This document shows, piece by piece, positions 1 through 64,000 of a DNA stretch of 64,000 bases (position 1 is its first letter; every line of letters starts with the position of its first letter). Source of the stretch: Planoprotostelium fungivorum. Lineage: Eukaryota > Evosea > Variosea > Cavosteliida > Cavosteliaceae. The notes below the pieces were generated by a model. That model did not search any database, was not told where the DNA came from, and saw only the letters and a program-made list of their open reading frames with translations. The stretch covers positions 124,001-188,000 of the forward strand of contig MDYQ01000207.1 in assembly GCA_003024175.1 (NCBI GenBank), read 5' to 3'. The position numbers were made by a program, and so were the translations under genes.

Positions 1-3000
1 AACGATTGTCGAATAAGAATCCGTAATGGTCTTGGTACTTGATCTCGTGGGCGTCCATGCGAACGTGACTTCTGAAGGGAGTGAGGAGGAGAGTGTTGTA
101 GATAGATCACCTGACGGTCGATACGAAGAGGGCCTTCGGTAGAGGTCCGTGGAGCTCGCCGGATAAGCCGACCTGATAAAGATGAGAAATGATTATCTAC
201 AACGCGGTAATTCACCTTGACCTCTAGGCCCCTTTCTACCAGCAATCGTTGCATCTTCTCCTTCTGCTTGGTGGAAGGTACCATGACCTGAGAAGGTTGA
301 GGATGAAGATATGTTTTACTTTGTTACCTCGATATCTTCGACATCGACTTGTTTGTCGTCGATGAGCGAGAGGATCATCATGCACACGCAGGATATCTCC
401 TGTCCATCAGATGAGAGAAAGGAAGATGACAGATGATGCCGATGCATGATGCATGATCATGATGGACGATGATGCGTGGATGACTACTCACCTCGATGTT
501 GAAGAGGGATGGGTCATTATCTTCCACCATATCGACTCCAGATACATTGAGAAACATCGTTGACGTTTTCTCCTTCAACCATGACCATCCCACGTACCAC
601 GGTCTCTGTTCCTCCGTTTCCGTGAATTGAATCCTGTCGTGATAGACTTTGTGTGATAGGATCTTTCCGAGGAAGGAATGAGGAAGGAAGCAGCGGTTCA
701 GTCTGAGGATGCGCAGAGAATTGTTTCCGTTGTAGACCGGAGTCGAAGCCACGTGACTCATCACCGAAGTGAAGCGTACATGACTGAATCAAAGGTCATC
801 TGATGATGTGATAATGAATTCATCTCGTTACCTCTTGGATCTGACATTCAATTTGGGAGCCATCTCGTCTCCAGCGAGGACGAGCGTTGTAGATCGGTTG
901 GCCACCAGGAGTCCAAGGCATGCCTCTCCCACCGTAATTCGATCAGCTTCATCCATGAACACGTGAGAGAAGTGTCCGGGAGCCAGCCTCTGTAAAGGAT
1001 TCACGATTCTGCTCATGTAATCTCCCACCTGGCTCAGCTCAAAGGCGGCAGGATATGTGGTCACGATGATGTCGAGGTCTTTGAGTTCGGAGGAGGTGGG
1101 CATGATAAATTGTCCATTGATATCGATGTATTCTGATTGAGTGGTGAGTTCGGTGACCTAAGGGGGGTGAGATGGCGTCGAAATGGATTCATTCCTCACC
1201 TTCTGACCTGAAAGTCTGAAGCGTAAGACGTTGAGGTTGTAGTCCTTCGTGATGTCTGTGATGATGCGGTCTGCGCTGTCCTCAAATTTGGCCACGATCA
1301 AAATCTTATTCCGGTCTCTACTGTCCAAGAATTTCGCCTGCTGGGCGGCCTCCGATAGAACGGCGGTCTTACCCGAGTGCATGCATCCATACAGAAGAAG
1401 AGGTACGCGTCCGGTGGTACTTTGACCGATCAGTTTCCAATCGGTAATGGTATTCTTACCGGTTGAGAATCGAGATCACGGCAGCCTTTTGTTCGTCGGT
1501 GAATTTGGTTCTCACCCAATCGATCGTCTCGGGGTCGATCGGTTCTGTGTTCTTGTCACCCTTGGATGGCATGCACAGTCGGTCCACGTCTGCTCTGTCG
1601 ATGGCCATGTGCATGGAGCGGAAATGATCACGGCCAGCGGTGTATCTCAATTTGAGATCACTTCCGGGGAAGAATCGCAGGCCGAATTCGGGGTGAAGGG
1701 CCAAAGTCAAGACATCGAGAGTCGCAGCGCAGATCACTCCTTCGTATTGAATTTTTGGAGTGTCTGCGTGGTACAGATATCTGATGAGATGTGAAATTTC
1801 CAACATCTTAGGCACTCACACTACATCAGTCGGTCCGACTCCCTTGTGCTGAAGACCGTGGACGAGGAATGAGAACAGGTATCGTTGATCAACGTGTTGA
1901 CATAGCCCAGTGGCATCACCCTCAACCAAATATTGGACAGGTTGAGCCATGGAGGCAAGACGGGTGTTCCATTCGAGCTCTTCCATCCAGAGCTGCTTGT
2001 GCTGTGCCATCCTCGCGTCGCTTGTGTTGGAAGAGGTCCTGTTCCAAGGATTTGGGACTTCCTTGGGCCTCTGATACTCCTCCACAATGGATGGAGGGAT
2101 ATCATAGCTGTCTGATGTACGAATCTGAACATGTGAGCTTGGTGCTTCGAAGTGGAGGATCACCTCCTGAGAAATAGGTACTGGCACGACCGCGACATCA
2201 CGAAGAGAATAAGAAGCAACTGTATGTAAGTCAGAAGGGAAGTGCGTCCGAAATGCGTCACATTTGAAATCAGCAGTTGGAGCTAACAATTGGGATGCCT
2301 CTCGGTCGTTGATCGGGATGGAAAGGGTGTGCGTCTTGCAGAAGCCCACGAATTGGACCGTGACAAGTAATTGGGTGTTATCATACGCTCTCGAACAGAA
2401 GCTGATCTGATGTCTTTTGAGCCCAATCAATTGAGACGATCCCACCGGCAGCCACAGGGAACCTCCTGATGGGATGAAGAGAGCTTCTTCTCCTCCCATG
2501 AGGGTCCAGGAAGAACTCCTCGGAGTCAAGAAGATGGCTTTCGTGACCAAGTCCTCTGAGGACAAGTTGGTGATTGTCAAGGCGATTTGGTCGACACAAT
2601 TCGGGCGGAAGACGATCCTTGAGCAGTTCTGGGAGGGTTTAGACTCATTCGCGAAGATTTCTTACGTCTGTAATGCGGAGGTCCTTCTCTGTGAGATTCC
2701 TCTGTCTGATCCTTTCTTCATTGCACAGCTTGTTGTCCATCTCGGTGAACATCTCTTTGTTTCTTTTAGCTGTGAACTGGTGGAAGTGAAGGTGGGTGCC
2801 GTGGAGGACGTCATGCTTCTTTGTAATGAATCGGCCGACTTGGTCTCTCCTAGAAAGAACCACTCCGAAACAGAGTTCTCCCAGCTTCAATATTCTCAAC
2901 GGATGGACGTCGAACGCCTGCAATCATATCAGACAGAAAGTGCATGTTTGAAGACTCTTTCCTTCATGTAGGCCTCCAAGTCTTTCTCCTCGACACGAGT

Positions 3001-3156
3001 GGGTTTGGCCATAGCCACGAGAAGGCAAAAGTGTAATATCCTCTCTTGGGAGTCTCCATCAGGAGACCGATGTCTTTTGGATGGATGAGATCGTTCGTTG
3101 ATCTCATTGAAGGCGTCGTCGGGCGTGAGCGTAGTGTTGAGAGACTTTGTAGCCAT
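1..3156 (-). CDS. MOV10/UPF1-like SF1 RNA helicase (3' end cut by window edge)
   Basis: Multi-exon minus-strand gene starting at ATG 3156 and running off the left edge. The first ~600 residues (3156 to about 1500) have no domain I can name. They lead into a Q-motif-like KFTDEQKAAVISIL near 1460, a Walker A GCMHSGKTA near 1380, motif II FMDEADR near 950 and motif III VLAGDEMAPKL near 860. Further down, VSTVR (about 110) and GFLFDNR (about 15) fit the late SF1B motifs of the MOV10/HELZ group. Introns are about 40 nt; one joins KER to AFDVHP near 2930. The family unwinds RNA 5' to 3' in RNA silencing and mRNA decay; that role here is inference. Motif II is DEAD rather than the DEAG usual in MOV10, so a different UPF1-like subfamily is possible. 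The last C-terminal motifs lie outside the window. Confidence 0.8.
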
Positions 3157-3353
3157 ATCTACGTGGAGTCAGACAGTGTCAACCTCAAGCTGCTGACTCT
3201 TCGAAGTGAATATAGAAACTGAATCACAAAACTTTATTATTTGTCAAACTACAACCAGACATTCTTGAAATATTCCGGCGAATATCGGTTGATTGATTAA
3301 ATGTATGGCACATCTATCATACAACATCACCAACCAACTCATCCATTTATTGT

Positions 3354-4499
3354 TCAAAATGGTGGTGCAGCCGACCAATCCTGAGACGTAACGATCGTTG
3401 CCTGAGTCGGTGGCAGTCTTCCCAGAGAGATGTAAACCGTTCCGTTGTGATAAAAGATCTGTCGCCCCATCAGTCTCGTCTCTCTTCATCATCATCATCA
3501 CCGATTGCTTCGCGTTATCCACCATGCACGGCAGCGGTATCTCTGTCCTCTGTTCAAAACCGACAGAAGGCATTCTGCCCAAACTCTTGTGCCAGAACTT
3601 GCTCGTCAAATGCTGCTCCTCAAACTTGCCCATCTTTCTCGTCACCTCCAGACGATCGCTATTCTCATCAGCTCCATCTACAACATTGTAGACTCACCGA
3701 TTTACGATGATGGTGAGGTCCTCCGGGCTGCTGCCCGGCACATCGAAGGCAACGAGCAATCTTGGATCTGGATGATCTGGTGAAGAATTGCTGAACCAAA
3801 AGTCACATCGTTGCTCGGCAGGTTTCTGCACGGCCACCACTGCAGCCGCCACGGCCGCCGCCATCGCAGATGGACTGAATTCTGCGTATGCCCTGTCCCC
3901 GACGGGCTCTCCGTTGTCGACATTCGGTCCCTTCACGTCGACAAGTCGGCGGGGTGGAGGAGCTGGCCCGGTGGATTTCGATGGAGGAGGCCTCAGAACA
4001 GCTGCCATTTTCTTCTCCATGTTCGCGCGGGAGATCTTCACGTCTCTGATCTGTTGCTCGTAGTCCTTTGCCATGGCTGCCCTTCGATCTGCATTCTCCT
4101 TGTCTATGAAGTAGACTCTCTCTTCGTATTTCGATTCGAGCTGTGCCACTTCGTGTTCGTGGGCTCGGATCTGCTCTTCCATCTGTGCGATCAACTGGGA
4201 GGGTGAGTCGTCTACAACGTTGTAGATGGATGGATACCTCCATGTTGGCGGCAAATTGCATCTGGAGGGACTCGAAAGCATTCTTCTGCTTTTGAAAAGT
4301 CTCTGAATCTTCTTTTGACAAGCCAGTGACAATGGATGATCCTGACATCATCGCATTAACCTTCTCCACCTTATCGTTGACCGAAAGTCCGCTGAAGATT
4401 CTCAGAAAAATCGAAATCTCTTTCATTTCACCTGAGGTAGATCTTCTGTTGAGGTGTGAGACCGTTCAACACCTGACGATCCATCTCCGAAGCTGACAT
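3354..4499 (-). CDS. Small heat shock protein (alpha-crystallin domain) with coiled-coil N-terminus
   Basis: Start at ATG 4499 (MSASEMDRQVL), with a ~38-nt intron near 4440-4401. The N-terminal half is charged and helical (about 4400-4060, including EEQIRAHEHEVAQLESKYEE), followed by a Pro-rich and Ala-rich linker. The C-terminal half reads as an alpha-crystallin domain: VAFDVPGSSPEDLTIIVNR (about 3760-3700), then across an intron DRLEVTRKMGKFEEQHL, and after a second intron the closing strands FYHNGTVYISLGRLPPT, ending at TGA 3354-3356 with AATAAA directly downstream. Family members are ATP-independent holdases that form oligomers. The long coiled-coil extension is not typical of small heat shock proteins. 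The start overlaps the predicted 3' end of the neighbouring RhoGEF, so this could also be the tail of one longer protein. Confidence 0.65.
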
Positions 4500-7400
4500 C
4501 GATGCTTTCCTCGGTGTCTATAAACATTCAGTCTCGTTGTGGATTCGAAATCGTTTACGCTGGGTGGTTCTTTCTCGGGTTTCTCCGGTTTCTCCTTCTC
4601 GGGTTTCTCCAATTTTTCTGATTTCTTCTCTTTCGGTCGATGCACCACCCTGATGACGATCAACGATGGTCCATCGAGTCCCAAATCTCACGTGGTCTCC
4701 TCGTTGGATGTCACCTTGACGACCCGTCCCAATTCTTGCAGCCACTGCTTCTTCGTGTTGATGTTTGGAGCCTCATAGGTGAGAGGACCTTCAATCGATT
4801 GGATGATGAATTGAAGTGAAGTGGGTGAGGGGTCCGTACAACTGACGGAGGATAATTCCATCGTCTACAACGCGTCAATGAGGAGAGAATTGGATGAAAT
4901 TTCACCTTGAGGACTTTGTAGCGGTTTCCGCGAGTCTTCCCTGTTTTGGTGGGACGACCGATGATCAAAAGATCTGAAAACAAGAACAAATGTGTTGCGA
5001 TTCGAGTTTTCCCCAGAATTTCGGAGAATTCTCCATCGATCGTGTACGTACGTCCCGGGATCTACGTACGTCAATTATTTCGTACGTATCATTACGTCTC
5101 TCACGGTCAAGTTGGTCGGTGTGGGATCCAATGAATCTTGGATCTGAACCATGCGAATGCGATTGTCGTACTGTCTCTTGCGATCGTTCAGCAGTGCAGT
5201 CATCTCTCCGACTCGTTGTAGAGCGAGCTTTAAATCTTTCATGTCCGGGTGCCACTCCCACGTATTTTTCACCATCTGATCCAACAGCATGTTGTACCCT
5301 GACACACGTCACGTGATGATATCGCGTGAGACATCTCACTTGGTACACGCTGTACAGGTAAGATGAGGAGGGCGTTGAGACTCTTGACTTTCTCTCGGGG
5401 TGTGACCCACTCTTGGAATGCAGGGTTTCTACGACATTCTTCGTAGGCCAAGAGTGACCTGTCGAAATTGGAGATGTACTGAGTGTACAACTTGAATGCT
5501 CCCATCATGTCGATGAAAATATCGGCGATCTACAACGCGTCAACGTCATATCTTCCCACACTCTTCACCTTCTCGTTCAACGTCCAGACTTTCCTGGAAT
5601 TCTCGTGAGTATTCGGCTCGTTGTAGATGAAGCGACTCACCATCTGTCCTCCATTCGGTTCAATAGAACCGTGTTGGTCTTCAAAATGACTTCGATGTCA
5701 GAAAACAATTCCTTTGTCGCTTGTTTCGATGCAATGTGTGTCTGTCCACGCAGGGGAATGAGATAAAGTTTGACGATGATACGTAAACCCTCTACGTAAG
5801 TCCTCTCTGTTTCCACGAGTTCTCTGACAAGTTTCTCACGGTTACGCTTCAATAGACTCAGATGCTCGTAGTTACGTCTGGAGATGAAACCACGGGCGAC
5901 CGATTGACACTGAAATTTCATCAGGATTTCAGTTCAAAATTCCCACGCCTTCACCTTGATGACAGACGTGGTGTTTTCCACGACGTGTTGCTTGCGGAAT
6001 TTCTCGTAGTTTTTCATGACGTGATAGTTCTTCATCCAAGCAGACTTGTAACCGTTTCTCATCTTCTTGTACGTGATGTTCTGTCTCTTACAGACGTCGT
6101 ACCACAGAGCATCCGATTCCGACAATCGGCAGAATTCCCGGGAAACTTGGCCTTTCCGCGCGTCAGAGAAATTTCGTTGGGAGTTCGGACTCACCGATGT
6201 GGACGAGGCTGTGTGGAGGTAAGAAGGAGAAGATTCTGTTCCAGAGATCGGGGGTGAGACTCGTCCTCTGTTCGTGCTGCAGTTGGTGAACGATGAGGGA
6301 TTTCGCTTCGCTGTTGGGCGCGGAAACTTCGAGTAAACTTCCCCGCTCGCCGACGGCCGTCAATTCGGTGCGTGGATTCTGCAGAAATTTCAGTCTCCCG
6401 TGAAATTCCGAGAAATCTCTCGTCGCGGGAAATCTCGGATGAATATCTCTTCCGACGTATCGTACTCACTTTACACAGGAGTGTGATGACGGGTCTCGAT
6501 CTTGCACCTGCCCTGAGTGCCATGAATATCGGTGTCTCTCCCTTGTTGTTCCTCGGGTTCATAAACAGACTGTGGTGGCTCGAATGATTGTGCCCCCGCA
6601 CTTTGTGGGTTGAACGCACCATTCCCGCCACAAATGGGCTGGAAGGTGCCGACACGTTCGATTTCTCCACGGCATTCATGATCCTCTGGATGGCCTCCGC
6701 TGCTCCCTGTACGTACAGTTACGCACGTGATCGAGCGGGTGATGACGTCATACCTGTAGGCACATGGTGTGCAGGGGAGTCTCTCCGTTTCGATTGGCCG
6801 CGTTGACATCTGCACCCCTTCGGATGAGGCTGTCTAACAAATTGAAGTAGAGGTCTTTGCTCTCGGGGGACAGCTTTAAGACATGAGAGGCTGATGAGAG
6901 GTGATGCATGACGTTGTTGTCATCATCATCGGCGGCGGTGACGTCTAAACCGTTCAACTCGACCAGGACACCCATGACCTTCAGAAATGAATGGATCTAC
7001 AACGGTCAGATTTTCCCGCGCGAAAATTCCGGGAAACCTGATCCAAGGCGGGAGGGTCTCTCTGCATGGCCTCACAGTACTGGAGGGCACCTAATAATAG
7101 AGGTGTTCTGCCTGACTTATCTCTGCTGTCTAGATTGATCTTACGCTTGGCCTTGTCCAACGATACTTCTCTGACCAAGAAATGTACACAGTCGGAGTTT
7201 CCGATGAAAACTGCTTGGTGCAGTGCACCGAAGCCACGGCGGTCACCCACGTTGGGATCTGCCTCTTCCTGATTGTAGATGAACAATAAATTAGAATGAA
7301 ACGGTACCTTGAGCATGAGACTCTTGATCTCTTCACGATCGAAGCGTTGTACAGCTTCGGCTAACTTCTCTTGTAACGTTTTCGTTGGCTCCACCGCTTT

Positions 7401-10400
7401 CGATCGTTCATCCTATCGATACGTCAGGCTATTTTTAGAACATTGTGGTGTATGTGTCGTATCGTATGGATCGATGAGTTACCCTGGGTGACAGCTGACT
7501 GTCTCTGGGAGTTGTGGCACCACTGGTGTTGGCTGAGCTTGAGTTGCTTCTGTCCTTGCTGTCCTTCTTTCTCTTCAGTGTACCGAACATGGATGGCTTC
7601 CTCTTGAAATCTTGTTTCCTCTGATCCGTAACACTCAATTTGTCCTTCTCTCTCTCCTTCTCTCTCTCCTTCTCCTTCTCCTTCTCTTTCTCCTTCTCCT
7701 TTTCCTTGTCTTTCTGTCGGACGCGTCAATCTACAACGAGATATTGACAGGTTGTAGAACGACTCACCCTCTTTCGCAGGGTGAAGAAAGAAGTGAACGT
7801 CTTTCCAGATTCGTGAACGTCATCGAATGAGTTGGTGACCTGCAGATCCCTCCCTCCCCCTCCAGAGTGTACCGATGACGTATCTGTCACAGTCAGTCCC
7901 AAAATATTGGGACCTCCCTCACCATCGTGGTCGTCTGAATCTTCTGATATGGATGTCGACATGGAGAGTTGTAGATTGAGAATGGGCTTCGTGGTAGTTT
8001 TCATCGACTTTTCCAGGGCAGCCTGCTGATCGGACGTAAGTACTTGCATCTTCTGTGTTACGTCGGGATCGGATGTGTAGGAGATCGGGATTCGGGAGGG
8101 TAATCGGGATTCGAGCTCGTACAACTGCCGATCGATGGTAGCCTCCTGCGCTTCGATCTCTTTCTGTGAGATTTCCATCAGTTTCCATCGAAATCCACGT
8201 GAAATTTCACCTCTCTGTTCGTCGACTGTTCCTCGATGTCCATGCGTAACGTCTCAGCGGCCATCGTGTCTTTTTCCAGGATTTCTCTTCGACTTTTCAG
8301 TTCTTTTTCTTTCTCGGCCATCTCCTTCTTCTTTTGCTCGTAGTTCGGATCGTCCTTTTGTAGTTTTCCGAATTCCAACATTTTGGCGGCTAGGACTTGC
8401 TCTTCCAAATCGATCTGGGTGATGGCGATGCTGACGACGTCATCACGAGTGATCACGTGACCTCTCACCGCTCGGTTGTACGGTGATCGCTGATTTCCCG
8501 CGTCTTTTCTTGCATCGCTTGACGTTGTGCTTCCAACTCCATCCGTCTCATACGCAACTCACTCATCTCATTCTCCACCTGCAATCTACGTACGTACCCC
8601 GTAAGTATCGTCGTGAAATTTCCGCGAAATTTCACCTATACTGCTCGACCTCGATGGCTTTGATACGTTGAGCCTCGTTGGTCGCCAGATCAGACAGTGC
8701 TTTTGTTCTTTCTACCGTAATCCTCTCCCTCTGTTCGATCTGATTCTTCTTCTCCACCAGAGAAGGATCCATATCCGATTTCTGCGAATGCGTCACGTCG
8801 GAAATTCCGCGGAGTTTCCTCACCTCCGTGCTCTTTCCGGTGAACATACGTCTCAGTGTCTTGTGTGCCTTGAAGCTGTTCCCGCTCTCGTCCTCTACCG
8901 TGTTCGAACGAGATCTTCCCGTGACAACTTCTTCTTCACTCTTCACGGCCCTGGCAACCTTGCGATCCTATTTCTCAGTCAGAGCGTTGTAGACGGTCGA
9001 TATTCACCTCGAGGGCTTTTCTCTTCTGTGCCAAGAGAGATTTCTTGTTCATGACGTCGACGTCTTCTTCTGGTTCCCACCATTCTTTGTCTCTTCTGTA
9101 ATCTTCCTTGTCTAAGAAGCTCTCCAGGTCTTGCACTTCCTTTTCCTGACGCTCCACGTTAATTCACGTGAGAATTTGCGGTAGATAACGCGCTCACCAG
9201 CGTCTCCCTCGCCGACTTCTCTTCTTCGGTCTCCTGGTGGGACGAAGCCTAGAGGTTTCATCGGTATGAAATGACTCGTTGTAGACTCACCTTGATCCTG
9301 GCGTCAAGATCTTCCTCTTCGGCCTTGTGTTCTAGAGCTCTCTCCTTTCTCCTCTCTTTCAATTTCCTCCTTCTCTCTTCGATGTCTTGTCTCTGCGCTG
9401 CGATCCGCGACGCTTCATCCTGCGAACGTTGTGAGAAATGTCGATGAAATTTCGTCACTTCACCTGGAGTTCGCGGAGTTCCTTCTCTTCCTCGTCTCGG
9501 GCGGTCTGTCTTGTGTCAAACTACAACGAGTCGATTCTCCATCAGTTCTACCTGAGCGGACTCTTCCTCGCGGATCTTCAGATCTGCGATCAATCTGCGA
9601 CGCTCTTCCGTCATTTTCCTCTGCTCATCCAATTCTTTTCTCTTTCTCAGAATACTCTCCTGCTCCTCCAAGGCCAGTCTCTCGGTCTCCAAGTCTACAT
9701 TCCGAAACTCGTAAAACCCTAAAACCCATTCAGACACCCGCGGAAGATCTTGTACTCACCGTCTGCGTCTGACGATCCCCTCTCTTCTGTCTTCTCTACC
9801 GGCAGCATGGTACTGCGATTTATCTTCTCTGCAGCAGATGGATAAAAGTTTACGGCAGCTCTGAACATGGCTTCTGGTGCGATCGTGTTTCTCCTCATAT
9901 CTGCCTTCTCTTTCTCGTTTCTGAGTCGATCCATCTTGTTCGTAGCTTCTTTCTCTCTCTGTCGACACGGGTGAGGGGGCTGACGTGGCGCGTTGTAGAT
10001 GGAACTCACTTGGACTTCGCGCTCTTCTAATTTGAGACGTTTCGTCTTCTCTTCTACGATGTATTTTCTCTCTTTGAGTATTCTCTTCTTGTCTTCGAGT
10101 AGTTGTAGATCGTCACCCTTCAGCTCCGTCTACAACGATGTAAATCGACGTGGGGGAATAAATGACTCACCGTGGTTTGTGGATTTTCGCGCAGGATTTG
10201 CTCGGCGTCAGCTAACTCTTTCTGTTTGTTTTCGATCTCCTTTAGAGTCTGACGATGAAGTCAGATGGGTCACGATGATGGACGTCTGAGGACGTCACCT
10301 TGGCTGCCAACTGCTGATCCTCCATGATCCTGGCCTCTTCCGTCGATTGGATCTGTGAATCAGATGGTGCAGAAAGCTGATGTTCGTGAGACATGTGAAG

Positions 10401-10880
10401 AGATCTGGTAATGAACAGACCTCATTCGATCTCTTTTTGAGCAATTCAGTTCTCTGGTTCAATTCCTTCCTGATCCGTTCGATCTCAGCCAGCTCTTCTG
10501 TTTTCTCTTCGTTGGAGGGCGCATGGAACAGTTCGATCTCCTTGGCCTTCAGCTCTGTTGGAATGTGAATTTGACATCATCGGATCGCATTCGCCGCTAG
10601 CGCGTGCAATCACCTTCTTCTTGGAGTTCTATCTCTCTCAGTTCCTCATCATCTCTTCGCTTTTGTAATTGTTCTCTTCTCAGAGCCAATCGTTTCCTCC
10701 TAGATTCGATCTCAGTTTGTTTAGCGGAAAGTTCTATCTGCTCTCTGGGGTTCGAGGTGTCTGAAGCTGGCGTGATTTCAACGGAAGTCGATGGAACGCG
10801 AGATAACTCCTGAGATTGTGAGCTGATAAACGACGTGACTAGATACGAACCCTCGAACTACCTCCATTGTCTTCAGACAT
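4466..10880 (-). CDS. Giant coiled-coil/ankyrin/F-box-like/IQ/RhoGEF-PH protein
   Basis: Start ATG 10880 (MSEDNGGSS). From about 10850 to 7730 the exons encode nearly continuous Glu/Lys/Arg-rich coiled coil. A Lys-Glu run follows (about 7710-7640, from CTTCTC-type repeats), then ankyrin repeats (about 7400-6470; GADVNAANRNGETPLHTMC, NNKGETPIFMALRAG), an F-box-like stretch (TPDLWNRIFSFLPPHSLVHI, about 6260-6200), and an IQ motif (CQSVARGFISRRNYEHL, about 5920). The DH domain (about 5870-5070) has LVRELVETERTYVEGL and LNALLILPVQRVPRY-like text across an intron. A PH domain (about 5000-4690) begins FLFSDLLIIGRP and ends with EGPLTYEAPN and KKQWLQELGR. The tail is Lys/Glu/Pro-rich. DH-PH proteins load GTP on Rho/Rac; the other modules suggest scaffold and ubiquitin-ligase links, which is inference. 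The 3' boundary near 4466 is ambiguous and overlaps the downstream gene. Confidence 0.75.
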
Positions 10881-11811
10881 CGCTGCCCGATAGAGATGTA
10901 TTTACAGATGGAAGATGTGACCTGTGCCATCGATCAGAATGAGATCGAGGGAACTTCGCCCACCTGCTGTTTCAGTTGGAGTCGCAGGCCTGTTGCTCGC
11001 TGACAGGAAAATGTTATACCGTCGCCACAGCAATTTCAGCTTTATCCACAAACAACGGCAGCTTTTCAGGGAAAAAAGGTCGCAGACGAATTTTGTAGAG
11101 AGACACAGTGGGTATATGATTTGGTTTTTCTGGTTGGTGTCCATGCATTTGGATCACTAATTTTTTTGTCGTGCATATTCCAGTGATCGGGAGGGAAGTG
11201 ATCCATTCTCAATGCACCATTTGACTACCAACCGGAAAAACCGAATCATATGATCATCACACACTTGGCAGAATTCAGGATGTGGAAAGTACGCCGCCGT
11301 TTCTCTTTTCACGCCGAGTGGTCGTTCAACTTATTTGGACTTGTACGGGTTCTGAGTCTTCCAAGTCGTCACGGTCTTCGGATTCCGAGCTCCCAGAGCT
11401 CTCAGTGTCAAACTCTGCAGAATGCACGACCGTGAATGTGTCGGGCGAGTCTTCTGGGTGGATCGTGAGGAACAATCGTGTCAGTGACAGGTCGGATGGT
11501 GACTGATGCTGTTGGGATGGCGTGGTCCGTCAGTAGGGCCACGCCAAACCTCACGTGCGGTGATCAACCTCGTCTGATGATCGTGAAATCTGTAGGATAC
11601 GGTCGTCAGTGTGATCGTTATATGAGTCTAACTCTCAACAGAGGAGACCAGGATGGCTTCGATGAGAGGGTAGAAGGCGATAGTACTTGCAGGTGACAGC
11701 TTATCACTTAGATTAGCTCCTCTGCGATAAACCCGGTCCCTGGCTGTCAGAAAAAAGAAATAAATCGCTCCGCAACACATCATCGGGCCAGCGGATGAGA
11801 TCAGGACAGCC
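10881..11811. other. Intergenic region between divergent genes, with one inverted repeat
   Basis: Spacer between the RhoGEF start and the DUF1275 start. It carries only short overlapping open frames on both strands, with no recognisable protein and no convincing splice pattern. It contains the inverted repeat at 11114-11251. It should hold both promoters. Confidence 0.5.
11114..11251. repeat. Imperfect inverted repeat (MITE-like or long hairpin)
   Basis: Arms 11114-11138 and 11227-11251 are reverse complements over 25 nt with two mismatches (T/C both times). Pairing continues inward through TGGATCAC near 11150 and GTGATCCA near 11200. The whole could fold into one ~138-nt hairpin. It looks like a small foldback/MITE-type element or a structured regulatory RNA. 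No target-site duplication was established. Confidence 0.55.
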
Positions 11812-13014
11812 ATGTATGAGAGAAACGATTTCAAATGGATCGTGCTAGGAGGCGCTGTATTAGCCACTCATTCTGGATTTATTAATGTGAGTCTCCAACT
11901 CTTTTTGTCCATAGGCTGGCGACTGCTCCACAAACACCCACGTCTCAACCCCCTCTGAATATATCATCTCACCCTATGCACATCAAACAGACATCACATC
12001 ATCTGACATCAACTATAGACGTGCGCTCTGCGTTCAGTCTTCTCATATACGGTAACTCACGTGACTGGTCTCATTACGAAAGTGGCCTTCACAGTCGTGG
12101 AGCACCAATGGATTGCCCTGTGGAATGCACTCATCGTCCTTCTCGGTTTCGCTTTCGGTGCATTTCTCACCGGCATCATCTGTGGTAGCAACAAGTTCAG
12201 ACTCCGACCCAGATATGGAATCATCATCATGATGGAATCGATCCTCCTCTTCATTTCAGTTTGGATGTGTCACTATCTCAAGTACCCCGGTGAGTTCCCC
12301 ACGAGTCTCTCACATTTCCGACTGATCGATCGCAGAGGACAACGCACGATATGCCTTCGTAATCATGGCCACCGCCGTCGGCATGCAGAACGCCATGTTC
12401 ACCTCCTTCTCCGGAGCCGTCGTTAGAACTTCTCACTTAACGGGTCTCGTGAGTTCATGATGCATCGCATGCATGATGTCAGGTCTGAGACGTGCAGATC
12501 AACGATACGTTCATGTTGCTGGGTCAGTACGTGCGTTACAAGTGTATCGTCAGGAAGAAAAATGCCGATATGTGGAAGATGCTGGTGAGACGCAATTGGC
12601 GCGTTGTAGTGAGTCGATCTAGGTGTTCATTCCCATCTTGTGTGGATTCATGATGGGCTGCATCATCGGTGACTACGCTTTTTCTTCTCTGAGCTACTGG
12701 GCCATCCTCATACCTGCATCGACTTTGGCTGTCCTGGGTGAGGCATCACATACTCGGACGCATTCATCTGATCATGTCTTCAGGTACTGGATTCTTCATC
12801 GTTTTCATGGTCTACGGAGATAAGAACCAATCCAGTGGTTCCATTCCTCTCGATGCAAAGCCCATCTCGGTGGCCATCGATCAAGGTGATGACGTGATGA
12901 TATGGAGGTTGCAATATTGATCTTTCATCAGGACCCAACGGAAACAAATTTGTCGAGTTAGAGACAGAGACGGAGACGGAAGCGGATAGTGAGACGGAGA
13001 TGAAGAGGATGTGA
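11812..13014 (+). CDS. DUF1275 (YoaK-like) multi-pass membrane protein
   Basis: Start ATG 11812 (MYERNDFKW). A longer intron (about 11887-12018) joins GFIN to TCALRSVFSYTVTHVTG, recreating the family signature of a glycine/asparagine helix end followed by HxTG. Later exons give hydrophobic helices around ALIVLLGFAFGAFLTGII, GIIIMMESILLFISVW, IPILCGFMMGCIIGDY and AILIPASTLAVLGTGFFIVF, plus the conserved MATAVGMQNAMFTSF near 12370-12410. The C-terminus is an acidic Glu-Thr repeat ending at TGA 13012-13014. DUF1275 proteins are widespread six-helix membrane proteins in bacteria, fungi and protists with no settled substrate. It is followed within 90 bases by the p80-like gene on the same strand. 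Confidence 0.85.
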
Positions 13015-13098
13015 TGAAATAAAAAGGGAAATGTTCGAAGAACTTTTCTGTTGAGAAGTCACCCGCTGCCGGCGCAACATCTCATCTACCAGGAAACG

Positions 13099-14375
13099 AT
13101 GAGGATCACCTTCTTCGTTTTGCTCCTGGTGTCCATCAGCTATGGACAGAATTGTTTCCAGGTAAGAGGGTTTCTGTGTTGTCATCGATTCCATTCTCGA
13201 CTCGATAGACACGAACTTAAATCCTATACAAACACTCTGTTGCTATCTCATGCAATCCAATTGATTGAAAACAGAACAATACGGATGCAGCATGTGCTAC
13301 ATTTCGATACCCCGAATCGCAGGCACGCGCCGATGTAGAGAAACTCTGCATGGGAAAGATGGGACTCGTGATGCCCTCATGCTCTATCGATCGTCTGTGT
13401 CGCAACACAGAAAGAACCGAAATCAAGGATTCCCTCTTCTGTGAGCCATTCACAACACTGAAAGAGGGGTGCGCAGACATGAAGATGGGTCACATCTGTG
13501 ACGACTACACGAGCCTTTGTGCACCAGGATCTGTCGTCGAGCAGTGTTCGACCTCAATCCTTCCACTTCCAAAGACAATGGTGAGACCATGTCGAATGGA
13601 GAGAACTAATGCTCCATAGAGGGCCAAGAATCTGACCAAGAGCATCTGCATGGAGATGGACATGGATGGCTGTTCCAAATGTGCCAACGAGACCGCCGGC
13701 TGTGATTGGCTGCAAGTCTACTCCGATCTGTGCCTCATGATGCCAGGTGATTGGACATCCTATCATATCACTCACCATCCCTCAGAGATGTCTCAGTGCT
13801 CCGCATGGAAACAGATGTGTCTCGCAATTCCCGCCTGGCCCCTCTGTGCAATCTCCTCCGAAGCCCCTAACGACGTCGTTCAGATGAGGATGTACTTCCA
13901 CACCGACTACAGAGACTACATCCTCTTCAAAGAATGGGTGCCCAAGGACAACACCCAATACGCTCTGTCTGTTCTGGCCGTCTTCACTATCTCTGTCATC
14001 TACGAGTTCCTCAAGATGATCAGAAGCATCGCCGAGAGAAGATGGGAGAGGATGTATATGGGCTACGCTCCCATTGGTGACGGCGTCAGGTGAGATGGAG
14101 AACGACATCATGATGATCCCGATCGGATCGAGATGGAGTTGATGAGACTGACAAGATGCAGGGGAGTCTTCTTTGCACCCTTCCGATTTGCCGTGGATGT
14201 TCCACGTGCTCTCCTTCAATTCATCGAGGTCATGTGGGGGCTCTTTGTCATGTTGATCGCCATGACATACAACGTGGGCTTGGTCGTCACCATCGGTGTC
14301 GGTGCTGCTGTTGGAACTCTCTTGTTCGGCAGATACACCAAGTATGACGCCAGACCAAACTCGGCTTGTCACTGA
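13099..14375 (+). CDS. p80-like protein with CTR copper-transporter domain
   Basis: Start ATG 13099 gives a signal peptide (MRITFFVLLLVSISYGQNC). A Cys-rich lumenal/extracellular region follows (about 13270-13850) with many paired cysteines (CSIDRLCRNTERTE, GCADMKMGHICDDYTSLC, CSKCANETAGCDW). The C-terminal part has the CTR fold: MRMYFHTDYRDYILFKEW, TM1 around YALSVLAVFTISVIYEFLK, a basic loop, TM2 with an MxxxM motif (FVMLIAMTYNVG), and TM3 with small-residue packing (IGVGAAVGTLLFG). Dictyostelium p80, an endolysosomal membrane marker, has this same layout of Cys-rich lumenal domain plus CTR domain. Copper transport is likely from the MxxxM motif but unproven. Introns interrupt it at about 13161-13275, 13579-13621, 13746-13785 and 14090-14161. 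Confidence 0.88.
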
Positions 14376-14654
14376 AGACGATAAAGATATCGACTATCTC
14401 ATCATCTTCCTTCACATTTTCTGTGTGTTGCACATGCTTATGACCGCCCTAACTTGAGAAGATTTAAAATCGATTAAAATATAAATGTCGGTTTTACGAG
14501 GCAATTCCGCAACGGGTTGTCATCAGACATGTCCACACATGGAACTAGTTCTATTGTAAAACACAAGGCAACCGACGAAGGGAAAGAGGACTCATCTCCG
14601 TGAGAGCTATAACTTCGAGGGTGTCACTCTGACACATGATAAAGGCATCAGATC

Positions 14655-16442
14655 ATGGCCGACCTGTCCAAATCAAAATCTGTGGACTCTATCGCTGCTA
14701 TCTTGTCCAATCCTCCCGCTTCGAATGTAGAACAACCTCCGAAGAGGCCGTCTCTTCTCCGGTCTAGCAGCTCCCTCCAGCGGGTCGAATCTGAGCGTAT
14801 CGTCCAAAATCCCATCTTTCGAGGGAGAACCTTCTTGGCCGAGGTGATCACATCACATCCGCCCTCCATCTTGAATTTTACATCGACACCCAGTCTTAAT
14901 CATCGTAGTTTCTCACGAAAGACATGGAAGTCGTTACAGCCATCTCCGAATCTACCATCGGTGAAGATGCAAACAATGTCATCGCAGAGTCCATATTCGT
15001 CATCTTCGAAGCCTCCAACAAAGGAAAGCGTCTCCTCACTTGGGCCATCGCTCGCGAGCTGGCGGGACAGAGTGAGCCATCTTCCATCTTCCCATCAGCT
15101 CATCAACTTCTAGAGTCTATTTCGACTCTCTTTCGTGTTCCCAGCGAAGCACCAAAGTTTATGTCCGTCTTGTATCAAAAGAACGGCCGTAGGTACATAG
15201 AGAGCGTAGTGGGTGGCTTAGTCAGACAAGCTCAAGGATTAGACAAGGTGAGAAGAATGATGAACGACGTGGTGTGACTTAGATTCACGTCATCAGAATC
15301 TGGCCGGTGGAGATAAAGAACATTTTGTCAGGGAAATCATACCTCTCTTAGAAGGCCTCGTCGATCGCATCATCAACACGATCGAGTCCATGCCAACGTG
15401 AGATTTTCTCCTCTAGAAAATATTTTTTACGTTCTTTCGTCATGACGCGTTGTAGTGTACTGAAAAAAGTGTTGGGTCACATCGGTAAAGAAGTTGATGA
15501 CCAATTTCCCGGAACATCATCGGGCGACAAGATGATCAGCTACCTCTTCTTCTCTCGTTATCTGGTACGTATCCGATTCTCCACGAGTTCCACCCGAATT
15601 TTACGTCGCGGATCTGCGACTGACGAATTTCAGAATCCAGCCATCGTATCCCCAGAGTCGTGCGGCCTCACCACAGAGAGACCCGCTCTCACCGCACAAC
15701 GAGCCCTCGTCCTCTGTTCAAAGGTGTCATTTCCCGCCATTTCTGCGAAATCCAACCGAAATTTCAGGTCTTACAGAACCTCGTCACCGGTATGGAATTT
15801 GAAGATCCAAGGGACGAGCCTCTGAATCGGTTTATCAAACAGAAAGAACCCAGGATCAAAATTTTGCTGGAGCAGATGAGGGAGCAGGTGAGAAATGTCG
15901 ACATGATGGAAACCACGACTCTGGTTCACATTTGTAGGTCGACATTCCAGATCGGCTGTTCCACGTCACGTCGGCGCAGAATCAGAGTGCCCTCATCAAC
16001 ATCTTGCAAGTGATGAAGGACAACAAGATCAGAGTCCACAGCCTCTTAACGAAACCAGAGACGAAGATGGTGATCGTTTTCTCACCTACCTCATCATTAA
16101 GACATCGCAGAGCTTCCTCCAGATGGTGGACGCCGGCCTCTTTGCACCAGTCATCACCAACGAGAAGAAGAGAGAGAAGAAGAACGGAAAGAGCTTAGAA
16201 GAGAGACTCGAGAGGGCAGAGACATCCATAAGGAAATTGACGGAACAGACGAGCGAGCAGAGAGAGGTGACATCATGAGTTGGCGTGTCTAAAACTGACT
16301 GGGGCAGGTCATCGACTCGCAGAGACGAACGATCGTGGAGTGGATGGAGGTATGTAAGAGGTTGCAGGCGGAGAACGAGAGTAAGAAAGAAGAGATGAGC
16401 CGGATATGGGAGGCACTGAGGGCGAAGAACAATGAGATGTAA
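14655..16442 (+). CDS. RasGAP-domain protein with C-terminal coiled coil
   Basis: Start ATG 14655. The Ser/Pro-rich N-terminus ends at RTFLAE and is spliced to FLTKDMEVVTAISES. The RasGAP domain spans about 14910-15880: it includes FMSVLYQKNGRRYIESVV, FVREIIPLLEGLVDRIINTI, and the block FFSRYL spliced to NPAIVSPESCGL, equivalent to the family's FLRFxxPAIxxP signature. The later exons are charged and helical (EERLERAETSIRKLTEQTSEQ) and end at TAA 16440-16442. RasGAPs speed GTP hydrolysis by Ras. The arginine finger is not assigned with certainty; the segment around LTWAIARELAGQ is the expected area. A RasGEF lies 40 kb away in the same window. Confidence in the family is high, while exact exon ends are less sure. 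Confidence 0.88.
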
Positions 16443-16597
16443 ATACAAACGTGTACTCTTAATGATGTCACTCGTTTGAAGATGTTGGAGGCACGTTGAA
16501 TCACGGTGGATGATGAATGAATGATCGAGCAATGCATGGAGAGGTACGAGGGGGTTCGTCTATTTACATGATTTATTCACACGTGAGCGTTACGACT

Positions 16598-16851
16598 TTA
16601 GATGCGGTCGTTGTGGGTGGATGTCTGTCCATAGTAGTTCTGGATGTTGTGGTAGCCGGACAAGAACCTCGGCTCTAGTTGTCTCTCCATATATTTCGAC
16701 TGCCCTAATGATGTCGCGTGAGAAGCTGATTAGACGATGATACCTCACCTCCACTCTCGAGTTTCTTCTTCTCTTTCTCTCGGTACTCCTGCATCTCTCG
16801 ATGGTGTCGCGTGTGATTCAGTGTCTCTTTGATGTACTGGATAGGTCCCAT
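16598..16851 (-). CDS. Small basic protein of unknown function
   Basis: Two exons. ATG 16851 (MGPIQYIKETLNHTRHHREM) runs to GESGG-type codons near 16747, then a 44-nt intron (GTGAGG...TTAG), then QSKYMERQLEPRFLSGYHNI to TAA at 16598-16600. The product is about 70 residues, charged, with no membrane segment. An upstream in-frame ATG at 16905 would lengthen it. Size and composition recall small mitochondrial or respiratory-complex accessory proteins, but I do not recognise the family. The clean splice that keeps the frame is the main support. Confidence 0.5.
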
Positions 16852-17199
16852 GATGTGTTGGTGTGCTGTTGGTGTGTGGAATTCTATCTCACAAATTGTG
16901 TACACCTCTACAGCCGATCGGCGCGGTAAGTCTCAGCCCCTCTAAATTTCGGCGCAATTTCATATTGTCGGTGTTTCAGACGCCACTTTGTGTCTTTCAT
17001 GATCAACAAGTCCTCGATTGTAAGTTCTCAGATCTCTATTGAGATCTGTTCATACAATGAGATCCCCTATAGAAGCTCGATCTCCACATCCCTCGCCATG
17101 ATGTTCCGTCCATTCGAATTCGATGACCATCTCTCTCAAAGTCAAGAGATAGGATGAGATGGAAATCGTGAAAAGAGGTCAGGTACATGATGCGATAAT
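16852..17199. other. Intergenic spacer, possible short exons unresolved
   Basis: Between two small minus-strand genes. A plus-strand reading shows plausible donor/acceptor pairs near 16926-16980 and 17020-17091, but the joined frame does not stay open and no product is recognisable. I see nothing firm. Confidence 0.3.
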
Positions 17200-17503
17200 T
17201 TATGGGTTGGGGTTGAACAGTTGTTGAATGGCTTGTGATCTTCGTTCGATGTCGGCCCTGAGGAGCTCTGCGTGACGTCGATTCAATGTCTCTACACTGC
17301 TCATCTCGCGTTGTCTGTTTCTATCGTCAATCATATGATCTCATACCATGATCACAAATGATAAATAAATCAACTCACGTCTGTTTTAGGGGTGGTTGCT
17401 TCCCTGCAATCGTTCACCCTCTATTTCATACATGTATGATTATGTACTCACCGCGTTTTGTGTTGCTCTCGATTCTGGGCTTCTTGGATGGACTCTGACT
17501 CAT
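17200..17503 (-). CDS. Tiny basic protein of unknown function (~66 aa)
   Basis: Three exons. ATG 17503 gives MSQSPSKKPRIESNTKR, a Ser-Pro and Lys-rich N-terminus with an NLS-like KKPR. A short exon follows (GKQPPLKQ, about 17390), then after a second intron RQREMSSVETLNRRHAELL and DIERRSQAIQQLFNPNP to TAA 17200-17202. The C-terminal helix is amphipathic. Splice sites are canonical and the frame is preserved over both introns, which makes chance unlikely. A borealin/Nbl1-type N-terminal helix came to mind, but the similarity is too weak to claim. Confidence 0.5.
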
Positions 17504-17750
17504 GATGGAGGGAGGGGAGAAGAAGAAGAGGTCACTGCAGGTCACCCGTCGCGGTCGGGTTCATGCGACTGGTGCGCGTTCGTCGCGAAATTTCGGCGCA
17601 TTGTAGTGCAAATCTCAACATGCCCGCATATCTCACCCTTCTTTTCGTACATTCGTAATCGCTCATCATCATCCCATATTCAAGGGTCGTCTACATGATT
17701 GTACATCCACAGAACAGAGAGAAGGGGACTACGAACAACTATTTATCTCT

Positions 17751-18956
<1,206 letters not shown>

Positions 18957-19317
18957 TTAGACTTCCCTAGAATTCTTTTGACGTCTACGACTGCAGAATT
19001 CTTTTGCCGTCGTGGCAAGTTCAACGATGAGAGAATGTCTGAGTTGAGAGATCGTGTCTGTTGCATATGCATAGTGGTATAATATAGCGATTTAGTTGTG
19101 GTGCTCACGCGTGCCTCTAAGGTAGACGGTGGTACGAACCAAGATCTTAGATTTATTCAGCGGAAAATTTAGAGTGCTCCCCATTTTCCGTCATTATTAC
19201 CACCAGTCCTCGGGTTAGCAAGCGCTCTCAGGAACATGCACGTGGGTTTCACCTGGATGATCATTGGGAAGCTGAAGGTGTTTAATAGAACACTTAAATG
19301 CACGCGATGAGATTTTG

Positions 19318-19391
19318 GAAGACGTGAAAGATAGCATACCTTAGCATTCAAGTGCTCAGTTGATCGAAGGTATGCTATCTTTCACGTCTTC
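19318..19391. repeat. Perfect 25-bp inverted repeat with 24-nt loop
   Basis: Arm 19318-19342 and arm 19367-19391 are exact reverse complements (GAAGACGTGAAAGATAGCAT and onward). The 24-nt loop is 19343-19366. It could be a strong RNA hairpin (pre-miRNA-like, or a 3'-end signal), a foldback remnant, or a protein-binding palindrome. Confidence 0.8.
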
Positions 19392-19413
19392 AAGCTCTCT
19401 GACCTGCGACGGA

Positions 19414-19686
19414 TCAGGTTGTTTCGTGGTATATAAAAGCCACAACCGGTATTGTCATATCTTTGAAAGGAGCCGTTGGAAGCTGATCTATCACATTTCC
19501 TACGAAAACTATTTTCAGCCTAAGGACCTCAGTTCTTGAGCTGGTTCCTAGAGGCTCATTACTCCACTGCGTCGTCCAACTCATGGGGGGGCCAGACAAG
19601 TTGGAGAAGGGGTGAGGTGCGTCCATCAGCATTCGCTGACACCACGGACGCAGAATAGCCCACACACCATCTTGGAGTGAAGACAT
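19414..19686 (-). CDS. Doubtful 90-aa open frame
   Basis: Uninterrupted frame from ATG 19686 (MSSLQDGVWAILRPWCQ) to a stop near 19414. Composition is protein-like (many Trp and Pro) but there is no recognisable domain. Most genes here have introns and this one has none. It sits between divergent promoters, so it may be noise. Confidence 0.2.
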   Translation of the reverse strand: MSSLQDGVWAILRPWCQRMLMDAPHPFSNLSGPPMSWTTQWSNEPLGTSSRTEVLRLKIVFVGNVIDQLPTAPFKDMTIPVVAFIYHETT

Positions 19687-19792
19687 CTTACCACGGCCAC
19701 CGTCGGCCGTCTCTAAAAAACCGCTGAAGGAGAGAGAGATTGGACGTTGGGAAGCCTACATCACCGCTCAGACGGCAGTGTTGCTGTCCAAG

Positions 19793-22700
19793 ATGGGACT
19801 CTTCAGAGTGTGTTTGGGAATGTACATATTCATGTGGCTTCTTCAACTTTGTTTGGAGACATTCTACTACGGTGCAATGGCATCATCATCGAAGGGTGAA
19901 TGCATATACATCTTTAAATATTCAACTCCTCTACAGTCATAAGACATGTGATTGTCATCTCTCTATCCATAGGCTCGTTCTCGCTCTCCTTTCGCAAGAG
20001 GTGGGCTCTGTTTTCGGGTAACTCCATCTTCTTCATTCACGGAATGAACTTGGTGTGGTGGACAACTGGGAAAGAGACCATAGAGTGGTTCGAGGCCTCA
20101 CTGTTGATGTCACAAACCATCAGTGAGCCAGATGTTTTATCTCGATCTTCTGATATCATCAGCCATTATTCTCACATATTGCCTGGATTTCAAGTTAGTG
20201 ACATTCAACAACGTCCTCAGTCTGGTGTGTTTCACCGTCCGGGTCTGTACGACCTCCGATATACCCTCCATGGAGAAAGCCGGAGATGCTTGTATCCTCA
20301 TGGCCTTCATCCTCGCCCACGGTTTTGGCGTCTCTTACGTTTTATCCGTCAGATTGAATTCAGTGAGCATGCGCTGCATCATCTTCAAATAACGTTCGAT
20401 AGCTCACTCAAAGGAAGCAAGAAAAGTTGGAAAAATGTCGCATTGCCGAAGCTGAGCACAAGCAGGTGATGAAACATCGTGGTGACATCCATGATGAAAT
20501 ATGCTGCAGATGATACAATTGCTCCTCAACATGTTACCCAACGAATTTGTCGTGCCCGCCTTGGAAAACCAATCGGACATGTTTCACGTACAGAAGGCCA
20601 AGGACGACATCTCCATTCTCGTATTGGATCTCGTCGGCTTCACTGCCATGTCCTCCGTGCACTCACCACAAGAGATCATCGATTTCATCAATTCTCTCTA
20701 CTCCAGCATGGACCAATTGTGTTACAAATACGGTGTAGAGAAGGTGAGACGTTGATGATGACGATGATGTGATGCAGAAGACACGACGTCTAACGCCTCG
20801 AAGGTCAGAACGGTGGGCGACAGTTACATCTGCGCGGGAGGTGCAACTGTTCCCAATGTAGATCATAAGAATGCCATCTTGAGGCTGGGTCTGGAGCTTT
20901 TAGATCTTCCTCTCTTGAGAGACAACCAACTGAAGGTGAGCTCCCCTCACGATGGATCTGACTCTTTTCAGCAAGTGTTGAATCTGAGAATCGGTATCGG
21001 ATGTGGTCGAGGTATCTACGGTGTGACGGGATTACATCGGTGGCATTATGACATCACCGGACCCGCTTTCTACGCAGCTGAGATGTTAGAACCTATCTGT
21101 CGGCCCGGTACAATTTTGGTCAGCGATCAATTCTGGGAGGCCATCTTAGACAAGGAAGAGTACAAATTTACGGTAAGAATACTGTCCATCCGTGTTACAT
21201 CAAGCGTGCTAGAATACATCTCAAGATGTGCAGGTGTTGCAGAAGAGAGTCGTCGATCGTCTTAAGAGACAGAACGACATCGTCTGCGTTGAGATCGAGG
21301 GCAGAAGAAGTAAAAACGAACAGACTTACAATAGGCGGTCGAATACCACCGAGGATTTTCTCAGGTATTACCAAGCGATATTTCAAGAGAAGCTAGCGGT
21401 GATCTCTAAATCGAACGAGAAAGGTTCTGATGTGCCACAGGATCATTCCAAGAGGATGAAGATCCATTGGGCGACGGGAATCTTTCACGATGCAGAGTTG
21501 GAGCAGTCGTACCGCATTGATGCATCCAAGCTCTATCCGAAATTTTTGGGAGCCCAGACCATCACCTGTCTCCTCATGACCATCATGTACATCGTCTTCG
21601 ACTACTCTTATTACACACAAAGAACGGTGTTACTTGTGTGGCCATGGTACCTGTGTGGAGTGGTGGCATTGGTCTTCAACGTGATCCATCGTTTTCAATC
21701 GGCGAGGAATGAATTGACACATCACAGTTCATCGCACCAAGGAAACTATTACCTGGGCCTGCACTGAATCACGCACACATGGGCTTACGTTCCGTCTGGT
21801 GTCTGTGCATCTTTGGTGCTCTTTACGTCTTATCCGATCGAAATCACTCTATACTCTTCCGAGGAACTCTCACCTTGGGTTGCGCCAGCACATCGGCCAT
21901 CTTCAATTACTTTACGTCCTTCTTTTATATCACCATCATCATCATCATCACTCTCATCGTCTCAACTTTCAATCCAGATCTTCGCGCGTGAGTGAGAGGC
22001 GAGATTCGTAGTTTGACGGAGTTGTTAGACAGATACTGTCACCACACTTGGCCATTATGGTCTTACTCTTCTTTCTGATGGCTTATGAGACGGTTGGGGC
22101 CGTTCGTGCTGTAAAATCACTGTATGAGACGGGACAGATGGCCGCCTTCAGCGAGGAGTTGGCACATGCGTCAGCCGTACAGACGGACAAACTGATTCGC
22201 ATCATCTTACCGGAACACATCTACCGCAAGCTGTCCATCAATCACCTTCAGATCGCAGAGAGTTATCCCAGAGTGAGAGAGAGAAGAGTACGTTACGAAT
22301 ATCTGACGACGACAGGTGGGATGTGTCTTCATCAACTGTCCGATCACGATCGATGTGTCGCCACAAGTGTACCAGAGACTATCCACGCTCATCGCCGACA
22401 TCGACCGAAAGATCATCGCTCTCGGTCTTGAGAAGATCAAGAGAGTCAAAACGGTCACGATGGTCGTCACCGGATTGGATGGTAAACCGGAGCTGGAGAA
22501 GTTGATCGAATTGGTGCATTTCATTGATGAGGCGGTACAAGACATCGATTGGATGGATTGGTATGCAGGTAAGAGACGTGATTGTTTCGATCGCGATACT
22601 CATGTGGATAGGCATCGATGTTGGGCCGTGTGCTGGTGGTGTAGTGGGTAGCTCTCGCGTCTGTTTTGATATGTGGGGAGATGTCATCAACACGAGCTCC

Positions 22701-22951
22701 CGAATGATGTCCTCCGCAGAGAAATGGATGATCCAGGTTAGATGAATGTCATGGACAAACTCCTGATCAAACTGCAGGTCACAGAACCGGTTGCGAAGCA
22801 ATTGAAGGATTCATCGCATTACAAAATGGTCTCTCGTGGTAAGATTTTCATCAAGGGAAAGGGAGGCATGAATACGTGGTACGTCGAGAAGAAAGACAAC
22901 GTTGAGATTCTCCCCGGCACTCCACGTTGGAGAGTCGATGACGTGGCGTGA
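19793..22951 (+). CDS. Membrane adenylyl cyclase, 2x TM bundle and two catalytic domains (class III)
   Basis: ATG 19793 (MGLFRVCLGMYIFMW) is the first in-frame start. First hydrophobic bundle about 19800-20360. C1 catalytic domain about 20560-21180: SILVLDLVGFTAMSS (first metal Asp), then VRTVGDSYICAGG (second metal Asp), LRIGIGCGRGIYGV and YDITGPAFYAAEM. Second hydrophobic bundle about 21530-22150. C2 domain about 22310-22900, with GIDVGPCAGGVVGSS and FDMWGDVINTSSRM, carrying the Asn and Arg used in transition-state binding. The C2 position matching the first metal site is degenerate (VFINCPITIDVSP). This is the arrangement of animal transmembrane cyclases and of Dictyostelium ACA: metals from C1, Asn/Arg from C2. 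It makes cAMP from ATP. An upstream exon may exist. It stops at TGA 22949-22951. Confidence 0.9.
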
Positions 22952-23045
22952 CGTCATCCAATGTATATACGATCAACGTGTACCAGTCAATGCATCGAGA
23001 TAAAATTGTACAGTCTAACTTGATGTATTTATGATTGTGATGTCG

Positions 23046-26000
23046 TTATTGCAAGTGATGTGGCCTGACTGGGGGCGTTGGGAGAGACTTTCTGGGTGTC
23101 TCTGGTGAAGGCTGCTCACCAAAGGGAGGTGGTGGGGGAGGTTCTTCATCTTCCTGAGGGGCTGGAGGCTCTTCGTAGGGAGGGGGTAGGGAATCCATGC
23201 TCTCTTCCATCACGAAGCGTCCCTGAGGTACAGCAGAAGCAGGTACGACTGGGGCAGCAGGGGCAGCAGGTGCGACAGGGGCAGCAGGTGCGGCAGGTGC
23301 AGATGAGGGAGCGGCCGATCCAGTGGGTGGAGTAGGGAGAGCTGCGAAAGGTGAGAAGGAGAAGAGAAGAAGAGAAGGAGAAAGGGGCTCACATTTCAAG
23401 ACGGGAAGGACAGGCTTGTGATCGATCTTATCTTCTTGCATGACCTTCAAATTGGACTCGATGTACTTCATCTGAGGGTGATCCGCCGGTAATTCAAACG
23501 ATTTCAGGAAGAGAGATCTACACCACCATCAGTGAGGTCACGTGACATCATCGTCTCACTTTGCATTGTGATACTTTGCCATTCTCGAATCTTTCTTCGT
23601 GTCTCCGTGGAAATACTCTGAAGGAGAAGAAGGATAGAGGGGAACGGGTGTCTTACGGATCAACTTGAACAGCTGTCAAACGTGTCAATCTGACGTCTTC
23701 CCACGGATTCTCCATCACCTCGTCGGGGGTGGATGCCAGTGACAACGAAGGAACGATGTAAGGAATGATGTCCGTGGCAGACTGTGCCAATCGATCGTTG
23801 AGGGACAAGGAGAAGTACGCCACGATCATGTTCAAGTGTGCCGCCTGAGAAGGTGAATCCGTAGTGGGATACCTCCTGTATGACGTCATTCTACGTCGTG
23901 CCACGTCATCTCACCTCAAAATGGCCTCTAATATCTTGAACAGGGGGTACCTCCACCTGTCTGCACCCCTGTGGAACATGATGATGACCACATCCAGAGT
24001 GAAGTGGTACTGAGAGCTGTCGCCGAACGAGTGATAGAAGGCATCGAAAAACTCGTTCAAGAAATCAGCCTTGGGTAGATTGGCGTGAACCGGGCTGCGA
24101 GCGATGGCTGCATCCAGGTGGGGGTACTTGCCGTACGCTACGTACGGTCGGTACGGAAATTTCGATGAGAACTCACTGAAAGATCGTATGGCGTTCATGG
24201 TGTCGTCGTCCAGGTCGTCCAATTGAACGAGGATGGAGCTCATGAGTAGCAAGATGATGTACAGATTCTCCACCGCAGTCTCGCTCTGGTGAAGTGGTGC
24301 CATTCTACACAAAATGTAGATGGTCAATTTCAGAGAATCGGGTTCGGTGAGACCCTTCAGCATCACACGGAAGACCTGTCACATGTCAACATCACGTGAC
24401 ACGTCACGTGATCACCTCCTCGACGTCCTTGTACACGACTTGCGTTTCGACTCCGGTGAGTCTCAATATCTTGAGACCCGTCGTGAATTGTACGACGTAA
24501 GAAGTGTTCAGTAGAACGTTCGCCAGCACGGCCATCTCAGTACGTGCCGCTGGGTCCTGCACCATTTCCACCGTCAAAGACTGACAGAAACTGTAAAAGG
24601 CCTGCGTGAACGTCAGCGACACGTTCTACCGGATGATGCTACCACCTGCAGCAATGCGTCGTTCTGGATACAGATGAGTTTGAAGAAGAGAGCAGAGAGT
24701 CTCTTGGCTGTCTCCACGTTGAAGAACTGAGGGTAAGCCGTGATGAGCGTGGTGAATGTCTTGAAGCTGTCGGAAGACAGAGAATTCAACTCTGTGATGT
24801 CCTTGTGGTAATTGCAGACGTGGAGGGTCCAATTCAGAGACAGATCGGTCCACTGCTGGGCCAGGGTGGGGAGGTGGGGGGTGAAGGTCTTGACGAGTTG
24901 TAGAATCTCGTCGGAGCTGAGGACTCTGTGACGGAAATCACCGTGGTGGTTGAATTGGTTGTCTTTTATCTTCTTTGCTAATTCGAGGCTGCTCGCACGA
25001 GATTCCCTCGAAATTCCATTCTGGAAGCCCTACCCGGGTCAGAAATTCCACGGGAAATGGCTCGTTGTAGACGGACTCACCAAGTTGAGGAGGAGGTTGA
25101 GTACCATCTCGATACCCTCCGAACCTCCGTTGGTTCTCGATGGCCCGTACAAGACAGTTCCGTTCTGAAGCAAGAGAGGTAAGAGAGGAGCGACAGATGG
25201 TCCAGCCTCGAAGGTGAGATCGATGAGCAAGTTGAAGGCGCCAAAGGGTTGCCACAGACCCTCCTGGGGTACCTGTACGCGTCAGCGTCACGTGACCGCG
25301 TAGAATCCTCACCAGAAAATTCTCGGCGTTCATGACTTTGGCGACGAAATCTTCCGGCTGAACAGCGGCGGAATAATTGACCAATTCGAGAGACAAGTAG
25401 TTGACGACCTCGTTCAGCTCCACGCGGCTGAGATCTATCACGTTACGTCAGTGTCACGTGTCACGTGTCAAATGTCCCACATAGAGTGATGCTCTTGAGT
25501 AGGGCCTTGATCTTTGGTGTGATGACGGGGTCGAACGTGTACTTGCTGCTGGTCGTATTTGAATGAGAAGCATCCCACTGTTCGGCTGTTTTCGTGACGA
25601 GAAAATCTAAGACCTCGTGGATGGTGACGTCCTTGTCGTATCCCTCCAATTGTGCGATCTACAACGGTCAATTTTCTGCGAGATTTCGGAACCCACCTGG
25701 CGGTTCGTCTGGGTCGATATGGTTCCCGCCCAAATTGCCTCTACGTCGGGGGTGAGGGGTACAGCTGTACAGTCCATGCTTATGTTGAAGAGGCGATTCA
25801 AGAAGATGTCTGCCCTCGTGTTCTCTCTCTTGTGAGTGAAAATGGCCAAGTTCTCAGTCCAAGGTGTGAGCAGCTGTCAGACGTGAGATATCGATGAAAT
25901 TTGGCGGGATACCTGGAGGAGGCAACGGCGAGTGATGAGGTCCTCGGTGGGAATGGTCTTGATGTAATATTCCGTCTGTACATTTCAGTCACGTGACTCG

Positions 26001-29000
26001 ATCTACAACGGTGTAGATCGATACCTCGGAGAAGAAATCGTTGGTGAGGTCGGGATAGCGGAGGGCAATGGAATCGGAATATCTCTTGGCAAAGTGAAGG
26101 AACAATTCCGATTTGTCCAATTGGACCTTGTTCTGCTGTCTCTGCAACAATTGTTCCGTCTCCCTGTACTGTGCCACCTGTACAAGTCAGATCGAAATTT
26201 CGATGACATTTCACCTGGAGGGTAGAGGAGGGTAAGAAGTAGCCGGGGTTGAGGATGTCGTTCTCTGCCAGAATGTTTGCAATGTCCGTAGCCAAGCTCC
26301 TGATGCGGAGGTAAGGACTGAACTGATGGAACAGTGTGATGAACAGCCTGCCATCGTCAGCGCAATTCGCAATCGCACGTTCCAGTCTCACCACTTGGCC
26401 GGAGTGCAGATCTTGATCCATCTCTTCGTATCGGCTTGTAGATTCTGCACGATGGCGTTCAAGTAGAGAGCTCCGTTGTCTCCAAACATGGAAATTCTGA
26501 GGAAATTCTCGAGCAAGACCTCGTGATAGACGTCGAGGGATACGGTCAGACAGTGCTCCACGCTGGGAGCAGTGTGGGGGCCTAATTCGAGAAAGTGTAC
26601 GATGAAGTTGAGGAATCGATTTTCTAAAAATTCTTCCTTGATGTTTCCGTGGCGGGCCAGCTGAGCACAAGTCTGCAAGATGGCCTGGGAAGATGATGAC
26701 GTGTCGTGACGTGTCGTGACGTCACCTCTTCCAGGGAGGCGTTTCGGGATGCCACCTTCTCTCCCTTGTTGGTCTCGGACAATAAATTCATCAGGAAATT
26801 CAAGATGGATTTTGAATCTTTCACGCGCGTCAATCTCAACAGGTTGGCTGGTCCTTCTTCGGGGGTAGGGGTCGTGGTCGCACCTGGAAAATTTGAGATA
26901 ATTTCTGAGAAATTTTTCGTCTCACCTTCTAAGACGATCCAGTAGCGGGTCGTGTTGACGATGGATGTCCTCGTTGTAGAGTGAAGGGTCGACTTTGTAC
27001 CAGATTCTTTCAGGTAGAAAGGCAGTAGATGTTCCACCCACACAGGTATGACGTAACGAATGACATTCCTGATTTCTTCCGAGGTGTTGTAGATCCTCAC
27101 CGTTACTCTCTTCATGACCTGTACGATTGAGTGATGGAATCCCGATGAAATTTCACCTGTTCCAGGAAACGGATGATGGGCTCTGAGATGTACAGCTCTT
27201 CCTTCTTCTTCTTCGTCTTCTTCTCCGATCTCTTCGCTTCCTCCGTCTACAACGCGTCAGATGACGTGTCATGACGTATGATGACGTCACACCTCCAAGC
27301 TGTGGGTCAGCATGGGTAGAGTGTCCTCGTTGAAATCTGACACGGCCTCGATCATCTGAGAGATCTGCTCGTCCATCGTTCCGTTCACCGCGGCGTCGAT
27401 GATTGGACCGACCATTTGTTCGCAGAACTTCTCCAACTTGAATCTTTGGGACACGAAGACCGATTGGGACGTGATGGCTAACAGGCGCATCTTGTTTCTC
27501 CACAGGGCCGCACCCTTGCGCCAATTGTCATAACTCCAGATCCACCTGTACGTATGAGTACGTAGGGTGGGTTGTAGAACGGCTCACATGGTGACGATGG
27601 CGAGGGAGTAACGTTGGAATTGGTTGTTGTAGAAGGACCTCCAGTGGGGAAAGAAATCTCCGTCGAAATCTGCGGGAATATTCGCTCGCAGTTCCGGAGC
27701 TTCGGATAAATGAGGTCTCTCTGAAATCTGCGAGGACGGCTCGATGTTCCTGAACGGTTCTCAGTACACGAAACGTACCTTACGTCTCACTTCAAGATGG
27801 GCTTGTCTAATATCTCCAAGAGGATCCGGGTCTTCGTCCAGATCTGTTGGTCGGTGTGGAGGAGACAGATGAGACACAGTGATTCCATCTTCTGTCTCAA
27901 TTCGTTCCACAAAGAAGGTTCTACGAAATTTCAGAATCTTCCCACGGATTCTCCACGAGACTCACCGATGGTGGAGACTTGCTGGTTGCTCTGAGCGAGG
28001 GCGTCGACGTAGAATTGGAGATAGACACAGATGTTCTTCAATGCCAAGAGAACATTAGCAGACACTCCTAACCATGAAGTGGTCAATTGCTCCGTCGTGT
28101 ACTCTAATGTCGTTCCCAGCAGAACAGGGAGGTGAAGGTCCGGGTTGAGGAGGAGAAATTCCTGGAAATTTCTGTTAGCTCGTTGTAGATGGATGGCTCT
28201 CACTTGGAGGGAGGTGACGGCGAGAGAAGAGATGTCGTCCGGCTTGCTGACGGCGATGACTGCAATTTTTCGCGCCACTTCTTGTCTTCTCATGTCGGCA
28301 ACGGAGATGGAGGGAAAACAGAAGAAAATCTGCTGCAGTGGAGAAGCTTCCCCGTTGTAGACGTTGAAGACGGGATTGATTTGGCGCCAAAATACGTCGA
28401 CGGCGTACTGAGAGATGTCGGTGAAATTTCGAGAGGTCACGTGACTCACCGCGGGAGGGTTCTCCATGCAGAGGGTGGCCAGAGCCTTCAGGATGACACC
28501 ACGCTGTTCCTCGGAAAAGTCCTTGTTCGTGGGAACCATGATGGTGTTGATGTGCTGGTGGAGCAGGTACCCCGGCTTCTGTCTACCCTACCCACCCCGT
28601 CAATTTCCCACGAAATTTCCGTCGCTCTCACCAGGTGACACAAGATATCGTACAGTACAGAGCTCTCCGTAGATTGTGTCATCTGAGCCCTCAAGTTGAG
28701 AGAGGAAGCCCTGGGTGACATCTGTTCGGGTGAAAATCCCCTGGCTGACAGACGAGGTGAAGTTAACAGGTCCTTATCTACGGGAGCATTTGTCTCCTTC
28801 TTCTTTTGCGCGGGAAAAACGGCGGGAATCAATTTGTCCAGTTGCTCCACGTAAGTCTTCTCCTCCGCTGGGAGCTGCAGACGCTCCGGGGCAAAACTTC
28901 GAATGTAGTTGTGGACCGATTCCAGATAAGTCCTGGAAATCTCTCAGAAATTTCCCGGAAATTTCCGTCACCTCCTCGTCGTCTTGTCTTTGAGACCTGC

Positions 29001-30874
29001 AATGAGATCTTGCACCAACTCGGGACCCTTGTCGGCAAAGAAGGTAACACCTCCGTAGGCAACGAGGGAACTCATGAGAAGGAAGCAGTCCGACTTCAAC
29101 TTTGTCTTCTTCGTCCACTTCTTGTTGGCCACACCAAAGAGAGAAGAGAAGGCCTGATACAGCTGCGTCTTCCCGTTCATGTGTTCGAAATCTTGGTTGC
29201 TGCATTTCGAAAAGGTGGACTCCATCAGATGCGAGATCGAAGTGCAAATCTCGCGTTGTAGAACGCTGCGCTGGCACTGAGGGGGTGAGGAAGAGTTGTA
29301 GATGGAATGAGTCTCACTTTTTCGGCCAGAGTGGCGACGGCTTTGAAGTAATTCGCCGTAGCTTCCTCTTGCTTCGGATGTCCGATCCCGAGGGCCAAGT
29401 GTTTCTGATTCCGATCAGCTCCGAGGAAATTCCGAGGAAGCTCCGAGGACTCACCGATGCGTTCTGGTACGTAACGTACTCTCTCGCTGACTCGTCCGTC
29501 TTATTGGCCACCTTCATCTTCTCCGTGAACTGATTTACAATGGGCTCGAGATTTAATGTCGACAAGAGACCCAGACACGTCGCTGCTTCCTGGCGTACGG
29601 CTGTCGACATTTCAGACATCATCGTACAGACGTTGACTCACCGGCGGGAAAATAAAATGCAATCTTGTCGATGCAGAATCCCACGCATCGTCCAAAGATA
29701 GAATTATCCCTGTATTCATCAGCCCAGTAGAACGAGAAAATGGGCGGGAAACTCACGCGGCGATGACTGCTGCGTTTTGAGTGACTACTGTACGGAAGAT
29801 GTCCATGAGATAAGCTAAGGCAGGCTGCTGTTCGTCTTCTGGAATCTGGACGATTTCTTTTGATTTGGGGGGAGCCAACTTCCTTGCCTCGCGAGTGACG
29901 AATGCGAATCGATCTACAACGCGTCAGAATTTTTAGCGGGAAAATCTCGGCTCACTTCCGACTTCGATGAGGAACTCGACGATGGGGATGGTCTCGATGG
30001 TTCCTCTGTGGATGAGGTACGACTTTAGAACTGCACTCGTTCTCTCAATCTGCTGTGGCATGAGTCGTCGATGGATGGGTAAATGTGGGATGCATTATCA
30101 TCCATACCTCTTCTGACGTGAGGGTGTTCAACTTGTCCACCAGTTTGCCGTCGAAGGTGAGATTGGGAGAGCCCGGTGTGATGGCTGCCAAAGCACCGTC
30201 GAGGGTCAAATCTTCTACATTAGCCTTCCTTCTAACGAGGCACCACTCAAATTGAAGCTTGAATTGTCTGGTTTTTCTTGAGTCGCCGATGTTTCATTCG
30301 ATCATTTACCTGTGAAACTCTGGCTCCGTGATAGGAACCCAGCTAGGAGCACCAATGACATCCACTTCTAGTAATTCGTTCGTAGGTGCGGTGTTCGGGT
30401 CGGTTTCGAGGGGTAGCATGCGTTGTCTAATTAAGTTAGCCCCCATATAGGTCCCCAGAAAATCGTCCATAGAAAATATCTGTGAAGCTAAATGACTGGC
30501 GATCTGTTGTCTCGGAGAGCCCATGGGCGACTGAGGAAGATGGTGAGCCAGTGAATCATTCAGTCTACATTCTCACCATGTTGGGACTTCTATCACCCGA
30601 TCGAAGGGTGGGAGTCATAAGACTCGGCGGTGGGACAGATAGAGTCGGCGGTGTAGTTAATGCGGGCGGCGGCATCGGTAGACCTGATCGAAGTGAGAAT
30701 CGAACTCTCTCGGTATCTCTCACTCTTCTGACGAGTGTGACCGCTCGCATTTTCTACCGATGATGTCGACCTGCTGTGCGATGGCTGTAGAGGGGGAGGT
30801 GCCTCGAGAGCGGGAGGCAGCTCGAGAGTGGGAGGTGGTAGATCTAAAGCGGGTGGAGGGGGAAGATCCGCCAT
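23046..30874 (-). CDS. Furry / Tao3 (PAG1) / Mor2-like cell-morphogenesis scaffold
   Basis: Very large gene of several dozen short exons. Start ATG 30874 (MADLPPPPALDLPPPTLELP), a Pro-rich N-terminus. From about 30520 on it is helical HEAT/armadillo-like throughout. Recognisable family blocks include IVEFLIEVG (about 29960), NGKTQLYQAFSSLFGVANKK (about 29170), LVAYGGVTFFADKGPELVQD (about 29050), CLLQLLTPWTENLAIF (about 25850), and KYPHLDAAIARSPVHANLPK (about 24100). The C-terminus turns into an Ala-Pro-Val repeat (about 23310-23230) and Pro-rich tail, ending TAA 23046-23048. Family members (fly Furry, yeast Tao3, fission yeast Mor2) bind and activate NDR/LATS kinases with Mob proteins in polarity and morphogenesis. 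No NDR kinase is in the window. Family assignment rests on remembered blocks and overall architecture. Confidence 0.8.
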
Positions 30875-31055
30875 TGTCTGTGTTGTGACCCTCTGACCTC
30901 TGAAAAAAACTGATTTTCAACCGACGAGATCGTTTTGACGTTTTCGGGGTTTCTGTCAAGCCCGCGCAACTCTGAATGAAAGAGAGCACATACACCGTGA
31001 ACAGCAGACCGAAGCTTGTTCCTCACAAGCTCGCCTCTATGGTTTATGTACACAT

Positions 31056-31591
31056 CTATTCGTTCGATGGAGCCCCGAATCGCAGACGATCTCCACGGAT
31101 CCGATTGGCTAATTGGAGATCGCGACACATTACGGTGACTCTCTTGGCGTGAACAGCGCAGTGGTTTGCTAGTTCCAACAATTCGATCAGGTGAGCTTCA
31201 CTCGCATGTTGCAATGCCTCCATGCCTGACCTATCGTGATATCATCGTCAGACTCTGTTCTCTTCGTTTCGACATGGAGCTCACTTGGTCCAACGGACTT
31301 CGGATGAACCAACCTCATGAGTGAGCTCTCTCACCAATCGAATGAAGGGAGCACGAGGGATCAACAAGTCCGTTGCATTCTGGAGCTTTCTCACGCCATC
31401 TGGTATGACCCGTCGTCGAGCGATCATCGCCTTAGCCTTCCTCGGTCTCTTTGGCTGTTTGACTGGGGGTGATTTTGTCTTCTTGGTGGGTATTGAGATG
31501 GGAACCTTGCCTCCTGATGAAAGATGAGCTACAAATGAACTCAGTATTCCGCACCAGATGATTTACGAGCTGTCTGTTTGATTCTAGACAT
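31056..31591 (-). CDS. Divergent histone H3 variant
   Basis: Start ATG 31591: [12 protein letters not shown], matching the H3 tail (ARTKQTARKS) including K4, R8, K9 and S10. A short intron (about 31556-31530, GTGCGG...TTGTAG) joins to a Lys/Pro-rich linker ([20 protein letters not shown]). The core reads [17 protein letters not shown] (alpha N), then across a second intron ending near 31230 [18 protein letters not shown] and [19 protein letters not shown] and ANRIRGD, with a C-terminal extension [10 protein letters not shown] and TAG at 31056-31058. Relative to canonical H3 the segment before alpha N is shortened, loop 1 has the same length, and many core residues differ. It could be a centromeric or specialised H3. 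Loop 1 has no CENP-A-type insertion and the tail keeps K4/K9, so function is open. Confidence 0.85.
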
Positions 31592-31777
31592 ATGATGCTC
31601 GTTGACAGTGCGTCCGCTGATTCGTAAATAATAGCAATATTGTCAGAGAATGATAAAGATCGAGTGGTCTCCTAAACGAAGGGGTCCAAAATGGGTTGGC
31701 CAGATGAGATCATCTAAACCAAAAATAAAAGATGAATAAACGAACTGCACATCTCATTCTAAGCCGATCCGACAAAC
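31592..31777. promoter_or_regulatory. Divergent promoter between H3 variant and p22phox
   Basis: Only 186 bases separate the two start codons on opposite strands, so both promoters must lie here or overlap. The stretch is A/T-richer than coding DNA. No certain TATA box was assigned. Confidence 0.5.
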
Positions 31778-32266
31778 ATGACTGGCACAGCGATCAACGT
31801 CTGGGGCTCACGTATGGCCCTTGCCGGGTGTCTCAGTGAGTCACAGCTGTTCCGTACATCTCCTGACTGAAAGCTGCAGTTTACATTACTTGTGGCATCG
31901 AATTGTTCTTCTACCGCGTCATGTGGCTTGGTATCTACTGTGAAGTAGTCGGTGTCTTGATGGGCATATTCCTTTGGCCAGCCAAGTGATATGATATACA
32001 TCACATCCACTTCTAATCCTCCTCAGATTCTTGGGCCCATTGGTCATCGTATTTCAATATTCTTACTTGCTCACGGGCATCCTCCTCATTCTCATGTCAG
32101 GCCCTGCCTTCTATCGTCCACCCACACGTAAATTGCATGCATCTCGTATCATCACTCACCCATCGCAGTCTTTGGAGGTGTTTCTTTTGCCATTGCTGGT
32201 ATATTATACATTGTTGCTTTCTTCATGGGTGAGAAGAGATCCGCTCGCGGAAGGGGTGGCGAATAA
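31778..32266 (+). CDS. CYBA: Cytochrome b-245 light chain (p22phox)
   Basis: Four exons, start ATG 31778 (MTGTAINVWGSRMALAG), introns about 31840-31879, 31986-32026 and 32130-32167, stop TAA 32264-32266. The ~120-residue product has four hydrophobic helices: LAGCLIYITCGIELFFY, GIYCEVVGVLMGIFLWPA, SYLLTGILLILMSGPAF and GGVSFAIAGILYIVAFF, then GEKR and a short basic tail. Spacing and residues match p22phox (ITGGI, VAGVF, YP, FGP, SVPAGF, LAIASGIYLLAA, GEQW in human). p22phox stabilises NOX2-type NADPH oxidases in membranes. The Pro-rich tail that binds p47phox in animals is absent, so any regulation must differ. A NOX partner is not in the window. Confidence 0.85.
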
Positions 32267-32730
32267 ATGTTCTTGTTGTGATATAGAATGTCTTCCTTCT
32301 CATATTTTTGACATTGTCATCTCTTTACCACGATCTTCTAATGCCTGCAATCAACTTTTGGATGCAATGGGAAAGGAGAATCAAATGCCAACCTGACAAA
32401 GAGAGAGAATACGGAGCTCATGAGAGATGTGTATTTTCTGTTTATTTTTCAATTGCGTCAAAGTGGTGAGATGAGATTCTCACTACTGATAGCACAATAG
32501 TTGGAAACTTTTGGTAGAATAATGGTCATCATGTCAAAGCAGGGACTGATGAACTGTGATGAAATATTTTGCAAATGAGCAATGGTGGTCACTCTTTTTT
32601 GATAAATTGACGTAAAAAAACAATGGATGCCATGAGTTCAGTGGAAAAGATTGAAACAGCTAGGACGCCAAAATAGGAGAAAAGTCAGACATGTAATGAC
32701 TAAAAGACTTGTGGATGATGTGCAGTTATG
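32267..32730. other. A/T-rich spacer leading into the tandem array
   Basis: No gene seen. Its right end contains the left arm (32666-32692) of an inverted repeat whose other arm is inside the first unit of the tandem array (32761-32787). Confidence 0.6.
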
Positions 32731-32787
32731 CACATTATCATAAGTCATCTTAGGAATGGAATGTCTGACTTTTCTCCTATTTTGGCG
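32666..32787. repeat. Perfect 27-bp inverted repeat at the array edge
   Basis: Left arm 32666-32692 is the exact reverse complement of 32761-32787 (which contains ATGTCTGACTTTTCTCCTAT). The left arm lies just outside the array and the right arm is within unit 1, so the array border is a foldback. The same right-arm sequence recurs in every later unit without a left partner. Confidence 0.85.
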
Positions 32788-35284
32788 GAATTAGGGCATC
32801 TGGTGCATCTGATTGAGTCAGGATGATGTGGGTCAGAAAGGGTCTGACCCCCTGGTCCCATGGAGTCCCAACAGTTATGACCAGAGGGGCATGTCAAATC
32901 TTAGGGAGGGTAGCGGGTCAGTTTTCACACTTTTTCCAGGTAGAGAGACACATGGCCTACACAGTGGTGTAATCCATTTTTTCGTCCGGACGTTTGTATC
33001 AGAGTAAAGTGAGAATTACACTAAATATTAGCATACGTATGCTAAATATTAGCGTAATATGCACTTTACTCAAGTTGGGCATCGTTTTCGTGACCAGTGT
33101 GATATACCATTGGAATCAGCGCATCTCAGAGAGTCAGGATCAGGTCAGTTCAAATCGGTCTGATACCAAATGTATGCATGAGAAACAGGGTCACGCCTGA
33201 CCTTAGGGATGGTGTCAGGTCAAGTCTGACACCATGACCATGTAGAACAACACCTGGTCTACCCAGGGGTGGTATCTGTTTCCACCTCCGACCGTTTGCA
33301 TCAGAGATGAGTGCAAATTACGCTAAGGTCTAGCGTCCGTACGCTAAGGCTTAGCGTAAAAATGGCTTTATCTCAGCTGGGAACCATTTTTACCACTTTT
33401 CTCTTTCACCATTGGAATCAGCGCATCTGTCCGAGTCAGATTGATGTATGCTGGGGTTTCTGACCCCCACTTGCCCCAGTGGTGAAATGGCTGATACGCA
33501 CATCATCATAAGTCATCTTAGGAATGGAATGTCTGACTTTTCTCCTATTTTGGCGGAATTATGGCATCTGGTGCATCTGACTGAGTCAGGATGATGTGGG
33601 TCAGAAAGGGTCTGACCCCCTGGTTCCATGGAGTCCCAACAGTTATGACCAGAGGGGCATGTCAAATCTTAGGGAGGGTAGCAGGTCAGTTTTCACACTT
33701 TTTCCAGGTAGAGAGACACATGGCCTACACGGTGGTGTAATCCATTTTTTCGTCCGGACGTTTGTATCAGAGTAAAGTGAGAATTACGCTAAATATTAGC
33801 ATATGTAGGCTAAATATTAGCGTAATTCTCACTTTACTCAAGTTGGGCATCGTTTTCGTGACCAGTGTGATATACCATTGGAATCAGCGCATCTCAGAGA
33901 GTCAGGATCAGGTCAGTTCAAATCGGTCTGATACCAAATGTATGCATGAGAAACAGGGTCACGTCTGACCTTAGGGATGGTGTCAGGTCGAGTCTGACAC
34001 CATGACCATGTAGAACAACACCTGGCCTACCCAGGAGTGGTATCTGTTTCCACCTCCGACCGTTTGCATCAGAGATGAGTGCAAATTACGCTAAGGTCTA
34101 GCGTCCGTACGCTAAGGCTTAGCGTAAAAATGGCTTTATCTCAGTTGGGAACAACTTTCACCACTTTTCTCTTTCACCGTTGGAATCAGCGCATCTGTCC
34201 GAGTCAGAATGATGTATGCTGGGGTTTCTGACCCCCACTTGCCCCAGTGGTGAAATGGCTGATACGCACATCATCATAAGTCATCTTAGGAATGGAATGT
34301 CTGACTTTTCTCCTATTTTGGCGAAATTAGGGCATCTGGTGCATCTGACTGAGTCAGGATGATGTGGGTCAGAAAGGGTCTGACCCCCTGGTTCCATGGA
34401 GTCCCAACAGTTATGACCAGAGGGGCATGTCAAATCTTAGGGAGGGTAGCAGGTCAGTTTTCACACTTTTTCCAGGTAGAGAGACACATGGCCTACACGC
34501 TGGTGTAATCCATTTTTTCGTCCGGACGTTTGTATCAGAGTAAAGTGAGAATTACGCTAAATATTAGCGTATGTAGGCTAAATATTAGCATAATATGCAC
34601 TTTGCTCAAGTTGGGCATCGTTTTCGTGACCAGTGTGATATACCATTGGAATCAGCGCATCTCAGAGAGTCAGGATCAGGTCAGTTCAAATCGGTCTGAT
34701 ACCAAATGTATGCATGAGAAACAGGGTCACGTCTGACCTTAGGGATGGTGTCAGGTCGAGTCTGACACCATGACCATGTAGAACAACACCTGGCCTACCC
34801 AGGAGTGGTATCTGTTTCCACCTCCGACCGTTTGCATCAGAGATGAGTGCAAATTACGCTAAGGTCTAGCGTCCGTACGCTAAGGCTTAGCGTAAAAATG
34901 GCTTTATCTCAGTTGGGAACAACTTTCACCACTTTTCTCTTTCACCGTTGGAATCAGCGCATCTGTCCGAGTCAGAATGATGTATGCTGGGGTTTCTGAC
35001 CCCCACTTGCCCCAGTGGTGAAATGGCTGGTACGCACATCATCATAAGTCATCTTAGGAATGGAATGTCTGACTTTTCTCCTATTTTGGCGGAATTAGGG
35101 CATCTGGTGCATCTGACTGAGTCAGGATGATGTGGGTCAGAAAGGGTCTGACCCCCTGGTTCCATGGAGTCCCAACATTTATGACCAGAGGGGCATGTCA
35201 AATCTTAGGGAGGGTAGCAGGTCAGTTTTCACACTTTTTCCAGGTAGAGAGACACATGGCCTACACGGTGGTGTAATCCATTTT
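32731..35284. repeat. Tandem array of a 768-bp unit, 3 full copies plus a partial
   Basis: Units begin at 32731, 33499, 34267 and 35035, each exactly 768 bases apart; the fourth breaks off at about 35284. Copies differ by scattered single bases. Each unit contains two palindromes: one around AGTAAAGTGAGAATTACGCT (33771-33838 in copy 2, perfect 30-nt arms with an 8-nt spacer) and one around TTACGCTAAGG/CTTAGCGTAA (about 33317-33360 in copy 1). Short direct motifs GTCTGAC and its complement recur many times per unit. A short open frame repeats in each copy but shows no protein-like conservation beyond the DNA identity. This looks like a satellite or macrosatellite with hairpin-forming modules. 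Confidence 0.95.
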
Positions 35285-35457
35285 CTCCTCTTGTGGTTGC
35301 ACATTACATTGTACGCTTCAGTTCAGCTGTCAAATGTACACCACCAGACCACTTACAAGGTTCATACAATGTAATTTGCTGGATCTGTGTCACATCACTG
35401 TTGGACTTTGTGCCATACTAACAGACACAAAGACAACTCATACATTCCATCTCTTTA

Positions 35458-38400
35458 TCACATCATTCTGAACAATCTCCTGATGTCCCTGATGTTCAAC
35501 CTCATGTCTCCATTGTACTCCACATCCCCCAACACCGACATTGCAATCTCCTTCTTTGTATTCTGGATATCAATGATGCCCTCCTCCACCGTGTCTCTCA
35601 CAACAAACTGTACCACTTTCACTGGTCTATCTTGTCCGTATCGATGAACTCTGTCCATGGCCTGTCTCTCCACCGCTGGGTTCCACCTATGTCAATTGTA
35701 AATGTACCGTCAAATCGTCGATGAGATCTCACCAGGGATCCATGATGTAGACACGAGTGGCCACGGTGAGGTTGAGACCGACACCTCCAGCTCGGATGGA
35801 CACGAGGATGACGGTGATGGTGGGTTCGGTCTTGAAGGCGTGGATGTTCCTCTCTCTCTCCATCATGGGCATTCGACCGTCCAATCGAGCGTAGTGGATT
35901 CCGGCATTTTCCAAGACCACTTCGATCATGTCCAAGAACTGTCTCATCGGTCAGTCGATTCATGATGTGATCATGTGATGTGATCGTGTGATGTGATCGT
36001 GTGATGTGATCGTGTGATGTGATCGTGTGATGTGATCATGTAACGAGATGTTTACCATGGTGAAGTTACTGAAGACGACAGACTTTGTGGTGGGATCTTT
36101 CTGTCTCTCCATCTCCAATTCCTGTATCAGACCCATCAACTTTGTGCACTTGATGTCCGTCTGTCCCTTCTCTGGGTCATCATACATGAACCATTTGTCG
36201 GGTATATTCGGGTAATCCGACTGAGACCCACGTCAGTCTACAACCTGCCACTCTCGACCTCCCACCTCCTGTTGATTCGCTACCATTTCACCCTCGGGGT
36301 CATTCTTGATCCTCTCCTCCTCCTCTGCAGCCCTGTGGATGTACCTCTCAATTCTGGCAGCAAAATCTGGTCAACGGATCAATCTAATGAGACGGATCGA
36401 TCGTTTGAATCTCACCTTGTCCCACATTCTGTGACGATGCCTCTGCATCGGGTGATGCATTCTCCGTACCTGTCTCGTCTGAGAAAAAGATGAGAAGATC
36501 ATCACTCACTCTGATGCAAATCAGAGCAGCGAGGACAGTCAGAGTACTCGTTCCTTCCTTCGACATTATCGAACCATCTCTCGTAGCAGCTTAGACAGTA
36601 TACGTGGCCGCACTGTGTTTGATGAACGTCTGCCTCTAACTCTTCGATGCACAGCCAACACCGATTGCTGTGAAGTCCCTGCATCAGTTGATTCACCGAC
36701 GCATAATCTCCACGGCGTAGACTGGTACAGTCAATTTCCCGCCTTTTTTCGACTGATCACCTGGCAAGCATGTCGTTACGGACTTCCACGGGTTGTCCGT
36801 AATTTCCCTTCCACTTGTCCTCTTTACGTCCAGTCATCGTCTTCAGCATGAGAAGGTTGCTGTCACTGGTCTGTCTCAATCGTGTGAGGAGTTCGAAGAA
36901 AACCATCATGTTCTTCAGTATGGTGTTTTTCTTGGCGAAGGCGCGGGCCAGGTCGACGCACTACAACGAGTCAATGATTTGGGACGGATTTGGGACTCAC
37001 TTGTTCGTTGACGGCGACGTAAAATAATTTCTCGTCGGGGGTGGGTTTCTGTGACGTCCGTGAGCATCTACATCGTTGTAGATCGTCTCACCAGATGCCT
37101 CACGGTGATCTCAATGGGTGGTAATTCCAAGACGGTCTTTCCTCTTATCTTCTGTGTCTTCGTCCTCCTGAGTAGGTACCTGAAGAATAAGTGTCCATTC
37201 GAATGCATCGTGATGACTCACATGTAGAACATCTGTCTCAGTTTCCCGATACCCCCCGCAGATGAATTCGAATCGCTCAGCATCAACTCACACATTCGGT
37301 TGAATTCTTGCACGCTGCCTGCGTTCGTATCTCTGATGAATCTGTTTCATTGGTCAGAACATCCTTCGTGACGTGTGAGTGATATGATATTCATCACCTC
37401 AACAGAGACCACATGTCCCTCAGGTTATTCTGAATGGGTGTACCCGTCATAGCCCACCTCCTCTTCGCTTTCAATTCGAAAGCTGACTTTGCCGTTCTGT
37501 TTCCATTCAGCCCACGTTACTTGATAGAAGGCCGTGCGAATCCATCGACAATTCTCACTTGGACTTGAAAGTCTTGATCATGTGAGCTTCATCCAACACC
37601 ACTCGGAACCAATTTGCCTGGAAGAGAATACCGTTCTGTTCGTCTTCACCAAAGTACTGCGCCCGAACGACACCGTACGTGGTCAAGACGATGTCGTTCC
37701 TACGACAATCATTGTCCGATCTACAACGAGACGTCCACTCACGCCATGAGGATTCTCATTCGGGTGGGTCTCTCGTCGTAGTACACGAGCACTTGAAATG
37801 TACCGGGCTGTGTCTTCTTCTCGATCTCCTGCTGCCACTGAGAGAGTGTGCTGAGTGGACAGATGATGAGGGTGGTCTTCCTGTCTGGGTCTTCTGATCG
37901 TTGAGCGAGGAGGAGGGAGATCATCTCGACGGTCTTGCCGAGACCCATCTCATCGGCTAAGATTCCGGCTCTGTTCAAGCGTGAGATTTGAACGTGGTGT
38001 GATGATCATCACGATCACGATGATGATGTGATGATCACGATCATCGTGATGCCGATCGTGTGATCGGATGAGAGATATCGATCGTTAGACGATGGTCATC
38101 GTGATGATGATGAACGATCTTGAATTTTCACCTCTGGTTCGAGACGGTTCCCGACTCCTGTTTGACCATCCAATGCAGCGCCTGTTTCTGGTACGGCTCC
38201 AACTTCACTGTCAGCTCCGGTGGTGCCTCCATCTCTTCCATCGTATCGAAGTTTCTCGTCGCTTGTTGATTGAACAGCTGTACGGGTGAGAATTTGTCTC
38301 CGATCAACTCTGATGATCATCACCTGTGCCGCCTGCACCGATCTCTCATCTTGTTGTGATGCCTCCAACGCGATATCGTCACCTTCGTTATTCGTGTAAG

Positions 38401-39241
38401 CCAGATTGACAGAATCGCGAGGTCCACTGTGTGCATCATCAGCGATGATTCGAAGCTGATGGAGTCACTCGTTGAGAGGGGCGGCAGGTAGAACCTTCAC
38501 TTCTACCAAGGGAGGAACGTGTTGTTGCTCTCTCGCTTGTGATGATGGTGGGATGACTGGCTGTGGAGCGTGGTGAGGTCGTTTCGGTTGATGATGATCC
38601 TCTGAAGGAGATGCACGCCGTTTTCGATTTTGACTCTTCACTGCCACGCTGGGTGCCGCTTGTCCATATGACGACGCATCGACGGGTGCGTAAGTGTTGG
38701 ATGCAGGTTGAGCGGGGGCGAGAGGAAGACCCATGAAGTTGTTGTTGTTCACCATGTTCAGATTCGAAGCCGGTGGAAGATTGTGGTTTTGGAACATCAT
38801 GGGATTCGATGGTAATGGTGGTGTGTTGGTAAACGGTGGAAATCCCGGAACATTAGTGAGGTCGATGGGTGTTGTCGATTGAACTGCATTGACTCGAGTG
38901 GGCTCTACCTTTGGTTTGACCCTACTCTTCCTCTGACGAGCAGGTGGAAGTTGAGAGGGAGGCATGACTGAACTCTTTACGGCATAATGGGGTTGAATGG
39001 GAGGCACTGACCCAATTGGTGGTGATGTTGACTTCCTCTCCGCCTTCACAGCTCTTGCATTGGGTAAATTGACGAATGGTACGGGTGTATTTAAGACACT
39101 ATCGTCTTCGAGATCCACGACGGCGATGGATGATTCTCTCTTCACGGGAGGAGCATTCTTTACTCCGTTCGCTTCGGTCTTGATAGTGGGACTGATACGG
39201 ATACCTGGTGTCGGTTGGTTCAGGTTCAAGTCGTCTTCCAT
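35458..39241 (-). CDS. Rad5/Rad16/HLTF-type SNF2 ATPase with internal RING finger
   Basis: Start taken at ATG 39241 ([17 protein letters not shown]); an in-frame upstream ATG at 39433 exists. The first ~270 residues are low-complexity, Pro/Lys-rich with a [18 protein letters not shown] stretch. The ATPase lobe 1 starts at [16 protein letters not shown] (about 38190), then [19 protein letters not shown] (Walker A, about 37950), [18 protein letters not shown] in [10 protein letters not shown] (about 37590) and [14 protein letters not shown] (about 37450). A C3HC4 RING sits between the lobes ([31 protein letters not shown]; about 36660-36540). Lobe 2 carries [28 protein letters not shown] and [14 protein letters not shown], ending at TGA 35458-35460. 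This family remodels chromatin or DNA-bound proteins and acts as a ubiquitin ligase in damage tolerance. Which subfamily is uncertain: no HIRAN domain was seen. Confidence 0.92.
35964..36045. repeat. 13-bp minisatellite in SNF2-gene intron
   Basis: Five to six copies of TGATGTGATCGTG in the intron between the helicase lobe-2 exons of the Rad5/Rad16-like gene. Confidence 0.85.
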
Positions 39242-39637
39242 GCGTGTGTGATGGATGTTATCGTTGATCAAAATTCCTGGAAGAAAGAAAATCGGCGTAA
39301 TTTCAATTCGTTCGTTGAAACGCGAATCTTTTTCAGCAGCTCTGGCGCTATAGACATCCTCTAAATCTCGTTGCAGCTTCATCTTCAATGATGCATTTCT
39401 TAATGAAAAAGAGTGGATTTGACTGTGCATCAACTTTCTTTGACAGAGGAGGGAAGAAGTTTGACTCGTCTAAGGAGGACCGAGCCGAGAACGTCAGTCG
39501 ATTCAAACGGAAACGGTTAGTGTTTGGGGTGTTGGTGTGCGGAAACATGGAGGAGGAAGCGTGTGGCGAAGTGATAGAAAAGTGGCGGAAAATGACGAGC
39601 TCAAGTGCCGATCACAACAGACGAAAACTACATCATC
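39242..39637. other. Divergent spacer between SNF2 and UFD2 genes
   Basis: Overlapping open frames on both strands are present. A minus-strand frame up to 39433 may be a 5' coding exon of the SNF2 gene (MKLQRDLED-type text), while a plus-strand frame has no recognisable product. Both promoters must lie here. Confidence 0.4.
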
Positions 39638-42600
39638 ATGGACCAATCAGAAGGATGGGGAGCCAAAGGGGTCTTCTCCGTCATTCTACTCGTAGCTGGC
39701 GCGATATACATCCTCTGGCAGGTGCGTATCTGTTGCATTTTCGGAGGATCGTTCGCCGAGATGAATCACTCGGAAGAACATCTACTTCGTTCTGTCTAAA
39801 GAGTTTAAAGTCAACTGATCCTCTCGAGCAGAGACCGAAAAAGGACTCTTCCGTTGATGACACAAATTCCGCAGACGCGACCCCCACAGTCAATGCTGAA
39901 GAGATTCGACAGGCCAGGCTGAAGAGATTCGAGAGGTAATGACGATCATCGGGTACACATTCTCCTCAACGTCTAACTTTATCACAGATCTCCTCCGGCT
40001 CTGTTGAGAGAGCCTCAGAAAGAGACCACTGAGACCCAAGTGAGTTGATAACATGTTCACCCCATTCGGTTCTGATGTTCGACAAGGAGGTCGTCAACCC
40101 AGACGGAACGAAAACAAAGGCGAGGTCCTGGTCTGACGTTCCCCCAATGGAGGTGATTATCCATCTTCATCATTAATCTCCAACGAGGAAACACCTCACC
40201 GAACGACTCGTTTCACTGCCGTTATCCTTCTCAACTCGTTACAGGAGGACATCACCCCAACCAGCACTGCCCCCTCCACCGATGAACTCCTCGATACCCC
40301 CACCGAGACTCCAACTCAAACGACCGAGCCATCCTCAGCTGAATCATCGTCTACAACGACAAAGTCACCGATCAAGCCGATCAGATTGACACCAGAAGAG
40401 AGAAATCACAGGTCCATCTGCAACATCTTCCACGTCAGCTTAGACGAGGTGAAAACGATCCGTACGTCTGTTTTTCGGAAGAATTGACTCGTTGTAGACA
40501 AGAAATCAGGGAAGATACTTGAGAGAGATTGCCATGGAGAAGAAGGAGCAGTCAGAACACTTTTTCTCTGACGTAGATATCGATCCCATCATCATAGAGA
40601 GCACGATGAATCTGTCTCCCGTTCAGCAGGTGATTCTTTCTGTGTAATTTTCACGCAAATTAATCGTTGTAGATCGAACACTTTGACTCCTGTTACAAGC
40701 GCCTCCAAGCTGAGAAAAATACTGAGGTGAAGAGTCTACGAAATTTTTACTTCCATTTCATCAATGAAATATTTTCTCCTGACTCTTTTCAAATTTTTCT
40801 CATGTCTATCAGACTTCTATTTCGACCATTCAAGAGCATTGCTCCCGCAGCATCGTCAGCTTCACTGGTTTAGCAGTACAATCTAACCCAGAAGCCCTAC
40901 TGGAAATCGTAGAGAGAGATCCCTCTTCACTTCCACTGTCCAACGAACTGTTACTCAAGGTGATTTTGGCGGGAAATTTTGGGACTGATGGTACAGGTCC
41001 ACCAGGAATTTGGGACGGACGTGGAGACATCTCTTCAGTGGGTCATGAGTGCAGCGACGTCTAAATTGAAAAATGGAAAGAGGCTGTTGGATGTTGAAGT
41101 CAACCCAAGGCTGCAAGTGAGTTGTAGATAGAATATTCGAGGAAATTAATGGGTGAAGGTATTGACCGTCTTGACGAGCCATCCACTGTTTGTGAAAGCG
41201 GTGAGAAATTTGGTGGAAAATTCGATCTGACCGGTTGTAGTTGGTTGATCTACCCGAATTTCTTCCCAATGGATTGAACGGAAGAGAAATGCAGGAGAAG
41301 ACAGCCTTCGGTCCACTCTTCTCTTACTCTGTTGATCTCGTGAGTTCTCCCTCACCATCATCACTGTCATCATCGCTGACATCATCACCACCATCATCAT
41401 CTCATGTCATGATCATCTACCGCTTCCGTTTTCATTCTCGATCAAGGAGTGAACATGACTGAGAGTGAAACAGGAAGACGTTCGAGAATATTTCCGCAAT
41501 CCAACACAGATGACACTGAACAACGCACAATCATCTTACAACACCGTAAGGTCACAATTATCCAACGTTCAGGTACTTTCACCCCCTCCGAAATTTCTGA
41601 CACTTTTCTCAGAATAGTGTCCACCAGATTCTGAGAAATTGTTTACGTACGGACGATCACTGCAAGAAGAAGATTTTGGATTGGATCACAGCGGCCGTCC
41701 TGTCAAACTACAACCGGACGAAGATGCATTACGATGAAAAGTCCATCAGCACGGAAGGCTTCGTCATGAACTTGTGCATCGTTCTGTTCAAGTTCTGCTC
41801 TCCCTTTACCACCAACCGTAACGTGAGTTTTCGACGATTTTTCTATCTGACGAGAGGTACAGTTTCAAAAGATTGTGAACAGTTACATGAATCGTAACGA
41901 GAGGATATCGATCAAAGAAGAGACGAGACTGGGAGCCACACCAGAAGACGTAACAAAATATGTCGATGAAATTTCATCTAATTCTACAGAGCCACCTTCC
42001 TTTGTCACCGAGGTGAATTTTCACATTTCTCCAATATATCTTTTCATTTCCAAAAAAATTGAAGAGAAAGTTGAAGAAAAATTTAGATTTTCTTCTTGAC
42101 GTTGCACGGCTTACACACTGGTGTCGTGCGAACTCTCTCGCGGTACAACTCGTTCATTCAGAGCATCGCCAAACTGCAGGCGAAAAAGAGAGAAATGGAG
42201 GAGAACCGAGCACAGTGGGGTGCTCTAGCGGACGTCTATCTACAACGAGTCACTGCTGATCTCGAGAAGATGTACACCTACAAGTTGGCCATGGACGCTC
42301 AATTATTGGATCCGAGGTGCATTTTATTTCATTTTATTTCTCGTCTCTTTCTGACGTGGCTGGTTGTAGATTCATCGATTCTGGCCTGCAATTTTACGGC
42401 TTCGTGGCCGACTGGATGACTCAACTGGCTTTCCGCAGCAGGTACGTCCCATCTACACCGTTGTAGATGCTCATATCATACCCAGAAAATCCGTACCCAC
42501 GGAATTTTTAGTCCTGCCCGAATTTATTATCGATGATATGATCGATTATTTGTCCTTCTGCCTCAGGTGAAAAATATCTTTTGAAGATATCTCATTCACG

Positions 42601-44320
42601 TCGATTCACACTGTGACAGATATGCCTCGGACAAATTGAACGTCTTCCTATTCAACACACTGGTCGACTTCATCGTACCCATGCTCGGTGCCGGAAACCT
42701 CGTGAAGAATCCACACTTGAGATCGAGACTAGCTCAGGTGACCATCTACAACCTGCCATCCCTTCATCTACAACGCTGACGTGTCAGATACTCTACGAGA
42801 TGATACCACAAGAGGAGAATCGATTTGCAAACACACAATTCCTCCCCATTTTTGAAGGAAGTCAGATCGCTGCGGAACATCTAGTCCCCGGTCTGTTTCA
42901 ACTCTACGTCGATGTAGAAAGCACAGGGAGTGAGTACATCATCTAAACACATCGTCGATGCCTGATGTGTACATCGATGGGATGAAGAATGGGACGGCTG
43001 ACGAGATGGAATAGGAAGTCATCAGTTCTACGAGAAATTCACAGTGAGAAGACACATCGGTATCATTCTCAAACAATTGAGACAATATCCATCTTACCAA
43101 CGCTCCATCAAAGCACAGAGCAAGTGAGACTTTTCCCCGAATGTTCCATCTACAACGCTGATCTCTTTCAGAGAATCTCCCACCGTTTTCGTTCGTTTCA
43201 TCAATCTATTGGTCAACGATTGTCAGTATCTCCTGGATGAGATGCTGATCAAATTATTGGAAATCAAAGAAACTGAAACGGCCATGGAGAATCACACCGT
43301 GTGGATGGGACAAGAAGAGACGATACGTAACGACCGCTGGGTGAGTCCATCTACAACGTCTCATCAGAAACATCGTCGATTGACACGCATCAGGAAGCGT
43401 TGCAGAACAATCATCACATCGTGAAATCCTACTGTCTCTTGGCCAACGACAACGTCGATTTGTTTCACTTTCTATCGATTCACACGAAATCAGCCTTCAT
43501 GGTGCCCGAACTGGTGGATCGCATCGCTCAGATGCTCAACTACTTCATCACACACCTGACGGGTCCCAAATCCATGGACATCAAGGTGGGAATTGGGACG
43601 ATGGGTCGGAATCGGGACTGAAGATCGGAAGGTGAAAGATCCGAAACGGTTCCACTTTGATCCGAGATTCTTGCTGAGAAAACTCATCGAAATCTACTTG
43701 AATTTCTCCGGAAACGAGCAGTTTGTGTACGAAGTGGTCAACGATGGTCGTTCTTTCGGAATCCAATTATTCCGAAGGGCCATACACATCCTCAGAAAGA
43801 ACGTCATGCTACCCGAGGTATTTACTCTATTTTATTCTTTCCTCTTCTTCCTTCAAATCCATTGATTCGAATCATTTCCTAACATAAAACAGGACACCAT
43901 CTCTGCATTTGAAAAGTTTGTGGATAAGATCGAAGAAGAATCATCTCGATTAGACAGAGACCAAGAAGAACTAGGAGACATCCCGGAAGAATATCTCGGT
44001 GAAGAATCCATCCTCCATCATTCACATTCTCTACCTCTCACCATTGACACGGTATAGATCCACTGATGGGAACTCTCATGATGGATCCAGTCATTCTGCC
44101 CGACAGCAACATGACCATAGACAGACCCATCATCATCAAGCACCTCTTAAACGATCAGACGGATCCATTCAATCGAAAGCCACTGACCATAGAGGCTCTC
44201 GTGTCGAGTGAGTCACATTCGTAGAGGGAGACACTGAAGAGCTCAGATGAAAAGTTGAAGGGGGAGATACAAGAGTGGATAGCACAGAAGAGGAGAGAAG
44301 GAAAGAAGGAGAGCGTGTGA
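39638..44320 (+). CDS. Ubiquitin chain-elongation factor E4 (UFD2/UBE4) with N-terminal hydrophobic segment
   Basis: Start ATG 39638 ([15 protein letters not shown]). The first exon encodes a ~17-residue hydrophobic helix ([17 protein letters not shown]) and splices in frame to [10 protein letters not shown]. The usual UBE4 N-terminal motif [16 protein letters not shown] follows near 39900. The long core (about 40500-43900) is the Ufd2 elongating-factor domain: [20 protein letters not shown] (about 42700-42800), [38 protein letters not shown] (about 43640) and [11 protein letters not shown]. The C-terminal U-box (about 44030-44260) has [17 protein letters not shown], then [22 protein letters not shown]. 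It stops at TGA 44318-44320. E4 enzymes extend ubiquitin chains on substrates handed over by Cdc48/p97. The hydrophobic N-terminus is unusual for UFD2 and would tether it to a membrane, or it may belong to a mis-joined separate exon. Confidence 0.92.
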
Positions 44321-44478
44321 TAAAAGAGTGTTCTACTGTTTTAGTTTATCAAAGAGGAAGATGTGACGATCCTTTTGTTTTATTATGTACACTATTACAG
44401 TTGTGGGGGGTTTAGGCTAGGCCGGACGTTCACTCTGTTTACAAATGAGTGTAGGAGAAATTTCACAACATGTTATCC

Positions 44479-45179
44479 TCAGATGAGTGTGTCGGGCAGG
44501 CGCGTAGGTCTGTGAACTCCCTGAGGCTCGGCTCTGCTGGAGGTAGATTGTCTGGGCTTGGATTGTCTGGGCTTGGAAGGACGAGGTGGAACCTTCTGTG
44601 ACTCAGCGTTACCGTTCACCTCACGATTCTTCTTCAGTTCCTGCTTCTCGGCTCTCCTCTGTATGTCCTTCCTTTTCCTATCATCACGGATCTTCTGTGA
44701 TGCTCTCAATGTTTGCCGGGAATGGACCTTGTTCGTCTTGTCATTCTCGCCTCTTCCTTCTCCTCCCTTGCTCTCTCCCTTCTCACCTTCTCGACGAGAT
44801 CCCTCATGTCTTTTGCTTCATATGATCCCAACACCTCCACGATACATCTCCTAGTCAATGAGTGCCATCGAGAGGCCACAGGCCATAACTTCCTGATGAT
44901 ACTCTCCTTCTCCTCACTCAGTCTCTCCTTCTCGTCATTCTTTTCTCTTCTCTTCTCTCACATCTTTGGAGTTGATCTCTTTCACTTTGTGGTCGTTGAT
45001 TCTGTAACAACGATTGCCCCTCTTCACTTCGACCATGTAGCGACCGCTGAGGGCACGTTCTCAGATGTGGAAGTTGAGATTCGAGACGGTATGACACCTC
45101 TCCCACCCACAGCCTCTCCTCCACTTCGATACGGTAATTCAGCTTGACCATTCTGTGATACTGTATCGTTCAGTGTCAT
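44479..45179 (-). CDS. Basic protein of unknown function
   Basis: Start ATG 45179 (MTLNDTVSQNGQAELPYRS), chosen because its frame continues over the first intron (about 45092-45055) into RALSGRYMVEVKRGNRCY and INDHKVKEINSKD. After a second intron the text KLWPVASRWHSLTRR and EVLGSYEAKDMRDLVEKV follows, then a Lys/Arg/Glu-rich helical tail (SQKIRDDRKRKDIQRRAEKQ) and a Pro/Ser/Arg end (PPRPSKPRQSKPRQ) to TGA 44479-44481. The tail resembles nucleolar or ribosome-biogenesis proteins in composition only. A competing ATG at 45151 in another frame (MVKLNYRIEVEERLW) does not carry on over the intron. No family recognised. Confidence 0.5.
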
Positions 45180-45709
45180 GTCTCTACGCTGTGGTCAAGG
45201 GGTACCCACTCCCACACCCTACACATCCATCACATCGAGTCAGAGGAGATGAACGACCACTCTACAATGGAATTAGCTGACAGGAACCTTTCCTTCTCAC
45301 CAAGGAAGTAGTCTATTGGCGTGTGAGGATGGAATCTATCATGTGGCCTTCGAACTTCGTGACTTGACTTGCTATTTTCGGCAATATCATATGACCGGCC
45401 ATCTGTCTTCTTCTCTATGGTTCTAGTCACAAAGAATCTGCGCAATTGTTTAGCATGTTCTCGTGGTTCGTGATGACAATGAGGATCTCGACATCCCGAA
45501 CAGAGCCGACATCCCCGGGGAGATGAAAGACATTCTGTAAGTCTACATACCATGAGCTGCTCGTCCCCTGCTTGACCTCCTGTTCTGTTTCTGTTGTTTA
45601 CGCGGACTGAAATTGTGACAAGTGAGCCGTCTAAATGTGGGCAAGCCACGAGACAACTACAGGAACAATAGCAACACGTGCACAATACAATTCTACCTCT
45701 TCGATTTAT
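45180..45709. other. Spacer with one doubtful open frame
   Basis: Lies between two minus-strand genes and should include the promoter of the basic protein. It contains the open frame described at 45230-45685. Confidence 0.4.
45230..45685 (-). CDS. Doubtful 151-aa Cys/His-containing open frame
   Basis: Uninterrupted minus-strand frame. The part with MVCRLTECLSSPRGCRLCSG and CRDPHCHHEPREHAKQLRRF has many Cys/His, and the end DRFHPHTPIDYFLGEKERFL looks protein-like. A different frame over 45548-45438 also reads well (FHLPGDVGSVRDVEILIVIT), with a possible GTATGT donor near 45542, so the true structure, if any, is unclear. It has no recognisable family. Confidence 0.3.
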   Translation of the reverse strand: MCTCCYCSCSCLVACPHLDGSLVTISVRVNNRNRTGGQAGDEQLMVCRLTECLSSPRGCRLCSGCRDPHCHHEPREHAKQLRRFFVTRTIEKKTDGRSYDIAENSKSSHEVRRPHDRFHPHTPIDYFLGEKERFLSANSIVEWSFISSDSM

Positions 45710-47895
45710 TTAAGGTAAAGAGACAGCGTACTTTCCAAGCACAACAAAGTTGGGGGTTCCTAGACCTGTCACCGGGTCCCATCCTGCGACTGCGTCGAAG
45801 CCGGGGCAGCTCTCGTCACCGTTGTTACCGCTGGTGACGTCGTAGTAAGCTCTACCCTGTGGAATGGTGGCTGCCTTGTATAAGAGAGGGTTGATAAATC
45901 CCAGGGGCTTCTTTCCGGTCTACAACGAGTCAGAATATTTCAGGCGTCTCATCATCACCTTCAGACGAACACCGTTGATGAGAGAGATCATACCACCAAA
46001 GGTGGGTGCAGAGCAAGAGGTACCATCTACACTCTCCGTGCTGCCTCCCACGACAACTTGGAATCCCACTCCGACGGTAGAGACGTCGGGCAGAGCTCTT
46101 CCACTCGCGTTGAAGTAGCTGGTGGGCAAGTTGGGGGTCGTTAAGAACTTGTCCACGGCAGCCTGCTGCCAGGCGGGGATGCCAAAATCGTTTGAGAAAC
46201 CTCCAGTGCTGAAGGTGGCTCCGACTTCGCTGTACGATCCGTCTGAGAAGATCAGACTGGAACAATAAAATGAAATAAAAGGATTTCTCACCGTCGTTGG
46301 TCTGGAGGCTGGTGGAACCGATGAGGGTGACCCAGGGGGTAGAGGGGTAAGGAAATTCAAAGGAACTTCCGTCATCACTGCAACCGACTCCATCATCACC
46401 TGGTAGTGTGAGTGCTTGCGTTGTAGATGGAGGAACTCACCAGAGGCAACCAAGATGGTGACACCACGAGCACCGAGCTTCATGAACTCATTGGAGATTC
46501 TATCGACCTATCATGTCATGAGATCATGCGATTCTGATCGTTACATGTTTCATGACGTTCATGACGATGAGGATGATTCGTCGAGACACTTACTTCCTCG
46601 ATGGGGTAGTCGCCTCCGTACTGTCCGTACGAGATGGACTGAACGAGGGGAGGCTTGGGATCGTTGACCAGATCTAGGGCATACTTGTAGAAGGCAGAGT
46701 AGATATCGTCCTCCTGATGAACAGTCAACCTCTATGCATTTCGCATGATGATCATGTCCGTGTTGAAATCTCACGTTGTAGTTGTAGTAGTAATTGGGGG
46801 CGAAACCACCGAGGGCAGAGATGTATTGGATGTCGAGAGAAGATTCGGTACCGGGGTTGGTGGGGTCATTGCCTCCATCTCCGAGGTACTTGAGGACCTT
46901 GACGGCGGTCAACTTGGGAGCGAACTGCTGGAAGAAGGACTGAAGATCGGCGGGGTCGATGCCCTCTGAAGATAGGATGAGTCATGATGATATCAGATGG
47001 ATGGACGTGTATCATTGACGGTGAAGAACGATGATTACCTTGGATCTCAAAGACGGCTTGTGTGTTGTTGACCTTCAAGTTGGTGATGGGGGCAGTCACA
47101 TTGTATCGCGAGCGAATGATATCGGGGGTGATCTCGTCTACGGGTGTGGCGTTGGGAGAAGGCTTAGTCTTACGAGTGGGCTGCGATTTAACACGGGCAA
47201 GAGGGTTCTTAGGGAATCCGTGAAGAGGTGTGACGAACTGGACGATGTCATCCAAATGCTTGGGGACCTTGTAAGAGGTCTCCGAACGGACGATGGGGTT
47301 GGCTGCGATGGTGTGAGAAGAGAAAATGTATGATTAGACAGACCAGCTGAGGCGGAGTGGGTGAATGTGGTCAACTTGCAGTCGAAGAGACGTTCGACTT
47401 GGGCGACAGTGGCTCTGATTTTGATGTGACCTCCTGAGGGTGTTCTCTCGTGATCGATTCCGTTCGAGTCCAACCACTGAGTGACCTGAAAGAGGTAATC
47501 AGTCTCACATTTCACTCCGTCGCGAATAATCGAGAGTTGTATACCTTGGCCACATCAGAGGCGTGAGGGGCAGTTAAAGCCTTCAATTCGTGGAACGAGA
47601 GGTGCTGGCTGAAAGAAGTGGAGTCAGGGTTGGAGATCTCCAATGCAATACGTTCGACCTCTCCCATATTTCTCTCCTTCAGGGCGATGAAGAACTCTCT
47701 GACCTGTGACTCTCTCAGAAGTGTTCTTGTGTCTTCTCATCGTCTATCTACCTCGCTCTGTGCGGGCTGACCTGCGGCGGTCCATCCATGTTTACGACTG
47801 GTCGTGAACTCTCTGACTCTACCAGGTACATAGACTCTGGCTTCAGTGAATGCACCGAGTGCGAGGAGTACCAGTAAAATGACGTTGGTGTGCAT
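45710..47895 (-). CDS. Sedolisin (peptidase S53, TPP1/physarolisin-like)
   Basis: Start ATG 47895 gives a signal peptide (MHTNVILLVLLALGAFTEA). The prodomain (about 47800-47250) has the family text FFIALKERNMGEVERIAL, DSTSFSQHLSFHELKAL and SGGHIKIRATVAQVERLFDC. The catalytic domain follows: Glu/Asp pair in GTESSLDIQYISALGG (about 46830), QSISYGQYGGDYP (about 46640), GVTILVASGDDG (oxyanion Asp region, about 46460-46380), and the serine in SVDGTSCSAPTFGGM (about 46020). The C-terminal calcium site lies in YYDVTSGNNGDESCPGFDAV (about 45850-45790) and GWDPVTGLGTPNF, ending TAA 45710-45712. Sedolisins are acid serine-carboxyl peptidases made as zymogens for lysosomes or secretion. All catalytic residues appear present, so it should be active. 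Confidence 0.95.
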
Positions 47896-48460
47896 GTTGC
47901 TGGTGGTCGTAATTTGTGATGCAATGTGAAGATTCCGCGTTGTTCGCTGGACTTCGAGAAAACCTGCGTCATCACATGAAATAAAATAAATTAAATCATC
48001 ATTTCGTATCTTGCTAGTGTGCTGCTCGCCACGTCAGAGGAGGGACAACAGTTTGTACGCCTTGTTGGATATACATGGACGTATGTGGTGCGTGGACGAA
48101 GATCGTATCAACTTGGAGAAAATGCTGAAATGCAAATATAACATTGGGTGATTCGCAGTATATCAATGAGATCACCAAGAGAGTATCTCAAGCGTCTCCC
48201 TATCGACGCACAAAGTTTAGATGGTGGTTGTACAAATCACATCATGTAGATGTTCGCCACTCATCGACCTTCACATCTTGTATATACCATCATCCTCAGG
48301 CATTCAACGTCTATCACTTCTTTGCCGTAAATGATTTGCTTGATGTGCTCGAGAAATTACAAGTTACGTAAGGGGGGTGGGAGGGAAAAATGAAAGCGGA
48401 AAGGAAAGGATTGGACCTTGTTATCCTCTTTGCTTCCTGCTGGATCTCGTTCAATCAAAC
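47896..48460. other. Divergent promoter region between sedolisin and eL14
   Basis: 565 bases between opposite start codons. A 75-codon plus-strand open frame (48144-48371) has no recognisable features. Polypyrimidine CCTTGTTATCCTCTTTGC just before the eL14 ATG resembles a ribosomal-protein transcription start tract. Confidence 0.5.
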
Positions 48461-49195
48461 ATGGTGAGCGGATGCATCCTCTATCGTTACATGATCATCC
48501 AACGAAATCGAGAGAATAGACGTGTTACATGAGATGTGATTGTGTTGGATCGAATGGAGATGGATGTTTGAATGAGATGTCTGATGGTATGTAGCCTCTC
48601 TACACTCGCTTCATCCAGGTTGGACGTGTCGTCAACATCATCAACGGAGATGATGCCGATAAGTTGGCCGTCGTCGTCGAGATCATCGACCAGAACAGAG
48701 TGAGTCTATTTTTCGGTCAAAAGCTCTTACCCAAACCTTTTTTCACGCCGCTACATCACCTCGATCTCGCGTATCACATCACATCATTTTCCCCAATCTC
48801 ATTTCCTCTTTCAGCTTCTCATCGAGGGAGCCGGCGTTGCCCGCCAGGTCATCAAGACCGACTACGTTGCCCCAACGGACATTGTCGTCCCCAACCTCCC
48901 CAGAGCTGCCAACAGCAAGTTCGTCAAGGCTGCCTTCGAGAAGTCCGGTGCCGCCGAGAAGTTCGCCCAGACCCCCTTTGGAAAGAAGCTGGCCAAGTCC
49001 ACCCTCAGAGGAAACCTCTCCGACTTCCAGCGCCACCAGGCCTACGAGCTGAAGAGAAAGGTGAGAGCGCATCTCATGAACGGGATGAACATGAAGATGA
49101 CACTCTGACAGAGAAACGCCGCTGTTGCCAAGGAGTTCCGCCCCGAGGCCAAGGCACACAAGAAGTCCAACCCTATCAAGGTCGTCCGCAAGTAA
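48461..49195 (+). CDS. RPL14: 60S ribosomal protein eL14
   Basis: The first coding exon is just the ATG at 48461-48463, followed by a ~156-nt intron with GTGAGC donor and CATCCAG acceptor. Exon 2 (from about 48620) reads VGRVVNIINGDDADKLAVVV and EIIDQNR; exon 3 (from about 48815) LLIEGAGVARQVIKTDYV and the KOW/eL14 tail; the last exon is RNAAVAKEFRPEAKAHKKSN to TAA 49193-49195. The motif GKLAVVVEIIDQNR matches eL14. Base usage is more biased than in neighbours (GCC, CTC, AAG), as expected for a highly expressed gene. The long first intron after the start codon is common for ribosomal protein genes. Confidence 0.95.
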
Positions 49196-49319
49196 GTTTC
49201 TTTGTTCGAGAGCATAAATTCGGAGGCAATTGGGAGATCTCGTTATGTCTTTTATTGAGCTCTGTCTTTCCTTCTGGCGCATTCTAATAACTCGTCCCTG
49301 AAATCGAATCGAGCGAGTT

Positions 49320-50214
49320 CTAACGAGTTCTTCTCGTCTTCTCCTTCGATGAGGACATCGGCTCCTGATCATCACCATCAGCAGGTGCCATCATGCATGC
49401 GATCGTGTGATGGAGAGAAAGGTTCGAACGCCGTTCGATTCGACTCACCTTCGTTGACCAAGAGAAGGGCGACTGCACGGTTGTCTTCTACAACTGCGAT
49501 GTGAAGAGGGGTCTCTGATCGGTTGTTCTTCTTGTTTGGACTCGTCTTGGACAAGAGGAGCTTCACCATCTCCAGTCGATCAGATTCTTTCATGATGACA
49601 TTGCCACAGGCACTGGATGGAGTCAATGGAGTTGATGGATGATACGGATGATGACCGGTGGAGGGCGGTGTTGCCGTATTTGTCCGTTGGGCTGGCCTTG
49701 GCTCCTTTCTTCATGATCTTCTTGAAGATGTCCAGGTTACCTTTTCGATGTCAATCGTGGATGGAAGGGTGATCAGCACCCTTCGATGCTGCGTAATGGA
49801 TGATGCAATTCTTCGTATCATTGCTGCGGTTGACGTCGACCTCTGCCTCCAAGAGTGTATCGACAACCTGCCCTCGTCTCAAAAGTGTTCGTAATAATGA
49901 GACGAAGACACACATCCTCTTTAGACGCTGATACGGCAGACATGAGAGGAGACCAACCGTCTTCATCGACTGGATCACGCGCTGCACCCCGTGAGAGGAG
50001 GTATTTGACTATCTCATTGTGACCACCAGCTGCTGCCCAATGCAGAGCTGTTCATCGATCAGAAACATAGATATATCCACGTTTACCTGTTCTTCGGTCG
50101 GGATCAATTCCATCAACTTCAATTCCCTTTACGTCAATGAAAGATTGGACCTCCAACAGTCCTCCCTCTCTCGCTGCTTCCCAGATATCTTTATACGACT
50201 TCTCCGTAGCCATC
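49320..50214 (-). CDS. Gankyrin-like ankyrin protein (proteasome assembly chaperone, PSMD10)
   Basis: Start ATG 50214 (MATEKSYKDIWEAAREGGLL). Ankyrin repeats follow in series: TALHWAAAGGHNEIVKYLLS (about 50050), DEDGWSPLMSAVSA, NDTKNCIIHYAASKGADHPS (about 49790), KYGNTALHRSSS (about 49680), SSACGNVIMKESDRLEMVKL and ETPLHIAVVEDNRAVALLLV (about 49500). A short charged tail SSKEKTRRTR ends at TAG 49320-49322. The block RTALHWAxxxGHxEIVxxLL followed by DxxGWSPL is the gankyrin signature. In other eukaryotes it binds the Rpt3 base subunit during 26S assembly. It lies tail-to-tail with eL14, 124 bases apart. Confidence 0.85.
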
Positions 50215-50297
50215 TTCGTGATTGATTGATGTTGTATTTGTGATGGGTTACGTAATCGCATTCAGATCGAATCGTCACGAGAACTCACACTGACGTC
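50215..50297. promoter_or_regulatory. Very short divergent promoter (gankyrin / Sec23-like)
   Basis: Only 83 bases separate the two divergent start codons, so the promoters must overlap. No known element can be assigned by eye. Confidence 0.5.
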
Positions 50298-53243
50298 ATG
50301 TCCTTTCCAAATGCAGATGCATCGACAGAGATAACCTCAGAAGATGCGGAAATGCTCGAACTCGATCTCTTATACAAGAGCAGCTTGAGATGGTTTCCTT
50401 CCGATGGTGGTGCTAAAGAACGCTCTGGATTACCTTGGGGCTTCTGTGTCACACCACTCGCTTCAGCTCCAAGAGATACGAAAGATCTTCTAGCTGCAGA
50501 TTCGGTCGCCCGTTGTGACAACTGCTTCGCATATCTAAATCCATACGCGGCACTCAACACGAAGAAGGGAAGAGAAACATGGAGATGTGCTTTATGTGGA
50601 GAGCTCACGACGTATGATGCACAGAAACAGAACGGGTGGGTGAGAGAGTTGAAGATCTTCTGATCGTGAATAGGAATCGCTTCGCATTGGATCACACCAT
50701 TTTCGAGACGAGGGTCAGTGCAGCTGACACAGACAATTCACCTCCCATCTTTCTTTCCATCGTCGATGTGAGTGATACACCGGGCAGACAATTGTCTCTA
50801 TCGGCCATAAGAGATGCCATCAATGCACAGATAGAAGGTAATCGACCGTGCATTGCCATCCAAAACATCTGATGTATCCACAGCTCTACCGGAAGGTTGC
50901 CTCTTTGGACTCATCACCTACGCAGACACCGTTGGGATCTACGATCTGAAGACATCACCCCCTCACATCTTACGTATTCCCGTTTTCAATGGTGACACGG
51001 GAGCCATGCTCAGATTAGAGGACGTTTTACCTTTCTCACAATTGTTTGTCAACGTGAGATCCATCTCATCACATTAGCTCGATGCGATGATCGTGATGTG
51101 AGCCGTGTGACGTTGTGTAGGTGGGAGAGTATAAAGAGAACATTATAACGGCTGTGGACAGTCTCTCTGCATCTACATCGAGCATGAGGGCCCTGGGTAC
51201 CTGCTTGGATTTAGTTTTGGACTTCTTCCAATCTCACTCGATGACGAAGAACAGTGAGTTGAAAAAGATTCATCTACTCATCGTCATCATGATGTTCATC
51301 ACGATCGCAATGGTGATTCCATCACGTGACGATCATCCCGATCGACCTCCATCAACTCCATCGAGTCATCATCATCATCATGTCTATCACCTCATCCTTC
51401 GACAGATCGAACTTCTCTCTACGTCTGTGGTAGACCCAATTACGGCCGCGGTCTCATCACTGCCGACACCGAAGGAGACGACATCTCCCCCTCTACTGAA
51501 TTCTACCGTCACCAGGCAGAGAGGGCCGTAGACGCAGACATGTGCATCGACGTGTACCTCCTGAAGGATTCGAAGGAGATTTCGAGTTACGGCCTGTCAT
51601 CTTACAAATTTCTGTCTCTGAGAACTGGTGGAAATGTCAGATTGTACGACACCTTGGAAGACGTACAAGTTGCGAGAGACGTGTGAGACGAGATTCATCA
51701 TGTGACCATCTACAACGAGCCATTTCATGTCACGCATTCACTGAACGAGTGAAAGATATCATCAGTACAACGGTACGATATCGTTTCAAGGACTCTTGCG
51801 AGCAAGAACTTCTCTTGGCTTCGGAATTCAGCAGACTTTTGGTCATTTTTCGGCCGACATCGAGTTCAGAGATCTATGCAGGATTCCCTCTTGTGATCCG
51901 TACTCTACCCTGTACTTCTATCTACAATTCGTATCGGTCGAAGGAATGGCAAGGTGAGCGGTTCGTTTGAGGAGAAGCTGAGGGGGTAGGAATCAGGAGG
52001 CGTACGTACAATTGGCTTTCGCTTACACTCTGTTGAATAGAGAGCCAGATCGACCGGTGATGAACCATCATCTCATCACCACATCACATCGTAATCATCA
52101 CCAACATGATCATCGTCATCGTCGCTGTGATCACCAGAATTTCACGCTCATCACGACCATTACAACGATCAACATCTATCTCGCACGATGGACGATCTCA
52201 TCATGTTGACCGAGAGACAGTTGGTCGAGAGGAGATTGAGAGTCTTCACGAGTCGTCACAGTGTCAGTCGTTCCATGCAGAAAGTCCACAGAGAAGCCGA
52301 TGCCTCTACCGTCTTGTCCCTCTTAACTCAGAAGATCATCAGATCCTCATTAGACACTACTTTTGCTGAGGCGGACCTCTTATTGAGAGATTGGGTCACC
52401 ATATTGCTGACACAACAAGCGGAGGTATTTATCTATGATTTATTTAGTGTTTACAACGAGACAGTACGTGACGAAAAACATGGGAAATGTCAATCTACCG
52501 GAGACGACGAGTGACTCGCTGTTGTCTCAGTTGATTCGTTACGTCTTTGGATTGTCTAAAAATGCTGTGAGCTCATCTCATGGGGTGATGGACGATTAAC
52601 ATGAGACAGATCATGAGACCGGATGTGGACGGCGATAGATGGAGTTTCCTCCATTCTCTTTACAGGTAGACACAATCATCATCCAGCATCACATCGCATC
52701 TCATTTCGTTATGATCTCATCTTTGATGGGTTGCATCATCTGATTCATGTAGTGGCCTATCACCCGATCTATTGATTCGTTGTATCTATCCACAATTACA
52801 GAAAGTCGGTTTCTCTGATCGAGCCGGTCGACCTCTCCTCTTCAGTTCCACACAAGGATCCGACGATCTCATCTTGGACTCGTTCTCTCACATCATGATC
52901 GTTCATCCCGATCAACAGCCGCCCGAGCAGGGAGGTAAAGAAGATGGATGCATGAGAATCATCTCAAATCCTTCTTAGGTTTTACTCGGAGGGAAGTGGC
53001 TCGCCTCAAGTCACAAAGACCGATGACAGCCAAGGTGATGTGATGTCGTAAGCATCATGTGATTGAATGAGATCTGATGATGGGCAGGTGTCTTATTTCC
53101 CCAGTAGCAGTTTGGATCGAACGCTGTTCCACATGATGTTGGAAGAAGAGGGAGCAGGTGGTGAAGGCTACAAGACATTCACAGAGCAGCTGCATCAAGA
53201 GGTTCTAAAGATGGTCACGGCGAAGAGAGACGATGATGAATGA
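50298..53243 (+). CDS. Sec23/Sec24-family COPII coat-like protein
   Basis: Start ATG 50298. The N-terminus has SGLPWGFCVTPLAS, then a zinc-finger RCDNCFAYLNPYA...WRCALCG (about 50515-50605). The trunk follows with IFLSIVDVSDTPGRQLSL, PEGCLFGLITYADTVGIYDL (about 50890-50950) and RLEDVLPFSQLFV. Later parts include YGRGLITADTEGDD, SSYGLSSYKFLSLRTGGNVRLYD (about 51590-51645), a helical domain with ADASTVLSLLTQKIIRSSL (about 52300), LLLRDWVTILLTQQAEVFIY, and a gelsolin-like end. It stops at TGA 53241-53243. Its order and residues resemble the divergent Sec23-like proteins of plants more than canonical Sec23 or Sec24. A role in ER-to-Golgi coat formation is inferred from family. Introns are rich in ATCATC repeats. 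Confidence 0.82.
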
Positions 53244-53373
53244 AATGTTCCTGCCTTGTTGCGTGCGTGTCAACCAAAGTGCGTGACCCTAAGGAGAAAA
53301 CCACTTGACGTTGACCACCTCGCGCACAAATCCCTCCCTGTGACATCATCACCACACTTTAGGGAGATTAGTG

Positions 53374-56300
53374 ATGAAGGCATACGTCCAAGTCTCAGTG
53401 ATTCTTCTCTCTTCTATATTCTTTCATGGGTTAGGGGATTTGAGTGCAGTTCAAGCCGCTCTCACGGGATCAGGTGAGTGATCCAATTCTGCACACTCTA
53501 AATTCATAAGATTTTCCTCCTTGGGTGAGTCCAACAACAATCATCGGAAAAGCCCGACATACAGGATCCATCTGATCGACACAGAACTGCAGCACTACGA
53601 TCAATAACGTCTTCAAAGTCGTGGTTAGCTGCTCTGATGGAGTCTCAGTCAGCAGTCTAGTTCTGAGTAACTTCAAACGACCCATCCCCCCAGACATCGG
53701 AAAATTGTTGAACCTCACATTCCTAACCTTGAACAAGTGCAGTCTTCATCTTCGTTCATACCATTGAATTCAATCAGTGGTTTCTCCGGTGGCATACCAG
53801 AAAGAATCTACAACCTCACTCAACTCACACACCTAGATCTAGGAAAGTGAGTGCCTCCATCTCACCGTCTCGACGATTCACGTGAATCAGTAATGCTCTG
53901 AACGGCACCATTTCGAATCAGATCGGAGCACTGAGGAACTTGGCTACTCTGAATCTGGGGACGAATCAATTAGTTGGAAGGGTTCCCTTAGAACTGGGGA
54001 ATCTGACGAACCTTCGATATCTCTACCTGGATAATGTGAGTGCGATCGCGTGATCGTTTGATGATCATCGAAGAGACATTTCTCGCATGATGATACAACA
54101 AAGAGCACACAAAGCGACGCTGATGGATGTGCAGAATATATTCAGTGGAGAATTTCCTGGTGTCTTGAGTCACATGAGTCAACTCGTGGAACTCACGCTC
54201 TATGTCAACCACTTCTACGGAATATTTCCGCCTGGCCAGCGACTCAATCGTCTCGTCAAATTCGACGTTCATTCGAATCGATTCGGAGGTGATCTCAGCA
54301 ACATGCTCACTTACTTCAATTCTTCCGTCATTGGATTCATTTCTGTGACGAACAACTCCATGTCCGGCACCATTCCTGATTTCTCGAATTTTGAAAGTTT
54401 GACTCATTTCTCCCTGGTGAGGACTCGTTGTAGACAGATCGTGAGCTCACAGTCTACAATAGAAGTCGAATCAGTTTTCGGCTGTTCAGAATCCACAATT
54501 TCCTAAGAATTTGAACACGACAACTTGTGACCTCTCAGATAATTCTATACCCTGTCTTCCCTATGTCAAAGTCACCAACTGTCAATTCCAATGTAAGACT
54601 TGTGACCAGATTCGATGCAACGTAACGACCAACGGACAACTCTTCAATCAAGATCTCACACTGTCTGCTGCTCAGGTGAGGATAAGCGTGATATGTGAAG
54701 AGCATGACACAGGGGACAGAGTCTGTTGGATCAGATTTCGGCGGGAAACGAACCGAAGACCTCCGTGAGTCACGACATCTCGTCGAGACGTCTCACCTGA
54801 TGACGTCACAGCTGCCGGGTATCCTCACGGCACTGATCGAAGACGTCCTACACAACAACACGTCTTTAGAATTACACTCTACAGACATCGATGCAGTGGT
54901 CATGTCTTACGTCCATCCAATGGAGGACATAGAATTGCACTTGACCGATTCACAGTTTGTGAGATTTCCACTGTCTGTCGTCAAGAATGTTTCGGGTGAG
55001 AAATTTCGCGTGGAATCGACTGATTCGAATAGGATTCGCAGTCAGCGTGTCGAAATTCAAGTTCAATCCGTTCGCAGAGGATAACGATCAGAAGACGTGA
55101 GTTTTCATCGGAATTTCACGATCAACCTTGTACAGGTACGGAGGTGTGATGGGGGTGAGCTTCTACAACGGGGCACAATTGATGAAAATCAACTCGACGA
55201 GAGAGACCATCAACATATCCATGGGTTCCATCCCTTCTCTCCCGGAGAACAGCAGTGAGGCTCGACTCTATCTATAGACGCACTATTGCCGTGTGAAGCT
55301 GAAAATAGCCCAGATCTTTATTGTCTGTGGTGGAAGGAGAATGGAAGCACTTGGGAGAGACAAGGTTGCAATCTGACAATCATCGGTTCCTTCGCCGTCT
55401 GTCATTGCTATCACCTCACAAACTTCACTCTTGGAGCTGATGCAGTCCCTCCACCAACACAGAGAGACAACAGTCGATTGATCGTCATCATTGTCTGCTG
55501 CGTGGGCGGTGTCATCTTCCTCTCCCTCACTGTAACTGCCGTGGTTTTTGTCATGAGGAAGAGGGTGAGATTTCATCGAAATTTCACTGCGTCATCGTCG
55601 CTGATCGAGCGTTGTAGATGGCCAAACCTGCAGAGACTTCTTTTGATCTCAATTGTACGAAGGGAGAATTGATACATAGGGGAGAAGATACAGAAATATG
55701 GTCAGCCGCACAATCAGATACAAATCAAGTTGCCATCAAAATCAGCTTGAGCGATTCAGCTTCGAAGAGGTTAATTTTGGAGATGGAGACATTGAAGGTG
55801 AGGGAGAGAGTGTGTCTCGTTCTGAAGAGAAGGAAAGATGATGCATCACCCCAACGTGATTCAGTATCTGGGAGAACAGAGAGGACATCGAGTGGAGATG
55901 GTGATGACCTTCTTGCCCTTCTCTCTCGATCAATTGATGAAGAGAAGAAATGCATCCACACAGTACATACTGCAGACGTGAGATTTCTTATCTTCTTGTT
56001 ACTGTCTTCACAAGGATGGAAAATGAAATGATTCAGATCTTTTGAGGTCACGAAGGCGATGAGTTACGTATCCAATCAGAACCTCGTACACACTCGACTG
56101 ACGGCCGATCACGTGACTTGTACACCGTGAAATTCCACTGAAATCTCACAGATCCTCGTCGACCTTCGAGATGGGGTTGACGTTGTCAAGGTAACCGGTT
56201 TCTCTCACTCCGTGAAGAACGACACACGCATCGATCTATCCACCGTCCATTCCCACACGGTGTGTCCGACGTAACGTACGCAGTCTCATATCACCCAGGC

Positions 56301-56631
56301 ACCCGAGGTCGTCAAGACGATGACACAAAACCTTGAAGCCGACGTGTACACCTTCGGTCTCCTTCTCAGACATCTACTCACCCTCTCACCCCTCTACGAA
56401 GGTCTATCTCATCTACAACTCGTAGACAAATTGAGGACAGAAGTACAAGTGACCGTGGAAGAATCGTGGGATCCACAGTTGAGAGAGATGATAGAGAGTT
56501 GCACGAGTCAATATCCGAAGCAAAGACCTTCCTTCACGGACATCTCGAAGACGATTGCAAAGTGCATCGGAAGAGAAATGCCGACGAGAGAACAAGTGAT
56601 GAGGGACGATAATGTCTACGTAGAAGTGTAG
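53374..56631 (+). CDS. LRR - GPS - single TM - pseudokinase receptor
   Basis: Start ATG 53374 with a signal peptide (MKAYVQVSVILLSSIFFHGL). Leucine-rich repeats about 53660-54420 (LTQLTHLDLG, ALRNLATLNLGTNQLVGRVP, LGNLTNLRYLYLDN). A Cys-rich linker and a beta-rich segment like part of a GAIN domain follow (about 54500-55250). The GPS motif is at about 55319-55426: LYCLWWKENGSTW, GC, and CHCYHLTNF with the cleavable HL/T. One TM helix (about 55478-55555, LIVIIVCCVGGVIFLSLTVT) ends in MRKR. The kinase-like domain (about 55660-56590) keeps VAIKI and an APE, but the HRD loop reads VHTRLTADHILV and DFG reads VTGFS, so both catalytic Asp are missing. It is probably a signalling pseudokinase. Stop is at 56629-56631. 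Confidence 0.88.
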
Positions 56632-56719
56632 AGAGACGTTAAAAGAGAGAGGTAAAGATCGTTTTTACAAGGTTTATGGGTTTTACATGGTTCATCCGAG
56701 TAAGTTTCGAATTCCAAAG

Positions 56720-59700
56720 TTAAATTTCGGCGAGCTGAATGGAATGTTGGCTGCAACGAGTCAATTCACGGTGGAAATCCTTATATTTCGACTCACAAGA
56801 AGAGTTGGGTGTGCTGACGCTGCCTGATCTTCTCGGTTCTAATATCAACGATCGATCGTATAACGTCTCGTTCGTGGACTGCACACGATTAAGATGGTAT
56901 CGTCAGTTGAATGTGGTTCACACCTTTGGATGAGATAAGATCATGTTCTGTATGTGTAACTGTGGCACCAACTTGTACTCTGACGTGAAGCACCTCTTGA
57001 ATTTGTTGATGATGTTCGCCACGGCTTCTAATTTCTCTGCTCGAATGAGAAAGAGAAGATGAAGAGAGAAAGAGAAGATGAAGAGGAGGACTCACGCCAA
57101 TTGATGTGAGAGTTCTCATCATAAGTGGAATTTTCTTCCAGATAGATGAGATCGTGGAAGAGAGGACCCAAGAAGGGTACCAGTGGTGGTGTCGCGCTGT
57201 CCATCAAGATTCGTATCTGTTTGTGTCCTCCATCCACATTCACCACCTATCGTGTAATCATTCATCTCATTCTATCTTCACATCACATCTCATCACATCA
57301 CATCACATCTCATCACATCACATCTCATCACATCACATCACATCTCATCACATCTCATCACATCTCATCACATCTCATCACATCGTGAGAAGATCATCAT
57401 GATGTGATGACATCAAGATGGATGTCTCACCTCACTGAGATGCTTGAAAGTCTTCATCTCTTGTGCTTTGACTGCGGCCCATCTCAATTTCAACCGGAAG
57501 ACGGAAGAGTGGTGTAGCCCCGCCATGATGGCCACCAGATCGGCAAAATTTCGGAGTTGTAGACAGTGGTCCGCTAATTTGATGGAATATTCGATGGCGG
57601 CCGCTCCATGCTGCACAGTGTCCGTGTCTAATATCATCTGAGAGATCCAATTCGTGATCTACAACGATCACGTGATCAGTTTGATGTACTCAGAGTTTTT
57701 GATGGTGTCGTGAGATGTACGTCATGATATCGTGGAGATGATGCATACCGTGTTGGACCTCTCGATCAAGAGAAGAAGGTTGTGTGCTTCTTTTTGGCGG
57801 GAATTTGGCTTCTCCCATTTCTTATTACAAAATTCTCTCATGCTGACACTACTGCTCAGATCGTACCCTGTTCCCGCATAAATATCGACGAGAAATTTCA
57901 CAGAAAATACCCAGCAGTGTCAGCTGTCTGGCGGCCTCCAGCTCAGGTACGTCCATCAGTTTCGTCACATCTACAACGCGTCAGTTTTCATCGAAATTTC
58001 GATCATCCGTCGTTGTAGATGGATGTCAGCAGTCACTCACTGAGTCTTGTCTTTATGGGTGCGTCGTATTCACTTGATATCAGGATATCCTCGCGGAGGA
58101 GGGTGACAGCATCGGCTGAATTGATCATCTTACTCCTCCCTGTCTTTCCCATCCGTAACACCTTTCATCATCAGTATCCTTCATCGTGATGGTCAGTGAT
58201 GATCATCATCACGATCATCACATCGATGATCACGATCATCACATCGATGATCACGATCATCACATCGATGATCACGATCATCACATCGATGATCACGATC
58301 ATCACATCGACGATCACGATCATCACATCGATGATCACGATGACAGAATCATTTCGAGTCTGAAGACAACGTGATATGATCTATCCTCTCACATCTTGTA
58401 TCGTCGGATCAGATATAGAGTACAACTCGTTCGGAAACCTCTTCCACCACTGTGACATCACATACGATATCCTACCCTCCGTCACCCCTCTGAAATATCG
58501 ACAATATTTCACCTCTCGTTGACGTTCGTGTTGGCCAGTAGACATTGTTTCAGCATGGACACTGTCTCGAATGCATTTGAAAAGTACGGAATCGTGAAGA
58601 GAAATGTATCATCGAAACCTGAGTGGGTCAATATGTGAAGAAGGATTTTGGCGGGAAATCACCTTCCGAGCAGTTCGTCCTGCAGAGGATGTCGATCAGC
58701 TTCTCGATGGTGGCTGATTGTAGTGTGGGCTTATTCTACAACGAGCCGATTCAATCCTCTCGATTTCGAAATTTCACCTCTCACCTCTCCCTCCTTGTTC
58801 CATTTGACAACCATCTCCGATTCGTTTGTAGACAGCTGTCATCATCAGTACTTACACTCTCATCCATCACACGATCATCACACAACCACGCATCATGATG
58901 TCCATGTGATCCCCTCCGCATATCATCCACGATCACTTATCCATCGAAAAGGTATGCCACACGAATATCTCACCGATACGAAATCAGTCAACAATTTGAC
59001 GCGGCTCTTTCTGGGTAGAGACAAAGTCTTTGTACCTCTCCTTCTGTTCCTCCAATGCGTCTGAATCGTCCTCGCGGCGGAATTCTTTCTCAATTGTGAT
59101 TCGAAATTACTCGAAATCCTTCTGACTGTTTTATCGTGAGTCGGTCGATCTACAACCTGCCACTCACCCATTCGAAAGTGCTGCTGCTTGGCTACGGAGA
59201 TCTCGACCAAATTGATAAATCGAGTTCTGACGGTGTGGGCTCTCCATGCCCTCTGGATGATGCCCGCCTTCCTGTGATGGAGTTGACACAATGTGATGGC
59301 CCTCATCCATTCTTCTTTCGTCGTTCCATCTGTTCGCCGTCAACACGGGGGTGCATGTCCATGTGATCATCGTGTCTTCACCTTTGAACGTGAGGAGGGC
59401 GATCTTGATGTGTGAGGGAATGTCGCCGCCCTCTAATTTAGTTCTTCGCAAGAGGAAGCTGTATTTGGCCTGTCTGTCCGCCTCTGGCACGACGATGTTA
59501 AATCGCGGCACCTTTTGGATTCAATCGGATGTTCAAACGCACACGTCTCACCTCTAACGTGTTGATCAGAGAGTCCGGGTCCTGAGACAATTCCGATGAG
59601 TCGATCGTTATGGATGAGATAAGAGGTAAAATCACCTTGCTGTTGGCCATAAAAGAGATCGTTCCGTTCTGCATGATCGCGTACATCCTTCCGTTCGATT

Positions 59701-59941
59701 CAGCACCATTGAAATCGGAGAGGACGGCCGATAATTTGACCTGCTTCAGACAATGTTCTTTCTTCTGTTTCACCGCAGATGAATGAGTGCTGACCGTTCG
59801 TATGGAATCTGAAGAGCTGTGTGAATGGGGTGTCTTCGTCCCATCTTCATTTCCGTCCTCCGACATGGGAGCTGAATCGCGAAGCCACCAACTCCCCGAT
59901 CTATCTCTTCCAAAGTGTTTAGAGATAGACAGCCTCTTCAT
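56720..59941 (-). CDS. Ras guanine-nucleotide exchange factor (PH-like, IQ, RasGEF)
   Basis: Start ATG 59941 (MKRLSISKHFGRDRSGSWWL). A PH-like region (about 59760-59300) includes KQVKLSAVLSDFNG, FNIVVPEADRQAKYSFLLRR and TTKEEWMRAI. IQ motifs follow (AGIIQRAWRAHTVRTRF near 59260; AARTIQTHWRNRRRG near 59080). A middle region with RasGEF-N-type text (about 58800-57800) is broken by many introns. The CDC25/RasGEF domain has DLVAIMAGLHHSSVFRLKL (about 57540-57480), then PLVPFLGPLFHDLIYLEENS (about 57180-57120), ANIINKFKR, and after an intron at about 56922-56879 the family's closing ETLYDRSLILEPR. It stops at TAA 56720-56722. RasGEFs load GTP on Ras/Rap. IQ motifs suggest calmodulin control, an inference. 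Two introns have grown by short tandem repeats. Confidence 0.85.
57279..57383. repeat. CATCACATCTCATCA-type microsatellite in RasGEF intron
   Basis: About 100 bases of alternating CATCACATCT and CATCTCATCA units within an intron of the RasGEF gene. Purely low-complexity. Confidence 0.9.
58208..58345. repeat. 21-bp minisatellite in RasGEF intron
   Basis: Six to seven near-perfect copies of CATCGATGATCACGATCATCA. The unit is itself palindromic around TGATCA. It lies in an intron, where it keeps an open plus-strand frame by chance of the 21-bp period. Confidence 0.9.
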
Positions 59942-60409
59942 AACGCATCAAACGACCAGCAGGAAAGAAATTAGACAGCCAGCTGTTTCTAGAAATCGCT
60001 CAAATTTCTCTGTCACTCCCCACTCAACGCAATTACTTCGACACCACGCATACTTCGACACCACGCCATAGCAACAGTTGTTCACACGTTCACTCTTAAT
60101 ACAACAGGAAGCAGAGGCCGGCGATCCCTTCGTAGAGGTGTCCGATTTTGGAATGCACCCCCGCGCGCCAACGTCGTCGTGCCCACGACCTATATATAAA
60201 TCCCTATAGAAACCGACAGACAATAAAATGTCAAAAATCCATTTAAACTCTTTTTCCTCGTCAGCACACTTTCGTGTCTTTTCGGATGATCTCATCTTCT
60301 CACGCCCAAACTCATCCACGTTCGAGATCAAGTCGTTCATCGCAACAAGATCACCACCATCCACGATGATCATCATTCCACTTTCGATATCAATTCTATT
60401 TATCATCCC
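59942..60409. other. Spacer upstream of the RasGEF gene
   Basis: A 152-codon minus-strand frame fills most of it but has no recognisable sequence. TATATATAAA near 60189-60199 could be a TATA box region. Probably the RasGEF promoter plus the EF-hand gene's 3' flank. Confidence 0.4.
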
Positions 60410-61271
60410 TTAGTAAGAAGGGTAGTAACCTGGCTGTCCGTATGGCTGAGGAGCTCCATACTGGGGAGCAGGTGGGTAAGCTCCGTAAGCCTGAGGCTGT
60501 CCGTACTGTGGAGCTGGAGCTCCATATGCGGGCTGTCCATAACCCTCTCTTCCAGCTCCATAAGCTCCTGGAGCTGCTCCGTAGGCACCGGCGGCGGGCT
60601 TCGTTCCGCCGATCTGATGTCCAAAGAGGTTGAGTCCTTGACCGGCCTGTCCGCTCTGTATCCTCTGCTGGTGCTTGCGGTTGTAGATCTTTCGGCCGAT
60701 GCCGACGACGAAGGCCAACTTGATGAAGTTTCCAAAGGTCCAGAACTTCTGGTTGGTAGGAAGGACGGTGGGGAGGATGCCTCTCTCGGTTCCTTCTACG
60801 CTGTGGAGGGTGAGGATGATGGAAAATGGTGGATGAATCTCACTTGTTCTGGGCGTAGTTCTCGACCATGTCTCTCGACATACCTTCGCTGCCTCCCTGG
60901 AAGTTACCCTTGACCTCTCTGACGGAGTCGAGCAGATCGGCGAACTCTAAAGAGGGGTGAGACGATGAAAATGCATGACGTCACTCACCTCCGTAATCGA
61001 CGCGACCGTTTCCATCTTGGTCAGCAGTCTGCATCAGAGACTGAGCGGTGTCAAAATCGATCTGCTCTCCGGCAGCATTGAGGGCGGTCTGCAGTCCACT
61101 GACGTCCAAGAAGCCAGTTCTGTTGAAGTCACCAGCCTGGAAGAAGGCATTGTAATCTCCAGAGGCGTTGCTGGTCGCTGGTGCGCCATACTGAGGAGCT
61201 CCATATTGAGGTGCGGCACCTCCATACTGAGGTGGCATGATGTTGCTGTCATATCCGTTACCGTAGTTCAT
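60410..61271 (-). CDS. EF-hand protein with Gly/Tyr/Pro/Ala-rich ends (penta-EF-like)
   Basis: Start ATG 61271 (MNYGNGYDSNIMPPQYGGAA), a Gly-Tyr-Pro-rich N-terminus with QYGAP repeats. EF-hand 1 is AFFQAGDFNRTGFLDVSGLQ (atypical), and EF-hand 2 is TADQDGNGRVDYGEFADLL, a good calcium loop, split by an intron near 60988-60948. A second intron is near 60842-60812. The C-terminal part has a mildly hydrophobic helix (FGNFIKLAFVVGIGRKIYN) and a long Gly/Ala/Tyr/Pro-rich tail (GYGQPAYGAPAPQYGQP) to TAA 60410-60412. The N-terminus and EF layout recall penta-EF-hand proteins (ALG-2, sorcin, grancalcin), but only two EF-hands are clear. Calcium binding is likely; the target is unknown. Confidence 0.75.
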
Positions 61272-61777
61272 TGTGTTGCTTTGTGTGTTGCTGTTGAATT
61301 ATGTGACGATGGTGTTCGTTGTTATGTGAGTTTTCTTCCAGTTTTCACGGCAAAGCCTCGAAGGCAGATGCCCTTTTTCTGTGAAGTGCAGTAACACAAG
61401 GGGGGATTCTAATAATTACAGAGGATGGACCGTGTAGCATCGTTAGAATCGTCTAAGACACGAAAAAGCACAAGTCTTTCGTGTTTGAGATGGACACATG
61501 CAATGAACGACTAATTCTGTGAACGATGAAGAGAGGAACCCTCTGAAGATCTAGACCTTCAGAGACGTGCTTCTCAAGTTAAGAATAAAACGATGCACCA
61601 ATGAAAATGAAAGTCGTTTTGGGACGTCGACTGAGTCGCATGTGATCTGTTTGGGACTTGGGCTATCTATTGTACCCTTCTGACATTGCCATCGTACAAT
61701 GGACAATTTGGCGGGAACACACGCTCAACGGCCACACTAGATAGAGAGATAGACGGGTCATGTTTATACATTGGATG
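61272..61777. other. Spacer between the EF-hand gene and the UEV-U-box gene
   Basis: No gene seen. It should hold the EF-hand promoter and the UEV-U-box 3' flank. A dyad around AAGCACAAGTCTTTCGTG (61467-61484) is weak. Confidence 0.5.
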
Positions 61778-63966
61778 TCACTGCTTCTCTTGCATCAATT
61801 GTCTCAGGGCGTAATTCGGTACTAGGTCCTTTCCTCTCAACTTCAAGTTGGTCAGAGGAGAAGTGTCTGATCTCCTCAACCAATCTTCTATAGCCCATCT
61901 ACACCATCTTTAGACAACCGCATCATGCATCATGCATCGATCGTGATGGAGACAAAGACGTGCGATGATGATCGTGATGGCATCATCACCTCTCATATGT
62001 GTGTCCGTCCGTTGCAATGACCGGATCCACCATGACTTCACACGTGATGGGACAGTAGAAGGCATCCGGTAGATTCTATATGATGATCAGCCCCACACGT
62101 GACATCATCTCCTCACCCTGGTAGCGGGTGCCTGTGTGGGTTGTAGGAAAGATCTCAACTTTTCGATGAGATTTCTCAAAGTCGTCTTTTCGTGGAAATC
62201 TGTGATTCCCATGGATTCGAAACGGTTCTGAGTCAAGTTGATGAATTGGCCGCCGTCGATCTACAACTGTGTAAATGATACGTTCTGCTGGTGAGATACA
62301 CTGATCACCTCGTTGTTGGACAATAAATTAGCTGTACGCTCTCGGATGCCGTTGTAGATGAGCCATCTGTTCAGATCTACACTCGACCATCGGTTGACGT
62401 CCCTTCTAAGAGGTAACGCAGCATCCACGATCTCATTCAACTGAATCCATCAGCCATCAAAAATATTCGGCCCAACGATTTCACCCGAACTAAGTATTCT
62501 CCTTGGATTCCGAGCGATTGTAGTTGTCCGGATTTCATCTGGAATAATTTCCTACCGTCGATCTGTTGGGGTGAGTCCGTGGGAGGGAGTTTGACTCACT
62601 CCTTCTCTTCGGATGATGTTCTCGGTGCCGTCGAACATCTCACTCGCTTCGATCATGGAGGATAACTACAAGTCATCAGTTCTAAAGTGACGTTGATGGA
62701 AGTGAGGATGATGATGTGATGATGCTGATGTGATGATGTTGACGATGATGTGATGACGGGTTGATGTGTTGATGTTGTTGTTGATGAGGAGATATTGATG
62801 ATGAATGGTCTTGAAGTTGTGAGTGTACTCACTTGCTCCGTGTTGAGTGTCTCCAATCGTGGAACTTCGCTCATGGTCCATCCCCCGATGAGTTTCGACA
62901 ATTGATCTTTCCACTTGATCAACGATTGTTCCTCTTGGCTGGACTCTTCTTCTACAACGGCGATCTGTTTGAATCTCTCCTCACATTTCTTTCGACTCGC
63001 CCTCTCCTACATTCACCGTCATCATCCATCAATCAATATGTTCACGATCATCATCATCATCATCGACGTCTATATACCGTAAAAAATCGGTAGAAATTTA
63101 CCTGGGCCAACGACTCTTCTAATCTGGCTATCCTCTCATCGATGCGACTCATCTCTTGCACGAGATCCGTTCTCTCTCTGTAGGCAGTCTCGTGCTTGCT
63201 CTTCACATTACTCAGCCTACTGTTGAGTCCTCGGTTCATCCTCTCCAAATTGTGTTCGTCTGCATTAATTTGAGTTTCATCATTTTTTCCCTGTTCACCC
63301 TGTGGTGTCGTGACGATTGGTTGCTGCTCGACTGCAGCGGCCGTGGGTTTGAAATAAACCACGGGTGATTTACCAAATAGCTCTTGGATCTCCTGTAGAG
63401 GATCAATGGATGGAAGATGATATCATGCATGGAGGAATCTTACTCGAATGAAACCCTTGAGAGTGTGAGTGCTGGACCTCCATCCATCGAGGTAGGCGAG
63501 TTGGATTGTACCATCTAGATTCACCGCATGATTGGGCTGCTTCACGTTCAGTTGTGGATGTCGAAGGTGGAAACGTTCGATTCTACCTTGATGATGAGGT
63601 TGTTCTGCTTGACGATGCGAGAGCGAGGTCTGCTGTTTGGAAAATGTCTGTCCAATGTGATTTGAACTGGAACGGTGTATTGTCTGACGGTTAACGGTCC
63701 GTACAAGGAGACTGTATCATCGGTACCCTTATAGACTGCAGATGGATGTCAGATGTGGGTGACGATTCGATCGTGTATGTGATTCATCACCATCAAAGTT
63801 ATAATCAGAGCTGAGAGGTAATGATAGCTCATCCAGTGTCTTTCCACTGCAGATGCATCAGTGTCGGGAAGTTATGTGCCTCGAACCTGAACGATGCGAG
63901 GTAATCCCGATCCGCTTTCGTTCCAATGTTGACGGACTCCTCTTCCACTCTATCTTCGGCTCCCAT
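61778..63966 (-). CDS. UEV - coiled coil - SAM (x2, one partial) - U-box fusion
   Basis: Start taken at ATG 63966 (MGAEDRVEEESVNIG); earlier exons could lie outside the window. The UEV domain (about 63820-63350) reads YKGTDDTVSLYGPLTV, YTVPVQITLDRHFPNSRPRS, then AVNLDGTIQLAYLDGWRSST and FIREIQELFGKSPVVYFKP, closely like TSG101/Vps23, with the E2 catalytic Cys position as Gln (GTIQL). A coiled coil follows (about 63280-62840). SAM-like parts: IDGRKLFQMKSGQLQSLGIQ (about 62550) and a full SAM (SVDLNRWLIYNGIRERTANL to NLIEKLRSFL, about 62390-62160). The C-terminus is a canonical U-box (about 62080-61780): NLPDAFYCPITCEVMVDPVI, TDGHTYERW, IEDWLRRS. It stops at TGA 61778-61780. Frame is kept across every intron. 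TSG101's C-terminal steadiness box is absent. Confidence 0.88.
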
Positions 63967-64000
63967 GCTGTCCTGTGTGTGTCCCCGATCTGTGCCTGCT

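Follow-up and report, generated by a model that had tools for sequence, protein, structure and literature searches.

A candidate ubiquitin ligase of Planoprotostelium fungivorum joining a TSG101/Vps23-type UEV domain to a coiled coil-SAM-SAM-U-box body

We analyzed a 64,000-nucleotide stretch of the Planoprotostelium fungivorum genome (contig MDYQ01000207.1, positions 124,001 to 188,000; hereafter, the window) that carries on its minus strand a gene predicted to encode a UEV domain, a coiled coil, two SAM domains and a U-box (hereafter, the UEV-U-box gene). The hand-built model comprises 12 exons and 11 introns of 37 to 167 nt, all GT-AG, in one frame of 1473 nt (490 codons and a stop), bearing out an earlier reading made from the letters alone (hereafter, the sequence-only reading), which had described a continuous, frame-preserving exon series. 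Each of these introns, if retained, would disrupt the open frame. In window coordinates, the features are:

61778..63966, minus strand: whole gene (UEV, coiled coil, SAM, SAM, U-box), 12 exons, 490 aa
63887..63966, minus strand: exon 1, with the start codon at 63966, the first ATG of its open frame
63791..63846, minus strand: exon 2, N-terminal end of the UEV (uncertain), 56 nt versus 83 nt in the Vps23-type gene C375
63587..63735, minus strand: exon 3, UEV core (gene model and Pfam)
63444..63539, minus strand: exon 4, UEV core; C375 has both flanking introns at equal column and phase
63102..63392, minus strand: exon 5, last UEV helix, linker and coiled coil together (coiled coil by eye)
62833..63006, minus strand: exon 6, coiled coil into the start of SAM1 (WTMSEV), by eye
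62600..62665, minus strand: exon 7, SAM1 (weak)
62485..62562, minus strand: exon 8, SAM1 with its IDG motif (gene model, SAM profile)
62309..62440, minus strand: exon 9, end of SAM1 and first half of SAM2 together (gene model, SAM profile)
62117..62260, minus strand: exon 10, second half of SAM2 and linker; phase-0 intron immediately 5' of IDG, as in the paralogue C52
61990..62075, minus strand: exon 11, first half of the U-box (gene model and Pfam)
61778..61898, minus strand: exon 12, second half of the U-box and stop (gene model and Pfam)

The model is weakest at its 5' end, with an unusual intron 1 donor (GTTCGA), a short exon 2 and no match in the protein to the first 30 of the 121 positions of the UEV profile. 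The nearest open frame upstream on the same strand (139 aa) stops 176 nt short of the ATG. The gene is adjoined by an EF-hand protein with PQYG-rich ends (60410..61271, minus strand; EF-hand_7, 8.6e-9) that is penta-EF-like by eye. Elsewhere the window holds a short tandem repeat that gives HHIDDHD in one frame (58190..58370) and a second U-box ligase, a UBE4/Ufd2-type gene (41501..44500, plus strand; Ufd2P_core 2.2e-80, U-box 9.5e-17).

A profile search of the translated exons placed the UEV, SAM_1 and U-box families each above its Pfam cut-off, in the order that the sequence-only reading had given for a single chain. The U-box (PF04564) matches at 1.8e-17 over aa 425-486 (63.7 bits versus a curated cut-off of 21.4), the UEV (PF05743) at 4.5e-10 over aa 52-137 (39.9 bits versus 27) and SAM_1 (PF00536) at 2.1e-7 with its best stretch at aa 347-399, SAM and U-box together making up the C-terminus. 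SAM_2 and zf-Nse also exceed their cut-offs; the zf-Nse match falls on the U-box and is taken as a cross-reaction, and zf-RING_UBOX, located there as well, scores below its own cut-off (12.4 bits versus 25.2). The order rests on these domains and on the exons that bridge them, with SAM1 weak (by itself SAM_1 E 0.087, 13.6 bits versus 23, compared with 26.0 bits versus 23 for SAM2 by itself) and the coiled coil assigned by eye. Seven SAM peptides of this genome, to which this protein contributed two, were combined into a profile that matches known SAM chains of the PDB (best 5.7e-10), and the PDB matches of the U-box are U-box E3s (best 1.5e-14). The TSG101-like character proposed earlier for the UEV agrees both with its assignment to PF05743 and with its PDB matches, since all seven below E 1e-4 are TSG101 (best 1e-5) and the remaining ones have E values of at least 0.69.

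An exon-by-exon Pfam scan of the 36.9-Mb genome, which missed the UEV of the UEV-U-box gene, found two other UEV places, C375 and C49. Vps23_core follows 1.2 to 2.5 kb further on, on the same strand, at both, these being its only two matches genome-wide, and the UEV and Vps23_core presumably form one gene at each place. In hand-built models, the UEV introns of the UEV-U-box gene and of C375 have phases 2,1,0,0; introns 3 and 4 occupy identical alignment columns (122 and 154), and introns 1 and 2 match by phase alone, lying in a poorly aligned part at columns 26 and 45 versus 32 and 61. The C49 model has three UEV introns in phases 0,1,1, none of them at columns 122 or 154. Sequence identity points the other way, the UEV of the UEV-U-box gene being 29% identical to that of C49 versus 22% to that of C375. 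These two Vps23-type places thus differ from one another in their UEV introns, and C49 contains a long Arg/Glu-rich stretch. Thirteen columns are invariant across the three UEVs. Searching with the C375 UEV recovered C375 and C49 and missed the UEV-U-box gene, and searching with the UEV of the latter recovered its own gene and C49 and missed C375; because each query missed one of three UEVs, such searches overlook divergent UEVs and further ones may exist. From these comparisons, the UEV reads as a descendant of a Vps23-type gene, and we leave unnamed which one.

The genome has at least 12 U-box places, and 11 of them (all except C326) were examined for SAM domains. Pfam matched a SAM at four: the UEV-U-box gene, C192 (SAM_2 above cut-off at 30.1 bits in the raw frame), C464 (25.5 bits, above cut-off in the genome scan) and C52 (33.0 bits, above cut-off only as a hand-spliced peptide). 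C459 has no SAM above cut-off and was included by 37% identity over aa 374-486 (mid-SAM2 through U-box) and by motif; its SAM2-like part and U-box lie in a single 211-aa open frame. The second SAM of C192, C52, C464 and C459 is a motif recognized by eye (SAM1 of C464 scores 18.5 bits versus 20.5), and the C192 stretch has a second, weaker SAM match ~1.3 kb upstream that apparently belongs to another gene. One of the remaining places is the Ufd2-type gene of the window, and no SAM was found in three frames of 3.0 to 3.3 kb at C9, C20, C432, C58 or C173. A phase-0 SAM2 intron immediately before IDG is common to the UEV-U-box gene and C52. On this evidence the SAM-U-box half recurs at as many as four further loci, in one case following a leucine-rich repeat (LRR) array. 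That array, at C464 (L020 3509..5340), consists of 15 exons, all exactly 84 nt long and encoding one 28-residue LRR apiece (LRR_6, 2.3e-97), and 15 of the 16 LRR introns found by pattern measure 41 nt, the other 39. The coiled coil, SAMs and U-box come after the LRR exons and presumably form one gene with them; a repeat-per-exon array of this kind could vary through unequal exchange. C52 is LRR-like by eye, Pfam finding no LRR in its 278-aa frame, and the zinc finger of C192 lies under its cut-off (E 0.0025).

When the genome was searched with the part of the protein from aa 80 onward, the complete domain order turned up nowhere else. At C459, neither Pfam, applied to 3.3 kb in three frames, nor tblastn gave a UEV, a weak negative since that tblastn also missed the real C375 UEV. 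A tree of the U-boxes from nine of the 12 places (all except C173, the window's Ufd2 U-box and C326) has no starred fork, nor does it establish the SAM-U-box genes as one clade. A RING scan gave 42 matches. From the intron match to C375 and the recurring SAM-U-box half, we infer that the gene originated by the addition of UEV exons of Vps23 type to a SAM-U-box ligase.

We therefore consider it moderately probable that the UEV-U-box gene encodes an E3 ligase in which a TSG101/Vps23-type UEV reader, brought in as exons, is joined to a coiled coil-SAM-SAM-U-box body, and we favour a UEV of altered specificity that would bring a partner to the U-box. The domains, exon bridges, intron match and paralogues are read from sequence; building on them, we propose that the UEV would capture a short peptide motif, or perhaps ubiquitin, presented by partners at endosomes or linked to ESCRT, that the coiled coil and SAMs would cluster the protein, and that the U-box would recruit a charged E2 and ubiquitylate either this partner or its own chain. 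The protein would then combine in one chain what the pair TSG101 and LRSAM1/TAL provides in animals, and the link between ESCRT and ubiquitin suggested by the sequence-only reading can reasonably be inferred.

Alignment to TSG101 shows that Y68 and V141 are kept and that N69 is replaced by T, M95 by L, S143 by F, F88 by R and W75 by T, positions that we take, in choice and numbering, to contact the ligand or ubiquitin; the hairpin is also shorter by 4 residues. With only some of these pocket and ubiquitin-contact residues conserved and the start of the profile (30 positions) unmatched, binding to ubiquitin or PTAP is uncertain, and the ligand of the UEV may have changed or been lost. Loss would make the UEV a relic, with binding of tail peptides and ubiquitin gone, that serves only as a structural end on a plain SAM-U-box ligase. 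We regard this as unlikely, though worth keeping in view: the five replacements, the shortened hairpin and the short exon 2 all point to it, but the domain still passes its Pfam cut-off in an intact frame with intact splice sites, Y68 and V141 persist, and the 13 invariant columns are shared with the other two UEVs of the genome.

A reader of altered specificity is also preferred to the self-contained E2-variant/E3 that the sequence-only reading had envisaged; in a true unit of this kind, the UEV would pair in cis with a Ubc13-type E2 supplied by the U-box and build K63 chains. E2 variants such as UBE2V1 and Mms2, which have an E2-like fold without the catalytic Cys, are small single-domain partners of Ubc13, and it is Mms2/Uev1-type UEVs that partner this E2. 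The UEV here is of the TSG101 type (PF05743), whereas UBE2V1 and Mms2 belong to the UQ_con family, which is not among the 10 Pfam families listed for the protein at E up to 10, a range in which HMMER filters remove most matches above 0.1. The only Cys residues of the protein are at aa 232, 430 and 434, none within the UEV. Because the UEV is TSG101-type and without Cys, it cannot act as an E2 and the U-box must recruit one from outside; the earlier proposal is not supported on this point, and we consider pairing in cis very improbable.

Division of the locus into two adjoining genes, one encoding the UEV and coiled coil and the next the SAMs and U-box, is about equally improbable. Genes may be closely spaced here, as the upstream frame ending 176 nt before the ATG indicates, but exon 5 ties the UEV to the coiled coil and exon 6 ties the coiled coil to SAM1. 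Since exons 5, 6 and 9 all bridge domains, a two-gene reading with a separate UEV must cut at the 95-nt intron 5 (63101..63007), the one place where a gap could sit. Exon 6 contains no in-frame ATG before WTM, and AATAAA, ATTAAA and AATGAA are all absent from 63966 to 61300. One gene with a single chain from UEV to U-box is thus supported by its sequence. Least credible is that the locus is a pseudogene or the product of an assembly join, which the unusual intron 1 donor might favour but which 490 open codons, 11 of 11 GT-AG introns, a UEV/coiled-coil junction within one exon and a contig of 362,929 bases speak against.

Several known systems resemble parts of this putative ligase. It shares a PF05743-type UEV with TSG101/Vps23 of ESCRT-I, and intron phases 2,1,0,0 with the amoeba's own Vps23-type gene C375, but carries SAMs and a U-box and lacks Vps23_core (the steadiness box), which is absent from the 10 families listed by Pfam at E up to 10. 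LRSAM1 is described as LRR-ERM-CC-SAM-PTAP-RING, binding TSG101 via its PTAP and CC (PMC6364939), and LRSAM1/TAL is described as ubiquitylating TSG101 (PMC6364939, PMC7874611). Like LRSAM1/TAL, the UEV-U-box protein combines a coiled coil and SAM with an E3 domain at its C-terminus; unlike it, the protein has a UEV in place of the LRR (LRR being absent, as is WD40, from the same 10 families) and a U-box in place of the RING, and its UEV sits in the ligase chain rather than on a partner. A P[ST]AP motif was not found in the protein, where PTQAP at aa 415 is the nearest string, or in three-frame translations of C459, C192, C52, C464 and C375, so the parallel with LRSAM1 is one of architecture. 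Marin 2010 (PMC3087547) describes WDSUB1, an animal protein of the order WD40-SAM-U-box, and a protein from Monosiga that pairs a U-box with two SAMs and lacks WD40. Both share SAM and U-box with the protein reported here, which differs from them in its N-terminal UEV and coiled coil and, from WDSUB1, in having no WD40.

The sequence-only reading had known of no standard protein with this domain order. That holds in the searches made, in which six peptide patterns of the protein gave 13 stretches in viral contigs and 58 in bacterial and archaeal contigs, none confirmed; SAM-U-box proteins as such, however, are known. In the open-licence paper library searched, we found no report of a UEV domain with a U-box and SAM domain, or of a U-box, SAM domain and leucine-rich repeat in an amoeba.

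A bolder reading, which we consider rather improbable, is that this genome carries a ligase kit, in which one coiled coil-SAM-SAM-U-box body is fitted with exchangeable sensors (a UEV, an array of 28-residue-exon LRRs and perhaps a zinc finger) and may mark damaged endosomes or intracellular microbes, and in which the UEV member would fuse the TSG101-TAL partnership so that ESCRT cargo reading and ubiquitin writing become one machine. As background only, the Dictyostelium E3 TrafE is described as coordinating ESCRT and autophagy at damaged endolysosomes (PMC10181826). The presence of the SAM-U-box body behind an LRR array as well suggests a family of ligases that exchange their sensors. When two proteins are fused in one species, their counterparts in other species are often working partners, and cargo reading by the TSG101 UEV and a ubiquitin ligase, separate partners in animals, appear here in one gene. 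If the fusion is real and active, it would support the view that the functional pairing of TSG101 with LRSAM1/TAL is old, and would make ESCRT-tail reading and ubiquitin writing testable within one protein.
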